Assembly: GCF_000373245.1 (NCBI RefSeq)
Contig: NZ_KB890738.1
Span: 439,713 to 503,712, forward strand
DNA from: Echinicola pacifica DSM 19836
GTDB taxonomy: Bacteria > Bacteroidota > Bacteroidia > Cytophagales > Cyclobacteriaceae
Length of the DNA: 64,000 nt
Direction of reading: 5' to 3'
The notes beneath the pieces were generated by a model. It was not told where the DNA came from. It saw only the letters and a program-made list of their open reading frames with translations, and did not search any database. Positions 1-64,000 of this stretch are shown in pieces; the first letter of the stretch is position 1, and every line of letters starts with the position of its first letter. The translations under genes were made by a program, and so were the position numbers.

Positions 1-2392
1 CAAGCAACATGGTGTGATTTTGAGAGTTCATGCTAGCCTTGGCCACATTGCCGTGCCAAAGTTCCCAAATGGTACTAGCGCCATTTTCCACCATATACCC
101 CCAGCTGGGGTAGCTGGTATTGGTGGCCAGCTGCAGGGCCAGATCTGCCCGGCCAAAATCCGACAGGGTCCTCATCAGCCACTGTGTGCCAATAAGACCC
201 GTGCTAAGGTGCCCTTGATTTTTGACCATAATGGTATTGACCAACTGCTCGAATACCCGATCTTTGTCCTGCTCATCCACCATTCCAAAGGCCAATGGCA
301 AAAGATTATCCGTCATCTTATTGTCTCCGTAATAGCCTTCCTCAGGCTGGTAAAAGGCCTCCTGAAAACCCGAAAGCACCTGGTCTCTAAGTTGCTGAAA
401 ACAGGGGATATCTCCTTCCTGTCCACTAAGAGTGGCAAAATCAATCATCAGATTCATGAAATAATAATAGTAAGCAGTACTGATCAAGGGACTGGGGCGC
501 TTGACGTCGGCATTTTGTCCCCGGCCAGCTTCTATGGATGGCGGGGGCACCACCCAGTCACCATAGCTATCCTTGGTCAGCACAAAGTCAGGGCTCATAT
601 ATAACTCCTTCATATAGGCCAGCCACTTCTTCATAGCGGGATAGTGCTCGCGAATGACACTGGTATCGGCCGTCTGCTTATAGAGCATATCCGCAATCAT
701 CAGATAGGTGCCCGGCCAGGTCATATTGTCACTGTAATATCGCCAATAAGCTGGCGCCACATCAGGAATGCTGCCATCTCCTCGCTGAGCATAGAAGATA
801 TCCTCCAGCCACTTGCGGTACAGCCTGCTATTGTCAAACATATAATTTTCACCATAGGCACCTACAGCACGATCCCCCAACCAAGGCTGGCGTTCATTTC
901 GCTGAGGACAATCCACCGGCATTCCTTTATAATTGCCCGCAATTCCCCACCAGGCATTTTGATATATCTGGTTTAGCATGGGGTCTGAGGTCTCAAACTG
1001 CCCCACCGTACGGATATCATCATACACCACCTGGCCTACAAAATCCTCCAGTATTGGCGGATCGAGGAGACCGGAAACCTCCACAAACCGAAAACCATGG
1101 TAGGTGAATTTGGGCTCCCAAATTTCGGTTTCCTGCCCTTTTAGGATATAGGTATCGGTGACTTTGGCATCGCGAAGATTGGTCAGGAATAGCTCGCCAT
1201 CCTCTTGAAGCGACTCCGCAAAGGTCAGCCTGACCGTGTCACCTTGATTGCCTCTCACACGGATGCGCAGCCAGCCCACCATATTCTGGCCCATATCCAG
1301 CATATACCGCTGCCCCGCCCTTGCGCTTATCGCTACAGGCCTTAGCTCCTTCATCACCTTCATATTCTCATTGAGCTGAGCTTGGTAATCTCCTCCAGGC
1401 TCCTGCACATACTCTGCGGGCAGCCAGGAAGAATCATCAAAACCGACCTCATCCCAAGCCCCTAATTCCTTATTGGCATCGTAATACTCCCCATCGTATT
1501 CATTATTATTCCTGATGGGGCCATCTGCGGTGCCCATCCATTGGTCGCTGGTGCTGATGGTCTCAGTGGTACCATCTTCATAGTTTATGATAATATTTAA
1601 CAGCAGTTTTGGGAAGCCAAAATTCTTAATTTTATAAGCTTTATAATGCTGCCTCATCGTGAAATACCGTCCATTCCCGAGGACCACGCCCACCGCATTG
1701 CGCTCTCCTGCACGTAACCTATCGCTAAGGTCAAAGGCATTGTATTTTACATTCTCCTCATAGTCGGTCGGCGTAGGAGCCAATACCGCATCGCCTACCT
1801 TCTGACCATTTAGACTCAGCTCGTATAATCCCAGACCAATGATATAAGCAGTGGCAGATTTTATATTGTCCTTTGGGACAAATTCATTTCGAAAATACCG
1901 GGCGCCCATAGTTGGGAAAGTACTTATTTCTTCCCAAGGAAAAGCCCTGTCAAAACCTATCCATCGCCCTTTCCAGTCCTTTTGATACCGAAGTCCCAAC
2001 CGCCAGTGGTATACTGCTGACCAGTCACTTTCTCCCCTATTGGTCCAGACCTTTACCTTCCAATACACTTTGGTATTGGTCTGGAGGGGCTTCCCCGCAT
2101 AAGGTATTCCCTGGCTATCGCCAGAAAGCAATTTTCCAGAATCCCATAGGTCCCCCTGGCCTTTGGCCAGTAGATCTTCTGAGGAGGCGACTATCACCTG
2201 ATAGGCCTCCTGCCAAAGCCCTTTATGGCTACTTTCCAGTTGCCAGCTCAGCAGCGGTGCAACTCGGTCAATGGCCTCGGGATTATGAAGCCCTTCTACC
2301 TTAAGCCGAATGACCTGTACTCCTCCTGCCCAGGCAGGAGAAATGCTGCCAAATAGCATAATTAGGATTATAGTAAGCTGCTTATATTGCAT
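1..2392 (-). CDS. GH78 alpha-L-rhamnosidase, 3' end outside window
   Basis: Secreted alpha-L-rhamnosidase of family GH78, expected to remove terminal L-rhamnose from rhamnogalacturonan oligosaccharides. The ATG at 2392 starts a signal peptide (cleavage near SPAWA, residues 18-22). Fn3-like and beta-sandwich N-terminal domains follow, then the (alpha/alpha)6 catalytic domain. The family motif DCPQRNER lies at residues 494-501 and the second acidic site, in TIWELW, has its Glu at 777. About 797 residues are visible; GH78 enzymes usually run 850-1000, so only the C-terminal beta-domain should be missing. It starts 36 bases after the GH142-like gene and is probably the last visible gene of a minus-strand operon. 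A second, diverged GH78 lies at 15663-18497. Family assignment is firm; the exact linkage cut is not known. Confidence 0.93.
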   Translation of the reverse strand, partial: MQYKQLTIILIMLFGSISPAWAGGVQVIRLKVEGLHNPEAIDRVAPLLSWQLESSHKGLWQEAYQVIVASSEDLLAKGQGDLWDSGKLLSGDSQGIPYAGKPLQTNTKVYWKVKVWTNRGESDWSAVYHWRLGLRYQKDWKGRWIGFDRAFPWEEISTFPTMGARYFRNEFVPKDNIKSATAYIIGLGLYELSLNGQKVGDAVLAPTPTDYEENVKYNAFDLSDRLRAGERNAVGVVLGNGRYFTMRQHYKAYKIKNFGFPKLLLNIIINYEDGTTETISTSDQWMGTADGPIRNNNEYDGEYYDANKELGAWDEVGFDDSSWLPAEYVQEPGGDYQAQLNENMKVMKELRPVAISARAGQRYMLDMGQNMVGWLRIRVRGNQGDTVRLTFAESLQEDGELFLTNLRDAKVTDTYILKGQETEIWEPKFTYHGFRFVEVSGLLDPPILEDFVGQVVYDDIRTVGQFETSDPMLNQIYQNAWWGIAGNYKGMPVDCPQRNERQPWLGDRAVGAYGENYMFDNSRLYRKWLEDIFYAQRGDGSIPDVAPAYWRYYSDNMTWPGTYLMIADMLYKQTADTSVIREHYPAMKKWLAYMKELYMSPDFVLTKDSYGDWVVPPPSIEAGRGQNADVKRPSPLISTAYYYYFMNLMIDFATLSGQEGDIPCFQQLRDQVLSGFQEAFYQPEEGYYGDNKMTDNLLPLAFGMVDEQDKDRVFEQLVNTIMVKNQGHLSTGLIGTQWLMRTLSDFGRADLALQLATNTSYPSWGYMVENGASTIWELWHGNVAKASMNSQNHTMLL

Positions 2393-2428
2393 ATCTCCAG
2401 AGTTATTGATTTTGGGCGAAGCCTGAGT

Positions 2429-3994
2429 CTATTGATGGTCCGAGCTTGGCGCTGCTATTAGTGGGCTTAAGCTAGGCGAATTGGCGATCTTTTCACCATT
2501 CACCAGCAGGGTAAGCCCTTGGCCTTTATGGTATTTCTGTCCAGTCTTATCCCAGATGATCGTGATGACCTCTTCATTGTACACAATATTGTCCAGGCAA
2601 AACCAATCCCATTTTTCCTGAGGAATCAGGGGATGTACCTCCACTTTGCCATCCGCACGCGGGCGGAATCCTAGCAGTCCGGTGATGATCAGATCATTGA
2701 AGGTGGAATGGTTATAATATCTGCTACGCTCCTGGTCCCCCTTCAGCCAGTAGCCGGTCTTTTCATCCAGGTATTCCCCGATATAAGGCCGACCGCGATA
2801 ATATTGACTTTCCACATACTTCTCCATCTGGTCAAAATAATCTTGCTTCCCCACCCTATCTTGCTTATAATCCTGGAGCAGATGGGCCATGGCCGTGAGC
2901 GTCTGCGCGCTGGCAAAGGGCCAGATAGCTCCATCCCACTCACAGTTGCAGCAGCCATGAGACCTGAATTCCGGGTGGCGGCACTCTGCGGTGGTCAAGC
3001 CAAAAGGAGCGAGGAATCCCCCCTCATCGGTCAACTGATCCCAGGCCGCATCATAGCTCCTGCGATCTTCGGGCAGGTCAAAGTACCATGGGATAAAACC
3101 TATGGCTTCCCGCACTCCTGCAAAGCCCCCGTCCTCCTTCAGCGTCTCAAAAAACATACTTTCGGGATTCCATAGCTTTTCCTGTACCAGCTCCTTTAGT
3201 GCGCTGGCTTTTTGATCATATACTAAGGAGAGTTCCTCATCACCTTTCAATTTAGCCATGGCCGAGAGGGCCTTTGCATTGCCATACATATAGCTATTGA
3301 TGGTGGGCCGCACATTCTTCTCGTGCCTTCCTCCACTGATGGATTCCTCCATACCGTCCTTCACATCGATCTGCCAAAACAAACCATCCTCACGCTGACG
3401 ATTGGATTCCCACCATTCATAATCCTCCACAAGGTCTGGCAATAGATCCAGAAGGTAATCCTGGTCTCCATTCAGCAGGAATCGCTGGTATAAGGCATCC
3501 GCCGTCCAGCTGCTGAAGTTATGCAGCTTGTCCATAGGCTTGCCTTCATTGCCACGATACCAGGTGTGCACGATCTGATCCAGAAATTCCTGATTATGCA
3601 GCCAGCGGGACTCATAGATATGATGCCCCAGGGCGCAGCTGATCAGGTTATACTGATCAGCATAGGATCTCTCCACCAAAAACTCCGTCATGGCATAGCC
3701 GACGGGGCTTTCTTTGATATGCTTCCGCAATGTCCACCATCGGTAATAAAAGATCTCCTCAAAGTTCTTTTGGGGTACCTCCAATAAGGGAATATTCTCC
3801 TTCATCCAATGCCAGGAATCCTTATTTGGAATAGCCTGAATAATATTCTCCTCCTCCATTTGATTGAAGTAATCCACATAATGCCTGAAGTCTTCCTTCT
3901 TCAATACCGCGGGCTCCTGTGCTTCCGCCTGCGGCATAAAGGAGAATAGCCATATTGGCAAAAGAAGGAAATAGCTTAATTTCGGGTAGTGCAT
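2429..3994 (-). CDS. secreted (alpha/alpha)6 glycoside hydrolase, GH142 candidate
   Basis: A 521-residue secreted protein with a clear signal peptide (about 1-25, ending AEAQ) and a sequence typical of (alpha/alpha)6-barrel, MGH1-like glycosidases, with many Trp/Tyr-rich helical segments such as YRWWTLRK. A CCNCEWDGAIWPF stretch precedes a C-terminal beta region holding a HPLIP motif, as in six-hairpin glycosidases. Length and context suggest a stand-alone version of the GH142 beta-L-arabinofuranosidase module, which in Bacteroides thetaiotaomicron BT1020 is fused to a GH143 Dha hydrolase. A GH143-like gene is separate here, at 18503-20377. If correct, it removes L-arabinofuranose from Dha on RG-II side chain D. 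The fold class is well supported; the family number is inference from memory of the family, not from a search. It begins 14 bases after the GH105 gene. Confidence 0.6.
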   Translation of the reverse strand: MHYPKLSYFLLLPIWLFSFMPQAEAQEPAVLKKEDFRHYVDYFNQMEEENIIQAIPNKDSWHWMKENIPLLEVPQKNFEEIFYYRWWTLRKHIKESPVGYAMTEFLVERSYADQYNLISCALGHHIYESRWLHNQEFLDQIVHTWYRGNEGKPMDKLHNFSSWTADALYQRFLLNGDQDYLLDLLPDLVEDYEWWESNRQREDGLFWQIDVKDGMEESISGGRHEKNVRPTINSYMYGNAKALSAMAKLKGDEELSLVYDQKASALKELVQEKLWNPESMFFETLKEDGGFAGVREAIGFIPWYFDLPEDRRSYDAAWDQLTDEGGFLAPFGLTTAECRHPEFRSHGCCNCEWDGAIWPFASAQTLTAMAHLLQDYKQDRVGKQDYFDQMEKYVESQYYRGRPYIGEYLDEKTGYWLKGDQERSRYYNHSTFNDLIITGLLGFRPRADGKVEVHPLIPQEKWDWFCLDNIVYNEEVITIIWDKTGQKYHKGQGLTLLVNGEKIANSPSLSPLIAAPSSDHQ

Positions 3995-4008
3995 TGCTAA
4001 TAATAGGT

Positions 4009-5220
4009 TTAATTCTTCAGAAATCTTTCATGCTCTATGCTGGCCATGATGGCTGGGGCATTGGCTTTGACATCATTTTCCTTGATCGGCTCAGAGATAT
4101 AATAGTCGAAGCTTCCATCTCTATTGCCATCTCCTCCGAGTCCAGCAACGGAGCAGGCGTCGGTCACCGATACAGTCCCGTCCTCTTCCACCTTAAAAAA
4201 TTGCTCTACCAGTCCTTGGTATCCAGCCTGGGCTACGCTAAGGTATTCCTCTGGCAAATAGCCGTTGCGTAGGCCTTTGTAGAGGAAATACACAAACATC
4301 GCCGTACCAGATGACTCGAGGTAATTACCTTCACGATCGCCTTGGTCGATGACCTGATACCAAGCACCAGTCGTTTTATCCTGATTTTCTTTTATTCCTA
4401 CCGCCACCTTATTGGCAATTGCGATAAGCTGCTCCCGCCTTGGATGGTCTGCAGGCATATAGTCCAGCACATCCACTAGCGCCATCAGGTACCAGCCTAT
4501 GCCTCTGCTCCAGAAATTAGCGCTCAGGCCAGTTTGCTTATCCGCCCAAGGCTGTGCCTTACGCTCATCCCAGCCATGATAAAGTAGATGCTTCTCTGGG
4601 CTATATAGCACCTCAAAAGCCGCCTCCAACTGGCCAATCGCATCTTCCAAAGCCTCCGGCTGATCAAAGGCCTCCGCGTATGCAGCCAAAAAAGGCCCCG
4701 CCATATACAAGCCGTCCAACCATACTTGATGCGGATATTTCTTCTTATGCCAAAATCCTCCATCCGACACCCGTGGATGATGAGCCAATTGCCGCATCAA
4801 GGTATCTAAGGCAATGCGGTATTTTTGATCTTTTGTTTCCTGAAATAAGGTGATCAGCACTTTCCCCGAATTGATATTATCAATATTATACGATGCCAGA
4901 TCATAGGTCTTGATGGTCCCCTCCTCACTGATAATATTATTTCCAAATCCAGCTACAAAATCCAGGTATTTCTGCTCTCCAGTGTATCGCCACATATCTA
5001 GCATCGCCTTAGACTCCAGGCCCTCATGATAGCCCCAGTAGGGATCTTTTACTATCCAATCATCGAAACGAATCAGGTCTGAATCGGCTAGGCGGCTGGA
5101 CCATTTCACCGTCTCAGTGGCCTTATTGATCTCGGTGGACTGTACTTTTTTATTTCCGCAGGAAAACAGAACGATTCCTAATGCCAATGCAAGTGAAAGA
5201 TGAGCTGCGTACTTTTTCAT
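4009..5220 (-). CDS. GH105 unsaturated rhamnogalacturonyl hydrolase, lipoprotein
   Basis: Lipoprotein (lipobox LFSC, Cys21) of family GH105, related to YteR/YesR. These (alpha/alpha)6 enzymes hydrate and remove the 4,5-unsaturated galacturonyl residue that pectate or rhamnogalacturonan lyases leave at the non-reducing end. The catalytic Asp is visible at 169 in the WLDGLYMAGPF motif, a conserved His at 215 in YHGWDE, and the FWSRGIGWY motif at about 236-244. The 403-residue length is usual. It fits directly with the PL1 and PL10 lyases of the same locus, whose products would be its substrates. The 86-base gap behind GH95 holds no obvious terminator, so co-transcription is likely. Whether it prefers rhamnose-linked or galacturonate-linked substrate cannot be read from sequence alone. 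Confidence 0.92.
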   Translation of the reverse strand: MKKYAAHLSLALALGIVLFSCGNKKVQSTEINKATETVKWSSRLADSDLIRFDDWIVKDPYWGYHEGLESKAMLDMWRYTGEQKYLDFVAGFGNNIISEEGTIKTYDLASYNIDNINSGKVLITLFQETKDQKYRIALDTLMRQLAHHPRVSDGGFWHKKKYPHQVWLDGLYMAGPFLAAYAEAFDQPEALEDAIGQLEAAFEVLYSPEKHLLYHGWDERKAQPWADKQTGLSANFWSRGIGWYLMALVDVLDYMPADHPRREQLIAIANKVAVGIKENQDKTTGAWYQVIDQGDREGNYLESSGTAMFVYFLYKGLRNGYLPEEYLSVAQAGYQGLVEQFFKVEEDGTVSVTDACSVAGLGGDGNRDGSFDYYISEPIKENDVKANAPAIMASIEHERFLKN

Positions 5221-5306
5221 AACTTAATATTTTAATGATCCTTAGTCTTCAAAACCCTTTTTGGCTGGCGGGGATCAGCTGATGAGGTGCCTCAGCCTTA
5301 TTTAAT

Positions 5307-7754
5307 CTAGTTCCCGATGATTTGGTAAACTTCGCCAGCCACAGTGGCCAGATCATACTCGGTATACTCAGGTATTGCCAGCTGGCTAAGCGGCGCCTGC
5401 TCCGCAATGATAGGAGACTTTACCTCAGGAAGTTCGAAAAAAGGGTTGGGGTTAATGCCATTGGCTTTTTTCAGGCCTTTAGCCTTCAGATTTCCGGAAA
5501 GCCTCAGCCTTAAGTTGCCGCCGAGGTGCGACTTGATGACTAACTTATCCACCTTATGATCCTTCCAGCTAAGCTCCACTATTTCGAAGCCAGCCCTAGC
5601 CCGGAGGCCGGCAATAGTACCAGAGTCCCATACGCTCGGTAAGGCAGGGAGCAGGTGAATGGCCCCGTCATGACTTTGCATCAGCATCTCGGCGATGCCT
5701 GCTGCACAGCCGAAGTTTCCATCGATCTGGAAGGGAGGATGCGCATCAAACATATTGGCATAGGTACCGCCACCACGGGTGGAAGGCGTCACCAGACTGA
5801 GCTGGTTTTGGAGTAATTTATAGGCATGGTCACCATCGAGAAACCTCGCGCAGAGGTTGACTTTCCAGCCCATGGACCAGCCTGTCGAAGGATCCCCTCG
5901 ATACATCAGGGAAGTCTTGGCGGCCTCAAAGAGCTGGGGCGTTCGGAAGGGGGACAGCTGATTGCTGGGAAATACCCCATACAGATGAGAGATATGCCTG
6001 TGCTTATCCTCGGGGTCATCCCAGTCCTGCATCCATTCCTGCAGCTGGCCATGCTGGCCTATCTGCATCGGTGCCAGCCGCGCTCTGGTGTTCCTAAGCG
6101 TATCTGCAAAGGACTCATCATGGCCCAGGATTTCTGTAGATCGTATCAAATTAGAGAATAAGTCAAAAAGCAACTGGTTATCCATCGTCACCCCAGCGGC
6201 AATCGCCGCTCCATGAGGATGGCTATTTTCCGGCGAACTTGAGGGTGACACCACCAGCCAGCCGTGCTCAGGCTCTTCTTTGAGCACATCGAGAAAAAAC
6301 TGCGCTGCTCCTTTCATGATAGGATAGGCTTCCCGCAGAAACTCCTGGTCTCCACCATATAAATACCGCTCCCACAGATGCTGGGACACCCATGCCCCTC
6401 CACTGGGCCACATTCCTGAAGCAGCATAATCTATCGGCCCGGTGATCCGCCAGAGGTCTGTATTATGATGCAGCACCCAGCCACGAGCCCCATACATCAT
6501 CTCAGCTGTCTCCCGCCCTGTCTCGCTGAGCTCCTTTATCATCTGCAAAAATGGCTCATGCATCTCACTGAGATTGGTCAGCTCCGCTGGCCAATAGTTC
6601 ATCTCCGCATTGATATTCACGGTGTACTTGCTCTCCCAAGGTGGAAAAAGCATATCGTTCCATATCCCCTGAAGGTTGGCGGGCTGGCCTCCCGGCTGGC
6701 TGCATGAAATTAATAAATAGCGAGCAAACTGAAAATACAAAGCCGCCAGCTGCGGGTCTTCCACCTGCGAGAACTGCTCGATACGCTGATCGGTGGGATT
6801 AGCCATGGCTTCGCTGCTGCCAAGATCTATGGACATGCGATCATAAAACTGGCGATAATAGCTCGTATGGGCACTTTTGATGGTAGAATAATCCTGCTGA
6901 AGTGCAGCCTCTAATATGGCCTCCGACTTCTTTTCATATTCGACCGACAGGTCTTTATAATTCTTGAAATTGGTGGCTATAGATATATAAAGCAGCAGCT
7001 CATCTGCTTCTTGCACACTGATAAGTCCATCCTTGACCACCAGCTCTCCGCCTTTATTGATGGGCTTGATTCTTCCTTGAAACTTCACACTTCCACGCTG
7101 ATGATCATGCGTCTGTGATTCGCCGGATAATGTAAGTTGATCTCCTCTCACCCGTGCCATGGCATTATCATGCGGGCTGGTCATCTGTACATTACAGGTG
7201 ATGCTTCCAGGCTGATCGGCTGTCAATCTCACCATAATCACATCATCTGCAAAAGCACTAAAAACCTCCCGATGATACCTCACCCCATTGGCGATATAGG
7301 ATACCGAAGATAGGGCCTGCTGCAGGTCCAGGTCTCGGTAGTATTCGGAATAATTCTGATGTCCCGGAAAGGAGATATACACATCGCCAAAGGTCTCATA
7401 GGGCATACCATCATTGGTTTGGGACCGTATTTTCTCATTGGCGAGCTCCTGCGCCGCCTGGTATTCCCCCTCAAAAATCAATTTTTGAACATACGGAATG
7501 GCTTCCTTGGCGCGGGGATGAGCATTGCTATTGGGCGATCCGCCCCAGATAGTTTCTTCATTTAGCTGTAGGCGCTCCACCGCTGGCACCCCAAAAACCA
7601 TCACTCCCAGGCGTCCATTCCCCAGAGGAAGGGCCTCATTCCAGTTGGCGGCAGGCTTATCATACCATAGCTTCCATGTCGTATCCTGTGCCAGGGACCT
7701 CCCATAGGAGAGCATAAAAGCAAAAAGTACTATTAATGTCAAATGCCTATTCAT
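5307..7754 (-). CDS. GH95 alpha-L-fucosidase / alpha-L-galactosidase
   Basis: An 815-residue secreted enzyme (signal peptide about 1-23, ending SLAQ) of family GH95, inverting alpha-1,2-L-fucosidases and alpha-L-galactosidases. The N-terminal beta-domain has the family motif ALPLGNGRLG (41-50) and QLNEETIWGG. In the catalytic (alpha/alpha)6 domain the residues matching those mapped in bifidobacterial AfcA are present: Asn380 and Asn382 in VNINAEMNYW, Glu509 in SSSPENS, and Asp678 in PPFQIDGNFG. Pectin carries such sugars on RG-II (L-galactose or L-fucose on chain A) and xyloglucan carries fucose on side chains. With a GH140 apiosidase in the same locus, an RG-II role is reasonable but inferred. 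Fucose and L-galactose specificity cannot be separated here. Confidence 0.93.
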   Translation of the reverse strand: MNRHLTLIVLFAFMLSYGRSLAQDTTWKLWYDKPAANWNEALPLGNGRLGVMVFGVPAVERLQLNEETIWGGSPNSNAHPRAKEAIPYVQKLIFEGEYQAAQELANEKIRSQTNDGMPYETFGDVYISFPGHQNYSEYYRDLDLQQALSSVSYIANGVRYHREVFSAFADDVIMVRLTADQPGSITCNVQMTSPHDNAMARVRGDQLTLSGESQTHDHQRGSVKFQGRIKPINKGGELVVKDGLISVQEADELLLYISIATNFKNYKDLSVEYEKKSEAILEAALQQDYSTIKSAHTSYYRQFYDRMSIDLGSSEAMANPTDQRIEQFSQVEDPQLAALYFQFARYLLISCSQPGGQPANLQGIWNDMLFPPWESKYTVNINAEMNYWPAELTNLSEMHEPFLQMIKELSETGRETAEMMYGARGWVLHHNTDLWRITGPIDYAASGMWPSGGAWVSQHLWERYLYGGDQEFLREAYPIMKGAAQFFLDVLKEEPEHGWLVVSPSSSPENSHPHGAAIAAGVTMDNQLLFDLFSNLIRSTEILGHDESFADTLRNTRARLAPMQIGQHGQLQEWMQDWDDPEDKHRHISHLYGVFPSNQLSPFRTPQLFEAAKTSLMYRGDPSTGWSMGWKVNLCARFLDGDHAYKLLQNQLSLVTPSTRGGGTYANMFDAHPPFQIDGNFGCAAGIAEMLMQSHDGAIHLLPALPSVWDSGTIAGLRARAGFEIVELSWKDHKVDKLVIKSHLGGNLRLRLSGNLKAKGLKKANGINPNPFFELPEVKSPIIAEQAPLSQLAIPEYTEYDLATVAGEVYQIIGN

Positions 7755-7950
7755 TGTATTCGGTTATTTTGGTGAATTGTATATTATTGGGTCATATTAC
7801 TTATTTGAGCTGCATCAGGCGGTGACTATTTTTAGCTTTGCGCCGTGGCGCAAAAACACTATAAATCCACGACTCATACGCTCTACTCCTAAACGAGGGA
7901 AGCCTAGGGTCATCCGCCATTTCCTGGGCAAATCCATCTCCGGAAGCGGG

Positions 7951-9354
7951 TCAATTTCCCTCCAGCAACTCAAACAAGGCCTCTCGTCCCTGCACTGCAT
8001 GAGCAGGCAATAGGCTACCATCGGCGCCAAATACCTGCAAGTCCTGCTCGGATAAAATCGTGATATTATCTTCTGCTACCTGTCCCAGCTGATTGAGGAG
8101 AGATTGCGGGTTTAGCCCCAGGTGTTTGGCCATAAAGGGGTACATGGCTTGTCGCTTGGAGAAGCCGTAATCATGTCCTTCTTGGGAAAAATGACTATTG
8201 ATCAGCAGGTCTTCTTGATCATAGAAACCATATATTCTGCGGATATAGGGAAGCTCCAGCTCGGGAACCGAATGGGTCCAGTCGCCTCCGTCAGAGATGA
8301 TGAGCAGTGGTCGAGGAGCGGTCATAGCGGCGATTTCCGCATTATTAGTTCCTCCACCGCAGAGGTGTATTGGCTTCCCGCTCTCACAAGGGCAGCCACC
8401 CGAAAAGTGGGAGGAGAGCATAACGGTGGGCACAGACACGGTGATGCGATCGTCTATGGCGGACAGCAGCATGGTCTGCGAGCCCCCGCCGGATCCTCCA
8501 GTGATGCCCACGCGCTGAGGGTCTGTTTCTGGCAGGGCAGTCAAATAGTCGATCCACTGGATGCCATTCCAAGTCTGCAAGCTATGCGCCGCAGCCAAAT
8601 GATGGTCCTCACTGTCGAACTGTAATAATGACTCGCCCCAGGCAAAGAGATCATAGCCCACCACGACCGCTCCCATCCGGGCCAAGGTCGCACTTCTGAT
8701 CTGCTGGCTTTCCCGATAGCGGCCCTGGCCAAAATGACCATTTGGCATGATGACAATCGGGAGGTTTTCTCCTAAGGGAAAAGGTCGGTAGATGGAGCCC
8801 GTGGTGAATATTCCCGGCAACACTTCCAAGGCAATATTCTCTACGGAATAGCCCTCAAAGATTTTTCTTTCATTCACAATCGGGGCATTATTCGGAGCGG
8901 CAGGCAAAGCTTCCAATGCCAAAGCCTCCATTATACAGGCTTTCAGAAGGGCTTTTCGGTTTTCCCATTCCTCAAGGTTATGATAAGTGGAAGCCAAAAA
9001 GTCCAGCTGCTCCTCGGCAGCAGAGCGTGATTTCTTATGATATTGAAAGGGCTTTATGGTATAATGACTGGCATCTTCTTTGAAAAAAGTCAGGTCAAAA
9101 GGCGCCAGTACCGCCGTGAGTGATACCTCCAAATTTCCCTGTCTGATTCGCCAATACGCATAGTCAAGGGATTTTCCCTCCACGAGCTTAGGCTCATATT
9201 TCAGCTGCACCCCAAAGATCTCCTCTATTTTTGTCAGGCTGGCAGCAAGGTTTTCACGGTAATTATGATCCGAATCCTGGGCCAAGCACCGCCCCAGTCC
9301 AGCCATAATAAAAAGGAGGAAGGCTAAGAAGAACTTGTTTTTGGGGGAAGACAT
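7951..9354 (-). CDS. STN domain fused to alpha/beta-hydrolase esterase
   Basis: A secreted alpha/beta-hydrolase (signal peptide about 1-26). Residues about 35-100 resemble an STN (secretin/TonB short N-terminal) domain, with an LxxIxxxFGVQLKY start and an FDLTF...YTI end. A hydrolase domain follows, with nucleophile Ser288 in GGSGGGS, His394 in EGHDYGF, and acid candidates Asp355/Asp358. A Cys-rich GGCPCESG patch (319-326) and Cys332 match acetylxylan-esterase-like families that include pectin methylesterases of the BT1017 (CE19) type. The likely role is de-esterification of pectin, removing methyl or acetyl groups. It starts three bases after the DUF1537 kinase stop, so it shares that transcript. 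The STN part on an enzyme is unusual. The esterase fold is secure; substrate and CE family are inference. Confidence 0.8.
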   Translation of the reverse strand: MSSPKNKFFLAFLLFIMAGLGRCLAQDSDHNYRENLAASLTKIEEIFGVQLKYEPKLVEGKSLDYAYWRIRQGNLEVSLTAVLAPFDLTFFKEDASHYTIKPFQYHKKSRSAAEEQLDFLASTYHNLEEWENRKALLKACIMEALALEALPAAPNNAPIVNERKIFEGYSVENIALEVLPGIFTTGSIYRPFPLGENLPIVIMPNGHFGQGRYRESQQIRSATLARMGAVVVGYDLFAWGESLLQFDSEDHHLAAAHSLQTWNGIQWIDYLTALPETDPQRVGITGGSGGGSQTMLLSAIDDRITVSVPTVMLSSHFSGGCPCESGKPIHLCGGGTNNAEIAAMTAPRPLLIISDGGDWTHSVPELELPYIRRIYGFYDQEDLLINSHFSQEGHDYGFSKRQAMYPFMAKHLGLNPQSLLNQLGQVAEDNITILSEQDLQVFGADGSLLPAHAVQGREALFELLEGN

Positions 9355-9357
9355 AGG

Positions 9358-10533
9358 CTAGACCACAGGTTTTTGGAGTTCGAAATAGCGATATACAGCC
9401 TCCGGCCAAGCGTAACTGCCGGGCTTAATCGTCAGGACCATATCTTTGCCTTCCACCTTCAGCCTCACCACCCCAGGGCTGAGCTCCTGCATAGGGATCA
9501 ATGCGCCCAAAGCCAGCTCCTCGATGACAGCACAGGTGGTCGCCCCACCTTCCAATAATAACTCCCTAACGGGAATTTCTTGGATGACTTTAGCCACTGC
9601 CATGGCGGTACGTTTCTTGAGCACTGCGGGGTAATTATCGAATTTCACCTGCTTACTTCCATAGGCCATGATCACGCGATCTCCATCGAGCAAGCCATCG
9701 GCAACATCATCCACCCAGGCCTCAAGGGCTTGGTCGCTGAAGGCCTCTTGCATAAGACCAAGGGGCATTTCGCTTAGATGAACGCCTTTTTCCACTGCTT
9801 TATGTACAAAGTCTTTGCTATTTTGGTGGCTGCTACCTGCGATCATCAGGCTATTGCCTACGAAAGATAGAGGGTCTGGCTCCTGGCCTCGCATCCAATC
9901 GGGAAAGTTTCGCTTTAGGCACATCTCAAAAAAGGCCGCACTGCCTGCCGGCAATACCGAATCATCCATAAGGCTGGCCCAATCATAGAGGTCTTGCATA
10001 TTCTGAGAATCCGGGATGTTAAACCCTATATTCAGGTCTTCCTCTCCCGAAAACATCCCATAGGCCACTGGCATTTCGCTTTCCCTCAGCAAATCCTTAA
10101 CATTGGAAGAGAAGGCGGGGAAGGTGGGATCATCCTTAAAGCTGGTTTCGCTCAGCGGATTACCTTTGACATAATATTCCCCATGGCTGATACTCCGACC
10201 CGTATAGGGATTTGCCGGGACCAACAGAATCTTGCTCTTGTGCATTTTTTGGGCCAGCACTTTAAGTTCGGCAGCCACATGCCCACGCATGGCCGAGTCA
10301 GATTTCTTAAATATCCAGGTAATGCCCATGGCGAGGAGCTCGGCGGCGATCCTATCGGTCTCGTGGATGGCCTGAACTTCTGACATGGATCGGGTGTCGG
10401 TGGCTATCACCATTACCTCCGCCCCATGGATGGGGCTGGCATCCAGCGCAAAAGACACAGGAATACCCCATCTCAGGCATACCCCTGCTATTTCGGCAGC
10501 GCCGGTAATATCATCAGCTATAACTGCTATCAT
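9358..10533 (-). CDS. DUF1537 four-carbon acid sugar kinase (D-threonate 4-kinase type)
   Basis: A cytoplasmic 391-residue kinase of the DUF1537 family (DtnK/DenK/OtnK/OiaK group), which phosphorylates the terminal hydroxyl of four-carbon acid sugars with ATP. The substrate-domain signature ADDITGA is at residues 6-12, and the C-terminal nucleotide-domain signature LLLEGGAT lies near 346-353. It overlaps the PdxA2-type gene by 20 bases (10514-10533), a pairing described for catabolism of D-threonate and D- or L-erythronate to DHAP. In this locus the acid sugar probably comes from aldolase cleavage of a pectin-derived keto-deoxy sugar, since an aldolase and an alcohol dehydrogenase are encoded just upstream. 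D-threonate is the predicted substrate if the upstream sugar is Dha. Specificity is not proven by the sequence. Confidence 0.93.
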   Translation of the reverse strand: MIAVIADDITGAAEIAGVCLRWGIPVSFALDASPIHGAEVMVIATDTRSMSEVQAIHETDRIAAELLAMGITWIFKKSDSAMRGHVAAELKVLAQKMHKSKILLVPANPYTGRSISHGEYYVKGNPLSETSFKDDPTFPAFSSNVKDLLRESEMPVAYGMFSGEEDLNIGFNIPDSQNMQDLYDWASLMDDSVLPAGSAAFFEMCLKRNFPDWMRGQEPDPLSFVGNSLMIAGSSHQNSKDFVHKAVEKGVHLSEMPLGLMQEAFSDQALEAWVDDVADGLLDGDRVIMAYGSKQVKFDNYPAVLKKRTAMAVAKVIQEIPVRELLLEGGATTCAVIEELALGALIPMQELSPGVVRLKVEGKDMVLTIKPGSYAWPEAVYRYFELQKPVV

Positions 10534-11572
10534 ATTTTTTTCTGTTTATGGCCATCGGAATGGCATAGTCAATCGCTAAGTTTAAGGCATCTTCGGAGGC
10601 TATTCCCTGCCCGGCAATCTCAAAGGCAGTACCATGATCCACCGAGGTGCGGATGATGGGCAGGCCAAGAGTGATATTTACCCCCTTGACACTTTCCATC
10701 GTTTGGGAAGTATTGTCCCATTTGAAGCCAATCATCTTGAAAGGAATATGACCCTGATCGTGATACATAGCCACGCAGCCATCATAATATCCCTGCACGG
10801 CCTTGGCAAATAATGTATCAGGAGGCACAGGGCCGAAAGCATCTATCCCCTCCTCCCGGGCAGCAAGCACCGCCGGAAGGATCTCCAGATCATCCTCCGT
10901 CCCGAATAAACCTCCGTCACCGGCATGTGGGTTTAGCCCGGCCACCCCGATACGGGGCTTGGCTATCCCAAACTGTTGGCAAGCTTCCTGTAAAAGATGG
11001 ATTACCTCCAGTACTCTTTCCTTCTTCACTAAGTCACAAGCCTGCCGAAGCGGCACATGGGTGGTGACATGGATGACGCGAAGGTTTTGCTCCACCAGGA
11101 GCATGGCATATTTCTTTGTATTGGTATATTCAGCGTAGATCTCAGTGTGCCCAGCATAATGATGCCCGGCCAGGTTGATCGCCTCTTTATTGATCGGGGC
11201 GGTGACGGTGGCATCCACCACCCCGGCAAGGGCAAGCTGGATTACCTTTTGGACGGCCTCGAAGGCTGCATTTCCTGCCATAGCGCTCACCTTGCCATAT
11301 TCCAGCTCCTCCACCTTTACATTGGCCAGGTCTATCACCTCGAGAGTCCCACTCTCATATCGAGCTTCGGAAACCTCCTGCAAGGCAGATACCTTCAAGG
11401 AACTCCCGAGCCGCTCCACCGCCAGCGAAAGCGTCTTTGCATCTCCCACCACCACAGGCCGGCATTTGCTATGCAAGCCGCCAGCCTGAAAGCTCTTCAC
11501 AATGATCTCCGGTCCTATTCCAGCCGGATCACCCATGCTGATCGCTATTATTGGTTTTTCCATTATCTTCAT
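10514..11572 (-). CDS. pdxA2: PdxA2-type 4-phospho-D-threonate/erythronate 3-dehydrogenase
   Basis: A 352-residue NAD-dependent, metal-dependent dehydrogenase of the PdxA family. The N-terminal MGDPAGIGPE motif (13-22) and the three metal-ligand histidines of PdxA are visible: His172 (THVPL), His216 (NPHAGDGG) and His271 (YHDQGH). Classical PdxA acts in vitamin B6 synthesis on 4-phosphohydroxythreonine. The PdxA2 subgroup, always beside a DUF1537 kinase, oxidizes and decarboxylates 4-phospho-D-threonate or 4-phospho-D-erythronate to dihydroxyacetone phosphate and CO2. The 20-base overlap with the kinase and absence of other B6 genes support PdxA2. An alternative start, Met4 (11563), is possible. 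The 237 bases between this gene and the dehydrogenase upstream hold nothing I can name. Confidence 0.92.
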   Translation of the reverse strand: MKIMEKPIIAISMGDPAGIGPEIIVKSFQAGGLHSKCRPVVVGDAKTLSLAVERLGSSLKVSALQEVSEARYESGTLEVIDLANVKVEELEYGKVSAMAGNAAFEAVQKVIQLALAGVVDATVTAPINKEAINLAGHHYAGHTEIYAEYTNTKKYAMLLVEQNLRVIHVTTHVPLRQACDLVKKERVLEVIHLLQEACQQFGIAKPRIGVAGLNPHAGDGGLFGTEDDLEILPAVLAAREEGIDAFGPVPPDTLFAKAVQGYYDGCVAMYHDQGHIPFKMIGFKWDNTSQTMESVKGVNITLGLPIIRTSVDHGTAFEIAGQGIASEDALNLAIDYAIPMAINRKKYDSSYS

Positions 11573-11809
11573 TTTTTATGGACATCGATGGAGGATCGCT
11601 GGCCTTAAAGCCTCACCTCCCTCCACGGTCTCAGTCCTCTGATCCCTGAAAATAGGCCGGGCAGCAATCGCTCTAGGCCCAGCTTACTTCCTCTAGCCTG
11701 CTTACGAAATCGTATTAAGGCTACTTTATACACTATTTATCTAATATTCTTATGTATTCATTAGTTTATGCAAGCCGGGAAAAGCCGCCATTTCCTCGCC
11801 TGATTTGGA

Positions 11810-12955
11810 TCAAAAGAGGCTATAGTAAATCTGCTCGGCATCCTCCAAGGTCATTTCCTTAGGGTTATTTTTCAATAAACGGCTTACCCTCATGGCCATA
11901 GTCGCCAGCTCGGTGACATCTTCTTTCTCCACACCTAAGTGGCTAAGATCCTGAGGTATATTACATAACCTCACCATTTCCTTAATTTTCTCCAGCCCAT
12001 TTTTGGCTGTTTCTTCAGGGCTATTACCTTTTTTTGCCCCTATGGCTAGAGCGATTTGCTCATGCTTTGATACGTCGGAGGACAGGTTATAGGCCATGAC
12101 CTCGGGCAGCAAAACGGCATTTGCCAATCCATGAGGCACATGATACTTCCCACCTAAGGGGTACGAAAGCGCATGTACCGCAGCGGTATTTACTGGACCC
12201 AAACAGAGTCCTCCATACATGCTTCCCAAAGCGACCGCCGTCCTGGCCTCAATATCGGAGCCATCGGTATAAGCTCGGAGGAGGTTTTGTCCGATGAGCG
12301 AAATTCCCCTTAGCGCATAGTCATCGATCAGCGGATGGCTAAACTTATTTGTATAGGCCTCTATGCAGTGAGACAGGGCATCGATCCCTGTTTCTGCGGT
12401 GATCTTTGCTGGCAAGCCCAGCGTGAGATCAGGATCTATATAAGTAGCATCCGGCACCAAATACGGACTGATCACCCCTTTCTTCTCCATCGTCTCCTCA
12501 TCTAGGAGAATGGCATTGGGCGATACCTCGCTGCCTGTACCTGCTGTGGTAGGAATACATATCAAGGCTGTTTTCCGACTTTCTAACAAATTTATACCAA
12601 TAAATTCACTTAACTCACTTGTACTGTCCTGCATCGCCGCCAGGATCTTCGCCAGGTCCAGGACACTGCCGCCACCTATGCCCACAATCACCTGAGGCTG
12701 AAAGGATTTTACCTCCCGGAGGTATTGCTGGTATAAGCCAAAAGTAGGCTCGCCTGCCTCATATACCGAAAGGCGCAGCCTGATACCTGATGCCTTCAGC
12801 CGGTCTATCCCTGGTTTTAGCGCCTTAGTCAAGGGCTCAGCGATCAATAAATATACTTTTTTGGGCGCAGCCTGCAGGGTATCCTCCACAAATAGCTCCC
12901 ACGATCCGCTGCCAAAAACCAGCTTTGAAGGTTGTAATAACTGTATTGCCCTCAT
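11810..12955 (-). CDS. iron-type (group III) alcohol dehydrogenase
   Basis: A 381-residue cytoplasmic dehydrogenase of the Fe-ADH superfamily. The NAD(P)-binding GIGGGS is at residues 92-97, TTAGTGSE at 136-143, and the metal ligands Asp192, His196, His261 and His275 are all present. Family members interconvert aldehydes with alcohols on many small substrates. Its start overlaps the stop of the SSS symporter gene by four bases (ATGA, 12952-12955), so the two are translationally coupled. Between an aldolase and a four-carbon acid kinase, the logical reaction is reduction of the aldehyde released by the aldolase (a tetruronate) to an aldonate such as D-threonate. That substrate is inferred from context only; a role on lactaldehyde from rhamnose or fucose is the main alternative. 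Confidence 0.92.
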   Translation of the reverse strand: MRAIQLLQPSKLVFGSGSWELFVEDTLQAAPKKVYLLIAEPLTKALKPGIDRLKASGIRLRLSVYEAGEPTFGLYQQYLREVKSFQPQVIVGIGGGSVLDLAKILAAMQDSTSELSEFIGINLLESRKTALICIPTTAGTGSEVSPNAILLDEETMEKKGVISPYLVPDATYIDPDLTLGLPAKITAETGIDALSHCIEAYTNKFSHPLIDDYALRGISLIGQNLLRAYTDGSDIEARTAVALGSMYGGLCLGPVNTAAVHALSYPLGGKYHVPHGLANAVLLPEVMAYNLSSDVSKHEQIALAIGAKKGNSPEETAKNGLEKIKEMVRLCNIPQDLSHLGVEKEDVTELATMAMRVSRLLKNNPKEMTLEDAEQIYYSLF

Positions 12956-14529
12956 GAAAATTCCTTTATTTTTTCCGTCTTATTTTTTCCTTTCAGATAA
13001 CCGTATATCGTGAGGTTCTCGGGCGCTTTGGGGCTAGGGAAAAACAAGCTTGCTCCATAGCCAACCACCAAAACGATCACATGACTGTACACCCCAAGCA
13101 TATACTTATGCTGTGTGAAATTATATTTCCCTAAATCCAAAAGAAGTTTTTCGTCTCCCCCAAACCCCATGGGGCTGGAGGTAAGCAGGGCGTAGGCCGT
13201 AAAGAGTACACATGCCGCTATCCCCACATATAAGCCTTGCTTATTGGCGCGTCTGCTGAGTATGCCTAGCAGGAATATCCCTACTATCCCGGCAGAGAAT
13301 ATCGCATATAAGCCAAATACGGCCCCGAGTACCCCCTGACCATCCCATAGAACATACAGTACCGCCACCACCGCCGCAGCAAGACCAGAAATAAACACTA
13401 GAATCCTCCCTACTTTCAGCTTCTGCTGGCTGGTACAGTGGGGCCTGAATCGCTTATAATAATCCTCCACGCCCACCGCCGCAAGGCAGTTCATATCAGA
13501 ATCCAAACTAGAAATCGCTGCCGCCGCCAAGGCCGATAGTACCAATCCGGTAACACCGGGTGGCAGCTGGCTCATAATGAAATAAGGGAATACCTCATCC
13601 ACGCTCGTCCCCTCGGGCAGTGCAGCCCCAGAGCTATTATAAAACACATACAGCAGCGAGCCTATGAGCATAAATAAAGCCCAAACCGGAACGCTCAGAA
13701 AAACGCCCATATAGGCCGCCTTCTTGGCCTCCTGATCATTGCGTGCCGTCAGGTACCGCTGGACTATCGTCTGGTCAGTGCCATATTTCTGAATCGCATA
13801 GAAGAACCCATTGAAGACCATCACGATGAATGTCAACTGTGTAAAATCAATATCGTAAGGGCCAAAACCTATTTTATTCATCTCAATGGCCTTGCCCATC
13901 ACCTCCGAAGGCCCTCCCTCGGGAACAAACAATAATAAACCCAGGCAGAATAAGCCCCCGCCAATCAGCAGAAAACCCTGAATGACATCCATCCATATCA
14001 CCGCTTCGATTCCGCCCAGTAAGGTCAGGACTATGATTACAAAGGTGAGTACCCCGATAATCAGAAATATATCGATCCCAATCATACTACTCAGAGCAAG
14101 GCTGACCAGGTACAATACCGTTCCCATCTTAGAGAAATGGGTCAATACAAAAGCTAGGGAACTGTATAATCGAGCAAAGAAGCCAAAGCGCTTTTCGAAG
14201 TACTCATAGGTGCTCAGGCCGATAACCTTGCGAAAAAGCGGGACAATCACCCATATCATGCCCAGCAAAACGATGGGTACCATAAGCCCCTGGACCAGCA
14301 AAATCCAATTGGATTTATAGGCCGCACTAGGATAAGCCAGGAAGGTCACACTGCTGATCAGCGTGGCAAAAATAGACATGCCTATGGCCCAGGCAGGGAT
14401 TCCTCCTCCACCCGCAAAATAATCTTCGCTGCTTTTTTGTCGCTTGGAGAAATAAATCCCCATCGCTATCGTCCCCAGAATCGAGAGGATGATCAGTAAA
14501 TAGTCTATCCAGTGTAATCCGCCGTTCAT
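12952..14529 (-). CDS. sodium:solute symporter (SSS family)
   Basis: An inner-membrane protein of the sodium:solute symporter (SLC5-like) family with about 13 hydrophobic helices. The N terminus from ATG 14529 reads MNGGLHWIDYLLIILSIL and the SEDYFAGG motif follows TM1, as in many Bacteroidota sugar and sialic-acid symporters. A longer reading from a TTG at 14574 adds 15 polar residues before TM1 and is less likely. It is coupled to the alcohol dehydrogenase by an ATGA overlap and lies 113 bases from the aldolase gene. The neighbours suggest uptake of a keto-deoxy acid monosaccharide or similar pectin product across the inner membrane. The family includes NanA-aldolase-linked sialic acid transporters, a useful analogy for Dha. 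The cargo is inferred. Confidence 0.92.
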   Translation of the reverse strand: MNGGLHWIDYLLIILSILGTIAMGIYFSKRQKSSEDYFAGGGGIPAWAIGMSIFATLISSVTFLAYPSAAYKSNWILLVQGLMVPIVLLGMIWVIVPLFRKVIGLSTYEYFEKRFGFFARLYSSLAFVLTHFSKMGTVLYLVSLALSSMIGIDIFLIIGVLTFVIIVLTLLGGIEAVIWMDVIQGFLLIGGGLFCLGLLLFVPEGGPSEVMGKAIEMNKIGFGPYDIDFTQLTFIVMVFNGFFYAIQKYGTDQTIVQRYLTARNDQEAKKAAYMGVFLSVPVWALFMLIGSLLYVFYNSSGAALPEGTSVDEVFPYFIMSQLPPGVTGLVLSALAAAAISSLDSDMNCLAAVGVEDYYKRFRPHCTSQQKLKVGRILVFISGLAAAVVAVLYVLWDGQGVLGAVFGLYAIFSAGIVGIFLLGILSRRANKQGLYVGIAACVLFTAYALLTSSPMGFGGDEKLLLDLGKYNFTQHKYMLGVYSHVIVLVVGYGASLFFPSPKAPENLTIYGYLKGKNKTEKIKEFS

Positions 14530-14642
14530 TCGGTATTTTGGGTTATTATTATAGAATAATTTTGCGCCGAGCAAAGCCCTCAGGGAATGCCCGGTATCCT
14601 AATACAGCAGCCTACAAGGCTCGCTAAGCCATATCCTGCTGC

Positions 14643-15560
14643 TCATTGCTGGAGTAAAGGGTTTACCTGGCTCCACTGAGCCAGTATTTCTTCCACCTCC
14701 CCCTGCTCCAGCTCGCTCAAAGGGGGCTTCATATACTGCTCACATAATCCCTGATGCTTCATTAGCACCTTTAATGCCGACAGAGAGGCCCCAAGACTGC
14801 GTCCGGACTGGTAGATTTTGGCCACCTCATCACTTAAGTTTTGGTAATGTCTGGCCCTGGCATCCTCGCCATTTGCTGCCGCAGCATATAGTTTTTGGTA
14901 TATTTCTGGGACAATATTACCCGTGCTGGGCACAATACCATCTGCCCCTGTCCTGATGCTGTCTGCGGACTGAGCACCCCAGCCACAAAAAAAGGAAAAA
15001 TCAGGCCTTTGGCGATAGCGACCGATCGTCTCTGCCATTCGCTCACCATCCCTTTCGGAGTCTTTTAGTCCCCAGATATGAGGGTGATGACTCATCTCCT
15101 CCACCACCGATAGGGGGATGGACATCTGGGTAGTGGCCTTGATATTATACATCAATAAGGGCCCCTGAAGCTGCTCTGCCAATCGCTCAAAATAACGCTT
15201 CATCTGATCCGCCGACAGGATATAGTAGGCAGGCAATGTGGCCACGACAGCATCCACCCCCAGGTCCAAATACTGCTGACCTCTGCCGGCTTGCTCTGCC
15301 ACATTATTACTCACCAAGCCTGCATAGACTTGCTGATGGGCGGATTTGGAGGCGATTGCTGCCTTCACCATCTTATGACTTTCTTCCTGCGAAAATGAAG
15401 CCGACTCCCCCGTGGTCCCCAGCAGAAGCGGCGAAATATCATACCGGGCAAATGCCTCCATGATCCTAGCCACCGCCTCTATATCTATCTCCCTTTTTTC
15501 ATTCAGTGGAGTCACCATCGGCACCACCACCCCCTTATATTTCTTTTCCATAGGTATCAT
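14643..15560 (-). CDS. DapA/NanA-family class I aldolase
   Basis: A 305-residue TIM-barrel protein of the dihydrodipicolinate synthase / N-acetylneuraminate lyase family. It has the pyruvate-binding GTTGES motif (48-53), Tyr138 (YN) and the Schiff-base Lys166 in GLKDSE. Members form or cleave bonds to pyruvate: sialic acid lyase, KDG aldolase, deoxyglucarate dehydratase, true DapA. The cluster contains no lysine-pathway genes, so synthesis of dihydrodipicolinate is unlikely. With a symporter, Fe-ADH, PdxA2 and DUF1537 kinase beside it, the best reading is cleavage of a 2-keto-3-deoxy acid sugar to pyruvate plus a shorter aldehyde. Dha would yield D-threuronate. KDG or Kdo cleavage would not explain the four-carbon acid genes as well. 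An alternative start at Met4 (15551) is possible. Confidence 0.9.
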   Translation of the reverse strand: MIPMEKKYKGVVVPMVTPLNEKREIDIEAVARIMEAFARYDISPLLLGTTGESASFSQEESHKMVKAAIASKSAHQQVYAGLVSNNVAEQAGRGQQYLDLGVDAVVATLPAYYILSADQMKRYFERLAEQLQGPLLMYNIKATTQMSIPLSVVEEMSHHPHIWGLKDSERDGERMAETIGRYRQRPDFSFFCGWGAQSADSIRTGADGIVPSTGNIVPEIYQKLYAAAANGEDARARHYQNLSDEVAKIYQSGRSLGASLSALKVLMKHQGLCEQYMKPPLSELEQGEVEEILAQWSQVNPLLQQ

Positions 15561-15662
15561 TTTGTCTTTTTCATTAGCCCCTGTCGGGGCAAATAGGAAT
15601 TTTCACCCCCTTCTGTTTTTCCCTTTTCGAGCACATTTATCATCCCTCCCTGAGCACTTTAG

Positions 15663-18497
15663 CTATAAGCGTACCTCGATAGAATACTCTCCCGAGCCCA
15701 AGGCATAACTGTGCGGCAGAGGCTTAGCATTATTATCTTTGGCATCCCTGTCACCAGCCTCCCTGCCATTGATCAAAACCTCCGCCGGATGGCTCACAGG
15801 CATGACAAAGGTCGCAGTGCTATTCACCGGGATGGTAAAATGAAAAGTAAGCTTATCTTTCTCTCTTTGCCAGGCGGAGTGAATGGTGCCATAGATGCTT
15901 TCATAGCTGGCCTTGACATAGTCCATATCTCCCAACAGCTGCGGTCGAAGGAAAAAATGCTTAAAGCCTGGATTCATTCTATCCACCTGTATTCCTGCTA
16001 GATCAGTAAAAAACCACTCTTCTATCTGGCCCATCATGAAATGATTCCAGCTATTGCCTTTGCGGGGATCCCACTGCTCAGTCAAGGTGGTCAACCCAAA
16101 CTGAATTTGAAATCCATAACCTGGCGTATCATAATGATTATGCATTTTGAACATCAACTCATTGAGCCCATTCCGCGCCAACGTCTGGTATAAATACCGA
16201 TTTCCCACATCTCCAGTGGTAAGGCGGTTGCCATTTTCATGAATATTTGCCACCAGATTGTTTAGCACTTTTTCCCTTCTGGAACTGTCCACCATATCCA
16301 AAAACAAAGGAATGGCATTCGAAAACTGGCTGCCTGTTCCATATTGGTTGCTGCGGGTATCAAAGAACTCTCCGTTGAAAGCCTCCTTCACTTCTGTTTG
16401 CAGCTGACGGTACCTGTCATAGTCTGCCTCTTCCTGAAGCATGGAAGCGGCATCTTTTAGGAGTTTTATCCCAAAATAATAATGAGAAGTTGCCGACAGC
16501 GAAATAGGACTGTTTTTGGAGTATCCTGCCGCATGAGGGCCATAGTCATACCAGTCGCCAAGCCCATGAGAGAGGATGTGATTGGTGGCTTTAGTTCCTA
16601 GGTACTCTATATACCTTTTCATCATGGGGTAATGTCTTTCTATAAGGCTGCTGTCGCCATAATAATCGTAATACATCCAAGGCAAAATGATGGCCGCCAT
16701 ACCCCATTCAGGAGAATCGGTGAAATCTCCACCGAAAATCACATATTCAGGCGCGATATTGGGCACTAGGCCATTTTCCCATTGGGCATCGGCCATGTCC
16801 TGCATTACTTTAGGGACCAGAAGTCCCAGGTCATAGTTAAAAAATAAGCCAGGTCCATTGAGGTGGGTTTCCTCCAGCCAGCCGAGTTTTTCCCGATGGG
16901 GGCAGTCAGTAAATACACTCTGCATATTACTCTTGATGGCATTATTGATCAGGACATGGCTTTTATTAAATATCTCATTGGAGCTCTCAAAAGTCCCAAT
17001 CTCTGCGACATCATTATAGATAAAATTGGATTTTAGCTCCAGAACGCCGGGCCGGCCTGGCTTCTCCGGTTGACCCGGCAAGTTTACATTTTCGATTTGG
17101 ATATATTGGTAGCCATAGTAACTAAAGCGCGGAGTCCAGCTTTCCTCCCCTTCTCCTTTCAGGGTATATTCGTAATAATGTGGCCCGCCAGTGCGCCCCT
17201 GACCCACAAGGCCATCTTCTTTGAGATGCTCCCCGACGATAAGCCTTATCTTCTGCCCTCTTGATCCTTTTACTTTAAGGCTGGGAAAACCAGCAAGATT
17301 TTGACCCATATCCATTATATAGACATTCTCTTGTGGCTCTGTGATGGTCTGGATGCCATATTCCTCTTGCACCCGCACCGAGGAAGCTTGCTGAGGGCCT
17401 AGTCTGCCTTTTGGAGCCTGCTGGACCTGCGCCGCTTTCCAGTCTGAAGCATCAAATCCCGCCTCGTCCCAGCCGGCCTGCTCCAGTCGAGCATCATAGT
17501 CTTCTCCGCCAAAAATGCTATTATAACGTATCGGGCTCTTATCCCACTTCCAACTCGCATCAGAGGAGATGGACTCCTTCCGGCCGTCCTGATATTCCAG
17601 GTCCATACGGAAAAACAAGGTGGGAGGACCAAAGCTCACCAGAAATTTGAAATACCTGCCACCCGTAATATTATACATGCCATTGCCAAGAAGGACCCCG
17701 ATGGCATTGTCCCCCTTATTCAGCTGCTCGGAAACCTCAAAAGTATTATAATAAACAGTCTTGTCATAGTCTGTCCATAGCGGGGCAAATACGCTATTTC
17801 CCACCTTATGACCATTGATACTAAGCTCATAGTGGCCCAAGCCACTGATATGTATTTTTGCTTTTTTGAGCTTGTCTGTGACCGCAAACTCCTTCCTCAG
17901 CAGGATGCTTCTGCTAGCCAGTGAGTCCACTTTGCCCCATTTATCTTTATTTTCTTGCTTTCCCATGAGTGGAGCATGGTAGTCACGCCCTTCGGGCAAA
18001 TGGCTATCGGCCCTAGTGATAGCACCTATCCATTGGGACTGAAGGGACAGCTCCGCAGGGGCCATTCCAAAGAAAGATAGCTCAGACCATTGCGAAGCCT
18101 GCTCCTTGTCATTCCATACTTTCAGCCTCCAGCAATAGTCATTTCCCGGAGATAAGGGAGGCCCAAGATAAGGTAGGAGCTGGCTTTGGCCCTCGGGAAT
18201 TTTTCCGCTATCCCAAATCATTTTTTCCGCCTCAGCAGTCTTACCCTGATAGACTTCTAGCTGATAGGCCGACTGATAAGCGCCTTGCTCAGGGGAATGC
18301 AGTTTCCAACTAAATCGTGGCCTGCGCGTCTCCAGGGCTAAGGGATCTATCTGCCGCTCCACCCGCAGCTCATAGCTGGTCCAAGTCGCCAGCCCCCTTT
18401 CCGAGTCGCAAGCTATTCCACCCATAGCCATCAACAACAGTATGGTAAGGATGCTCAGGGGTGTTTTGCAGGTGGCTAGTAGGCGGCAAGTGTTCAT
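15663..18497 (-). CDS. GH78-type alpha-L-rhamnosidase, lipoprotein
   Basis: A 944-residue GH78 family enzyme. The N terminus ends in a lipobox (GIAC, Cys30), so it is a lipoprotein rather than freely secreted. Two N-terminal beta-sandwich regions precede the catalytic (alpha/alpha)6 domain. The acid motif here reads DCPHREKLGW (Asp531, Glu536), a variant of the usual DCPQRxER, and the second site has Glu807 in TEQWDPRKG. The same variant occurs in a distinct GH78 subgroup, so its specificity probably differs from the GH78 at 1-2392. It begins five bases after the stop of the sialidase-like gene, so the two are co-transcribed. The aldolase gene follows after 102 bases. The family call is firm; the target rhamnose linkage is unknown. 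Confidence 0.92.
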   Translation of the reverse strand: MNTCRLLATCKTPLSILTILLLMAMGGIACDSERGLATWTSYELRVERQIDPLALETRRPRFSWKLHSPEQGAYQSAYQLEVYQGKTAEAEKMIWDSGKIPEGQSQLLPYLGPPLSPGNDYCWRLKVWNDKEQASQWSELSFFGMAPAELSLQSQWIGAITRADSHLPEGRDYHAPLMGKQENKDKWGKVDSLASRSILLRKEFAVTDKLKKAKIHISGLGHYELSINGHKVGNSVFAPLWTDYDKTVYYNTFEVSEQLNKGDNAIGVLLGNGMYNITGGRYFKFLVSFGPPTLFFRMDLEYQDGRKESISSDASWKWDKSPIRYNSIFGGEDYDARLEQAGWDEAGFDASDWKAAQVQQAPKGRLGPQQASSVRVQEEYGIQTITEPQENVYIMDMGQNLAGFPSLKVKGSRGQKIRLIVGEHLKEDGLVGQGRTGGPHYYEYTLKGEGEESWTPRFSYYGYQYIQIENVNLPGQPEKPGRPGVLELKSNFIYNDVAEIGTFESSNEIFNKSHVLINNAIKSNMQSVFTDCPHREKLGWLEETHLNGPGLFFNYDLGLLVPKVMQDMADAQWENGLVPNIAPEYVIFGGDFTDSPEWGMAAIILPWMYYDYYGDSSLIERHYPMMKRYIEYLGTKATNHILSHGLGDWYDYGPHAAGYSKNSPISLSATSHYYFGIKLLKDAASMLQEEADYDRYRQLQTEVKEAFNGEFFDTRSNQYGTGSQFSNAIPLFLDMVDSSRREKVLNNLVANIHENGNRLTTGDVGNRYLYQTLARNGLNELMFKMHNHYDTPGYGFQIQFGLTTLTEQWDPRKGNSWNHFMMGQIEEWFFTDLAGIQVDRMNPGFKHFFLRPQLLGDMDYVKASYESIYGTIHSAWQREKDKLTFHFTIPVNSTATFVMPVSHPAEVLINGREAGDRDAKDNNAKPLPHSYALGSGEYSIEVRL

Positions 18498-18502
18498 AAT
18501 GA

Positions 18503-20377
18503 TCAGTAGCTAATTAGAGATTCCAAATAAAATTCGGCCTCTGGATCCATCTGCCCAGCGCCATTCACATCATAATCTTGATCAGTGGGAGTCTCCGCAT
18601 GAGGAAAATAGCGCTGGGTGCCGGTACGAAATACGATCCGCTCCATCGCCTCCAGAGGGGCAAAGAATAATTTGGGGCCCTTCTCAATGCCATTCACCTT
18701 CAGGGAATAAAACCGTGTTTCCACATCCAAATCCATTTCCACCTTATAGGTCTTTCCCTTCTGGTATTCGCTGAGGGTGTTCATCCTATAGCCAGCGCGG
18801 GTTTTGATCAGCCCATCTTCATCAAATAGCAGCTGGACTCCAGGCCGCCCTTGAGCATCCTGGATTTCTATTTGTAGCTTGCCATGATCATCCTGGTTTG
18901 GGATCAGGGTAAATTCCACATGAAGCTGCTTGCTGGAGGGAATAATCCGCTGCGCCTTTGCATAATCAAATGGGTCCTTATCGGCCATGCGAAGGTAGCG
19001 CTTGCCTTCCTTCCTGCTGATCTGAGTCTTTGCCCACTGGGGGCTGTAAGTATTCCATAGTCGAAGTTCCTGTCCTTCGGGCAACTTATCGAATACCTCC
19101 ATGGCATGGCCAGCGGCCTCTGCGCTAATGGGCGTCGGCACGGAGGCCACCCAGATATCCTCCTTATTTACACTATAGGTCAACCACATTTTGCCATCGG
19201 GAGGGGTTCCATTGCCCTCCAGGATTCCCCTGATATATTGCGGCCCATAGGATTTATAGTTTCCTCCATATCTCATAGTGGTGATTTCTCCATGAACCAA
19301 TAATAAGTTGGTATAATCGATCCCATCCACGCTGGTGGACACCGCCAAAGGCCAGCGGTATTCCGAGGGATTATAGACCAAGGCAAATGCTCCATCGGCG
19401 GTCCTTTGTCCCCAGATTTTGGCATTGGAGTTGACTATTCTAGGGGCTCGAAGCGGCATATATTGCCAGGAAAGGCCTCCATCGGCGCTGATGCTGGTCA
19501 GGGCATGCTTCCATAGACCCAGGACCCTTGAGTCGGGCAGAGTATAGTAGCTAAAGGCCTTATACTGCTTTTGGAGCGGGATCAGTGGGTCATCACGATC
19601 TGCTTCCTCCACCCACTGCTGCATCATCAGGGGCTTGCTCAGCAGCTCCTCACAGGCCGCCACCATAGCCCTATCCGTACTGCTTTTGTAAAATGGATAA
19701 TCGGTATTCCCTTCGGTCCAGCCCTTATTATATCGTATAAAATAAATAGGGCCGAAGCTTCCATCTTCCTTGATCTCTCTAATCACTCTCCCTATACCCT
19801 TACCATCATTGGGGCCATCATGGGCATCCATCGCTATCCCATAATAGGCCAGCGCTAGTAGCTTCCCGTTGCTGGCCACATAGAAGCCCATCCTCTGGTG
19901 CATCACCGCATCGAGATCTTTGGCTATTCCTTCATGGCCTTCCTTCCTGGTCCCATCGGGAATCCGGTAAGGAGGGAATATTACCTCAGGCATGGTCCAC
20001 GAATATCCATCTTCTGAGGTTTGCAATAAAGTCTGACTGGGCGCAATATGCTCTCCTACGGGATCGCTCAGGTATTCCAGATAGTACTTTCCCTGCCAGT
20101 ATGCGATCATGGGAGCATGATTATAAGTCCAGCCATAGCCATCACTTTCCTCTGGCATTTGCCGGTTGGCGCGCATGGTCTGCACGGCATGTACCCCCAC
20201 GGCAGGCTGCAATTGCCCATGGTGATAATCCACCCTTGAGAGAGTGCTTCCACTATAATGAAGGGTATCCTGAGCCCGGACATCCGGAATGTACAGACCC
20301 AGAGACCATACTAACAGCCCTATAAGCCCTAAATTCATGCGCCTTGCTTGATATAGATTATTCATTATTCTTCGCAT
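18503..20377 (-). CDS. sialidase-like beta-propeller, GH143 (Dha hydrolase) candidate
   Basis: A 624-residue secreted protein (signal peptide ending DVRAQ, residue 36) with three Asp-box motifs of sialidase-type propellers: SEDGYSW (121-127), SADGGLSW (297-304) and SVDGIDY (349-355). A C-terminal LamG/beta-sandwich-like region spans about 480-624. Automatic annotation would call it exo-alpha-sialidase, but the RIR-type arginine triad of true sialidases is not evident. In this pectin locus, the better candidate is GH143, the Dha hydrolase module of BT1020 from Bacteroides thetaiotaomicron RG-II degradation. Dha and sialic acid are both 2-keto-3-deoxy acids, which would explain the fold. The start overlaps the GH43 end by 20 bases; Met5 (20365) or Met14 (20338) are also possible. 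The GH143 label is inference. Confidence 0.62.
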   Translation of the reverse strand: MRRIMNNLYQARRMNLGLIGLLVWSLGLYIPDVRAQDTLHYSGSTLSRVDYHHGQLQPAVGVHAVQTMRANRQMPEESDGYGWTYNHAPMIAYWQGKYYLEYLSDPVGEHIAPSQTLLQTSEDGYSWTMPEVIFPPYRIPDGTRKEGHEGIAKDLDAVMHQRMGFYVASNGKLLALAYYGIAMDAHDGPNDGKGIGRVIREIKEDGSFGPIYFIRYNKGWTEGNTDYPFYKSSTDRAMVAACEELLSKPLMMQQWVEEADRDDPLIPLQKQYKAFSYYTLPDSRVLGLWKHALTSISADGGLSWQYMPLRAPRIVNSNAKIWGQRTADGAFALVYNPSEYRWPLAVSTSVDGIDYTNLLLVHGEITTMRYGGNYKSYGPQYIRGILEGNGTPPDGKMWLTYSVNKEDIWVASVPTPISAEAAGHAMEVFDKLPEGQELRLWNTYSPQWAKTQISRKEGKRYLRMADKDPFDYAKAQRIIPSSKQLHVEFTLIPNQDDHGKLQIEIQDAQGRPGVQLLFDEDGLIKTRAGYRMNTLSEYQKGKTYKVEMDLDVETRFYSLKVNGIEKGPKLFFAPLEAMERIVFRTGTQRYFPHAETPTDQDYDVNGAGQMDPEAEFYLESLISY

Positions 20378-21311
20378 TTTTCGATTGGGATTTTAGGCTC
20401 CTGAGCAGCGCAGGGCTCACCTTAGCGATGGTGCCATGTTTATGCCCTTCGGGCAAACTGATCTGCTCGTTGATTTGATGAAAATCCTGAAAGTCCGGAG
20501 TGCTTACCGCCTCATAGGTTTTGGCACCATAGCTATCATAAAATATTAGCCACTGATCATCGATGGAAATTACGGTGGGTCCTTCCGTAAGAAAATCCGA
20601 AAATGCAGGGCTGATATTCTCCCAAGGTCCGAGGGGGGATTTACCAAAAGCGACTTTTAGGTTCCGATTAGGCCGGGTATTATCTTTAAGCACCAATACA
20701 TAATCTTCTACCCCGCGTTTTACAATCACCGCGTCAATCACACTAAAGCCAGGCTCCAGGAACAACTGGCTAGGAGAAAACTCCTTAAAATCTCTGGTGC
20801 TGGTAGAATACATTCGGTGATTATTCTGTTCTTCTTCCTCGCCCTTTTCGAAGCGATGAGGAATGGTGGAGGCCCAGATGATAATAAACTGATCGGTGGT
20901 ATCGTCATAGAAGATCTCTGGAGCCCAGACATTCACCACCTCTGGCTCATGCTCCATCACAGGGATAAACTCCTGCTCCGACCAATGGATAAAGTCCCTG
21001 GTGGAGGCATAGCCAAAACCATTGCCCCCCTTCCAGTCAGTGGTCCACACCATATGATAAGTCCCATCGGGGCCTTCCGCTATGGATGGATCCCGCATGA
21101 TCTTGCTCTTGCCAGCGACAGGCGGCAGAAACGGCCCTCCGAGGCTCTCCCACCGATAGCCATCCTCACTATAAGCCAAATAAAGCCCCTCATCTGCAGG
21201 CTCTCTGAAGGAGGTGAAAATATAATAATCCTCCTGAGCTTTACAGCTTCCCAAGCCTAGAATGACCATCAGCGCAACTATAATCCCTTTGCTCTTAATC
21301 CTCATATCCAA
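20358..21311 (-). CDS. GH43-like five-bladed propeller glycosidase, lipoprotein
   Basis: A 317-residue lipoprotein (lipobox GLGSC, Cys23) with the layout of a family GH43 five-bladed propeller. The general-base Asp74 is in MRDPSI, Asp193 in VIDAVI is the pKa-modulating residue, and Glu243 in LTEGPT is the general acid. GH43 enzymes act mainly on alpha-L-arabinofuranosyl, beta-xylosyl and some beta-galactosyl linkages, all present in pectin side chains. The repeated YSEDGYRW and STRDF strands fit propeller blades. It overlaps the GH28 gene by 17 bases (11 if Met3 is the start) and overlaps the sialidase-like gene on its other side, so it sits inside a tightly packed block. Subfamily and substrate cannot be set from sequence alone. 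Confidence 0.82.
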   Translation of the reverse strand: MDMRIKSKGIIVALMVILGLGSCKAQEDYYIFTSFREPADEGLYLAYSEDGYRWESLGGPFLPPVAGKSKIMRDPSIAEGPDGTYHMVWTTDWKGGNGFGYASTRDFIHWSEQEFIPVMEHEPEVVNVWAPEIFYDDTTDQFIIIWASTIPHRFEKGEEEEQNNHRMYSTSTRDFKEFSPSQLFLEPGFSVIDAVIVKRGVEDYVLVLKDNTRPNRNLKVAFGKSPLGPWENISPAFSDFLTEGPTVISIDDQWLIFYDSYGAKTYEAVSTPDFQDFHQINEQISLPEGHKHGTIAKVSPALLRSLKSQSKNAKNNE

Positions 21312-22893
21312 CTATTTTCACTGCTGATTCCTTCACTTCATGTCCCTGCTTAAGCGGTACTTTGACATTGGCCCACTGGTTATTTTGAAGGTGGATTCCC
21401 CGTGATGCCGAGCCTGTGATTTCCAGAAATAGCGGAGTCTCCGCCATGGGAAAATTATTATAAATCATCGCATTGCTGACCTCCTCCAACCTGATCACCG
21501 GATGCCCATCCTGTGGACGCTGGCTTTTCAGGTTATCCATCACCAATCCCTCAGTATTGGTTACGGTAAAGGAGGGGCCCATTTGGGTGTTGATCTGTAC
21601 ATCATGCAGCTCCACCTGGCTGGCGGTATGGATGGACAGGCCTTCTTTGGCGTCTATATTGATATTAGAAAAGCTTATATTCTCTATCGGCATCTCAGGG
21701 ATTCCGAGAATTTTCCCTGCCACATTGACTTCTGAGCCAGTGACATTAGAAATATGGATATTTCTAAACTGCGGGGTTTTCTCTGTCACCGGGCCTTGGG
21801 AGGTGTTTTTGTCATAAAAAAGGTTCATCACAATGGCTTCCAGCTGGATATTCTTCATGACCACATTATCTATGCGGATCTCCTCCACGATGCCCCCGCG
21901 TCCACGGGCAGCCTTGAGACGGATGCCACGGTCTGTTCCATCGAAGACACAATTGGAGATGGTGATTTTTCGGATACTTCCCGAAACTTCGCTGCCGATC
22001 ACCACGCCACCATGACCACTGAGCATGGTGCAGTTGGTGATGGTTACATTTTCTGTAGGCGTATCCCATTTCCGTCCATCGATATCCCTGCCTGATTTGA
22101 TGGTGATGCAGTCATCTCCCACACTGATATGGCAATCAGAAATATGGACATTCTTGCAGGAGGTAGGGTTGATCCCGTCGGTATTCGGGGAGGGAGGATT
22201 TTCGATGGTGATCCCTGTGATGGTCACATTTTCGCAAAAGGCTGGGTTGACGGTCCAAAAGGGTGAATTGACGATCGTCACACCCTCGATGCGCACGTTC
22301 TTGCAGCGGAATGGCTGGATAAGTGGAGGCCTAAAAAACTTAAGGCTCATGGTTTTTTGGTAATACGGCTCCGTTTCCAAATCAGGATTTGCGGCAGTCC
22401 ACATTTTTTGATACTTGGTCTCTTCTAGGGTGTTGGGGTCTGCCTCATGGATACGGTACATCTCCATCCACCAGTCATACCCCTGTCCGTCGATTTTGCC
22501 GCGACCCGTGATGGTGATGTTCTCTGCTTCAAACGCATAAATTAATGGAGAGAAATTCTGCATCACTGAGCCCTCCCAGCGCGTCTGCACAAAGGGTAAA
22601 TAATGATCAAAGTTGGTCGAAAACCGCAATACTGCACCCGCTTCCAAATGGATCGTAGTATTACTCTTCATCCGTATGGCGCCAGTAAGGTAATCCCCAG
22701 CGGGGAAATATACCGTCCCTCCGCCGCGTTGATTAGCCTCATCGATGGCCGACTGGATAGCCCCAGTGCACAGCTCCCCCTTATTATTTCCCCCGGCTTC
22801 CAGGATATTGATCCAGCCCGGAGTCCTGGCAAATACACCATTCAGGCAGGCCACTGCCGTCAGCACTAATAAAAAACTTACTATTCTTTTCAT
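21295..22893 (-). CDS. GH28 polygalacturonase-type enzyme
   Basis: A secreted GH28 right-handed beta-helix enzyme, acting on galacturonan or on galacturonosyl linkages in rhamnogalacturonan. I use the ATG at 22893 because it opens a clean signal peptide (MKRIVSFLLV...FA, cleaved near 22). An upstream in-frame ATG at 22941 adds 16 mostly polar residues and is less likely. With this start, family residues are Asp239 (NTDGI), Asp260-Asp261 (GDDC), His294 (GHGG) and Arg325/Lys327 (RLK). All catalytic acids are intact. It sits 149 bases from the GH140 stop and runs into GH43. A second GH28 occurs at 37867-39501 with different loop sequences, which suggests that one of the pair handles branched or RG-II backbone substrate and the other plain homogalacturonan. 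That split is a guess. Confidence 0.93.
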   Translation of the reverse strand: MKRIVSFLLVLTAVACLNGVFARTPGWINILEAGGNNKGELCTGAIQSAIDEANQRGGGTVYFPAGDYLTGAIRMKSNTTIHLEAGAVLRFSTNFDHYLPFVQTRWEGSVMQNFSPLIYAFEAENITITGRGKIDGQGYDWWMEMYRIHEADPNTLEETKYQKMWTAANPDLETEPYYQKTMSLKFFRPPLIQPFRCKNVRIEGVTIVNSPFWTVNPAFCENVTITGITIENPPSPNTDGINPTSCKNVHISDCHISVGDDCITIKSGRDIDGRKWDTPTENVTITNCTMLSGHGGVVIGSEVSGSIRKITISNCVFDGTDRGIRLKAARGRGGIVEEIRIDNVVMKNIQLEAIVMNLFYDKNTSQGPVTEKTPQFRNIHISNVTGSEVNVAGKILGIPEMPIENISFSNINIDAKEGLSIHTASQVELHDVQINTQMGPSFTVTNTEGLVMDNLKSQRPQDGHPVIRLEEVSNAMIYNNFPMAETPLFLEITGSASRGIHLQNNQWANVKVPLKQGHEVKESAVKIVGYED

Positions 22894-23042
22894 GGTTATT
22901 TTAGGCTTTCGGATGAATAAAGAGGAACATCTCCAGGTCATCCTATTATCATTAGGCAGCTGCCACCGACTATTATCCTTCGGCCCAGCTCCCTTTTTAT
23001 TCCTTCTTAGGACAGATTGATTATTTCTACCCTCTAATTACT

Positions 23043-24467
23043 CTATTCGTAATTTAAGACCAAGACCCAGTCATTGCCATCCTGCACCTCCCCGTCTGGC
23101 TTAAATCCCTCTGTTCCTTCTGCCCGAAACTCCCCTATCGGATGCTTCTTGCCTGTCCGTGGATCAAACCAGCTGGCTTTGACTTTTTCTCCTTTGATCA
23201 GCCCCATATTCACCTGGATAGCTCTACCAGTATAAGTATAGATCAAGGCATAGTCATCCCCTCTGGTCGCTGCTAGATGGTCATGCTTCTCCCCTTGATT
23301 CGCAATAAGCGACTGATCAGGCACTCGCTCTAGGTAGGGAAATTCCATCATCAGGTTTTTCAGATAGGTCATCTGTATTGCCCCCGGATCATTGATCGCT
23401 TCGGTCCATAGCTTCGTATTGCCATAGGCACCGACCTTATCATCCTCGGGCCCCTGCATCTGCATCACCGCACTATGTCCATAAGTATGGCCTGCCGCCC
23501 CGGAAAACACCGCCCAATAGGCGTATCTTCTGGCATCTTCGGCTTGCCAAAAACCCTCTTTTGGATCATGCAATCCCTTAGGGATACCCTCATATGAAGG
23601 CTCCCCATCCAGGGTAGGCATGATCCGGGCTTCCGCATAGTCATCCTCCACATACCGCCAATTGTCCTCCCCATAAGCCCGCTCGGTATCATCCTGATCA
23701 TAGCGTCGATGGCCCGATTGGAACATATGAAAATCCATCCATGAGGCCTCCGTAAACCAATCCGAGGATTGCATCCTGCCAAATGGGTGAAAGGTAATCA
23801 GGTGATTGGGGTCATTTTGATCAAGCGTCTCCCCAATGGCATTCCAGACCTCGGTGTATTCATCGCCTTGGGTATCACCGCCATTGAGCCAGATGACATT
23901 GGGCTGATCTCTATACCGATCCGCCAAAAACTTCGCATAAATGGTGGCCTGATCTACCGACACTTTCCCGTCTTTTACATTGGTCCCCCAGACAGGCACC
24001 ATGGCGATATATATCCCCCTTTCTTGCGCAGACTGGATCACAAAATCCACATGATCCCAGAAATCATACGCTTCAGAATCCGAAAAATCATGCCCCTCTG
24101 TCAGCAGGGGCGCACCGACATTTTGATTTACCAAAGCACTATCTCCATACGCATTGCTCATATCAAGGCTGTGCAGGGTCATGACTTGGATTATATTATA
24201 CCCCTTGTCCTGGCGGTCATCTAGATAAGCCAACGTCTCCTCCCTGTCCAGCTTCCTTAGCAGCAGCCAGCCCGTGTCTCCAAGCCAAAAAAATGGTTCC
24301 TTATCCTCGGTTACGAAATAGCGTTTATTATCGGAAACTTCCAGCAGAGGAAGACCTGTCGATTTGACGGCCACCTGTTCGATGGAGGACTTCTCCCTAG
24401 AGGACTGGCATCCCAATAGAGAAGCTATACTCAGGACGGCCATGCCCAGCTTGATTGTATTTTTCAT
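23043..24467 (-). CDS. GH140 apiosidase-type lipoprotein (DUF4038)
   Basis: A TIM-barrel glycosidase of the DUF4038/GH140 group. The founding member, BT1012 of Bacteroides thetaiotaomicron, removes the beta-D-apiose-linked side chains of RG-II from the galacturonan backbone. The chosen ATG at 24467 gives a lipoprotein signal (SLLGC, Cys20). An upstream ATG at 24497 adds 10 polar residues. The N-terminal motif FFWLGDTGW (59-67) is diagnostic for the family. Asp198 in WLNGGDTQGD and Glu289 in LDGEPSYE are placed like the acid/base and nucleophile. A C-terminal beta-sandwich covers about the last 80 residues. This gene is the clearest pointer to RG-II in the locus. Gaps on both sides (149 and 94 bases) carry no visible terminator. 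Confidence 0.88.
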   Translation of the reverse strand: MKNTIKLGMAVLSIASLLGCQSSREKSSIEQVAVKSTGLPLLEVSDNKRYFVTEDKEPFFWLGDTGWLLLRKLDREETLAYLDDRQDKGYNIIQVMTLHSLDMSNAYGDSALVNQNVGAPLLTEGHDFSDSEAYDFWDHVDFVIQSAQERGIYIAMVPVWGTNVKDGKVSVDQATIYAKFLADRYRDQPNVIWLNGGDTQGDEYTEVWNAIGETLDQNDPNHLITFHPFGRMQSSDWFTEASWMDFHMFQSGHRRYDQDDTERAYGEDNWRYVEDDYAEARIMPTLDGEPSYEGIPKGLHDPKEGFWQAEDARRYAYWAVFSGAAGHTYGHSAVMQMQGPEDDKVGAYGNTKLWTEAINDPGAIQMTYLKNLMMEFPYLERVPDQSLIANQGEKHDHLAATRGDDYALIYTYTGRAIQVNMGLIKGEKVKASWFDPRTGKKHPIGEFRAEGTEGFKPDGEVQDGNDWVLVLNYE

Positions 24468-24561
24468 GCTTGTTGTAGAATTATTATTTTTATCCATTTT
24501 GGGTTTCTATTTTTTCTTTCCTTTTGGAAAGGTGACTCTTATGTTCAGTTTTCAAATCATC

Positions 24562-27500
24562 TTATTCTACCATCCGAATCCAGCAAATCAGTGGAATGTC
24601 TTCCGGAAAGCCATTTACCGGCTGGCCATTTATGAGTTGGTCTTCGGCGATTATTTTTCCATCTTGAGGAGAGATATAGATTATTTTGGCCTCCGGCAAT
24701 ACTGATAAATCCATGGGTAGATCATTATTCCTCTTATAGATCATATAGTCTCCGGCATCATTTTTCATTTTCCAATGACCTTTGTTATCCTCCAGCGGGC
24801 TCATGGTGCTGAGGCTTTTCTTCCATTCAGGGTGCTTTACTGCGGGGATATTGGGTAATGAACCTCCCCCAAAAAGCACGGCCCAGCCATATCCAGCCCC
24901 CGCTGGGCTGGAATAGATAAGGGCTTTATCCGGATAGGTCTTTCGGTACCGCCGGATGCCTTCATATACTGCGGCGGGGTTTTCCTTTCCTGCTTTCATC
25001 TGCCTGGCATGTTGGCGAGGAGCGAGATGCTTGCCTCCGGGAGGGGCATAATCCCCTTGCTCCGTAGGATGCCAATACCTAATATCGATCACCTCCACCA
25101 GTTTACTTCTAAGGGGATCTTCCAATATCGCATCTTGGACATCTTTGGTGGCACTCAAGGTCACCATGGCGTCCTTGCCGGTTTCGGCTTCCCACTCGGC
25201 GATTATATCCAGCCAAAACTCCATAAAATGCAAGGGCCCGGTGTATTCTGCACTCGTGAGCTGCAGCACATTACTGTATTGAGCAAAATTGTCAAGACAC
25301 TGCCGGATGTATTTCCGGTGCAGTTCTCGCCTTTGGGGATGGGAGATATCATAAAAATACTCCCCCATAAATATCCTTTTGTCGCCAGCATACGGGGGTG
25401 GCTCGGGGAAGCCCGTGGCATTGATATTATTGGCTGGCCGCCATGGGGAATCAGCCCAATGAGCTCCTGCCTCCAGGATATTATGCTGAAAATAATTTTG
25501 GTGTAATAATAATATCCCCTCCTGCTCGGCATATTGGGCAAAGGTGGCGAGCCTGCTCCAATAGAAATAATTATAGCGGCTAAGGTCGTATTTACTAAGC
25601 CGGTCCCAGGCCTCCCCCTGACCACTACGCGCAAAGGGCTGCTCATAAAAAGGAGGCCACACTTCTGGGTCCAGCCTTCTTACCCGCTCATGATCATCCC
25701 TTCGCCTATCGTACCAAAGTCCATAATTATGATCCATCGCTACACTTCCTTCCTGCGCCATATTGGTCACTAGGTCCGGGAGAATATCGGTATAAGCCGG
25801 ACCATATCTTCCCGGCACAAATCGCGTAATATGTGGCCTTGCTGTCGCAATATCCCGAGGACGCAGGCTGCCTCGCCACCATTGGACAGACTCGGTGGCA
25901 CCTGTCAGCAGCTGCCCATCCCATAGGATCCTGCCCTGCTGGATATGGACTTTTGCTGCGCTGGAAGCTTGCTTCTCTTTCGGGGCCAATCCCAAAGCTT
26001 CGAAAGTCTCCGCTTGGGTGGCTTCAGAGGAAATAGGATTCCGGTCCCGGGATCGGCGGATCCACTCCTTGAGCACCAATACCGGCTCGGTGGCCATTGC
26101 TGTCAGTGCCGCTGCCTGCTCCACCGTGGGGCTGCTGGAGGGCTCAGAGCCCATGGGCAATAGCTGTGGATCCATTGGTAATTCCCCTAGGCGATCCTCC
26201 AGCTGAGCGTAAAATAAGCTGAGAGGACGGACATGGTTATTGGTCTCTGCCCAGTATCCATCTCCCTCAAACTGACCCCAGCTTCCTATGGCCCAATTCT
26301 GTGCTGTAGGAGGGCTATAGTTTATTATTTTGGCAGCATCACACTGCCACAGGACACTATTGGCAGCGGTCCATCCCGCTCCCCGGCCATCTTGCATTCT
26401 ATTGGCGAAAGCTAAGGCCTGGCCATCGATGCTGATCCTATCAAACAGCATCCCCGTGGCCCATCCCTGCTGGGTTCCGCTAAAGCCAAATGATCTATAT
26501 GCCTGGCATTCCACAAAGGCATTGGGCCCCGCAACTGACAGTCCTGAGCTGAAGTCATGGATGCCAAACTCCGAATAACAGCGCTGAAAAAGGGTCTGCT
26601 GTCCTTCTGTGAAAAAAGTGTTGCGACGCTCTCCTCCTATCTCAGATATAGGATCAAAAGACCGACAATCCTCCACCGTCACCCTTCTGCCCGACTTATA
26701 TACGGCAACAGCCGACCCTGCAAAATGCTGGAAATCTATTTGCCTTACCCATGCATCCTGTACATTTTCCATAGAAATGCCCGACCATCGGTGGTCTTCA
26801 TCTTTTTTATTTTTATGATCATAACTGGAGCGAAGAATTAGGTTTTCCACTCCTATATGGCTGATCCTTCCTGGCCAGCTATATTGCACCAAAAAAGCCC
26901 TCCCAAACTGTCGGTCAAGGCTATTGGTAAGTGGCAGGTCCAGCATCACTTTCCTATTATTTACCTGAATAATCTCCCGATCCCACATCAGAGTATGACC
27001 GCCTGGCTTCCATCCTATCCAGCCGGTCTCCCCACCAAACTCCACCATCCTCAAGGTATCGATCCAGGCCTGAGTGGAAGGACGAACCACCATCACCGCC
27101 TGCCCTGCATCTGTGGGGCCATCTACCGAAAAACTAGAGGCATTTACAGGAATATAGTCATCTGTCACCTGTACGGTATCCCCAAATACCTTATCGTCAA
27201 TTCCTCTGATCTGGATCAGCGTCTCTCTGCTTTTTCCCTTCCCAAGGATCAGAGTTTCTCTTTCTCCCTCCCGGGTTCCTCGGAGGACCACGCCAGAATG
27301 CCGCATCAAAAGCTGCCCCTCCACTTCATAAATTCCTGCCTCAAGCACTACCGCCCCCCTGAATCCATGCGCATTCATCGGCAACTGGCCCACATATTCT
27401 AATGCCGCCTGAATTCTCGCTGTATTGTCACCCTCTTCGGGGCTAAGCAGCACTTTGGCGGGGAGATTCGGGATAGGCACTTCGCTGGAACCATAGCCAC

Positions 27501-27717
27501 AAAAGGAGAAATCAGGCATGCGATCGCCATTCTGTAGGGCTGAATAATGAAGTTTTCCGTCTTTATAATACACCGCCTGATCTTCCTGTCTTGCCTTTGC
27601 CGGCAGGCACAGAAATCCCAGAAGGCTAAGCACAAGAAAATTCGAGAAAAACATTTTTCCCGAATTTTGATTAAATAAACCCCATATTCTATGCAAAAGC
27701 ATATTTCTATATTTCAT
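24562..27717 (-). CDS. beta-helix plus DUF6298 TIM-barrel-like secreted protein
   Basis: A 1051-residue secreted protein of the DUF6298 type, with no established function that I know. The N-terminal half (about 70-520) looks like a right-handed beta-helix of the pectate-lyase class: DNTARIQAAL...GAVVLEAGIYEV and repeated V..C/F.V..C turns. The C-terminal half (about 620-1000) looks like a TIM-barrel hydrolase, with acidic patches such as LTSAEYTG (Glu824) and EVIDIRYWHP after predicted strands. A small beta-domain ends the protein. The signal peptide is clearest from Met22 (27654); the longer start at 27717 is kept because it is open. It is followed after nine bases by DUF3826. It may be a bifunctional pectin enzyme, but no catalytic pair is proven. 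Confidence 0.75.
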   Translation of the reverse strand: MKYRNMLLHRIWGLFNQNSGKMFFSNFLVLSLLGFLCLPAKARQEDQAVYYKDGKLHYSALQNGDRMPDFSFCGYGSSEVPIPNLPAKVLLSPEEGDNTARIQAALEYVGQLPMNAHGFRGAVVLEAGIYEVEGQLLMRHSGVVLRGTREGERETLILGKGKSRETLIQIRGIDDKVFGDTVQVTDDYIPVNASSFSVDGPTDAGQAVMVVRPSTQAWIDTLRMVEFGGETGWIGWKPGGHTLMWDREIIQVNNRKVMLDLPLTNSLDRQFGRAFLVQYSWPGRISHIGVENLILRSSYDHKNKKDEDHRWSGISMENVQDAWVRQIDFQHFAGSAVAVYKSGRRVTVEDCRSFDPISEIGGERRNTFFTEGQQTLFQRCYSEFGIHDFSSGLSVAGPNAFVECQAYRSFGFSGTQQGWATGMLFDRISIDGQALAFANRMQDGRGAGWTAANSVLWQCDAAKIINYSPPTAQNWAIGSWGQFEGDGYWAETNNHVRPLSLFYAQLEDRLGELPMDPQLLPMGSEPSSSPTVEQAAALTAMATEPVLVLKEWIRRSRDRNPISSEATQAETFEALGLAPKEKQASSAAKVHIQQGRILWDGQLLTGATESVQWWRGSLRPRDIATARPHITRFVPGRYGPAYTDILPDLVTNMAQEGSVAMDHNYGLWYDRRRDDHERVRRLDPEVWPPFYEQPFARSGQGEAWDRLSKYDLSRYNYFYWSRLATFAQYAEQEGILLLHQNYFQHNILEAGAHWADSPWRPANNINATGFPEPPPYAGDKRIFMGEYFYDISHPQRRELHRKYIRQCLDNFAQYSNVLQLTSAEYTGPLHFMEFWLDIIAEWEAETGKDAMVTLSATKDVQDAILEDPLRSKLVEVIDIRYWHPTEQGDYAPPGGKHLAPRQHARQMKAGKENPAAVYEGIRRYRKTYPDKALIYSSPAGAGYGWAVLFGGGSLPNIPAVKHPEWKKSLSTMSPLEDNKGHWKMKNDAGDYMIYKRNNDLPMDLSVLPEAKIIYISPQDGKIIAEDQLINGQPVNGFPEDIPLICWIRMVE

Positions 27718-27726
27718 TACTCCTGA

Positions 27727-28383
27727 TCAATGAGTGGATGCTTTTTGTCTTTCCATCATGTCCTTTTCAGCTTGCTTGAGATCCACACCCAGGTCAGAAA
27801 GGTAATTATTGATCTTACCCTTATATTTCCCAAACCAAGCATGCTTATCATGAGAGGAGCCAGCATCCATCGCATGCTCCCGGGCTTCCACCAGCCATGA
27901 CCAGATTTGCTCCTGCTGATCCTGGCTAAGGTCAGGAACCATCTCCTGATACACCTTATAGGTCCTCGGCGCCACACTATAAGTCATCCCATCTTTCACC
28001 TGGTCCACCTGGTCGGCGGTGAGGACTTCATTGAGCTGGCTCAGGTATTTCTTATGTAATTTGGCCAGGGCCCTATCTGATTTCTTTTCTACTTTGTCCA
28101 TCATCTTCAGCTTTTTATCCCCTTCATACTGCTCCTTTACCTGGGCGAGTGCCTCATCCCTTTGTTCATGGATCAGGCTCAGGTTTTGGTATTGCTCCGC
28201 TATATATCCCTTCACCTTCCCCGCTGTCTCCGCATCTGCGATATCCATTTGGCTTATGATTTTTTGGGCTCTTTCATTGGTCACCTTTATATAGGCCGCT
28301 TCCACGGTTTGGGCTTTTGCAGGATAAGCCCAGCTCAAAAGCAGCAGTCCAGCCATTCCTATAGTTTTTATGATTAAATCCAT
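27727..28383 (-). CDS. DUF3826 secreted helical protein
   Basis: A 218-residue protein with a signal peptide (about 1-25, ending PAKAQ) and a highly charged, mostly helical body with heptad-like Lys/Glu/Leu spacing (about 85-115). It matches the DUF3826 pattern: a short N-terminal segment beginning YIKVTNERAQKI, a central coiled region, and a C-terminal WLVEAREHAMDAG stretch. No catalytic motif is visible and function is unknown. DUF3826 proteins recur beside pectate lyases and DUF6298 proteins in Bacteroidota pectin loci, as here between PL1 and DUF6298. The likely compartment is the periplasm or cell surface. A chaperone, binding or adaptor role for the lyase is only a guess. Confidence 0.85.
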   Translation of the reverse strand: MDLIIKTIGMAGLLLLSWAYPAKAQTVEAAYIKVTNERAQKIISQMDIADAETAGKVKGYIAEQYQNLSLIHEQRDEALAQVKEQYEGDKKLKMMDKVEKKSDRALAKLHKKYLSQLNEVLTADQVDQVKDGMTYSVAPRTYKVYQEMVPDLSQDQQEQIWSWLVEAREHAMDAGSSHDKHAWFGKYKGKINNYLSDLGVDLKQAEKDMMERQKASTH

Positions 28384-28497
28384 GATGTATCTTTTTACGT
28401 TTTTACTGACTTTATTATGCTTTCTCTGCTTCTCCAGCGCTCCTCTTTTGATGGAAAATGGCGGAGGCCAGCAGGGAACTATTTCAGGAGCTGCCGC

Positions 28498-30213
28498 TTA
28501 CTGAAGCAGTCCTCCATTTTTGGCTATCTCCAGCAGGGTATCCTTATTATTCTCCCACTTAGTCCAGTCGGTTTTGGAGCGAGGGTCTATGCCATTGAGG
28601 TATTTCTCTAGATTGGTATAGCCATCCCCATTGAGGTCTTTATTGGCATCTGAAGGGTCTTTTGGGTCAAGGCCATATTTCTTTTCCCAGGCATCCGGGA
28701 TACCATCTCCATCGCTCTCCACATAGGGGCTTCCCGAGTATTCGGGGTATCCACCCACTTGGTCAGGGTGGACGATGATCCCTTTTTTATAAGAATCCTT
28801 ATCCAATCGTCGATTGATAAATTCTGCTCCGATCTCCATTTGGCGACCTTCGGGGGCATTGATTTCTCCAGAGCTTACATTTTTGATGATCCTAAGGTCC
28901 ACAGCATCTCTTCGGGGCAGGGTAGCGCCAGCATTCTCCAGGACGAAATCATAGGCTTCCTTAGCGGATAGGATATTCAGTGGAGCCATCTCAAAAGGCT
29001 TTTGCTGCTTCATATAGGCGAAGTGCTTTTGAGCCTCTTCCCTGCTGAGGTCACCAGGCTGCACGCCCCCCGCCCAGTTGTCAGCGGACACCTTGTCATT
29101 TCCTTCCACCACATTGCCCTCCACATAGGCCCGTCCAAAGGTCTTTGGATCCATATAGCCAGACTCAGGCTTGAGGATACGGTAGCTTATTGGCTCGCCT
29201 TCAGGAGTCATCGGGCCTGGTTTATAGTAGTTATTGATGATATTATAGAGCGAGCGATAATCCCCCCCATCCACGGAGCGATTCCACCAGTTGAAAAGTA
29301 CATTATTCACAAAAGTGAAGTCCCCATACATCCCAATGGACGGGTTGCGAGAGATATTATTGGCCCATAAATTACGGATAAAGGTGCTGTTAAGTCCGCC
29401 GATAGTGCTTCCAAATGCATGATTATACGTGTCCAGTCCTTCGGAGGAAATGGTATTTTGGATGGTAATATTGGCAGTGGGTAACTTCTGTGTTTTGGAC
29501 TTATCATCCGCTTGGAACATATTTCTGTACATGGAAATATTCTCATCCAGCCCCCAGCTTACCGAACAGTGGTCGATAATCACATTCCCCATGGGATCAC
29601 CGCTCAAGGCATCATCCCTGCGGGTGACGTCTGTGGCTCCACGTCGAAAACGCATATGCCTAATGATGACATCATGGGTATCTACTGCAAAGGTCTCTCC
29701 GGCCACGCATACTCCATCTCCAGGGGCAGTCTGTCCGGCGATAGTCACATAGGGGGCACGAATGCTAATGGGTTTCTCAAGTTGGATAATCCCAGCGACA
29801 TTGAACACGATGGTTCTGGCCCCGCCAGCTTCACAGGCTTCCCGGAGGCTGCCTGGCCCACTATCTGCAAGGCTGCTCACCACATACACCTTTCCTCCAC
29901 GGCCTCCGGGGGTATAGGCTCCACCTCCTTCAGCACCGGGAAATGCCGGAATGTCTGCCTTCACAAAGTCCTTTGGATATGAAGCCCAGCGCAAATAGGG
30001 TTTTCCTTCTGCCGCTTCCTTCTCAATAATTGGATAGATAGTTTGCCATACCTGATCCAATCTCGCCTCCTCTATTGCCATGATAGAATCCGTCTTGGCC
30101 TGTAAGGCAGGTGGAATTTTAGGGTATTGAGCTAGTGCAGGAAAACTCAAAAGTGCCGTGACAGCCATTAGCGCTATCGATTTTGGGACTTGGGTCATGC
30201 AAGGTATATTCAT
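28498..30213 (-). CDS. PL1 pectate lyase with C-terminal calcium-binding repeat
   Basis: A 571-residue secreted polysaccharide lyase of family PL1, cleaving polygalacturonate by beta-elimination with calcium. After a signal peptide (ending PALAQ, residue 29), a helical linker leads to the beta-helix starting AFPGAEGGG near 92. The repeated NVIIDHCSVSWGLDEN and MRFRRGATD motifs are typical of PL1 from Bacteroidota. The last about 80 residues contain DGDGIPDAW and DLNGDGYTN, calcium-binding EF-type/thrombospondin-3 or dockerin-like repeats. The locus's GH105 would process its unsaturated products. It is separated from susD by 393 bases and a strong terminator, so a second promoter probably drives this gene and those after it. 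Whether the C-terminal repeat binds a partner or only stabilizes the fold is open. Confidence 0.92.
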   Translation of the reverse strand: MNIPCMTQVPKSIALMAVTALLSFPALAQYPKIPPALQAKTDSIMAIEEARLDQVWQTIYPIIEKEAAEGKPYLRWASYPKDFVKADIPAFPGAEGGGAYTPGGRGGKVYVVSSLADSGPGSLREACEAGGARTIVFNVAGIIQLEKPISIRAPYVTIAGQTAPGDGVCVAGETFAVDTHDVIIRHMRFRRGATDVTRRDDALSGDPMGNVIIDHCSVSWGLDENISMYRNMFQADDKSKTQKLPTANITIQNTISSEGLDTYNHAFGSTIGGLNSTFIRNLWANNISRNPSIGMYGDFTFVNNVLFNWWNRSVDGGDYRSLYNIINNYYKPGPMTPEGEPISYRILKPESGYMDPKTFGRAYVEGNVVEGNDKVSADNWAGGVQPGDLSREEAQKHFAYMKQQKPFEMAPLNILSAKEAYDFVLENAGATLPRRDAVDLRIIKNVSSGEINAPEGRQMEIGAEFINRRLDKDSYKKGIIVHPDQVGGYPEYSGSPYVESDGDGIPDAWEKKYGLDPKDPSDANKDLNGDGYTNLEKYLNGIDPRSKTDWTKWENNKDTLLEIAKNGGLLQ

Positions 30214-30606
30214 CAGCTAGATTAGGTTTTGGGGAAGGGTTATTTTGATAATCCTTCGCTTGTTAATTGATGGTCGCAGAAGCCTCATTGGTGAGTAAAG
30301 GGCGATCCCCTTCGCACAATGAACTTTAACTTCCTTATGTAAAGTTACTTATAAACCAGGCTAAACTTACCTGAACTATCCTGCCCGAGGTGCCTGCATC
30401 TCCTTCGAAATGGATATTCGTGCTATGAAATGGGATATAATGCCTCCCAATCAAAATAATAATTTAGCCTTCCAATGAATATTTTTAAAAAATCTCTGGC
30501 AAATTAATAGACGCTAGCCCTATGCATCAGCGGTATTCTATAAAGCAAAAAAAATCCCCGAAACCAGTGAGTTTCGGGGATTAACAGCAATCATTAAACC
30601 ATTTTA
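30214..30606. other. intergenic region between susD and PL1
   Basis: No gene is visible. The right end holds the susD terminator (30547-30582). The rest must carry the start signal for the PL1-led gene set on the minus strand, but I see no convincing -7/-33 pair. A 7-base inverted repeat AACTTTA/TAAAGTT spans 30322-30346 and could be an operator or chance. The sequence becomes strongly AT-rich on the susD side. Confidence 0.5.
30547..30582 (-). terminator. rho-independent terminator after susD
   Basis: A perfect 12-base stem (AATCCCCGAAAC at 30553-30564 with GTTTCGGGGATT at 30571-30582) closes a six-base loop. On the minus strand it is followed by a run of eight T (plus-strand A at 30547-30554). 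It lies about 25 bases after the susD stop, so susC-susD probably forms its own transcript with little read-through into PL1. Confidence 0.92.
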
Positions 30607-32604
30607 TTATTCTGCTAAGGGATCAAAAGTCCCGTCTCCATTCATGCTATTCCAGCCTACCGTCTGCTCCAGGTAGGGCGAGGAGCTCAGTATTTCCTCA
30701 TCCAGCCCAAAGAAATAGTATTCGGGATACCAGGTGAAGGTCCAATCATTGTTGGTAGGGTCAAGATCATCCTTTATGCCCACCTCAAAATAATTGTCGT
30801 ATAAATAATCCAAATACTCGTCTTCATTGGTAATTCCCTCAGGGTATTCCTCGGGGCTACGATCGATTACAATGGCATTTCCATCACTGTCAGCGATCAT
30901 AGGGTCGTCATTTCCAATATATAATTCTCCAGCATCATCCTTTACCATCACATAGATTCCTTTTCTTCTCATGCCATTGATAGGCTCCACACCCAGTCGC
31001 TGCGTGGTGCCGTAGGTATCATCCATGAGTAGCCATCTTCTCAGGTCCCAGAATCTTCTTCCTTCAAAGGCAAATTCCACCTTGCGCTCGTTAAGCACCG
31101 TGGCAAAAGCCTGATCTCTTCCGGCCACTCCGGACAGGCCAAAGGAGCCATCGAGGTTTTCTACACCTGCGCGTTCTCGGATTTCCATGATGGCGGTAAT
31201 CCCTTCCTGAATATTGCCGATGCCAATCGCAGCCTCCGCAAGATCAAGGACCACTTCCGCAAATCGTATTTCCATGATATCTGTGCCGCTTACAGCGAAG
31301 TTATCACTGCTGGAAGCGCTAGGATTATTAGCTTTCTTCATATACACCCCACTGGCATTGGCCCCCTGGGTTTCGGTGGTTTTGCTAGGCTTTTCCTCTG
31401 AGGCAGTTTTGAACCATCGATAGGTCCAGTGTCTGTAGGCTGCATCTTCTTTATAGGCCCAGGGAGCACCGTTGAAGACGAAAGTCTGGTAAAACCTAGG
31501 ATCTCTATTTTTATAGAAATGGTTCAGGTCATACTGATAGGTGGGAGACTGCCCTATGGGGCGGCCATCCTTCATCGGGAAGGCATCCAGCAGCTGGATG
31601 GTGGGTTCCATACGTCCTCCACCGCCGAGGTTTCTCGGGCGACAGGCATTTTCCCATCCATTATTTTTTTGTGTTTGATCCGAAGTTTTATTGTTAAAAC
31701 CATAAATCATGACCGCTTCGGGATTGCCTACTTCCTTGACAAACATATTACCCCAGGCTTCACCATTTTCCAGGTTTCCTTCTTTATATAAACCAAAGCC
31801 ATTGCTTTCGAGGATGGATCGAGCCTCAGTGGCAGCCGCATAAGCCATTTGCCATCTGGAAGGATCATCATTTCTATTAAATAGCGGACTTGCCCAAGCG
31901 ATGAGCACCCGGCTCTTGAAGGCTGCTGCAGCGCCGCTCGTAATCCTTCCCCAGTCAGAATCTGGCCATCTTCCTGGCAATAAACTCATTGCCAAGTCTA
32001 GATCTGCCACGATCTGATCGATACATTCTTTGGTGCTGCTGCGAGGTACCTCCGTCTGCTCAGCATCAGCAATAATGGGATTTTGGGGGTCCAATACGAT
32101 GGGTACTCCTCCATATAATTTCACAAGATCATAATACTGCCAAGCTCTCCAAAAGTACATCTGACCTTTGAGGTTATTCCTGGTTTCTTCCGGAAGGCCT
32201 CCATCATCGATCTGATCGAGAAACAAATTGATTTCTTTCATCCTAGTCCAGGTATTATTCCTGATACTGGTGGACATCCGCTCACCGAAATAAGGGAGAG
32301 CATGATCCTCCTGGTAGGAAATCTGAGCGTACTCGCGATTGATAGCACTATTGCCCGGCATTTCATCGCTATTTTTGGAAAATTCAAATCCTCCGTATAA
32401 ATCCCAGATTAGATTTCTCCCGTTATTTCCGGGGGAAAACAAATAATACACATAATCTACATAGGCTTGAGCCATGGAAGCATCCTCAAAAACCTCCTCA
32501 TTGGCACCTGTAAGATCTTTCTTCTCTTGTAAGAAGTCATCATTGCAGCTGGACAGCACGAGCAAGCCAAGTGCAAGGGTCCATATATTTTTAAATTTCA
32601 TCAT
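30607..32604 (-). CDS. susD: SusD/RagB-family glycan-binding lipoprotein
   Basis: A 665-residue outer-membrane surface lipoprotein (lipobox LSSC, Cys20) of the SusD/RagB family. SusD proteins form the lid of a SusC TonB-dependent transporter and bind glycan fragments before import. Helical TPR-like segments in the first half (for example WRAWQYYDLVKLYGG near 145-160) and the family C-terminal EFAFEGRRFWDLRRW (about residues 520-535) are clear. It follows susC by 30 bases and ends in a strong terminator. It is the only SusD in this locus, so it should bind the pectic oligosaccharides made by the surface enzymes. Which fragment, homogalacturonan or RG-II, cannot be told. Confidence 0.97.
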   Translation of the reverse strand: MMKFKNIWTLALGLLVLSSCNDDFLQEKKDLTGANEEVFEDASMAQAYVDYVYYLFSPGNNGRNLIWDLYGGFEFSKNSDEMPGNSAINREYAQISYQEDHALPYFGERMSTSIRNNTWTRMKEINLFLDQIDDGGLPEETRNNLKGQMYFWRAWQYYDLVKLYGGVPIVLDPQNPIIADAEQTEVPRSSTKECIDQIVADLDLAMSLLPGRWPDSDWGRITSGAAAAFKSRVLIAWASPLFNRNDDPSRWQMAYAAATEARSILESNGFGLYKEGNLENGEAWGNMFVKEVGNPEAVMIYGFNNKTSDQTQKNNGWENACRPRNLGGGGRMEPTIQLLDAFPMKDGRPIGQSPTYQYDLNHFYKNRDPRFYQTFVFNGAPWAYKEDAAYRHWTYRWFKTASEEKPSKTTETQGANASGVYMKKANNPSASSSDNFAVSGTDIMEIRFAEVVLDLAEAAIGIGNIQEGITAIMEIRERAGVENLDGSFGLSGVAGRDQAFATVLNERKVEFAFEGRRFWDLRRWLLMDDTYGTTQRLGVEPINGMRRKGIYVMVKDDAGELYIGNDDPMIADSDGNAIVIDRSPEEYPEGITNEDEYLDYLYDNYFEVGIKDDLDPTNNDWTFTWYPEYYFFGLDEEILSSSPYLEQTVGWNSMNGDGTFDPLAE

Positions 32605-32634
32605 TGCTAATAATATTTTGGGTTTGCAAATAGC

Positions 32635-35600
32635 TTATAGTGACAGATTGATACCCAGCGAATAGGTCCTCAACACTGGATAAGCATCCCATGAACCGCT
32701 AATGGGGCTCTTATAGCCATAAGGGTTGTAGAAGTTTACAGGATTCAGAGCCGTAAAGAAGAACCTTGCATTGCTTACTTTAAGCTTATCATTGATATGA
32801 CCTGGAAGGCTGTAGCTTACCGTGATATTACGGATATAAGCTCTGAAGCTATTGATTTTCCAAAATTCCGAACGTGGAGACAGGCTTACACTTTCATAAG
32901 CTGGATTTGGGAATTCACCGCCAGGATTAAGTTCCGGGTCGTAGATATTATTCCAGTATTTAGGGACACTTTGGTAAGTTCTGCTGATGCTTTGGTTCAT
33001 GGCTTTTCGTGCATCATATTCATACCATCCTCCCCATGAGGAGGACAGCACGGCATTCAAGCTGATGCCCTTATATGCCAATTTGATGGTGGAGCTCATC
33101 CCATGCTGGGCATTTCCTTTGGCCAGCTGGATCTGGTCATTATCATCGATGATGCCATCTGGAGCTGCAAAGGAGCCGTCCGCCTGCAAAGGTCCACGGA
33201 TATCACGGTAGTAGAGCATTCCCGGCTTGAGGTTATCCGATACGGTACCGAAAACCTGGGTGATATCATATTGCTCGATATAGTTATCAATGTCTGCCTG
33301 ATTTCTGAACATCCCTAGGTAATCAAATCCCCAGGTGCCATTGTCAGAGGGCTCTCCGGGGCGGTTTTTCCATGGGTAAAGTGCATCAGTATCGTTAAAG
33401 TTACCCACCATCACCTTATTATATCCTCGGCCATACCGCACATCCAAGCCGTATCTAAACTCCCCAATATCATCGCTCCAGCCTAAGCCCAGCTCAAATC
33501 CGTAGGAGTTTAGCTCCATATAGTTCTCCGCAGCTACCGTCCCGCCTACAGTGACTGGTACATTGCCTGTTCTCTCGCCCAGTTTATTGGTTTCTTTATT
33601 ATAAAACATCTCCAAGGTGGCTCGGAGTTTTTCGTTCATGAATCGCGCATCCACACCTAGGTTATTTTTGAACTCATCGCCCCAGGTGGCATCGCGGTTT
33701 GGAGAGGCTTCCATCTTCATGCCTGTGCTAGACTCTGAATTGCCTCCAAATACTGCTCCCTTGCCATTTTGGAAGGTATATCGCTGTCTCCACTGCCAGG
33801 CACGCAGCTCATCCCTCCCTAGGAGACCTGCTGAATAGCGCACTTTCAGGAAGTCTATCCATGAGGAATTAAAGAAATCTTCGTTGGAGATAATCCAGCC
33901 TACCGACCCAGAATAAAACTTGCCCCAGTAATTTTCGGGAGCAAACTTCGTGGAGGCATCCGAGCGAAACAGAAACTCCGCCAGATAACGTCCCCCATAG
34001 CTATAATTTACCCGGCCTACATAGCCTAAGGAGCCAGACTCAGACCCTGAGGTACGCCCATCGATCTGTCCAAAAGCAGTACTAAACTGGCCATTGGTAT
34101 AGGCAGTAGGCTGCTCTTTCCACACATCCTCCTGAGAACTCTCTCCCTCTGCCTTTTCTATGCTGAACACCGCACTTATATTATGCTGGCCAAATTCATT
34201 ATCATAGCTCAAGGTTAGGTTGGATTGGGTACTTAGGAAATTCTGATTGGAATAATATAAGCGGTCTCCATTTTTATATTCTTTACTGCTGGCGACTTCT
34301 GCACCATCATAGATATGTCTATTTTCACCTAGATTATCGAACTGATACAGACGATAGCGTGTGCCGACCTGGGTACCTCTTCCGCTGCCCATATTACGGC
34401 CATAGGAGACCCTGGCACGCAAGCCATCTATGAATGGTACCTCGTATTCTGCAAATAAGTTTACACTCATATTCATATCCCTATTGGTCGCTAGATTTCC
34501 TAATCGCTGGATTTCAAAGTAATGATAGTCCCCTACATTATTGCTAGGTGGATCCACTGGCAGGCCATTTACATAGGCGGGGATATAGCGAGGAATCATC
34601 AGCAGGTTTTTATAATCATTTTCATCATTTTCACCACCGATTTTATTGAATGTCTTAGTACGATCTGCGTAATATCCGGCTACTTGCAGGCCCGCTTTCA
34701 GATTGTCCATCACTTCTATATCTGCGCCGGCACGAAAGTTCCAACGGTCATAATCAAGGGTGCCCAGATTACCATCCTGAGTAAAATAAGAGGCATTGGC
34801 AAAGTAATTTGACTTGGCAGTTCCGCCACTTACATTTAGGTTTTGCTTCATCGTAAATGCTGAAGACCAGGCATCCTCTAACCAGTCGTTATTGATGGTT
34901 TTGAAATAAGCCATCTCATCCTGAGAGAACACATAATCGCTATTATTATCGCTGGCGACGCGATTGGAGCCATTAGGACCATTCATGATATTATAATACA
35001 TCCCAAACTCATAGGCATCAAGCATCTGTGTCCGGTAGGTCTCGTCGGCTATACCGTAAGAACTGCTGTAACTGAACCTAGGCTTCCCATCTCTGCCACG
35101 CTTGGTGGTCACGATGATGGCGCCATTGGCACCTCTGGAGCCATAGATTGCTGCTGAGGCATCCTTCAGGAAGGTGATGGTTTCTACTTCATTTGGGTCA
35201 AGATTGTTGAAGCGTGTCTCGTCATTACTGCCGTCAGCGGAGATTTGGATGATCCCATCGATGACATATAAAGGGGTGGTACCACTGCCATCCTTAGCGA
35301 ATGTTTCAGGGTTTCGAATGCGGATAGATGCAGGATCTCCGGGACGTGTCCCTCCACCACTTACGCCCACGCCAAGTACTCTCCCCGCAATCATGGTGGA
35401 CAGATCCCCCGCTGGGAGGTTGGCGATTTCCTCGGCTTCGAGGGTTTCCACCGCCCCAGTAAGGTGGGATTTCTTCACTTCTCCATATCCTGTAAAGACA
35501 AATTCCTCTAGTGAATTGATATCCAGTTCCAGGGTCACGTTGATCTCTGAGCGATTACCGACCTGCACTTGTTTTTTGATAAAGCCTATAAAGCTAAACT

Positions 35601-35889
35601 GGAGGGTGGCACCTTCTTCCACATCTAAGGAATATCGGCCTTCGCTATCGGTAACGGTGCCTTTGGCAGTACCCACCACCGTCACTGCAGCTCCCGGGAG
35701 GACCTGTCCATCATCATCAGTCACCGTACCGGTCACCTTGACTCTTAGGTCAGCGCTCTCCTCCAAAAGGAATCCTCCAGTGGGAGCCTCCGCATATAGG
35801 AGCGTGGGAGAAAATGCCTGCATGGCAAGCCCCAATAGGCATATACAGCCCATGGTTTTAAGGGGGTATAGTTTTTTTCTCATAATCAT
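32635..35889 (-). CDS. susC: SusC-family TonB-dependent glycan transporter
   Basis: A 1084-residue outer-membrane TonB-dependent transporter of the SusC/RagA class. In order: signal peptide (about 1-33), a carboxypeptidase-regulatory-like beta-sandwich (VKVTGTVTDDDGQVLPGA, about 50-130), the plug domain (GAVETLEAEEI...VIDGII, about 140-260) and a 22-strand barrel to the C terminus, ending SLGINLSL with the usual aromatic/hydrophobic final strand. There is no N-terminal STN domain, so it is not itself set up to signal to an ECF anti-sigma factor. The start may also be Met3 (35883). It forms a pair with SusD downstream and would import pectic oligosaccharides. A dyad lies at 35917-35947, just upstream of the start. 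Confidence 0.98.
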   Translation of the reverse strand: MIMRKKLYPLKTMGCICLLGLAMQAFSPTLLYAEAPTGGFLLEESADLRVKVTGTVTDDDGQVLPGAAVTVVGTAKGTVTDSEGRYSLDVEEGATLQFSFIGFIKKQVQVGNRSEINVTLELDINSLEEFVFTGYGEVKKSHLTGAVETLEAEEIANLPAGDLSTMIAGRVLGVGVSGGGTRPGDPASIRIRNPETFAKDGSGTTPLYVIDGIIQISADGSNDETRFNNLDPNEVETITFLKDASAAIYGSRGANGAIIVTTKRGRDGKPRFSYSSSYGIADETYRTQMLDAYEFGMYYNIMNGPNGSNRVASDNNSDYVFSQDEMAYFKTINNDWLEDAWSSAFTMKQNLNVSGGTAKSNYFANASYFTQDGNLGTLDYDRWNFRAGADIEVMDNLKAGLQVAGYYADRTKTFNKIGGENDENDYKNLLMIPRYIPAYVNGLPVDPPSNNVGDYHYFEIQRLGNLATNRDMNMSVNLFAEYEVPFIDGLRARVSYGRNMGSGRGTQVGTRYRLYQFDNLGENRHIYDGAEVASSKEYKNGDRLYYSNQNFLSTQSNLTLSYDNEFGQHNISAVFSIEKAEGESSQEDVWKEQPTAYTNGQFSTAFGQIDGRTSGSESGSLGYVGRVNYSYGGRYLAEFLFRSDASTKFAPENYWGKFYSGSVGWIISNEDFFNSSWIDFLKVRYSAGLLGRDELRAWQWRQRYTFQNGKGAVFGGNSESSTGMKMEASPNRDATWGDEFKNNLGVDARFMNEKLRATLEMFYNKETNKLGERTGNVPVTVGGTVAAENYMELNSYGFELGLGWSDDIGEFRYGLDVRYGRGYNKVMVGNFNDTDALYPWKNRPGEPSDNGTWGFDYLGMFRNQADIDNYIEQYDITQVFGTVSDNLKPGMLYYRDIRGPLQADGSFAAPDGIIDDNDQIQLAKGNAQHGMSSTIKLAYKGISLNAVLSSSWGGWYEYDARKAMNQSISRTYQSVPKYWNNIYDPELNPGGEFPNPAYESVSLSPRSEFWKINSFRAYIRNITVSYSLPGHINDKLKVSNARFFFTALNPVNFYNPYGYKSPISGSWDAYPVLRTYSLGINLSL

Positions 35890-35916
35890 TGGTATTTTGG
35901 TTAATTGTTAATTGTA

Positions 35917-35947
35917 CCTGATAGGTGATTTAGTCACTTATATCAGG
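35917..35947. promoter_or_regulatory. imperfect dyad 28 bases upstream of susC start
   Basis: CCTGATA (35917-35923) pairs with TATCAGG (35941-35947), and inside it GTGA (35925-35928) pairs with TCAC (35934-35937) around a TTTAG loop. One base on one side and three on the other are unpaired. As DNA it could be an operator; as RNA a leader hairpin near the ribosome site. Function is inferred only from its position. Confidence 0.4.
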
Positions 35948-35993
35948 TTGGTTTTGGGTTTGAAATTTTCTTTAGCCACTCTACTCCTAGCAG

Positions 35994-36005
35994 CTGTGGC
36001 CACAG
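35994..36005. promoter_or_regulatory. 12-base perfect palindrome upstream of susC
   Basis: CTGTGGCCACAG is a perfect 12-base palindrome about 105 bases before the susC start. It lies in noncoding AT-rich DNA where GC-rich palindromes are not expected often. It may be a binding site for a dimeric regulator such as a LacI- or GntR-type protein encoded elsewhere. No second copy was noticed in the other gaps. Confidence 0.35.
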
Positions 36006-36748
36006 TCTGTTTGCTTTAATCATCCCCTTCGGGAATATTATTTAAAGGCCCCCAAAGGGATTTATAGTACTGATCCAGAACTAGCTCCAGCATAGGCCCG
36101 CTAATCTCAGGTATGGACCTTATAGGCTACTTCATGCTAAAAGGCATCCTCCGGATCCAATATCGATGTGTGGTAAAATGGCCAGAAATACCATTCGTCT
36201 ATCCTGTGGCAGGATACCAGAAGGAAATTTCCTTCATCTATTCAGTGCGCTGAGCTAGGTTTTATAACAGGTCTTGCATAATCAAGTCCATGGAAATCGC
36301 CCTTGCTAGGTCTGCTAAATCGCCCTAGCAAAAAAGAATTTTCAATAGCTGCCTTCTTGCTTTACAAATAGCATTTTTGGGTTTTTCTAGCTTATACAAA
36401 ATTATAGTTCTTGATTTCTAAACCTCCCTGTACTTACCTGCAATAGGCTTTTTTGATCCTTTTAAATGGAAAATTCCCCAATGATCAGATTTGCGCAACT
36501 TGCCAAATCAGCCAGCATGCAGATCAAAACAGCCCAAAAACTGACAAATGATGCGGAGATAAAAAGAGGTGAATTTTAAGGAAGTAGGGCTGAATATATG
36601 TGCCAATAAGATTTCTATCTGGCTGGAATTAGAATAAAAAAATAAGAATTAAGGTAATAATCCCATCAAAATAAAAGACGTAGCGATTCCCTCCAAATGA
36701 AAATGGCATAAATCAACCAGCAGCAAGGACCTGCCGGCATGGACAGGT

Positions 36749-37870
36749 TTAATACACCTTGGCCTTCCAGGCAGGATATTCCACCTCCAAAAGCTTCTCT
36801 GCATAGTTTCCTATATAGCTATAGCCCACTCTGCGTTCGTACTCGATTTCAGAAAGCTGCTTTTTGGGAATGCCATCTCTGCCTACAAACATAGGTTCCT
36901 GCTCTTTGAGATCGTAAAATCTCGCCCATAGTGGGCCGGCATTAGCATCATCCTCTATCACGAGGTCGTAGCCTTTGGCGAGTGATTCATCTTTAATCTT
37001 CACCACTTTCTTACCTCTGATTGCATGGCTCCCAAACCAGGCTACGGCGCTCTCTATGGCCTCTATCACCTGCTGATCGGGCTGATCCAGACCCATCAGA
37101 AATTTCACTATCCCCACACTTTCGGCACTAGAAAGACTAGGTAGTTCATAGGCTCTGGCCTTGGCAGGAGCTAGGCTTTGTTCATCATGCTGGGCACACC
37201 AGATGGTTTTCTTCCCTGCTATCTCCACCTGTGTTTGTACTATGATTTGCAGGCCTTTTTGCAGGGCAAGGCTGGCTTGATCCCGTCGATCCTGATCCAC
37301 AAAGTCATAAGGAGCACTTCCTTCGGCGATACTCTTTAGGCTGAGCATCACGGCTATCATCGCATTATCATTATAGGTGATATGGGTGTAATAGCCCTTT
37401 CGCAACGGATAATATTGCGGCCAGCCGCCATTATCATATTGGGCGGCGAGGAGGTAGTCGATTCCTTTCACCAATGCCTGCTGATATTTCTTTTCTTTGC
37501 TGGCCTGATATACTTTGGCCAGATAATTCATCTGGCTGGTCGTGGCGCCATTATCAATGGTGGTACCGATTTCTTTAGATTTATCAGCAGATAGCTTTTT
37601 CTTATCCGCCTGATCGAGCACTTTTGCCATATCGATATTCTTATTCCAGCCCCCATTATTATTCTGGAATAGCAGGACATTATCAGCGATTCTCAGCGCC
37701 TCCGCACTGCCAAACCATTCCCCTTTTTGCCTTTGCGCTTCATTCCAGGAGAGATTTTTACCAGATTGGGCCTGCGAAGTAGTGGCGATGCTGATCAGCA
37801 CTAGCAGGCAGGAAACTAATATCCTAAGCAAATAAGCAGGGAATCGGTTAGCTTGTCGGGTATTTTTCAT
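36749..37870 (-). CDS. pelA: PL10 pectate lyase
   Basis: A 373-residue secreted pectate lyase of family PL10, an (alpha/alpha)3 toroid that cleaves polygalacturonate by beta-elimination. The signal peptide ends near TTSQAQ (residue 35). Family sequences include NNNGGWNKNIDM, TIDNGATTSQMNYL (with the calcium/active-site Asp), QYDNGGWPQYYP and THITYNDNAMI, and the RAYELPSLSS segment carries the catalytic-region Arg. Length is usual. Its ATG overlaps the GH28 stop by four bases (ATGA at 37867-37870), so lyase and hydrolase are translationally coupled and should attack the same galacturonan backbone. It differs from the PL1 at 28498-30213 in fold and is likely complementary to it. Confidence 0.95.
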   Translation of the reverse strand: MKNTRQANRFPAYLLRILVSCLLVLISIATTSQAQSGKNLSWNEAQRQKGEWFGSAEALRIADNVLLFQNNNGGWNKNIDMAKVLDQADKKKLSADKSKEIGTTIDNGATTSQMNYLAKVYQASKEKKYQQALVKGIDYLLAAQYDNGGWPQYYPLRKGYYTHITYNDNAMIAVMLSLKSIAEGSAPYDFVDQDRRDQASLALQKGLQIIVQTQVEIAGKKTIWCAQHDEQSLAPAKARAYELPSLSSAESVGIVKFLMGLDQPDQQVIEAIESAVAWFGSHAIRGKKVVKIKDESLAKGYDLVIEDDANAGPLWARFYDLKEQEPMFVGRDGIPKKQLSEIEYERRVGYSYIGNYAEKLLEVEYPAWKAKVY

Positions 37871-39501
37871 GGTTTATAGTAGTTGGATGAAGCCCAGCCT
37901 TTCGGTTTGGAGGGCTGCGTATTTATAAATCGTATGCTATCGGAGGCTTCCCCTTTTATAGTGCTAATAATATTGCCGCCAGGCACATGAAAAATAGCCT
38001 TATCGAAAACCACCTCTCGGGTATCCAGGAACTGGAGAAGGGAGTCGTCACTGACCACTTCAATATTCCTGAAGCTCAGCTGCCTGGCATCATCGGCCCG
38101 GAATAGTTTTCGACTGTCTTTGACCACTACATTCTCCATTTGGAGATTTTGGAGGGGTGACTCGGGGATTCCATTGATATTCACAAAGGTGGAGGCGGTC
38201 TCCACCAGAATATCCTTGATATAAATATCCTTAAACTGCGGGGTGAGCTCATTGACTTCCCGCGGTGGATTTCTTTTGGCCAGCTCTCCCACATATAATT
38301 CCTGACCGAGCATATCCCATCGGAAGGCTGTCTGCCGGAGATTCATCCTCAATCTTTCATAGTATAGATTTTCGCCACCACCACCTCTGGGTCTGCGGGT
38401 TTTGAAGCGTATGCCCACGCCTGTATTGTCAAAAACACAGTCATGGACATAGATATTCCTGATCTTTCCTGCGGTCTCGCTGCCCACGGTGATCCCTCCA
38501 TGACCTTCCTTGGCCAGGCAGTAGCGCACCACCACATTTTCGGTGGGCTTATTGACGCGAATGCCGTCTATGCCCCGCCCAGCTTTCATGGTAAAGCAAT
38601 CATCACCATTGTTCAAGGTGGAGTATTCGATGAGCACATTTCTGGAAGATTCTATATCGATACCATCTCCCCGAGGGATACCCACCGAGTTTACCGTGAC
38701 GCCACGGATGATCACGCCGTCGCAGTACACCGGCACAATATTCCAAAACGCAGTCTGCTCAAGGGTGAGCCCTTCGATATACACATTGGTGCAGGCGGTG
38801 GGCGAGATGAACATGGGCAGGAAAATCGATTCACCATCATGGCCCTCATATATTCGTTGATGCACGGGCAGGTCCACATTGACAAAATTCTCTGTGACAT
38901 CCTCGGTCATCATCTGGTCCTTGACGGGTCCATCTTCAGGGCCGAATAATGTACCTTGGCCCGTCAGGGCAATATTATCCTGCTGGTACGCGTATATGCA
39001 GGCGCCGAGGGACATGACTTCCACCCCCTCGTGCCGTGTAAATACCGCTGGGCGATAATCTTCCAGCTGTCCACTAAAATGCAGCTCGGCGTCCTTTGCC
39101 AGGTGAAGGTTTACATTGCTCTTCAGGCTGATTCTGCCGGACTTCCACCGTCCTGCCGGAATCAGGACCTTACCACCACCCTGCTGGCTCACCTCGTCGA
39201 TGGCTTTTTGGATGATGGCTGTCGCCAAAACACCTTCCTCCGCACCCCGGTCTTTGATGCTGATAGTGAGCGCCGGGAAGGTAGGAATCTGAAAGCTCGG
39301 CATTGGAAATGGGGCCTCCACAGGCTCAATGATTGCGGGCATAGCTGCGGCCCCCACCTGATCTTTGGTCAGGAGGCTGTCTAGTGGAAAGGGGGCCTCC
39401 TGGCTTTGGCTGCTATGATTGGGATCAGAGCAGGCAATAAGCAAGGCAGATATGCTGAGCAAAAAGACCCTTGGAAGGAGATGGTTTATCATTGGGAACA
39501 T
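37867..39501 (-). CDS. GH28 polygalacturonase-type lipoprotein
   Basis: A 544-residue GH28 beta-helix enzyme, lipidated at Cys24 (lipobox LIAC). Catalytic motifs are complete: GDGIDIES (in place of the common NTDGI), NNGDDCFTMK with the paired Asp, GHGGITVGS with the His, and GIRFKTRR with the Arg-x-Lys. Lipidation suggests anchoring, whereas the other GH28 at 21295-22893 looks secreted. It is the first gene of the leftmost-transcribed unit and is coupled to PL10 by an ATGA overlap. Together they would make a compact galacturonan-cutting pair. The PUL ends here: the next genes on the right are core genes. Confidence 0.94.
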   Translation of the reverse strand: MFPMINHLLPRVFLLSISALLIACSDPNHSSQSQEAPFPLDSLLTKDQVGAAAMPAIIEPVEAPFPMPSFQIPTFPALTISIKDRGAEEGVLATAIIQKAIDEVSQQGGGKVLIPAGRWKSGRISLKSNVNLHLAKDAELHFSGQLEDYRPAVFTRHEGVEVMSLGACIYAYQQDNIALTGQGTLFGPEDGPVKDQMMTEDVTENFVNVDLPVHQRIYEGHDGESIFLPMFISPTACTNVYIEGLTLEQTAFWNIVPVYCDGVIIRGVTVNSVGIPRGDGIDIESSRNVLIEYSTLNNGDDCFTMKAGRGIDGIRVNKPTENVVVRYCLAKEGHGGITVGSETAGKIRNIYVHDCVFDNTGVGIRFKTRRPRGGGGENLYYERLRMNLRQTAFRWDMLGQELYVGELAKRNPPREVNELTPQFKDIYIKDILVETASTFVNINGIPESPLQNLQMENVVVKDSRKLFRADDARQLSFRNIEVVSDDSLLQFLDTREVVFDKAIFHVPGGNIISTIKGEASDSIRFINTQPSKPKGWASSNYYKP

Positions 39502-39670
39502 TGTTTACCTACTGGATCAAGGTACTAGGAGTATTCTCAAAAGCTATCCTGTCCTATCCTGAAAGTCAGGAAAAAAAGTGAATGGGAAGTGGGATGGGGA
39601 AGACTATATGATTTGGGGGGGGCAGTGGAGGGATTAGGGGTTTGGCAAGGGAGGCTGAAGAAAATTTGGG

Positions 39671-39700
39671 CAAAAAAAAACGGAGCTTATTCGGCTCCGT
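39671..39700 (-). terminator. terminator overlapping the end of the RNase G gene
   Basis: Stem ACGGAGC (39680-39686) with GCTCCGT (39694-39700), followed on the minus strand by a run of nine T (plus-strand A at 39672-39680). The 5' arm contains the last codons and the stop of the RNase G gene, so transcription ends immediately after it, separating core genes from the pectin locus. Confidence 0.88.
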
Positions 39701-41258
39701 CTTTTACTTCCAGTTCTATTTCTTCTCCTGATTGATCCAGGAATTTATACTCCGTCACTGGTAATGAAGAATCTTTGATCAAGGTTACCCATTTGAAATA
39801 CTTAAAAAACCACTTGACCCTTTTGGATATCATGCCATGGGTAAAGTAGGCATGAAGGTAAGGGTGTAGACCAATTTTAATGGTTGATAAGTTTTGGTGC
39901 ACTGCAGTATGTTCAAGGTCTCTTTCCAGTTTGTCAGCTACCAGGATCGAAGCCTGGATTTTGCCTGTACCATTACAAGAAGGACAGGTTTCTTTAGTGA
40001 CAATATTTACTTCCGGTCTGACGCGCTGCCTGGTTATTTGCATTAAACCAAACTTAGTGAGTGGCAGGACGGTATTTTTGGACCGGTCATCCTTCATTTC
40101 ATTTTTCATGGCATCATAGATGGCGCGTTTATTTTCGGCCTTTTTCATATCTATGAAGTCAATGACAATGATACCTCCCATATCCCGGAGGCGAAGTTGT
40201 CTGGCAATTTCTTTTACGGCAACCAGGTTAGTTTTCAGTGCTGTAGTTTCCTGGTCACTTTCTTGATTGGACTTATTACCGCTGTTCACGTCGATGACGT
40301 GCAGGGCCTCGGTATGTTCGATGATCAGATAGCCACCGTGTTGGAGGCTAACTGACTGTCCAAAGAGACTTTTGATTTGTTTTTCAATACCAAAACTTTC
40401 AAAGAGCTTAGCTTTTCCGTTGTAAAGCTTAACAATTTTTTCCTTTTCTGGGGCGATAGATCTTATATAAGTTCGTATCTGATCATAAATTACCTCATCC
40501 TCTACCGTGATTGCATCGAATGATTCGTTGAGCAGGTCTCTCACAATGGAGCTGGCCATGCTCATTTCTCCTATAACCTTGTCTTTGCTTTTGGCTTTCA
40601 TCAGCTTGACCATACCTTCATCCCAGCTTACTACCAGGTTTCTGAGGTCTTTGTCTAATTCTGTGACAGATTGACCTTCAGCAACAGTTCTGATAATAAC
40701 GCCGAAATTATCGGGTTTAATGGAAGTGATGAGTCTGGCGAGTCTTTTTCTTTCCTCTGCTTTGCGTATCTTTTTGGATACGTTGACAGTATTGGAGAAA
40801 GGTACCAGCACCAAGTAACGACCGGCTAGGGAGAGCTCACAGGATAGTCGTGGGCCTTTTGTAGAAATAGGCTCCTTTACAACCTGAACTAAGATTTGGT
40901 TATTTTTAGAAAGGACTTGGGAAATTTTTCCCAGCTTTTCTATCTCAGGTTCTAGATTAAAGCCCTTAAGGGTGGGTTCCTGTTGGTGGTTATTCCTGAT
41001 CTGTTTGGTATATTTGATCAGGCTTTTCACCTTAGGACCTAGGTCTTGGTAGTGCAAGAATGCATCTTTTTCGTATCCTACATCAATAAAAGCCGCATTA
41101 AGGCCATTGACGATTTTACGAACAGTACCTAGGTACATGTCCCCCACTTTAAACTGATTGCTGTCCTCATCAGAGTGCAGCTCCACCAGTCCCTTATCTT
41201 TTACGAGGGCAATTCGACTTCCGTTTTGAGCAGAATCTATTACTAATTCCGTACTCAA
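39687..41258 (-). CDS. rng: RNase E/G family ribonuclease
   Basis: A 523-residue endoribonuclease of the RNase E/G family, used in rRNA maturation and mRNA turnover. It has an N-terminal S1 domain (about 36-125) and the catalytic core with magnesium-binding Asp323 (VIDVNSG) and Asp367 (IVIDFID), followed by the zinc-link CPSC (Cys425, Cys428). The start is TTG at 41258. It is supported by an AAGGAG site seven bases upstream, a rare clear Shine-Dalgarno in this window, and by alignment of the STELVIDS N terminus with Bacteroidota RNase G. Upstream on the same strand are a tiny ribosomal-type gene, a TPR gene and HU, so this may be a growth-related cluster. Confidence 0.96.
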   Translation of the reverse strand: MSTELVIDSAQNGSRIALVKDKGLVELHSDEDSNQFKVGDMYLGTVRKIVNGLNAAFIDVGYEKDAFLHYQDLGPKVKSLIKYTKQIRNNHQQEPTLKGFNLEPEIEKLGKISQVLSKNNQILVQVVKEPISTKGPRLSCELSLAGRYLVLVPFSNTVNVSKKIRKAEERKRLARLITSIKPDNFGVIIRTVAEGQSVTELDKDLRNLVVSWDEGMVKLMKAKSKDKVIGEMSMASSIVRDLLNESFDAITVEDEVIYDQIRTYIRSIAPEKEKIVKLYNGKAKLFESFGIEKQIKSLFGQSVSLQHGGYLIIEHTEALHVIDVNSGNKSNQESDQETTALKTNLVAVKEIARQLRLRDMGGIIVIDFIDMKKAENKRAIYDAMKNEMKDDRSKNTVLPLTKFGLMQITRQRVRPEVNIVTKETCPSCNGTGKIQASILVADKLERDLEHTAVHQNLSTIKIGLHPYLHAYFTHGMISKRVKWFFKYFKWVTLIKDSSLPVTEYKFLDQSGEEIELEVKDGAE

Positions 41259-41308
41259 ATCGTGTCTCCTTTTTTATGTTAATGAACGTGTTTGTTTAAA
41301 AACTCAAA

Positions 41309-41333
41309 AAGAAGAAGTGTATTACTTCTTCTT
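41309..41333 (-). terminator. weak hairpin at the end of the bS22-like gene
   Basis: AAGAAGAAGT (41309-41318) pairs with ACTTCTTCTT (41324-41333) around a five-base loop, and on the minus strand a short T run follows. The arm includes the last codons of the small gene. It may attenuate transcription before RNase G. The AT-rich stem makes it weak. Confidence 0.4.
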
Positions 41334-41411
41334 ATGTCTGTTTTTTCTTAGTCTTTTCTTACGCTTGTGCGTAGAGATCTTATGTCTTTTTCTTTTTTTA
41401 CCGCAAGGCAT
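41322..41411 (-). CDS. bS22/mS38-like 29-residue ribosomal protein (AURKAIP1/COX24 type)
   Basis: A 29-residue, extremely basic protein: MPCGKKRKRHKISTHKRKKR, then nine more residues ending KKK. Nearly two-thirds of the residues are Lys, Arg or His. The KRKRHKxxTHKRKKRLRKNRHKK pattern is that of the AURKAIP1/COX24 domain, the bacterial match of mitochondrial mS38 and mycobacterial bS22, a peptide lying near the decoding centre of the small ribosomal subunit. Similar short genes are conserved beside RNase G in Bacteroidota. It is easily missed because it is under 100 bases. It lies 63 bases before the RNase G start, with the TPR gene 29 bases upstream. Its role here is inferred from the family. 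Confidence 0.85.
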   Translation of the reverse strand: MPCGKKRKRHKISTHKRKKRLRKNRHKKK

Positions 41412-41440
41412 AATCTTATGGATTTAAGTTTAACAATACT

Positions 41441-42259
41441 TTATAGTTGTCCCATATAATTCTCCACACTTGAGAGGATCATAGGATCTTCTGTCATGTC
41501 TTGAACCAGCTGAAACTGTTTTTTCGCTTTATTTTTTTGATTTGATTCCAGATAGCTTACGCCCAGATAAAACTGGCCCTGAACGTTCTCAGGATAATAA
41601 CCTATCAATTCTTCAAATCGTTCCACCGCCCTTTTGTACTGACCGGACTGCATGGAAAGTACTCCCATATTGAAGAGTGCTTCTTGGTTGGTCGGGTCTT
41701 CCTCCAATACTTCACGCAGCATCATGATGCCTTGCATGGGATTGGTGGAGGACACATGAGTCATCGCGACTTTGGTCTTCAGGTCCAGACGCTCCGGCTG
41801 ATCTTCCAAAACCTTGTTAAGATAACTGCGGGTTTCTTCTGCCAAAACGGCCATTTTCTCCTGACTCATTGCGAAGCCAAAGGCCTCGTAATAGGCATTT
41901 CCTGCTTTTTCCATGTTATCTACAGTGGGATACTGCGCTGCAGCTTCCCCCAAATAGTAAGCCGCACTGTCGTATATCCCTGATTTACGGTAGATACCTG
42001 CCAATGAATCTGCAAATATAGTAAATTTTTCTTTACTATCTGCAATTTTCAGTTTGGCTATCAGGCTACTAACCGCATCTTTCTCACCATCGGACACTCG
42101 AGCATCATGGGCCTGGAGAACAGAATCAGTTGCCACAGCATCATTCTGACCGATATTTTCACTCTCCTCAGCATTATCCACCACCACGCGGGGCAAAGAA
42201 TAAATTATTCCTACTAAGACAATAACAACAACGATCAGAATGATTTGTGACTTCTTCAT
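41441..42259 (-). CDS. membrane-anchored tetratricopeptide-repeat protein
   Basis: A 272-residue protein with one N-terminal membrane anchor (about 4-22, ILIVVVIVLVGIIYSLP) and a periplasmic body. Residues 90-270 hold helical pairs with TPR spacing: AAYYLGEAAAQYP, ALFNMGVLSMQSGQYKRAVERFEELIGYYPENVQGQ and similar. TPR domains usually mediate protein contacts. No enzyme motif is present. It lies between HU (18 bases upstream) and the bS22-like gene, and similar TPR genes beside HU and RNase G are common in Bacteroidota, though the reason is not known to me. Co-transcription with HU is likely. Confidence 0.9.
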   Translation of the reverse strand: MKKSQIILIVVVIVLVGIIYSLPRVVVDNAEESENIGQNDAVATDSVLQAHDARVSDGEKDAVSSLIAKLKIADSKEKFTIFADSLAGIYRKSGIYDSAAYYLGEAAAQYPTVDNMEKAGNAYYEAFGFAMSQEKMAVLAEETRSYLNKVLEDQPERLDLKTKVAMTHVSSTNPMQGIMMLREVLEEDPTNQEALFNMGVLSMQSGQYKRAVERFEELIGYYPENVQGQFYLGVSYLESNQKNKAKKQFQLVQDMTEDPMILSSVENYMGQL

Positions 42260-42277
42260 ATGCCTTTTTGCTCCGGA

Positions 42278-42586
42278 TTAATCCTGTAGAGCGACTTGTT
42301 TAACTTTTTTACTGTTCTTGATTTTGTCAATGAACACCTTGGACGGCTTGAAGGCCGGCACATAATGCTCGTCAATCACAATAGCAGTGTTTTTAGAAAT
42401 GTTTCTAGCGATCTTTTTAGCTCGCTTCTTGTTGATGAAGCTGCCAAAGCCTCTCACGTAAATATTCTCTCCCTCAGACATAGAATCTTTCACTACTTTG
42501 AAGAATGCTTCAATAGTCTGGGTCACGTCATCCTTCTGGATTCCTGTCTTGTCCGAAATCTTGGTAATTACCTCTGCTTTAGTCAC
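42278..42586 (-). CDS. HU/IHF-family DNA-binding protein
   Basis: A 102-residue histone-like protein of the HU/IHF family, which bends and compacts DNA as a dimer. Helices 1-2 (TKAEVITKISDKTGIQKDD) and the beta-arm with VRGFGSFINKKRA and the proline-containing arm tip near VPAFKPSKVF are visible. The body is typical, with a C-terminal Lys-rich extension of about 10 residues. The start is GTG at 42586; no in-frame ATG is available upstream. Divergent to mutY with 158 bases between the starts, it probably shares a promoter region. A TAAATTTG box lies at 42651-42658 on the minus strand. Confidence 0.95.
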   Translation of the reverse strand: MTKAEVITKISDKTGIQKDDVTQTIEAFFKVVKDSMSEGENIYVRGFGSFINKKRAKKIARNISKNTAIVIDEHYVPAFKPSKVFIDKIKNSKKVKQVALQD

Positions 42587-42612
42587 TGTATTTGAATTTT
42601 AATTTGATTAAA

Positions 42613-42644
42613 TTGCTTAACAATCTATTAACCAACTAATTTTG
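42613..42644 (+). promoter_or_regulatory. Bacteroidota-type promoter for mutY
   Basis: TTG (42613-42615), 21 bases, then TAATTTTG (42637-42644), matching the Bacteroidota primary sigma consensus TTTG/TTG-N19-21-TAnnTTTG. Transcription would begin near 42651, leaving a leader of about 94 bases to the TTG at 42745. Divergent promoter elements for HU lie close by. Confidence 0.55.
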
Positions 42645-42744
42645 GGACTGCAAATTTAAATGATGCTTTTCAATATAAAAACAAAATGACGAAAATTAGC
42701 GTCTTTTGTTCAACGAAAAGTTTTCTCATAAAATTCCAAACATT

Positions 42745-43818
42745 TTGACTTTCAGCCCTTTTACCCCCCAGCTCTTGCATTGGTACCCCCTTCACAAAAG
42801 GGATTTGCCTTGGAGAAACACCCAAAATCCATACATCATTTGGCTGTCAGAAATCATTCTGCAACAAACTAGGGTCTCCCAAGGCCTTCCCTATTTTGAA
42901 AAATTTGTTAATAATTACCCAACAATCCGCCATCTCGCCGAAGCTCCCCTCGAAGATGTGCTAAGACTTTGGCAAGGTTTGGGCTATTATAGCCGCGCTA
43001 GAAATCTCCACGCCTGTGCCCGGCAAATTACCTATGAGCTCAACGGACAATTCCCTAATTCCTACCAGAATCTGCTCAAGCTAAAAGGCGTGGGTGAATA
43101 TACTGCCGCCGCGATTGCCTCCTTCGCCTTCCTCCAGCCTGTCGCCGTAGTGGACGGAAATGTCTTCAGGGTCCTCAGTCGATATTTTGGAATTTATACT
43201 GACATTGCCTCCGGCAAAGGAAAAAAAGAATTCCAACTGCTGGCCAATAGCCTCATCCCCGCGGACTCCCCGGACACCTTCAATCAGGCCATCATGGAAT
43301 TTGGTGCCCTCCAATGCGTGCCCAAATCCCCCGACTGCGACCAATGTCCGCTCCAGGATAGCTGCTTTGCCTACCAAAAAAAGGAAATCAACCTCCTCCC
43401 TGTCAAATTAAAGAAAGTAAAAGTCAGCACCAGGGCCTTCCTCTACCACGATATCGCCTGTGGAGACGCTGTCGTGGTCAATACCCGTCACGAAAAAGAC
43501 ATCTGGCAGGGCCTTACAGATTTCCCTTTGGTGGAATACAATTCCCCTGAAAACATCGACCCCGAAGACAGTAATTTATTCCAAGAGCTTCAAGCCTTTG
43601 AGCCGGAAGTAAACTATGAAAGCGAAAAGACTTACAAACATATTCTTTCTCATCAAAAAATTTTTTCAAACTTTGTAAGCTTCAAAGTCCCCGGGGAACA
43701 TTATACCTCTCTGGAAAGTTGGGCCCATAAAAGAGGCTTTGCAGTGATGCCAAAATCAGACTTGGAAAAGTTGGGGAAACCACAACTTATAGTACGGTAT
43801 TTGAACGATAAAAAATAA
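42745..43818 (+). CDS. mutY: A/G-specific adenine glycosylase MutY
   Basis: Base-excision repair glycosylase removing adenine opposite 8-oxoguanine. The HhH-GPD fold is clear: Glu36 in LSEIILQQTRV, helix-hairpin-helix LKGVGEYTAAAIASFAF, Asp137 in VVDGNVFRVLSR, and the 4Fe-4S cysteines Cys191, Cys198, Cys201 and Cys207. The start is TTG at 42745. With it these residues fall one position from their E. coli counterparts (Glu37, Asp138, Cys192...), which argues against the upstream TTG at 42706 (13 residues longer). The C-terminal domain (about 225-355) is the NUDIX-like MutT-type module recognizing 8-oxoG. No in-frame ATG lies near the 5' end. Confidence 0.95.
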   Translation: MTFSPFTPQLLHWYPLHKRDLPWRNTQNPYIIWLSEIILQQTRVSQGLPYFEKFVNNYPTIRHLAEAPLEDVLRLWQGLGYYSRARNLHACARQITYELNGQFPNSYQNLLKLKGVGEYTAAAIASFAFLQPVAVVDGNVFRVLSRYFGIYTDIASGKGKKEFQLLANSLIPADSPDTFNQAIMEFGALQCVPKSPDCDQCPLQDSCFAYQKKEINLLPVKLKKVKVSTRAFLYHDIACGDAVVVNTRHEKDIWQGLTDFPLVEYNSPENIDPEDSNLFQELQAFEPEVNYESEKTYKHILSHQKIFSNFVSFKVPGEHYTSLESWAHKRGFAVMPKSDLEKLGKPQLIVRYLNDKK

Positions 43819-44027
43819 TCCTTAAATTTAACAAAGCTCCATTGCGGGAATAAGGAATGTGGGATGGATAATAGGGAGCAGGCCTAGAGGCTGCCGTGGT
43901 TTTGTCTAAGGAGAATAGGCAATCATCCCATCCTTTGTGAGGATCATTGCATCGAAGGAAGGATTCTTCTTTTCGTGGATCATGGAGTATTTTATTAACC
44001 TAAATTTTAATAACAAAGCGTAAAATT

Positions 44028-44495
44028 ATGGCCGGTGTAAACAAAGTAATATTAGTTGGCAATCTGGGTAAAGACCCGGAGGTGAGGCATTTGGAATCTG
44101 GTAGTGTGGTAGCCAACGTGACACTAGCGACGACAGAAGCATACAAGGACCGGAATGGAAACCGGGTAGAGAATACTGAATGGCATGATCTGGAAATGTG
44201 GGATGGCCAAGCCAAAGTGGCTGAGCAATACCTGCGAAAAGGAAGTCAAATATTCGTGGAAGGGAAGATCAAGTCCGACACATGGCAAGACGAGCAGGGG
44301 AATAATCGCAAGAAAATGCGGATCCGCGTACTGAGCTTTACCATGCTGGGCAGCAGAACAGGAGCTGAAAATGGCGGTGCGCCACAAGGCAATCCCAACA
44401 CCATGAACCAAGGATCTCCCGCCCCACAAACTTCCGCCTCCATGCCTTCTTCTGGTGTTGATATGGACAATGTGGAAGACGATCTTCCGTTCTAA
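44028..44495 (+). CDS. ssb: single-stranded DNA-binding protein
   Basis: A 155-residue single-strand binding protein for replication and repair. The OB-fold is at about 1-110 (MAGVNKVILVGNLGKDPEVR...), then a Gly/Pro/Asn/Ser-rich linker, and the acidic tip VEDDLPF that binds partner proteins. Length and tail are typical of Bacteroidota SSB. It lies 209 bases after mutY and about 66 bases before the GldE-type gene, an arrangement (mutY-ssb-gldE) seen in many Bacteroidota. A promoter-like element for gldE lies between ssb and gldE, so gldE need not depend on ssb read-through. Confidence 0.97.
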   Translation: MAGVNKVILVGNLGKDPEVRHLESGSVVANVTLATTEAYKDRNGNRVENTEWHDLEMWDGQAKVAEQYLRKGSQIFVEGKIKSDTWQDEQGNNRKKMRIRVLSFTMLGSRTGAENGGAPQGNPNTMNQGSPAPQTSASMPSSGVDMDNVEDDLPF

Positions 44496-44504
44496 TATCA
44501 TCTA

Positions 44505-44538
44505 TTTGAAATTTGTAATGGATAAATCATTATTTTTG
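44505..44538 (+). promoter_or_regulatory. promoter candidate for the gldE-type gene
   Basis: TTTG (44505-44508), 22 bases, then TATTTTTG (44531-44538), close to the Bacteroidota consensus. Transcription would begin near 44545, 17 bases before the ATG at 44562. This fits that ATG rather than the upstream TTG at 44550. Confidence 0.5.
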
Positions 44539-44561
44539 CCAATCAACCTTTGAATCATTTA

Positions 44562-45911
44562 ATGGACGATCCATACCCGAGTATTATGATGCTGGCTGAA
44601 ATCAATCAGGTTTCAGTCAGCTATATCTTGATCAATAGTTTTATTTTTATCTTTCTGCTATTAAGTTCAGCTTTGATATCAGGCTCTGAAGTAGCCTATT
44701 TTTCGCTGACTCATGATGATTTAAGTTTACTAAATAATGAGGCGGACGAAAAGTCTCATATGGTAATCCAACTGATAGAAGCCCCTCAAAAACTCCTCAG
44801 CACCATATTGATCCTTAATAATATGATCAATATCGGCATCGTAACCCTGACGACCTTCTTTACCCTGGCGCTTTTTGGTGCCAATGCCACAGGTCTTATG
44901 GTGGTGCTCATCCAGACGGTCGGTGTTACCTTTGCGATTGTGTTCTTCGGGGAAATAGTCCCTAAGGTATATGCAAATAATGCCCGGGTATCTTTTTCGA
45001 AAATGATGGCCAAGACCTTAAATTTCTTTTCCATTGTCTTTGCCCCACTTTCCTCCTTCCTGATGACCATCAGTAATATTATAGAGCGGCGCATAGAGCG
45101 CAAAGGCTATACACTCTCCGTAAACGAACTTCACCAAGCCCTGGAAATCACCTCCGAGCACACCACAGATGGCGAGAAGGACATCTTTAAAGGAATCGTG
45201 AACTTCGGCACCTTATCCGTGAAGCAGGTGATGTGCTCCCGTATGGATATCACCGCGGTGGATATGGAGATGGACTTCCATGAGCTCATGGACAGAATCA
45301 ACAAAAGTGGCTACTCAAGGATTCCTGTGTATAATGAAACCATAGACAATATTGAAGGCATATTATATATCAAGGATCTCCTAGCGCATATAGATAAGGA
45401 GGAAGATTTCGAATGGCAGACGTTGACCCGTAAGGGGCTCTTCGTTCCAGAAAACAAAAAAGTGGATGCCCTCCTGAAGGACTTCCAAAATAAACGAGTA
45501 CATATGGCCATCGTCGTAGACGAATATGGCGGCACCTCGGGATTGGTCACCCTGGAGGACCTCATCGAGGAGATCATTGGTGAGATCAATGATGAGTTTG
45601 ATGATGCTGATGACCTATTTTTCAAGCAGATCGATAGCAATACCTTTGTTTTTGAAGGAAAGGTTTCCTTGAATGATTTTTGCAAAAAGCTAGAACTTGA
45701 TCCACAGATTTTTGATGAGGTGAAAGGAGATAGCGAATCTCTAGGAGGATTGCTCCTGGAGCTAAACGCCAAATTCCCAAAAACTGGCACCAAAATCCAC
45801 TTCGATTACTTCACCTTCACTATCATGGCCGTGGATGCACGACGAATAAAGAAGATAAAAGTCCACCTGGAGCAGCAAGAAGCCAAAGGTGCGGCCCATA
45901 ATGAGGACTGA
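44562..45911 (+). CDS. gldE: GldE-type CNNM/CorC membrane protein
   Basis: A 449-residue inner-membrane protein with a DUF21/CNNM domain (four hydrophobic segments, about 15-190), two CBS domains (about 205-330) and a CorC/HlyC C-terminal domain (about 345-435, with FVFEGKVSLNDF). The family includes magnesium exporters and GldE, a gliding-motility-associated protein of Bacteroidota next to ssb and mutY. The gldE label rests on that synteny. The usual neighbour gldD is not seen downstream; 784 bases without a gene follow. I chose ATG 44562 over TTG 44550. Whether it acts in gliding or in metal or other transport is open. Confidence 0.85.
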   Translation: MDDPYPSIMMLAEINQVSVSYILINSFIFIFLLLSSALISGSEVAYFSLTHDDLSLLNNEADEKSHMVIQLIEAPQKLLSTILILNNMINIGIVTLTTFFTLALFGANATGLMVVLIQTVGVTFAIVFFGEIVPKVYANNARVSFSKMMAKTLNFFSIVFAPLSSFLMTISNIIERRIERKGYTLSVNELHQALEITSEHTTDGEKDIFKGIVNFGTLSVKQVMCSRMDITAVDMEMDFHELMDRINKSGYSRIPVYNETIDNIEGILYIKDLLAHIDKEEDFEWQTLTRKGLFVPENKKVDALLKDFQNKRVHMAIVVDEYGGTSGLVTLEDLIEEIIGEINDEFDDADDLFFKQIDSNTFVFEGKVSLNDFCKKLELDPQIFDEVKGDSESLGGLLLELNAKFPKTGTKIHFDYFTFTIMAVDARRIKKIKVHLEQQEAKGAAHNED

Positions 45912-46695
45912 AGAAAGACAATGGGATAGATCCCGCAAATAAATAAGGTGCTCCTCCTTCAAATACCAAGATTTCTGATTTTTAAGGACACTAAAATTAT
46001 TCTACCTCTCAGGCTGCGTTTTTTCCATTAAGATAATCACCTTTCCCTCCTAAAAAGTGGCCAGCTTGGCCGATAACCCAACATCTGATTTTCTAGTAAT
46101 GAAGGTAGCCACTCAGCGAAATAGCGCTGCGGAGAAAGTGGAAGTTTTCATTAACCGGCTATTATGATCAAAAATTCTGTAAAAACTCCTTTTAGGCGTT
46201 ACATTATAGGCTATTGGGCTTTCAAATTAGTCTTTCTCAAAATTTTCATAATGATAGCATCGAAGCTTTTCTAACAAAGGGTCTATCGAGTGAATTAGTC
46301 GGTGTAATCTAATTAATCCCATACAATACAGGTTGTTTTTCATTATTGTCAAAAATATCTAGCAGTTATTAAGAGATTTATGAATCTGCCCAAAAATTAA
46401 GACTATAGAAAAATATAGGTCATTTTTTGTTTTTCGAAACCTACTTTCCCTAAAACCGCAAAATTTTCAATAAATCGAGGTATTTTTTTAACCTATTTTA
46501 TACTTATTTACACAATTTTAAAAAATTACCACCAAAGGCTCACCCACATTTCCATTTTGGTAATTGTAAAAATCATGCCGGAATTTGGTTATTAATGCAT
46601 TTTTTTCGTTCTTTTGTTGCCGAGATTTTAAAAAATGAAAAATTCTTTGTAATTTATTCAATCGAATTTACAAACCTTATTAAATAACACTAACT
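45912..46695. other. 784-base gap between gldE and gltB
   Basis: No gene is supported. The left part contains a GC-richer patch (about 46039-46145) with inverted repeats: GGCCA-GCT-TGGCC at 46059-46071, and CAGCG/CGCTG (46114-46118, 46125-46129) nested in CCACT/AGTGG (46109-46113, 46137-46141). It may be a remnant of a dispersed repeat. The right part, about 46300-46690, is AT-rich and should contain the gltB promoter. I could not fix a good -7/-33 pair there. Confidence 0.5.
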
Positions 46696-49600
46696 ATGAA
46701 TGAAGGATTATACCATTCACAGTTTGAACACGACGCCTGTGGGATTGGCGCTGTGGTCAATGTGAAGGGCATGAAAAGCCATGAGACGATAAGCGATGCG
46801 CTTTTTATGCTGAGCAATATGGAGCACAGAGGCGGGAGAGGCAGTGATCCTAAGACCGGTGATGGAGCGGGGATACTGATTCAAGTACCTCATGATTTTT
46901 TACAGATGGTAAGCAAACGTGCTGGCTTCGAGCTTCCTGAAGAGGGGAGCTATGGAGTAGGCATGACCTTTTTTCCGAAAAACAAGCAATTACATAAGAA
47001 GTCCAAGGAGCTATTAAACAAGATCATCAAGGAGATGAATTTTGAGCTTATTGGCTACCGGGCAGTACCGGTAGATGAGACGGTCCCTGGATCTGGGGCT
47101 CTTGAAGTGATGCCAAATATTGAGCAGCTCTTCGTGAAGCATAAGGATGGCCTGGTGGGTCAGGACTTAGAGCGTAAGCTATACGTACTAAGAAATTATG
47201 CGACCAAAATCATCAACTCCACTGTACCAGGAGTAAACATGTCCTTTTATTTTGCCAGCTTCAGCTCGCAGACACTTATATATAAAGGACAACTAAGAAC
47301 GGATCAGGTTTTGGCCTTTTATAAGGATCTTCAAAACAACCAGATCACTTCTGCATTAGCATTGGTTCACTCAAGATTCTCCACTAATACATTCCCTAAC
47401 TGGAGACTGGCTCAGCCATTCAGGTTCCTATCCCACAATGGTGAGATCAACACCATCCGAGGTAACCTCAACAAGATGAGATCTAAGGAATATCTGATGA
47501 AGTCTGGTCTGTTTACAGATGAGGAGTTGGATAAACTAATGCCAGTGACCAATGGCACTTATTCTGATTCGGCAAACCTCGATGCGATGGTGGAGCTACT
47601 GACCCTAAGTGGTCGTTCCCTTCCTCACGTATTGATGATGCTGGTACCGGAATCATGGCAGGACAATAAATCGATGAATAAAGCCAAAAAGGCCTTCTAT
47701 AAATTCCATGCTGCTCTTATGGAGCCTTGGGATGGTCCTGCTGCGCTATTATTTACAGATGGCAAGTCCCTTGGTGCCACGCTTGACCGTAATGGTCTTC
47801 GTCCATTGAGGTATTTTATCACCAATGATGACCGACTTATCCTATCTTCAGAAGCTGGTGCCCTACCTATCCGTGAGGCTACCGTGACTGAAAAAGGAAG
47901 AATCAGCCCAGGAAAAATGATCCTTGCTGACCTGGAAAAAGGTCGTGTGCTATTTGATGAAGAAGTGAAAGGTGAAGTTTGTGAAAACAAACCTTACGAC
48001 ACCTGGGTGCGTAAAGAGCGTCTGAAATTACGCTTAATGCCTACCCCAAAAGTGTTGTCTCAGCCTTATAACACTCAGAATATCAAGCAAAGACAGACTG
48101 TATTTGGATATACTACTGAGGATGTCAATACGATATTGGCTCCGATGGGAGATACTGCCTACGAACCACTAGGTTCTATGGGTGCAGATACTCCTCCAGC
48201 GGTATTGTCTAAGCAAAGTCAGCATATAGGCAATTACTTCAAGCAGCTATTTGCTCAGGTAAGTAATCCGCCGATTGACCCTATCAGAGAGCGATTAGTA
48301 ATGTCCCTATTCACCAGATTGGGAGAAAGCTATAATATCCTGGAGGAAAGCCCATTACATACTCGTCAGATTCATATTTCTCAGCCAGTACTTCTCAATG
48401 AGGACTTGGAGAAAATCAGGAATCTAGAGGCTAAAGGATACCGTGCCAAGACCTTATATGCGCACTTTGTGGCGGATCATAAGCCTGGCCGTATGCTGGA
48501 AGCATTGGACAAATTGTGCCAGGATGCTACCGACGCGATCAATGATGACTATAATATCCTTATCATTTCGGATAGAAATACCTATGAAGGCATAGCCCCG
48601 ATTCCATCGTTATTGGCGATTGGCGCGGTGCACCATCACTTGGTAAACACCAAAATGAGAACCAAAGCTGGGCTGATCGTAGAAGCGGGTGATATCCGTG
48701 AGACCCATCATTTTGCTACAGTGATAGGCTATGGAGCGAGTGCTATAAACCCTTATCTGGCGCTGGAAACCCTCGTTCATCTGAACGAAACGGAGCAGCT
48801 TTCTAAGGTATTTGAAGAGAAAAACTTATTTGAAAACTACCAGGCAGCAATTGGCAAAGGCCTGTTGAAGGTACTTTCCAAAATGGGTATCAGTACACTT
48901 CAGTCTTACCAAAGTGCACAGATCTTTGAAGCGGTAGGCTTGGGTCCGGAGGTTATCGAAAGATGCTTTAAGGGCACGATCAGTAGAATCAGTGGCGTGT
49001 CATTCGACGAGCTGGCTGAGGAAGTACTGACTCGTCACAATGCGGCCTATGGCAATGAAGGTCCACGCCTGGAGACTGGCGGGGTGTATCAGTGGAAGCG
49101 AAGAGGCGAGAAGCACCTTTTCAACCCTGAGACCATCCATTTATTACAAAAATCCACAGCAAACAACGACTACAATCTGTACAAGAAATTTGCTGAGAAA
49201 GTAAATAACCAAACCCGTGATGCATTAACCATCCGTGGTTTGTTCGAATTTAAGAAGAGGATTTCTATTCCTATCGAGGAAGTGGAACCAGCGGAGACCA
49301 TCATGAAGCGTTTTGCTACAGGAGCGATGTCTTTTGGATCCATTTCACATGAAGCCCATAGCACTTTGGCCATTGCGATGAACCGCATCGGCGCCAAGTC
49401 TAACAGTGGTGAAGGTGGAGAGGATGAAATCCGATTTGCGAAAAAAGAAAACGGTGACTGGGAAAGATCTGCGATCAAGCAGGTGGCCTCAGGTAGATTT
49501 GGTGTGACCAGTAACTACCTGACCAACGCCGAAGAAATTCAAATCAAAATGGCTCAGGGAGCTAAGCCTGGTGAAGGTGGACAGCTGCCTGGTCATAAGG

Positions 49601-51195
49601 TCGATGACTGGATCGGTAGAGTAAGACATTCCACTCCTGGAGTAGGATTGATTTCTCCACCACCCCATCACGATATTTATTCTATTGAGGATTTGGCTCA
49701 GCTGATTTACGATCTAAAAAATGCCAACCGTGCTGCAAGAATCAATGTAAAATTGGTATCTCAGGCAGGTGTGGGCACCGTAGCTGCCGGAGTGGCCAAA
49801 GCCCAGTCGGATGTGATCTTGATATCTGGTGCCGATGGAGGTACTGGAGCCTCTCCTTTGAGCTCTATCCGCCATGCTGGTCTTCCTTGGGAACTTGGAT
49901 TGGCCGAAGCACACCAGACCTTGGTGAAGAACAACCTTCGAAGCAGAGTCACCTTACAGACCGATGGTCAGGTAAGAACAGGCAGAGATTTGGCCATTGC
50001 GGCACTTCTAGGCGCCGAAGAATGGGGTATTTCCACTGCCGCCCTGGTGGTAGAGGGATGTATCATGATGAGAAAATGCCACCTGAACACTTGTCCAGTG
50101 GGTATAGCCACTCAGAACCCAGAGCTTAGAAAACTCTTCACTGGAAATCCTGATCACGTGGTAAACTTCTTCAGATTCCTTGCTGAGGACCTTAGAAGCA
50201 TCATGGCTTCTCTAGGCTTCCGTACAGTGAATGAGATGGTGGGCCAATCCAACGTGTTGAAATCCACAGGTCACCTGAATCACTGGAAGTGGGATAAGCT
50301 AGACCTTAGCCCGATCTTCCATATGGTGGAGGTTCCTGAGCATGTGGGGATTTATAAGCAGATCGATCAGGACTTCAAACTGAAGAAGGTACTGGATCGT
50401 AAGCTGATCAAGTCTGCCTTGCCAGCACTGGAGCAAGCCAACGCTGTAAGAGAAGAATTCCAGATCAAAAATATTGACCGTTCTGTAGGAGCGATGCTTT
50501 CCAATGAGATCTCTAAGATCTATGGAAGTCCAGGCTTGCCGGACAATACCATTCACTTTAAGTTCACCGGTTCTGCCGGCCAGAGTTTCGGACTATTCAC
50601 CACTCAAGGGGTAACTTTTGAGCTTGAAGGTGAGGCGAATGATTACTTTGGAAAGGGACTTTCTGGTGGACATCTAGTGGTATATCCAAGCCGCAACGCG
50701 CAGTTTAAGGCAGAAGACAATATCATCATCGGAAACGTGGCCTTCTATGGTGCCACTTCTGGTAAAGCCTATATCAATGGTAAAGGCGGTGAAAGATTCT
50801 GTGTAAGAAACTCCGGAGTACATACAGTAGTAGAAGGTATTGGCGACCACGGTTGCGAATATATGACCGGTGGACAGGTAATCATCCTGGGTGAAATCGG
50901 TAGAAACTTTGCTGCGGGTATGAGTGGCGGTGTAGCATATATGTTTAAGGACAATGTGAAGCTGATCAATCAGGAAATGGTGGATCTTGATCCGCTCAAT
51001 GATGAAGATTTTGATATCATCAATCATGAGCTTCAGATGCATCAGAAGTACACGAATAGTGCCTTGGCCGCTAGATTATTGGCCAGCTGGGATACTGAGA
51101 AGGAGAGATTCATCAAGGTAATGCCTAGGGACTATAAAGCTGTACTCCTACAGAAAGCCGAAAAAGAAGAAGAACAATCTAAAACACTAGTGTAA
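46696..51195 (+). CDS. gltB: glutamate synthase large subunit
   Basis: A 1499-residue large subunit of NADPH-glutamate synthase, making glutamate from 2-oxoglutarate and glutamine in ammonia assimilation with GltD. The mature N-terminal nucleophile should be Cys15 (after the short propeptide ending EHDA; mature CGIGAV). Class II amidotransferase, central domain, FMN-binding TIM barrel and the C-terminal GXGXG beta-helix are in order. The 3Fe-4S cluster cysteines are Cys1122, Cys1128 and Cys1133 (C-x5-C-x4-C). Length matches E. coli GltB closely. It is followed by gltD after a single base and the pair ends in a terminator at 52719-52751. Confidence 0.98.
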   Translation: MNEGLYHSQFEHDACGIGAVVNVKGMKSHETISDALFMLSNMEHRGGRGSDPKTGDGAGILIQVPHDFLQMVSKRAGFELPEEGSYGVGMTFFPKNKQLHKKSKELLNKIIKEMNFELIGYRAVPVDETVPGSGALEVMPNIEQLFVKHKDGLVGQDLERKLYVLRNYATKIINSTVPGVNMSFYFASFSSQTLIYKGQLRTDQVLAFYKDLQNNQITSALALVHSRFSTNTFPNWRLAQPFRFLSHNGEINTIRGNLNKMRSKEYLMKSGLFTDEELDKLMPVTNGTYSDSANLDAMVELLTLSGRSLPHVLMMLVPESWQDNKSMNKAKKAFYKFHAALMEPWDGPAALLFTDGKSLGATLDRNGLRPLRYFITNDDRLILSSEAGALPIREATVTEKGRISPGKMILADLEKGRVLFDEEVKGEVCENKPYDTWVRKERLKLRLMPTPKVLSQPYNTQNIKQRQTVFGYTTEDVNTILAPMGDTAYEPLGSMGADTPPAVLSKQSQHIGNYFKQLFAQVSNPPIDPIRERLVMSLFTRLGESYNILEESPLHTRQIHISQPVLLNEDLEKIRNLEAKGYRAKTLYAHFVADHKPGRMLEALDKLCQDATDAINDDYNILIISDRNTYEGIAPIPSLLAIGAVHHHLVNTKMRTKAGLIVEAGDIRETHHFATVIGYGASAINPYLALETLVHLNETEQLSKVFEEKNLFENYQAAIGKGLLKVLSKMGISTLQSYQSAQIFEAVGLGPEVIERCFKGTISRISGVSFDELAEEVLTRHNAAYGNEGPRLETGGVYQWKRRGEKHLFNPETIHLLQKSTANNDYNLYKKFAEKVNNQTRDALTIRGLFEFKKRISIPIEEVEPAETIMKRFATGAMSFGSISHEAHSTLAIAMNRIGAKSNSGEGGEDEIRFAKKENGDWERSAIKQVASGRFGVTSNYLTNAEEIQIKMAQGAKPGEGGQLPGHKVDDWIGRVRHSTPGVGLISPPPHHDIYSIEDLAQLIYDLKNANRAARINVKLVSQAGVGTVAAGVAKAQSDVILISGADGGTGASPLSSIRHAGLPWELGLAEAHQTLVKNNLRSRVTLQTDGQVRTGRDLAIAALLGAEEWGISTAALVVEGCIMMRKCHLNTCPVGIATQNPELRKLFTGNPDHVVNFFRFLAEDLRSIMASLGFRTVNEMVGQSNVLKSTGHLNHWKWDKLDLSPIFHMVEVPEHVGIYKQIDQDFKLKKVLDRKLIKSALPALEQANAVREEFQIKNIDRSVGAMLSNEISKIYGSPGLPDNTIHFKFTGSAGQSFGLFTTQGVTFELEGEANDYFGKGLSGGHLVVYPSRNAQFKAEDNIIIGNVAFYGATSGKAYINGKGGERFCVRNSGVHTVVEGIGDHGCEYMTGGQVIILGEIGRNFAAGMSGGVAYMFKDNVKLINQEMVDLDPLNDEDFDIINHELQMHQKYTNSALAARLLASWDTEKERFIKVMPRDYKAVLLQKAEKEEEQSKTLV

Positions 51196-51196
51196 G

Positions 51197-52678
51197 ATGG
51201 GTGCGAAAGACGGATTCCTAAAATATAATAGAGAACTAGAATCAGACCGTGACGCGAAAGAAAGGGTCGGTGACTATAATGATATCCATATTCCGATCAA
51301 ACCGGAAACTTTAAACAAACAGGCAGCCCGTTGTATGGACTGCGGCGTTCCTTTCTGTCATCAAGGTTGCCCGCTGGGCAATGTGATTCCAGAATTTAAC
51401 GATGCAGTTTATCGTAAAGAATGGGGTGAGGCGTATGATATCCTTCGTGGTACCAACAACTTCCCTGAGTTTACGGGCCGTATCTGCCCTGCTCCTTGTG
51501 AAGCCAGCTGCGTGCTGGGCATCAATAAGGATCCAGTGGCGATTGAGCTGATCGAAAAAAATATTGCCGAAAAAGCTTATGATCTTGGCCTTGCCAAACC
51601 TAAGACTCCTGAGACACGGACAGGCAAGAAAGTAGCTGTAGTAGGAGCAGGACCAGCAGGTCTTGCTGCTGCTGACCAGCTCAACCAAGCTGGACATGAT
51701 GTGACCCTATTTGAAAAAGATCAAAAAGTCGGTGGATTGCTCCGTTATGGTATCCCTGATTTCAAGATGGAAAAATGGGTGATCGATCGTCGTGTGGCTT
51801 TGATGGAAGAAGAAGGAGTGGTCCTGGCTACCGGTAAAGAAATCGGTAAAGATATCCAGGCAGATGAGATTCTTTCTCAATTCGAGGCAGTGGTTCTTTC
51901 TACTGGTGCTCAGGAACCTAGAGATCTTAGGATCCCTGGTAGAGAGTTCAAAGGCGTTCATTTCGCGATGGAGCTCCTTGGGGAGCAAAACCGCGTGGTG
52001 AGTGGAGAAAGAGACAGCGAAAACCCCATCAGCGCAAAAGGAAAGCATGTCATCGTAATCGGTGGTGGTGATACAGGAAGTGACTGTATTGGTACCTCCA
52101 ATCGCCATGGTGCTGCTTCTGTAACGCAACTGGAGTTACTCCCTAAGCCTCCTAACCAACGTACTCAGCTGAACCCTTGGCCAGAATGGCCTATGACCTT
52201 GAGAACGTCTAGTTCTCATGAGGAAGGTGCTGACCGAGTATTCTCCGTATTGACCAAGGAATTTACCCAGGATGGTGAAGGCAATGTAAAAGGCCTCGTT
52301 TTGGTAAATATCGAATGGAAAGAAAAAGATGGCAGAATGCAATTCGTGGAAGTGGAAGGCTCCGAACGTACCGTTCCTTGTGATCTCGCGCTATTGGCGA
52401 TTGGATATACAGGACCAAAACAAAATGGTATGTTGGATGCTTTTGGCGTGGAAGCGATGGATAATACCCTGCCTAGATCTAAAGACTATCAAAGTACAAA
52501 CCCTAAAGTATTCCTTGCGGGTGATATGAGAAGAGGCCAATCACTAGTGGTTTGGGCTATCTCCGAAGGCAGAGAAAGTGCCGTGAAGGTCGATGAGTAC
52601 CTTATGGGCAAATCACATCTCCCTCGTAAAGATCGTTCGTTCTTCGAGAACGTGGAAGACGCTGAATTCTGTGAATAA
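51197..52678 (+). CDS. gltD: glutamate synthase small subunit
   Basis: A 493-residue small subunit carrying NADPH oxidation and electron delivery to GltB. The N-terminal ferredoxin-like cysteines (Cys46, Cys49, Cys54, Cys58 and Cys97, Cys101, Cys105) form the 4Fe-4S sites, FAD binds at GAGPAG (150-155), and NADPH at VIGGGDTGSD. The ATG starts one base after the gltB stop, so translation is coupled. A strong hairpin and T run follow after about 40 bases, closing the two-gene operon. Usual length and intact residues indicate a functional enzyme. Confidence 0.98.
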   Translation: MGAKDGFLKYNRELESDRDAKERVGDYNDIHIPIKPETLNKQAARCMDCGVPFCHQGCPLGNVIPEFNDAVYRKEWGEAYDILRGTNNFPEFTGRICPAPCEASCVLGINKDPVAIELIEKNIAEKAYDLGLAKPKTPETRTGKKVAVVGAGPAGLAAADQLNQAGHDVTLFEKDQKVGGLLRYGIPDFKMEKWVIDRRVALMEEEGVVLATGKEIGKDIQADEILSQFEAVVLSTGAQEPRDLRIPGREFKGVHFAMELLGEQNRVVSGERDSENPISAKGKHVIVIGGGDTGSDCIGTSNRHGAASVTQLELLPKPPNQRTQLNPWPEWPMTLRTSSSHEEGADRVFSVLTKEFTQDGEGNVKGLVLVNIEWKEKDGRMQFVEVEGSERTVPCDLALLAIGYTGPKQNGMLDAFGVEAMDNTLPRSKDYQSTNPKVFLAGDMRRGQSLVVWAISEGRESAVKVDEYLMGKSHLPRKDRSFFENVEDAEFCE

Positions 52679-52718
52679 CAGTAGTTTAGTAAATTTAACA
52701 ATGTTTGTTAATTCGATG

Positions 52719-52751
52719 AAAGCTCTTCGCCTAGGTGAAGAGCTTTTTTTT
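52719..52751 (+). terminator. rho-independent terminator after gltD
   Basis: AAAGCTCTTC (52719-52728) pairs with GAAGAGCTTT (52737-52746) around an eight-base loop, followed by T to 52751. A ten-base stem with eight terminal T makes a strong terminator for gltB-gltD. Confidence 0.92.
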
Positions 52752-52879
52752 GCCTTAAAAATCCCAATATGGGGACTCATAGGGCAAAAATCTTAGGCAT
52801 TGAGAAAATAACTTTAAGAATAAAACAAAAAAAGTCCAGTCAGCATAGCCAACTGGACCCTATAGATGATGGTTTATTT

Positions 52880-53482
52880 CTATTTAATATTTAAGATCCC
52901 TCTAAGACTCTTCAGGTCTTCGTAGCTTTCTACATCGAAGAGCATAGGCAAATTATGACAATTCACCTTCTTCACCTTGGCATCCAACACGATGTTTTCG
53001 CAGGTGGTACCATCTTCCCAATCAATATGATCCAATAGGTCGGCATGAAACATCTTCATTCCCAGCAGGTAGGCATTGCCATCCTGGGCTGGCCCGATCA
53101 CTAGATCCTGGTAGTTCAGCACCTCAAATGCCTCATCCAAAATGTCTAGCGTCAACTCCTTGGTATCAGGTCTTAGGAATAAAACCTTCTCAAAGCCCTT
53201 AGAAAACACCTCTTCATAAGCATTTTTCATTTTCTCAGTATTCGTCCCAGCGCCCTGTAAGGCCAAATGGTAATGATCATTGAGCATAAAATCATGATCC
53301 ACCTCTTCGCTAAAATACACAAATACGTCGGCTGGATAGTTCCTCACCAAGTCATGGATATTTCGCAATAGATACTTATAAACTTCAGCAGCCTTAACAC
53401 CACCAATCACCTCACCTAGCTTAGTTTTTACCTTTCCTGGGGTAGGATTTTCTTGAAAAATAATTATAGCATTTTCATTCAT
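52880..53482 (-). CDS. DUF2064 (TIGR04282-like) glycosyltransferase-type protein
   Basis: A 200-residue protein of the DUF2064/TIGR04282 group, related to GT-A nucleotide-sugar transferases. The N-terminal FQENPTPGKVKTKL segment (9-22) matches the family's xPxxGxVKTRL nucleotide site, and GPAQDGNAYLLG near 132-143 matches its GPAxDGGYYLxG motif. The middle segment that usually contains a (S/G)SDCP/DxD-like metal site reads LFLRPDTKEL here, so the metal site may be altered. No signal or membrane segment is visible. Substrate and pathway are unknown. It stands alone, oppositely oriented to gltD, in front of the DUF4890 terminator. Confidence 0.8.
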   Translation of the reverse strand: MNENAIIIFQENPTPGKVKTKLGEVIGGVKAAEVYKYLLRNIHDLVRNYPADVFVYFSEEVDHDFMLNDHYHLALQGAGTNTEKMKNAYEEVFSKGFEKVLFLRPDTKELTLDILDEAFEVLNYQDLVIGPAQDGNAYLLGMKMFHADLLDHIDWEDGTTCENIVLDAKVKKVNCHNLPMLFDVESYEDLKSLRGILNIK

Positions 53483-53559
53483 GGTCTTGAAAGTTATATT
53501 CGGGTAATCAATTATAAACAGAATTTTCCAAAAATCATTCTCAAAAGCACTGCCAATTT

Positions 53560-53588
53560 AAAAAAAAAGAGGACCTTTTTTGGTCCTC
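53560..53588 (-). terminator. terminator after the DUF4890 gene
   Basis: GAGGACC (53569-53575) pairs with GGTCCTC (53582-53588) around six T, and on the minus strand T follows (plus-strand A at 53560-53568). It lies 61 bases after the stop of the gene at 53650-54042. Confidence 0.85.
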
Positions 53589-53649
53589 CTTTCATTATAT
53601 ACCAGATTTAAGACTGGTTTTCAATATATTAGGTGATTTAAACTTTTTC

Positions 53650-54042
53650 TTATTGCGGTCTTCCTCCGCCACCTCTGCGGTCTTTCATCTTTTCACGCTG
53701 CTCTTTTTGGATTTCCTCCCATTTTACAAACTGGTCATTAGTAAGGATTTCCTTAAGTTTTGCCTCATGAGCTTCCTGGTCTGCTTTCATATTCTCACGA
53801 GCAGCCTTCTTATCCGTTTGCTCTTTAGCCATCATCTCGGTGCGCTTATTAGCAGATTCCAGATTTAGGTCATATACCTCTTGCTTCTGGGCTTCATCTA
53901 GCTTTAGGTCTTCCGTCATTTTCTCGGTCATCCTTTCGGCCATTTTCTCCGGAGTCATATTCTCACGGTTTCCACGCTGTTGTGCATTTACACTAAGTAC
54001 AGTCACTGCCATTAGGCACATTACGAACAATATTTTTTTCAT
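53650..54042 (-). CDS. secreted DUF4890-type helical protein
   Basis: A 130-residue protein with a signal peptide (about 1-21, ending VNAQ) and a highly charged helical body rich in Met, Lys, Glu and Gln, ending in a Gly/Arg-rich tail (RRGGGGRPQ). It resembles DUF4890 or Spy/CpxP-like periplasmic proteins in layout: NMTPEKMAERMTEKM repeats and a TNDQFVKWEEI segment. Such proteins are often linked to envelope stress or protein protection, but no function is proven for this family. It stands as its own transcription unit with a terminator and no operon partner. Confidence 0.85.
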   Translation of the reverse strand: MKKILFVMCLMAVTVLSVNAQQRGNRENMTPEKMAERMTEKMTEDLKLDEAQKQEVYDLNLESANKRTEMMAKEQTDKKAARENMKADQEAHEAKLKEILTNDQFVKWEEIQKEQREKMKDRRGGGGRPQ

Positions 54043-54564
54043 GATATGGTATGTTTTGTTATGTTTTATACTCCTTTGACCCCACCATATAGTTTTGGTT
54101 TAATCTGCTCAGGAATTTTTTTAACATGAGTATATCTTCAAAGTCGTACTTCTGTGCGCCTGGCAATACTATAATCCATTGTCTATGAATACCTTATAAT
54201 CAGATAAAACGTATTGGAAAGCCAAAATATAAAATCTGACACTCCTATTTTTTCTGTCGATGGAGGTCAATAATGGAGCAAGGTCAACTACTAGTGTGAC
54301 ACTATGAAAAAGAAAACTACTCGGTAAAACCACCTGGATGAGCTCCAAAACTATGTCCAATTAGATAGTCTAGCCAAAAATGATTTGAAAGGCCTATCAT
54401 TGCTGCTATTTATCCAAGAATGGCTTCATTCCAGATAATGATAATGTGCGATAAGTCAAATACCAATAGGAGTAGATCATCATTTCTCACGTTGATACCC
54501 TTTAAAAATCTTCCTCATCCCTGAACCTCAATGGAATTTTTACAGACAGAAAGTATCGACCTTC
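54043..54564. other. 522-base gap between the DUF4890 gene and a gene remnant
   Basis: No gene is supported. Short open frames on both strands do not resemble any protein family and stop quickly. The base composition is AT-rich. The region, together with the remnant at 54565-54864, could be decayed coding DNA. I see no insertion sequence, tRNA or long repeat in it. Confidence 0.45.
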
Positions 54565-54864
54565 TTAATAGAATATCTCCAAAGGCATCTTATTTGGCAA
54601 ATAATCGCAAATGATCAGCCCAAGATTCTCTATTTCCTTTCCGTCTGCTTTGTTTGTTATATAGTATTCAATACCCTGTGGTGGATATCCCTTCCCAAAT
54701 CCTATAGTAGCACCAAGCTCCTGCGCCATCAGCAAGCTGAAAAGGTGAAATTTTCCATTCATCTCTGCTGATTTAAAGTAATCCATCTTACTAGTGTAGT
54801 CTTTCCTCATGACTTCATTAGATATACCCTTGCCTGCCGTATCGATCGAAATGAATGTGGTCAA
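54565..54864 (-). pseudogene. small hypothetical frame, possible 5'-truncated remnant
   Basis: A 99-codon frame, opening at TTG 54864 with a TAG a short way upstream, whose sequence (for example FHLFSLLMAQELGAT, then IEYYITNKADGKEIENLG) looks like the C-terminal part of a real protein rather than random reading. No in-frame ATG lies near its beginning and no upstream half can be found. I do not recognise the family. It may also be a true small gene with a TTG start. Neighbouring sequence is noncoding. Confidence 0.3.
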
Positions 54865-54996
54865 ACTGAACTCCCCCAGTAATTCAGACCGCTAATGTCC
54901 CGTTCTTAGTTTGATTTTTTTTAGCTATCAAAATAATTCACCCTCCATAGACATCTCCATTTTTTTCATTAGTTTCATTGAAAACAACGCTCCGAT

Positions 54997-55443
54997 ATGT
55001 CCACTCGTCTTTACTTTGGTTATGCCAGCAATTTGGATCAGGATACACTAGTAGGAAGATTACAGCATCCACCAAAATTGATTGGAGTGGGTGTGCTTCC
55101 CCATTACGGTTTCCGCTTTAGCCACCCTAATCCCGATGGTTCCGCTCGCGCCAATATCCTTCCAAGCCCAAATGAAAATGTGTATGGTGCGGTCTATGAA
55201 ATTACTGAAGCTGATGTCTCGCACTTCTTGACTTCCGAGAAAGACTATGAGTTTACTGAAGTCTCCATCGCTATGAAAGAGGGAAACAGCTCTGCTTATA
55301 CTTTTATTTCTAATCAAAATGTAAGCAATATTTTCCCAAATCAGGACTATTACGAAACCATACTACGGGGAGGAAGAGCCCTGCAACTTCCCAACTCTTA
55401 CCTCAGCAGCATAATCAACCGATCACCCAATAAACTGTATTAA
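54997..55443 (+). CDS. gamma-glutamylcyclotransferase-like protein
   Basis: A 148-residue protein of the GGCT-like/AIG2 fold. The N-terminal YFGYASNLD (residues 6-14) matches the substrate-binding YGSN loop with an Ala substitution. The segment TSEKDYEF near 82-89 stands where the catalytic Glu usually occurs. Family members cyclize gamma-glutamyl amines to 5-oxoproline, but many bacterial members have unknown substrates. There is no signal peptide, so it is cytoplasmic. It stands alone between a gene remnant and noncoding DNA. Confidence 0.75.
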   Translation: MSTRLYFGYASNLDQDTLVGRLQHPPKLIGVGVLPHYGFRFSHPNPDGSARANILPSPNENVYGAVYEITEADVSHFLTSEKDYEFTEVSIAMKEGNSSAYTFISNQNVSNIFPNQDYYETILRGGRALQLPNSYLSSIINRSPNKLY

Positions 55444-55960
55444 AAAATAGTTAAACTGTCTATTTTAATAAATAAACTAAATGATTAGGATGTGTGTTAA
55501 ACCAAGATAATCTCCTAAAACCATGAGATTTCCGAAAGGCTTGGTTCTTACAAACTCCTAATCATTTTGCTGATTTGGGAATAGGAGGCTAGCTCTCGAA
55601 TTTCATTCGAGAAAAAGGAATTTCTTTTTTTTCTTGAAATAATATTGCCACTCCAAGACTATTCTATTTAACCCATATATGGATCCCAGGTCGCCGCCCA
55701 ACACGTGATTCTCAAGCATCATGCGAGCAGATAAATTGTATGAAAATATATAATGGGGAATAGAAGAATATATAGCTTTGCCCATGGCTAATACCTCTCT
55801 ATCCTAAAGGTCTAAAGTGGCCCATCATCCATACCTTAAAGGTAGCTCCTGCCTCATGCGCTTTTGCGCAGCGGTAGGGGGTAATGGTGCGAAACGAACC
55901 GCCAACAGGATAGCAATCCTCATGTACTGAATGGAAGGGATGTTGCTAAACAGCCTAATA
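55444..55960. other. 517-base gap with an inverted-repeat element
   Basis: No gene is supported. A hairpin CTCGAAT-TTC-ATTCGAG lies near 55594-55610, followed by an A/T-rich stretch. The part from 55799 to 55913 is a compact, GC-richer structured unit listed separately. The short minus-strand frame at 55603-55785 has no family signal. Confidence 0.5.
55799..55913. repeat. compact inverted-repeat element (MITE/REP-like candidate)
   Basis: About 115 bases bounded by CTATCCT (55799-55805) and AGGATAG (55907-55913), a perfect 7-base inverted repeat that extends imperfectly to 12 bases. Inside are TACCTT-A-AAGGTA (55832-55844), TGCGC-TTTT-GCGCA (55857-55870) and GCGGT/ACCGC (55871-55875, 55898-55902). 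GC content is higher than the flanks. This build is typical of small dispersed repeats. Whether copies exist elsewhere was not testable here. Confidence 0.45.
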
Positions 55961-57298
55961 TTAATCGTGTTTTTCTTCTACCAATTCATCCTGATCTTTG
56001 GGCTTCACATACCTAGGTCGGATGAGTAATCTCAGTGCAGGATCGAAGGAAAGGTAATTCCAAGCCCAGTCCATAAAGATCATGATGCGATTTTTCACGC
56101 CGACGATAGCCATCAGGTGAACAAACAGCCAGGTGATCCAGGCAAAAAACCCCTGGAATTTCAGGTAGGGAAGATCGACTACAGCAAGTTTGCGACCGAC
56201 GGTAGCCATAGAGCCTAGGTCTTTATATTTGAATTTCTTCAAAGGCCTATTGTCCGTCATCGCCTTAAAATTATCAGCCATTCGGTCGGCTTGTTGGATC
56301 GCTACCTGAGCCACTTGTGGATGGCCACGAGGATAGTCCTCATCGGTAAGGACACAGAGATCGCCGAGAACGAAGATATTTTCGGAGTCTTTCAGCTGGT
56401 TGTATTGATTGACGATCAGCCGTCCATTTGGGATCATCTGATCCTCTTTGAGGCCTTTTATCAGGTTAGGTTTCACCCCTGCAGCCCAGAGTAGGGTTTT
56501 CGTTTGGAGGCTTTCATGTTCTTTGATCTTGATGGTCATGCCATCATAGTCCTCCACGGCAGCATTCACCATGACTTCCACACCTAGTTTATCGAGATAT
56601 ACCACGGCTTTATCACTCGCCTCGGTGGACATTCCTGCGAGCAGTTTTGGGCCAGCCTCAGCGAGCACCACGCGCATATTCTTAAAGTTCAGCTCTGGAT
56701 AATCTTTAGGGAAAACGGTATTTCTGAGTTCCGCGATAGCTCCAGCGAGCTCCACGCCAGTAGGCCCACCACCTACGATCACCACATTCATCAGGGCCTT
56801 GCGCTCTTCCACATCGGCGATATTGATAGCCATCTCATAATTGGAGATGATGCGATTACGAATATATAGGGCCTCAGAGACGGTCTTCATGGGCGTGGCA
56901 TGCTCCATGATATTTTTCATTCCAAAATAATTGGTATCTGCCCCCATGGCAAGCACCAAGTGATCATAATCGATATAGCCGACATTGGTAAACAGCCTAT
57001 TGTTTTCCTGATCCAGCTTTTGGGCTTCTGCCATTCTGAAGCTGACATTTGGCGTATGGTGAAATACCCTACGAAGAGGGAAAGATATCGCACTTGGCTC
57101 CAGTGCAGCGGTGGCTACCTGATAAAACAAGGGTTGAAACTGGTGGTAATTGTTCTTATCCAGCAAAATGACCTGATACTCAGATTTGATCATCTCTCTG
57201 GCGAGCTTCAGTCCCGCAAATCCACCCCCTAATATTACCAGCTTGGGCCGGTTTGACACAGGGAGATTAGGAATCGGTTGGTTAGCTTCAAATACCAT
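55961..57298 (-). CDS. ndh: type II NADH:quinone oxidoreductase
   Basis: A 445-residue membrane-associated FAD enzyme oxidizing NADH and reducing quinone without proton pumping. FAD binds at GGGFAG (24-29), NADH at GGGPTG (176-181), and the quinone site motif AQVAIQQADRMADN is present near 320-333 after the GDxC/ANxx FAD stretch (LGDLCVLTD). A C-terminal amphipathic/hydrophobic segment (about 370-400, FFAWITWLFVHLMAIVG) attaches it to the membrane. Length is usual. On the minus strand a TATATTTG box lies 56-63 bases upstream of the start (57354-57361), a possible -7 element. Confidence 0.93.
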   Translation of the reverse strand: MVFEANQPIPNLPVSNRPKLVILGGGFAGLKLAREMIKSEYQVILLDKNNYHQFQPLFYQVATAALEPSAISFPLRRVFHHTPNVSFRMAEAQKLDQENNRLFTNVGYIDYDHLVLAMGADTNYFGMKNIMEHATPMKTVSEALYIRNRIISNYEMAINIADVEERKALMNVVIVGGGPTGVELAGAIAELRNTVFPKDYPELNFKNMRVVLAEAGPKLLAGMSTEASDKAVVYLDKLGVEVMVNAAVEDYDGMTIKIKEHESLQTKTLLWAAGVKPNLIKGLKEDQMIPNGRLIVNQYNQLKDSENIFVLGDLCVLTDEDYPRGHPQVAQVAIQQADRMADNFKAMTDNRPLKKFKYKDLGSMATVGRKLAVVDLPYLKFQGFFAWITWLFVHLMAIVGVKNRIMIFMDWAWNYLSFDPALRLLIRPRYVKPKDQDELVEEKHD

Positions 57299-57456
57299 GT
57301 AAATTGGATTTTTGTGAAAAGTAAGTTATGCTGGTTATCTGGCGGTGGTAGTACAAATATAAAAATCCCTCGATGGAAATGCACTTGTTTAGTCATGAAT
57401 GATGGGCACATTCAAAAGATTTATTATTTTTACGAAGCAGAAAAGTATATATATAT

Positions 57457-58164
57457 ATGGGAAGAGCATTCGAATTTAGAAAAGAGAGAAAATTCAAGCG
57501 ATGGAGTAAGATGTCCAAAGTTTTTACCCGATTGGGAAAAGACATCGTAATGGCCGTAAAACTGGGTGGCCCGGACCCTGAAAACAACCCCAAGCTGCGG
57601 ACGGTTATTCAGAATGCCAAAGGGGCTGCTATGCCCAAGGATCGTATCGAAGCGGCCATCAAAAGAGCCAGCAATAAGGACCAGAGCAACTATGAAGAGG
57701 TGGTATATGAGGGCTATGCGCCACACGGTGTGGCCATTCTCGTGGAAGCCTCCACAGATAATATCAATCGGACCGTCGCCAATGTGAGGCATTATTTCTC
57801 CAAAGGAGGAGGTTCTCTGGGCACCTCCGGATCAGTGAGTTTTATGTTTGATCATAAGGCGGTGTTTAGATTCCCGCAGGGAGAGCACGATTTGGAAGAA
57901 TTGGAACTGGAGTTGATTGATTTTGGCTTAGATGATATTGACGAAAATGAAGGTGAAATCTTCATTTATACCGCTTTTGAAGACTTCGGATCCATGCAAA
58001 AGGCATTGGAGGACAAAGGTATTGAGGTCACTAGTGCTGAATTTCAGCGCTTCCCTACCACCACCACCGAGCTTACTGAGGAGCAAGAGGAAGAGGTCAA
58101 TAAAATGATCGAAAAAATGGAAGAGGATGATGACGTCAACAGCGTTTATCACAATATAGCTTAA
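57457..58164 (+). CDS. YebC/PmpR-family DNA-binding/translation factor
   Basis: A 235-residue YebC-family protein (GRAFEFRK start, KGAAMPKDRIEAAIKRA, EVVYEGYAPHGVAILVEASTDN, and the acidic C-terminal tail DDDVNS). The family was described as transcriptional regulators (PmpR) and, more recently, as factors helping ribosomes through difficult sequences; which applies here is unknown. Length is typical. It is transcribed divergently from ndh and ends in a strong 13-base-stem terminator. The first ATG, at 57457, fits the conserved N terminus. Confidence 0.93.
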   Translation: MGRAFEFRKERKFKRWSKMSKVFTRLGKDIVMAVKLGGPDPENNPKLRTVIQNAKGAAMPKDRIEAAIKRASNKDQSNYEEVVYEGYAPHGVAILVEASTDNINRTVANVRHYFSKGGGSLGTSGSVSFMFDHKAVFRFPQGEHDLEELELELIDFGLDDIDENEGEIFIYTAFEDFGSMQKALEDKGIEVTSAEFQRFPTTTTELTEEQEEEVNKMIEKMEEDDDVNSVYHNIA

Positions 58165-58169
58165 GCATT

Positions 58170-58206
58170 AATAAGCCTTTGGGACTGTCCAAAGGCTTAT
58201 TTTATT
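58170..58206 (+). terminator. rho-independent terminator after the YebC gene
   Basis: AATAAGCCTTTGG (58170-58182) pairs perfectly with CCAAAGGCTTATT (58189-58201) around a six-base loop, followed by TTATTT. A 13-base stem makes it strong. Confidence 0.9.
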
Positions 58207-58455
58207 TCCCATTTATACAAAAAAAACAGTAAATTGGGTTTACTTTAGATAGTCATTATAGGGAACGGTTCCTTATAATAAGTCCTTTTTTCCTACCAGC
58301 TTTGGACCAGAAAAGCCAAATGGTAAAAACTCCGCATTCTTTAAGCGGCCCGCCCAAAATCCTAATGACTAGACTTAGGAAAAAAGATACGATCCTAGTG
58401 CCTTTCGTTATAGGCCGACAAAAAACAAAAACCTATTTTTATTAAATCATCGAAA

Positions 58456-59028
58456 ATGATATTTCCAAAGAGAAAAAACATTCAAACCGCCACCAGAGAG
58501 CAGCTCATCGTGGTGGGAAGCAAAAACCCCGTCAAGGTAAATAGCACTTCCAAGGGCTTCCATAAGATCTTCGACGAGCAGCACTTTATCGTGGAAGGGC
58601 TCAATATCAACTCCCAGGTCAGCGATCAGCCCATGGGAGATCAGGAAACTTATCAAGGAGCATTCAACAGAGCTTCCAATGCCCAAAAAACTTTCCCGGA
58701 GGCCGACTTTTGGGTAGGAATAGAAGGAGGTGTGGAAGATACAGGAGAGGAGATGTCCGCCTTCGCTTGGGTGGTGATCCTCAACAAAGCGGGTAAAATA
58801 GGCAAGTCCAAAACCGCTACTTTTATATTGCCGGAGGCCATAAGTAAGCTGGTCAGAGGAGGCATGGAGCTGGGAGAAGCAGATGATAAGGTGTTTGATA
58901 GAGAAAACTCTAAGCAGGAAAGTGGAGCAGTGGGTATCCTCACCAAGGGAGCTGTGGATCGCGCCAAATACTATGAGCAGGCCGTAAGTCTCGCCCTCAT
59001 ACCCCTATCCAATGAAGGATTATATTAA
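58456..59028 (+). CDS. inosine/xanthosine triphosphatase (YjjX family)
   Basis: A 190-residue phosphatase of the YjjX family, which removes non-canonical purine nucleotides such as ITP and XTP. The nucleotide loop VVGSKNPVKVNS (17-28), the QPMGDQETYQGAFNRA stretch and the EGGVED and FILPEAISKLV segments follow the family order. Length is usual. It has no close operon partner: 291 bases of noncoding DNA lie before it, including the YebC terminator. Cytoplasmic; housekeeping function in nucleotide-pool cleaning. Confidence 0.9.
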   Translation: MIFPKRKNIQTATREQLIVVGSKNPVKVNSTSKGFHKIFDEQHFIVEGLNINSQVSDQPMGDQETYQGAFNRASNAQKTFPEADFWVGIEGGVEDTGEEMSAFAWVVILNKAGKIGKSKTATFILPEAISKLVRGGMELGEADDKVFDRENSKQESGAVGILTKGAVDRAKYYEQAVSLALIPLSNEGLY

Positions 59029-59057
59029 GACCATCTATCGTTAATAGATTTTATCAA

Positions 59058-59089
59058 TTGGTTTAGAGAATTTATAGATATTATCTTTG
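59058..59089 (+). promoter_or_regulatory. promoter for thioredoxin-DUF6952
   Basis: TTG (59058-59060), 21 bases, then TATCTTTG (59082-59089), a close match to the Bacteroidota consensus. Transcription would start near 59096, giving a leader of about 37 bases to the ATG at 59133. Confidence 0.6.
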
Positions 59090-59132
59090 TTGTACCAAAA
59101 AGAAGGAATTAACAGCTAAATTGAATTAAGAT

Positions 59133-59447
59133 ATGTTACAAGAACTTGAACAAGACAACCTACAGGAAATCATTGCAGAGAATGACAAAGTGATCGTTCA
59201 ATATGGAGCGACATGGTGTGGCAATTGCCGCATTATGAAGCCTAAGATGAAGCGATTGGCAGGCAGCTACGAAGGCATCACCTTCTTATATGTAGACGCC
59301 GAAAAGCTTCCAGAATCTAGAAAACTCGCTCAAGTAACGAATCTACCAACTTTTGCAGCCTTCAAAGGCGGTGAATTGGTAAATCAGACACAAACAAATA
59401 AGGAAGAAAAACTAAAAGAACTAATCGATGAGATTGCCGATAATTAA
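59133..59447 (+). CDS. thioredoxin-fold protein with WCGNC site
   Basis: A 104-residue cytoplasmic thioredoxin-fold protein. The active site is WCGNC (28-32), with Asn in place of the Pro of classical thioredoxin, which would shift redox potential; NLPTFAAFKGG carries the cis-Pro. It overlaps the DUF6952 gene by 20 bases (59428-59447), so the two are translationally coupled. Similar pairs are found in Bacteroidota, often near a peroxiredoxin, not seen here. The precise partner is unknown. A good promoter lies upstream. Confidence 0.9.
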   Translation: MLQELEQDNLQEIIAENDKVIVQYGATWCGNCRIMKPKMKRLAGSYEGITFLYVDAEKLPESRKLAQVTNLPTFAAFKGGELVNQTQTNKEEKLKELIDEIADN

Positions 59448-59685
59448 GCACGTTCTTCAATTTATAGAAGAAAATGATGAAGATTGGGTAAATGAAACCA
59501 TTGAACTTCTGGAAAATATGACCGAAATCTCTTCTTTGAAGGATGAGGAGCTAGAGGTAATGGGCGAATTGCTCTCCAATCTATACGGAACCCTGGAAGT
59601 AAACAATATGATCAAAGAGGGCATGGACAAAAAAGAAGCCATGAACACCTTTATGAAAAGAGTGATGGGTTCCATAGACAAATAA
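59428..59685 (+). CDS. DUF6952 small acidic protein
   Basis: An 85-residue acidic, helical protein (IKHVLQFIEENDEDWVNETIEL... KEAMNTFMKRVMG) matching DUF6952, a family of unknown function. It overlaps the thioredoxin gene by 20 bases, so expression is tied to that redox protein and it may be a partner or regulator. No cysteine or catalytic motif is visible. A long perfect stem follows the stop. Confidence 0.85.
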   Translation: MRLPIIKHVLQFIEENDEDWVNETIELLENMTEISSLKDEELEVMGELLSNLYGTLEVNNMIKEGMDKKEAMNTFMKRVMGSIDK

Positions 59686-59705
59686 AATTGTCCTCAATGG
59701 ATGAA

Positions 59706-59747
59706 TCAAAAAAAGCCTTTGAATTAATTTTCAAAGGCTTTTTTTGA
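59706..59747. terminator. bidirectional terminator between DUF6952 and nitroreductase
   Basis: An 18-base perfect stem (59706-59723 with 59730-59747) around a six-base loop, carrying A on one arm and T on the other. It can end transcription of DUF6952 on the plus strand and nitroreductase on the minus strand. Confidence 0.9.
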
Positions 59748-59771
59748 TAGTTTACTCTCTTTATTAATGAA

Positions 59772-60374
59772 TTATCTTACCCACTTCACCTTATCAGCGA
59801 TAGGCTTACGACGGCCGGTAGGCCATACATCCAGGTTAGGCTTGGCCACATAGAAGAAGCCCATCAGCTGGTCATTCTCCTCCAGCTCGAAATATGCCTT
59901 TGCCTCGGGATAAAAAGTCACTCCACCCGTACCCCAATAAGCGGCAAGCCCATGTGCACAGGCGGTAAGGTACATATTCTGGACGGCCATCGCCACAGCA
60001 GATACCTCCTCCATTTCCGGCAAACCAGAAGCTTCATTTCTTTTCATTATTATCGCAATAATATGAGAGCACTTCAGCGGGCTTTCTTTGAATTTATCAT
60101 ATACGGCAGGCTTGAAAGTCCCCATTTTCTCCGATCTTTCCTTGTACAGCTCCGACTGATAGTCGGCCAGCTGCTGAAGACCATTTCCGCTAAAAACAGT
60201 AAATCTCCATGGCTCGGTAAGCTTATGTGTCGGCGCCCAATTGGCATTTTCCAGCATCTCCTCAATGATGGAATCCTCAACAGGATCATTCTCTTTGAAC
60301 TGCGATACGAACATTGATCGGCGATTACGAATGATCTTATTGACTTCCTCAAGGTTAAAAGTCGGTTTTTCCAT
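59772..60374 (-). CDS. nitroreductase-family FMN oxidoreductase
   Basis: A 200-residue FMN-dependent oxidoreductase of the nitroreductase family, related to short RdxA/YdjA-type enzymes. The N-terminal RNRRSMFVSQF segment binds FMN phosphate, APTHKLTEPWRF and the C-terminal GLAAYWGTGG segments fit the family. Cytoplasmic, usual length. Substrate is not readable (quinone, nitro compound or other). It converges on the shared terminator with DUF6952. Confidence 0.92.
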   Translation of the reverse strand: MEKPTFNLEEVNKIIRNRRSMFVSQFKENDPVEDSIIEEMLENANWAPTHKLTEPWRFTVFSGNGLQQLADYQSELYKERSEKMGTFKPAVYDKFKESPLKCSHIIAIIMKRNEASGLPEMEEVSAVAMAVQNMYLTACAHGLAAYWGTGGVTFYPEAKAYFELEENDQLMGFFYVAKPNLDVWPTGRRKPIADKVKWVR

Positions 60375-60598
60375 AATATAGTGGTGTTATGTTTTTATAT
60401 TTTCCCGTGTATCCCCTCACAATTGAAAGGAATGTGATTTCCCAACCTCAATTTAACAATTGTAGTTCAAGTACTGGTAAAATTTACATAAACTACCTTA
60501 TAAATTTTGATTTAATTCCCATTCTTCCCAAACCATAAGTCATTTTCTTTGTGTAACTTAAGCTTCATCAAAGTCAAAAACAAAAAAACCAGAAGACT

Positions 60599-61030
60599 AT
60601 GCCCAGCATTCATCCCTATCTCAATTATCTAGGCAATTGCGAAGACGCATTCAAGCTTTATAAGTCCCTCTTTGGTGGGGAATATTCTTATTTTTCGAGG
60701 TTTGGCGAGATGCCCCCTCAGGACGGTATGGAGGTGCCAGAAGAAAAGAAGAATCAAATTATGCATGTTTCCTTACCTATAAATGAGCACATCACGCTGA
60801 TGGGAAGTGACGTAGGATTTGGCTGGGAGTCCAAGACCATTGTTGGAAATAACATCTCCGTATCGATCACAGCAGACACTAAGGAGCAGGCAGAGCAATT
60901 TTTTTCGGGTCTTTCGGAAGGGGGTCAGGTGATCATGCCTATGGCCGATACCTTCTGGGGGGATTATTTCGGGATGCTAGTGGATCCCTTTGGTATCAAT
61001 TGGATGGTAAGTTATAATGCTGACGCTTGA
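60599..61030 (+). CDS. VOC-family protein (PhnB/3-demethylubiquinone methyltransferase-like)
   Basis: A 143-residue protein of the vicinal-oxygen-chelate superfamily, of the PhnB-like type. It has the NYLGNCEDAFKLYKSLFGG start (9-27) and the WGDYFGMLVDPFGINWMV end (about 120-137), which form the two beta-alpha-beta-beta-beta units. Reaction is unknown for most members of this subgroup. It is monocistronic, with an inverted-repeat terminator at 61108-61144. Confidence 0.88.
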   Translation: MPSIHPYLNYLGNCEDAFKLYKSLFGGEYSYFSRFGEMPPQDGMEVPEEKKNQIMHVSLPINEHITLMGSDVGFGWESKTIVGNNISVSITADTKEQAEQFFSGLSEGGQVIMPMADTFWGDYFGMLVDPFGINWMVSYNADA

Positions 61031-61107
61031 TAATAAGGATCTAAATTCCATTCACTTATAGCCCCCTGAGCGCCCAAAAGGGCTCTTCAAGGTTTATATT
61101 TTACAGA

Positions 61108-61144
61108 AATTGCCCCTTGCCTCATTGATAGGTAAGGGGCAATT
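61108..61144 (+). terminator. terminator after the VOC gene
   Basis: A 15-base stem with one G-U pair, AATTGCCCCTTGCCT (61108-61122) with AGGTAAGGGGCAATT (61130-61144), followed by CATTTTAT. Probably rho-independent. Confidence 0.7.
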
Positions 61145-61206
61145 CATTTTATAGGCTAGAGGAGAAATTGATTTCCAGCGAAAAGGCAAGGTGATTTTTA
61201 CGCTAA

Positions 61207-62397
61207 ATGTTTAATTTTGGCCATATGCCAGCTAACCCACCCCGACCTATTCTTCCGCTAATAGTACTCGCCCAATTTTGTTGCACCTCGATATGGTTTG
61301 CGCCTAATGCCGTGGCGGAGAAGATGCTTGCCAGCTATGACATCGCCGGCAATACGCTTCAAGACATTACCTCAGCGGTACAGTTTGGCTTTATCATTGG
61401 CACTTTATTATTTGCCATCCTCTGTTTAGCAGATCGATTTTCTCCTTCCCGGCTATTTTTCTTCAGTGCTCTCGCCGGCGCAGGGCTGAATGCCATGCTG
61501 CTGTGGGAAGGGAATACACTCAGCAGCTTACTTATACTTCGCTTTTTGACGGGGATTACTTTGGCAGGAGTTTATCCTGTGGGCATGAAAATCGCTGCTG
61601 ATTATTATGAGCGCGGTTTGGGAAGGACCTTGGGCTATTTGGTTGGCGCTTTGGTCCTAGGCACGGCTTTCCCTCATTTCCTAAGCGCCTTTGGCTCCTC
61701 CATGACCTGGCAAAGTGTCGTTTATACCACCACCTTTTTATCCACCCTGGGCGGTATAGGCATTGTTACGTTGGTCCCAGATGGTCCTTATCGCAGGCCC
61801 GCCGCTAGGGTGAACTTAAAAGCAGCCTTTAATGCGTTTAAAAACAGCACTTTTCGAAAAGTGGCTTTTGGATATTTTGGTCATATGTGGGAGCTCTATA
61901 CCTTCTGGGCCTTTGTGCCATGGATGATACTATTCTATAATAGCAGCCAAGGGGCTCACATTAATGTCCCATTATGGTCATTTCTGATAATTGGAATTGG
62001 CAGTGTGAGTTGTGCTTCAGCGGGGCTAATCTCCCTTAGAGTCGGAACTTTGCGAGTGGCAAAGCTATCTTTAGGGATTTCCATGCTTTGCTGCTTAGCC
62101 TCTCCAGCGGCATTTTTACTTCCTTCGGCCCCTCTATTTTTGTTGTTTATGATGGTCTGGGGAGCGGTTGTTGTTTCGGACTCCCCCTTATTTTCCACCT
62201 CTTTGGCCAAAAACAGTCCTCCCGAAATCATCGGCAGTGCCCTCACGGTGGTCAATGGACTTGGCTATGCGCTCACCATCATTAGCCTTCAGGGAAGCGC
62301 CTGGCTGATGACTATTATACCCGAGCAATATGCTTTATTTGGCTTAGGATTAGGCCCATTATTAGGCCTATGGTCATTGGCCAAAATAGGTAGATAG
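61207..62397 (+). CDS. MFS transporter
   Basis: A 396-residue major facilitator superfamily transporter with about 12 hydrophobic helices. The loop 2-3 motif appears as LADRFSPSRLFF, and helix 4 as RFLTGITLAGVYPVGMKIAADY. It resembles the NarK/sugar-phosphate-type MFS carriers by length, but cargo is not evident. Another possible start is Met7 (61225). A TAATTTTG sequence lies within the first codons (61212-61219), so the downstream start is worth considering. It stands alone between the VOC terminator and the SusC leader. Confidence 0.9.
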   Translation: MFNFGHMPANPPRPILPLIVLAQFCCTSIWFAPNAVAEKMLASYDIAGNTLQDITSAVQFGFIIGTLLFAILCLADRFSPSRLFFFSALAGAGLNAMLLWEGNTLSSLLILRFLTGITLAGVYPVGMKIAADYYERGLGRTLGYLVGALVLGTAFPHFLSAFGSSMTWQSVVYTTTFLSTLGGIGIVTLVPDGPYRRPAARVNLKAAFNAFKNSTFRKVAFGYFGHMWELYTFWAFVPWMILFYNSSQGAHINVPLWSFLIIGIGSVSCASAGLISLRVGTLRVAKLSLGISMLCCLASPAAFLLPSAPLFLLFMMVWGAVVVSDSPLFSTSLAKNSPPEIIGSALTVVNGLGYALTIISLQGSAWLMTIIPEQYALFGLGLGPLLGLWSLAKIGR

Positions 62398-62857
62398 ACC
62401 TAGCGATAAGTAATAACAATTTGGTAATACCGCAGTCTGCCCTACAATTTTTTACTTGTATTTTTCATTTTCTGTTATACCAACCTTTTTTACATAATTT
62501 GCAATAATCGAACGTAAAACTTGCATTATAATTACCAAAATTTGGTTTCATATAACATTATTAGCTGAAACTTTACCAAAATTAATTGTTTAAAGCACAA
62601 TAAATCTTAAACATTGTTAAAAAATTTATTGATGTTCTTTAGATTACTTTAAAAATTTTTTTACATTACTGGAGAATTAAGTTAAAGATTAGGTAAACAT
62701 TGAGTAAAAAGAGTCAAATATCCTTAACAGATTAAACCCAGAGAAGTAAGTAAAAATCACCCAAAAAATCCAAGAATTTTAGCATCGGTTCATCATCCAT
62801 ACGGGCATGATGAAATAAAGTAGTTTAATGTTTAAAATATTACCATAACCCTATTTT
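62398..62857. other. 460-base AT-rich leader upstream of a SusC gene
   Basis: No gene is supported. The sequence is strongly AT-rich and should contain the promoter for the SusC gene that follows. I see no perfect -7/-33 pair and no long repeat. A short T/A-rich stretch around 62560-62660 has little structure. Confidence 0.5.
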
Positions 62858-64000
62858 ATGAACTCGAAAATTTTACAATTCGTCAAGCCAGCCGCCTTAG
62901 CGGTTGTTTTTGGGAGCTGCCTACAGACATTCACTGTAGTAAATGCTCTCGGAGCAGAGGCGCCAAGGGCCCTGAGTCCCGCTTTGGTAGTTCAAGCGCC
63001 AGTGACCATCACCGGAGTGGTCTCCAATAATGAAGATGGCATTCCTTTGCCAGGAGTGAGTGTGACCATCGTTGGCTCTGCCAAAGGCACCATCACCGAT
63101 CTAGACGGTAACTACTCGATCAATGTAGAACCCGGACAATCCCTTAAATTCTCTTACCTAGGCTTCACCGAGCATATCGTCAAAGTAGAAAGCCAAACAG
63201 TCATTGACGTAAGCTTGTCTGAAGATGTGGAGCAGCTCAATGAAGTTGTGGTAACGGCATTTGGTTTGGAAAAGGAGAAAAAATCCCTAGGATATGCCGT
63301 TCAGAATGTGGATGGTGAGGACATCGCCGCTGTAAAGGCCTCCTCTAGTGCCATCTCCAACCTTAAAGGTCGAGTGGCCGGGGTAAATATTACAGAATCC
63401 GGATCAGGTCCAGGAGCCGGCGTGCGGGTAATCATTAGAGGTAATAACTCCCTTACCCAAAGCAACCAACCACTGTATGTAGTGGATGGAATTCCAATGG
63501 ATAATACCAGCCTTAACGAAGGTGGTGGAGTCTATAGCAGTGGCAACTCAGGATCTGGTATCTCTGATTTGAACCCTGATGATATAGAATCCATGACCGT
63601 GCTAAAAGGTCCAAATGCTGCCGCACTGTACGGTTCCCGTGCCGCCAATGGTGTTATCATGATTACCACCAAAAAAGGTAACAACCGCAAAGGACTCGGA
63701 GTAACTTACTCCAGCAGTACCATGGTCTCTAACCCAATGCTGCTTCCAGAATTCCAAAATGAATATGGTCAAGGAAGCGGAGGTAGAACCCCTGCCACTA
63801 CTGAGGAACTACGAAGCAGTGGCTCCAGCTGGGGTGGCAAATTGGATGGAAGCGACCAATTATATTGGGATGGCTCCACTAAGCCTTACTCTCCACAGCC
63901 TGACAATGTGAAAGACTTCTTCGTATCCGGAGGAAACTATGTAAATACATTGGCACTAACCGGAGGAAACGAAAAGGTGACGGCCAGATTCTCTTATACC
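62858..64000 (+). CDS. susC: SusC-family TonB-dependent transporter, 3' end outside window
   Basis: The first 381 residues of an outer-membrane SusC/RagA-type transporter. A signal region (about 1-35) leads to the carboxypeptidase-regulatory-like domain (ITGVVSNNEDGIPLPGVSV...), a TonB box-like LNEVVVTAFG, the plug domain with QPLYVVDGIPM and AALYGSRAANGVIMITTKKG, and the first barrel strands. The ATG at 62858 opens a typical N terminus. It differs clearly from the pectin-locus SusC: its plug and DNA start are distinct. It probably begins another utilization or uptake locus with a SusD beyond the right edge. The substrate is unknown. Confidence 0.96.
   Translation, partial: MNSKILQFVKPAALAVVFGSCLQTFTVVNALGAEAPRALSPALVVQAPVTITGVVSNNEDGIPLPGVSVTIVGSAKGTITDLDGNYSINVEPGQSLKFSYLGFTEHIVKVESQTVIDVSLSEDVEQLNEVVVTAFGLEKEKKSLGYAVQNVDGEDIAAVKASSSAISNLKGRVAGVNITESGSGPGAGVRVIIRGNNSLTQSNQPLYVVDGIPMDNTSLNEGGGVYSSGNSGSGISDLNPDDIESMTVLKGPNAAALYGSRAANGVIMITTKKGNNRKGLGVTYSSSTMVSNPMLLPEFQNEYGQGSGGRTPATTEELRSSGSSWGGKLDGSDQLYWDGSTKPYSPQPDNVKDFFVSGGNYVNTLALTGGNEKVTARFSYT

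Follow-up and report, generated by a model that had tools for sequence, protein, structure and literature searches.

No plant polysaccharide is more complex than RG-II, the hydrolases of which were worked out in gut Bacteroides. To our knowledge, Dha (3-deoxy-D-lyxo-2-heptulosaric acid), a rare acidic sugar of the plant cell wall, is known in land plants from RG-II only. Kdo and Dha occur together in this polymer (PMC12282258). No published description of a Dha catabolic pathway, or of the fate of Dha after its release, was found in the open literature searched, in agreement with a preliminary description of the locus reported here, which held that no bacterial pathway had been described.

Among the closest described systems is the glucarate/galactarate route of GarL (aldolase), GarR (tartronate-semialdehyde reductase), and GarK (glycerate kinase), in which a 2-keto-3-deoxy-aldarate is split into pyruvate and a semialdehyde acid, which is reduced and then taken up by a kinase. 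Sialic acid utilization depends on a DapA/NanA-superfamily lyase (N-acetylneuraminate lyase) that releases pyruvate from a 3-deoxy-2-ulosonic acid and is encoded in an operon with a dedicated transporter. Zhang et al. are said to have described, in PNAS in 2016, the catabolism of D-threonate by DtnK (DUF1537) and PdxA2; a DUF1537 kinase also participates in D-apiose catabolism. DtnK is named in PMC10971088, and Escherichia coli NanA cleaves Kdo, a related 2-keto-3-deoxy sugar acid (PMC13220900).

Here, we report a five-gene cassette of Echinicola pacifica DSM 19836 that combines members of these families. We read it, with a probability of about 0.77, as a pathway for Dha breakdown, from release by GH143 through to dihydroxyacetone phosphate (DHAP) and CO2. 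The preliminary description had offered the same interpretation, which is supported by the recomputed stereochemistry, the co-occurrence with GH143, and the presence of a separate cassette apparently devoted to apiose, the activities themselves being predicted.

Cassette layout and RG-II locus

The window, which is the whole stretch of DNA analyzed, comprises 64,000 nucleotides (GCF_000373245.1, NZ_KB890738.1, positions 439,713 to 503,712). The five cassette open reading frames (9358 to 15560) were confirmed as complete and on the minus strand by an ORF check and Pfam (Table 1). The five adjacent genes and two overlaps noted earlier are all present: the kinase and PdxA2 genes overlap by 20 bp and those for the iron-containing alcohol dehydrogenase (Fe-ADH) and SSS symporter by 4 bp, and 237 bp separate PdxA2 from Fe-ADH.

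Table 1. Features of the cassette and its locus (positions within the window)
Feature	Position	Strand	Evidence	Predicted role
BT1017-type RG-II esterase, alpha/beta hydrolase with STN-like N terminus	7951–9354	−	6e-122 to 6goc	
DUF1537 kinase, short type	9358–10533	−	SBD_N and NBD_C; PF07005 2.5e-35 (122.8 bits), PF17042 (32.2 bits)	Predicted D-threonate 4-kinase
PdxA2	10514–11572	−	PF04166 9.2e-111	Predicted D-threonate 4-phosphate dehydrogenase giving DHAP and CO2
Fe-ADH	11810–12955	−	PF00465/PF25137	Predicted D-threuronate reductase giving D-threonate
SSS sodium:solute symporter	12952–14574	−	SSF, PF00474 1.5e-38	Predicted inner-membrane Dha importer
DapA/NanA-superfamily class I aldolase	14643–15560	−	DHDPS, PF00701 1.3e-44	Predicted Dha aldolase giving pyruvate and D-threuronate
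Remaining RG-II/pectin locus, upstream of cassette	15663–39501	−	GH78, GH143, GH43-like, GH28, GH140-like, DUF6298, DUF3826, SusD, SusC, PL10, GH28	
GH143 (BT1020-type) hydrolase, beside cassette	18503–20377	−	PF24067 6.5e-123	Candidate Dha-releasing enzyme
RNase E/G gene, marking the locus edge	39687–41258			

The cassette sits within an RG-II-like locus (GH143, a GH140-like apiosidase, GH78, GH95, GH28, PL, and SusCD). Such a setting, with candidates for Dha release nearby, had been proposed and is borne out by matches of the GH143 protein to 5mqr and of the esterase to 6goc. Residues 35 to 619 of the GH143 protein align to residues 24 to 605 of the BT1020 structure 5mqr (1.3e-231), a full-length match to the N-terminal half of BT1020 that places it in the family. 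GH143 (BT1020-type) is the Dha-hydrolase family, and this activity is predicted for the copy in the window. The esterase gene lies 3 bp downstream of the kinase gene, and in 33/80 loci a BT1017-type esterase gene lies no more than 10 kb from the cassette. Homologs of the BT1020 and BT1017 enzymes of Bacteroides thetaiotaomicron RG-II degradation thus adjoin the cassette here, whereas a Bacteroides control genome has GH143 but gives no DUF1537 match; gut Bacteroides therefore probably do not use this route.

Predicted route and its enzymes

For every substrate and every step of the Dha route, we infer the following. GH143 would release Dha from side chain D of RG-II, and the SSS symporter would import it. 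The aldolase would cut Dha between C3 and C4 via Lys166, giving pyruvate and D-threuronate, the aldehyde of which would be reduced by Fe-ADH to yield D-threonate. The short DUF1537 kinase would convert this to D-threonate 4-phosphate, which PdxA2 would oxidize at C3, with decarboxylation to DHAP and CO2. The route would cost one ATP and would be redox neutral, because PdxA2 would regain the NAD(P)H spent by Fe-ADH. Among these enzymes the aldolase is chemically required to act first, since only its product would bear an aldehyde. The preliminary description had argued that the stereochemistry of Dha leads to D-threonate; our recomputation (Dha minus pyruvate, aldehyde reduced) gave (2S,3R), which is D-threonate, and so upholds that argument. 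The catalytic or metal-binding residues of the aldolase, Fe-ADH, and PdxA2 are all kept, as had also been noted.

In the aldolase, GTTGE, Tyr112, Tyr138, and Lys166 are intact and are conserved in an alignment of 69 cassette aldolase homologs. The Schiff-base lysine, catalytic tyrosine, GxxGE motif, and TIM barrel place it in the class I DapA/NanA superfamily, and with 146 bits it falls below the cutoff (206) of the curated dapA model. The predicted structure is a TIM barrel (pLDDT, 96) that matches N-acetylneuraminate lyase 5c54 (Z, 39.9), at only about 19 to 26% identity to solved lyases and DHDPS. Arg138 of DapA, which binds the carboxylate of aspartate semialdehyde, is replaced by Thr143 in 99% of cassette aldolases, which carry conserved basic residues of their own (Arg170, Arg174, and Arg/Lys254). 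These aldolases are monophyletic, apart from four same-genome DapA-type paralogs encoded elsewhere and from E. coli DapA, NanA, and YagE.

The listed start of the symporter gene is TTG, and translation could just as plausibly begin at an in-frame ATG located 15 codons farther downstream. A homolog occurs in 73/80 loci, typically with 56 to 66% identity. The Fe-ADH metal ligands (D192, H196, H261, and H275) are intact and, together with the family-specific Arg238 and Arg359, conserved in 62 homologs. A linked Fe-ADH is absent from loci L130, L133, L150, L172, and L193 (L130 and L150 are on short contigs); a substitute reductase was sought in four cassettes without Fe-ADH, and none was found.

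The kinase is encoded by the only DUF1537 gene in the E. pacifica genome. SBD_N and NBD_C both score above their Pfam cutoffs and the fold is full length (Z, 41.9 over 376 residues to 5dmh), which makes it a DUF1537 member, of the short subfamily. Closeness to characterized D-threonate kinases had been implied earlier, but the enzyme is more distant, scoring 102 bits against the D-threonate kinase equivalog NF047819 (cutoff, 450); it may work like DtnK even though it lies outside that equivalog. PdxA2 retains conserved metal ligands (H172, H216, and H271). Its closest solved relatives are PdxA2 2hi1 (316 bits) and D-threonate-4-phosphate dehydrogenase 6e85 (297 bits), compared with 200 bits for E. 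coli PdxA, so that it groups with PdxA2 rather than with housekeeping PdxA; it scores 345 bits against the D-threonate 4-phosphate dehydrogenase equivalog NF002891 (cutoff, 583). A separate housekeeping PdxA, 35% identical to the cassette protein, is encoded elsewhere in the genome.

Compared with DtnK/PdxA2 catabolism, the cassette thus has the same kinase and dehydrogenase families, a PdxA2 closely related to the D-threonate-4-phosphate dehydrogenase of known structure, and predicted identical chemistry from D-threonate onward. It differs in its short, divergent kinase, below the curated DtnK cutoff, and in that aldolase, Fe-ADH, and SSS symporter are predicted to make D-threonate from a C7 acid rather than import it. 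The glucarate/galactarate route shares the order of reactions but starts from C6, one carbon shorter, and employs HpaI-type aldolase, beta-hydroxyacid dehydrogenase, and glycerate kinase families in place of a DapA-type Schiff-base aldolase, Fe-ADH, and DUF1537 kinase with PdxA2. Sialic acid utilization resembles the cassette in its lyase and transporter, but the downstream genes here encode tetronate enzymes, not hexosamine enzymes.

Co-occurrence with GH143 and alternative substrates

Complete five-gene cassettes were found in 63/80 loci of kinase relatives in bacterial genomes, mainly in two gene orders (51 and 9 cassettes); a chance assembly is refuted by this recurrence. GH143 was present in the genomes of 59/61 complete cassettes tested and in 72/78 genomes carrying the kinase, versus 14/291 phylum-background genomes without the cassette (Fisher P of about 1e-50). 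The cassette is therefore not found mostly in genomes lacking RG-II enzymes, an outcome that the preliminary description had named as counting against its reading. GH143 was also present in 7/7 cassette genomes of the taxonomic order to which E. pacifica belongs. The association persisted when relatedness was considered by counting genera (6/6 versus 9/110; P = 1.7e-6). GH143 was not detected in three carriers, namely, two Melioribacteraceae (G362 and G460) and Dyadobacter bucti (L170). In the phylum sample, only 3/17 GH143 genomes have the cassette, with Bacteroides among those without it; Dha release therefore does not require the cassette. It accompanies 7/21 of the BT1020-like PF24067 class and 0/9 of the weaker-scoring class (P = 0.07). 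Values of dN/dS against Echinicola arenosa were mostly incalculable, with synonymous sites saturated.

GH143 marks RG-II degraders generally, so its co-occurrence alone does not single out Dha; as Kdo and Dha are both in RG-II (PMC12282258), it fits Kdo equally. The cassette might accordingly serve RG-II degradation with an aldolase acting mainly on Kdo of side chain C, a substrate of NanA-type lyases (PMC13220900), to yield D-arabinose as well as pyruvate; the kinase and PdxA2 would then take a different tetronate. We consider this unlikely: an acid-sugar kinase and PdxA2 would not act on D-arabinose, yet the genes for aldolase, PdxA2, and kinase are conserved together in almost every locus of sufficient length, and aldol cleavage can lead to a tetruronate, and from there to a tetronate, only if the substrate is a C7 ulosarate.

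It is decidedly unlikely that the aldolase takes another 2-keto-3-deoxy-aldarate or -aldonate, formed by a sugar-acid dehydratase, and that the cassette travels with pectin loci as a module for acid sugars in general. The genes flanking one cassette (G072) encode an IlvD/EDD dehydratase and a GntP permease, and the few cassette genomes without GH143 would fit; however, a dehydratase was not found among the recurrent neighbors of the cassettes, and the GH143 count for complete cassettes also speaks against it.

Breakdown of apiose or another RG-II-specific sugar (apionate or aceric acid) via the DUF1537 kinase is highly unlikely, although the locus contains an apiosidase-like gene and RuBisCO-like proteins participate in D-apiose catabolism (Carter et al. 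2018, cited in PMC6302742). D-apiose/apionate catabolism shares a DUF1537 kinase and the same RG-II loci with our cassette but has another kinase subfamily (about 470 amino acids) and other partners. A different cassette, encoding a RuBisCO-like protein, a canonical DUF1537 protein of that length, an Asp/Glu racemase-like protein, and an SBF transporter, lies in or near RG-II loci and shares one contig with a cassette of the kind reported here in genome G287. Moreover, additional enzymes would be needed before these sugars could supply a DapA-type aldolase with a 2-keto-3-deoxy acid. Apiose thus appears to have a dedicated DUF1537/RuBisCO-like cassette within these genomes, and with the two coexisting this reading was set aside.

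Unrelated neighbors, such as vitamin B6 or lysine synthesis paralogs, to which the family names PdxA and DapA alone would point, are barely credible and were rejected, given the housekeeping PdxA and four other DapA-type genes in the genome, the distinct clades of the cassette copies, the missing DHDPS Arg138, and the conservation of the five genes over 60 loci.

Distribution and meaning

The cassette likely represents the first complete Dha catabolic pathway, as a module that is widespread among Bacteroidota of the environment and the rumen and extends to genomes of the Melioribacter type and, there lacking a linked Fe-ADH, of Planctomycetota. If so, a divergent DUF1537 kinase branch would gain a substrate, the DapA/NanA superfamily would gain a new specificity, and the cassette would be a genomic marker of a more complete use of RG-II. 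Standards of Dha are lacking (PMC12168206), and the reverse reaction of a Dha aldolase could be a source of the compound. The five genes remain clustered in dozens of bacterial species, and in many lineages the cassette adjoins GH143 or sits inside an RG-II locus. Culturable carriers are found in Echinicola, Spirosoma, Pedobacter, and Mucilaginibacter, which makes the fate of Dha testable by coupled assays and knockouts.

Gene content and surroundings of the cassette

The five open reading frames of the cassette lie at the positions given by the preliminary description, which proposed them as a catabolic route for Dha (3-deoxy-D-lyxo-2-heptulosaric acid). All are complete and on the minus strand, and two pairs overlap (20 bp and 4 bp). 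Transcription runs from the aldolase through the SSS symporter, Fe-ADH and PdxA2 to the kinase, and a BT1017-type esterase (6e-122 to PDB 6goc) starts 3 bp past the kinase. The upstream flank holds GH78 and a GH143 enzyme aligning end to end with the N-terminal half of BT1020 (1.3e-231); GH143 we take to be the Dha-hydrolase family (CAZy; Ndeh et al. 2017). Further upstream are GH43-like, GH28, apiosidase-like, DUF6298, DUF3826, SusD, SusC, PL10, and GH28 genes. The only DUF1537 gene of the Echinicola pacifica genome is the cassette copy. A separate housekeeping PdxA (35% identity to the cassette copy) and four other DapA-type genes rule out a B6 or lysine pathway.

Coordinates of the cassette genes (window) and of features in loci (L) and genomes (G) compared with it
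Feature	Position	Strand	Remark
DUF1537 kinase	9358-10533	-	Pfam, complete ORF
PdxA (PdxA2)	10514-11572	-	Pfam, complete ORF
Fe-ADH	11810-12955	-	Pfam, complete ORF
SSS symporter	12952-14574	-	Pfam, complete ORF
DapA/NanA-type aldolase	14643-15560	-	Pfam, complete ORF
RuBisCO-like, canonical DUF1537, Asp/Glu racemase-like, SBF	L109:6630-12401, L111:7070-11761, L037:491-5302		in/near RG-II loci; L109 also with AP_endonuc_2
LacI-type regulator (examples)	L040:14641-15672, L130:92-1111, L144:5485-6537, L193:3360-4355		near cassette
GntP permease, IlvD/EDD sugar-acid dehydratase	L031:16538-17908, L032:4512-6245		flanks of G072 cassette
BNR_2 propeller fused to AP_endonuc_2 TIM barrel	L132:16292-18280
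Short kinase with in-frame TAA	G323:C1:2382798-2383934
SSS symporter and BT1017-type esterase in one frame	L036:4360-7326	-	G287; 988 aa, FecR_C/STN-like joint

Active-site residues were found intact, in line with the first reading: aldolase GTTGE, Tyr112, Tyr138, and Lys166 are practically invariant in 69 cassette aldolases, and the metal ligands of Fe-ADH and PdxA2 are conserved. In 99% of the 69 aldolases, Thr replaces the arginine (Arg138) that contacts the carboxylate in DHDPS; K166-D-S-E-R170, Arg174, Trp194, and, in 97%, a basic residue at 254 characterize the family, and the conserved basic residues may bind the Dha C7 carboxylate. The predicted structure of the aldolase (pLDDT 96) shows a complete DapA/NanA barrel that resembles sialic acid lyases and DHDPS to the same degree. 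That of the kinase (pLDDT 91) matches DUF1537 kinases from end to end (Z 41.9). The kinase sequence scores far under the curated D-threonate kinase cut-off, and the protein is therefore called a DUF1537 kinase predicted to work like DtnK, of the same family yet not a DtnK equivalog. The original work on DtnK is reportedly that of Zhang et al. in 2016.

A conserved cassette linked to GH143

DUF1537 proteins occur in 23 of 291 genomes of the order, mainly as canonical (~470 aa) or short (~380-391 aa) types, and all seven short kinases lie within full-set loci of variable gene order (SSS, kinase, PdxA2, aldolase, Fe-ADH). A profile built from these seven (A1), searched against one genome per species, found 170 relatives. 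Among the best 80 of the 170 loci, PdxA2 (78), SSS (73), aldolase (72), and Fe-ADH (67) lie within 10 kb of the kinase, and 63 sets are complete; the commonest order is Fe-ADH-aldolase-PdxA2-kinase-SSS (51 loci; the window's order, 9). When neighbor families of these 80 loci were clustered independently of the window, the cassette genes came clearly top (63-76 loci each), followed by BT1017-type esterase (26), GH78 (23), BNR_2 (22), DUF3826 (21), LacI regulator (19), GH143 (17), and GH141 (9). Carriers include Echinicola, Anditalea, Spirosoma, Larkinella, Pedobacter, Mucilaginibacter, Niastella, Mangrovibacterium, rumen Bacteroidales, Melioribacter, and, without a linked Fe-ADH, Phycisphaerae.

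Within the order, GH143 is present in 7/7 short-kinase genomes versus 31/291 overall (Fisher p 8e-8), and in 6/6 cassette genera versus 9/110 (p 1.7e-6). Whole-genome searches of two sets of kinase genomes found it in 46/50 and 26/28. Across complete cassettes it occurs in 59/61 genomes (loci L168 and L175 stand outside the 61) versus 14/291 phylum-background genomes without the kinase (p ~1e-50); a cassette mostly in genomes without RG-II enzymes, which the preliminary description named as evidence against Dha, is therefore not what was found. The G268 and G284 loci are GH143-positive. The link has genuine exceptions: whole-genome searches found no GH143 in Dyadobacter bucti (L170) or a Cytophagaceae MAG (L144), nor did genome searches in two cassette-bearing Melioribacteraceae (G362 and G460; the G460 cassette, without linked SSS, lies near GH127- and GH43-like genes). 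The converse fails, with the cassette in only 3/17 GH143 genomes of the phylum sample. Matches to PF24067, the BT1020-propeller family, form two classes (about 370-434 and about 280-357 bits), sometimes within one genome; the lower-scoring class may differ in specificity.

The LacI-type regulator near the cassette suggests induction by a cytoplasmic sugar-acid ligand. The L132 propeller is possibly a Kdo- or sialidase-like hydrolase; genes of its BNR_2 cluster, found in 22 of the best 80 loci, are candidates for another RG-II acid sugar. The G323 stop codon possibly marks a decaying cassette or a sequencing error (the other four genes and GH143 are present), and the G287 frame would be either a real fusion or a lost stop.

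Proposed route and rival substrates

PdxA2 converts D-threonate 4-phosphate to DHAP and CO2; the PDB entry 6e85 carries the name D-threonate 4-phosphate dehydrogenase. Dha has the D-lyxo configuration at C4-C6, and the predicted stereochemical match was borne out by computation: loss of pyruvate (C1-C3) and reduction of the C4 aldehyde give (2S,3R)-2,3,4-trihydroxybutanoate, which is D-threonate, the substrate of the DUF1537 kinase DtnK (PMC10971088). The aldolase would split Dha into pyruvate and a C4 aldehyde acid, Fe-ADH would reduce this to D-threonate, and the kinase and then PdxA2 would yield the 4-phosphate and DHAP plus CO2, recovering the reductant used by Fe-ADH. A single step order is possible, because the aldehyde required by Fe-ADH would arise only after the aldolase. 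The glucarate route (GarL/GarR/GarK) follows the same 2-keto-3-deoxy-aldarate logic, glucarate being one carbon shorter. What the comparison establishes is the gene content, its conservation, and the tie to GH143; the substrate and every step we infer, and we put the probability of Dha at roughly three in four. No description of Dha catabolism was found in the open-access literature, most subscription papers lying outside that search.

The cassette may, less probably, be a general acid-sugar module; an IlvD/EDD dehydratase adjoins it in one locus (G072). The aldolase might also cleave Kdo as a side reaction, because NanA does so (PMC13220900), but the product would be D-arabinose, of no use to PdxA2 and an acid-sugar kinase. 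Apiose, the other RG-II sugar feeding a DUF1537 kinase, is disfavored as substrate, since it apparently has a cassette to itself, made up of a RuBisCO-like protein, a canonical DUF1537, an Asp/Glu racemase-like protein, and an SBF transporter. This set is found within or close to RG-II loci of another family and, in G287, on one contig with the short-kinase cassette. It is probably a Bacteroidota apionate/apiose cassette, and its make-up may differ from published ones. Canonical and short kinases occur together in four genomes (G072, G268, G284, and G287).
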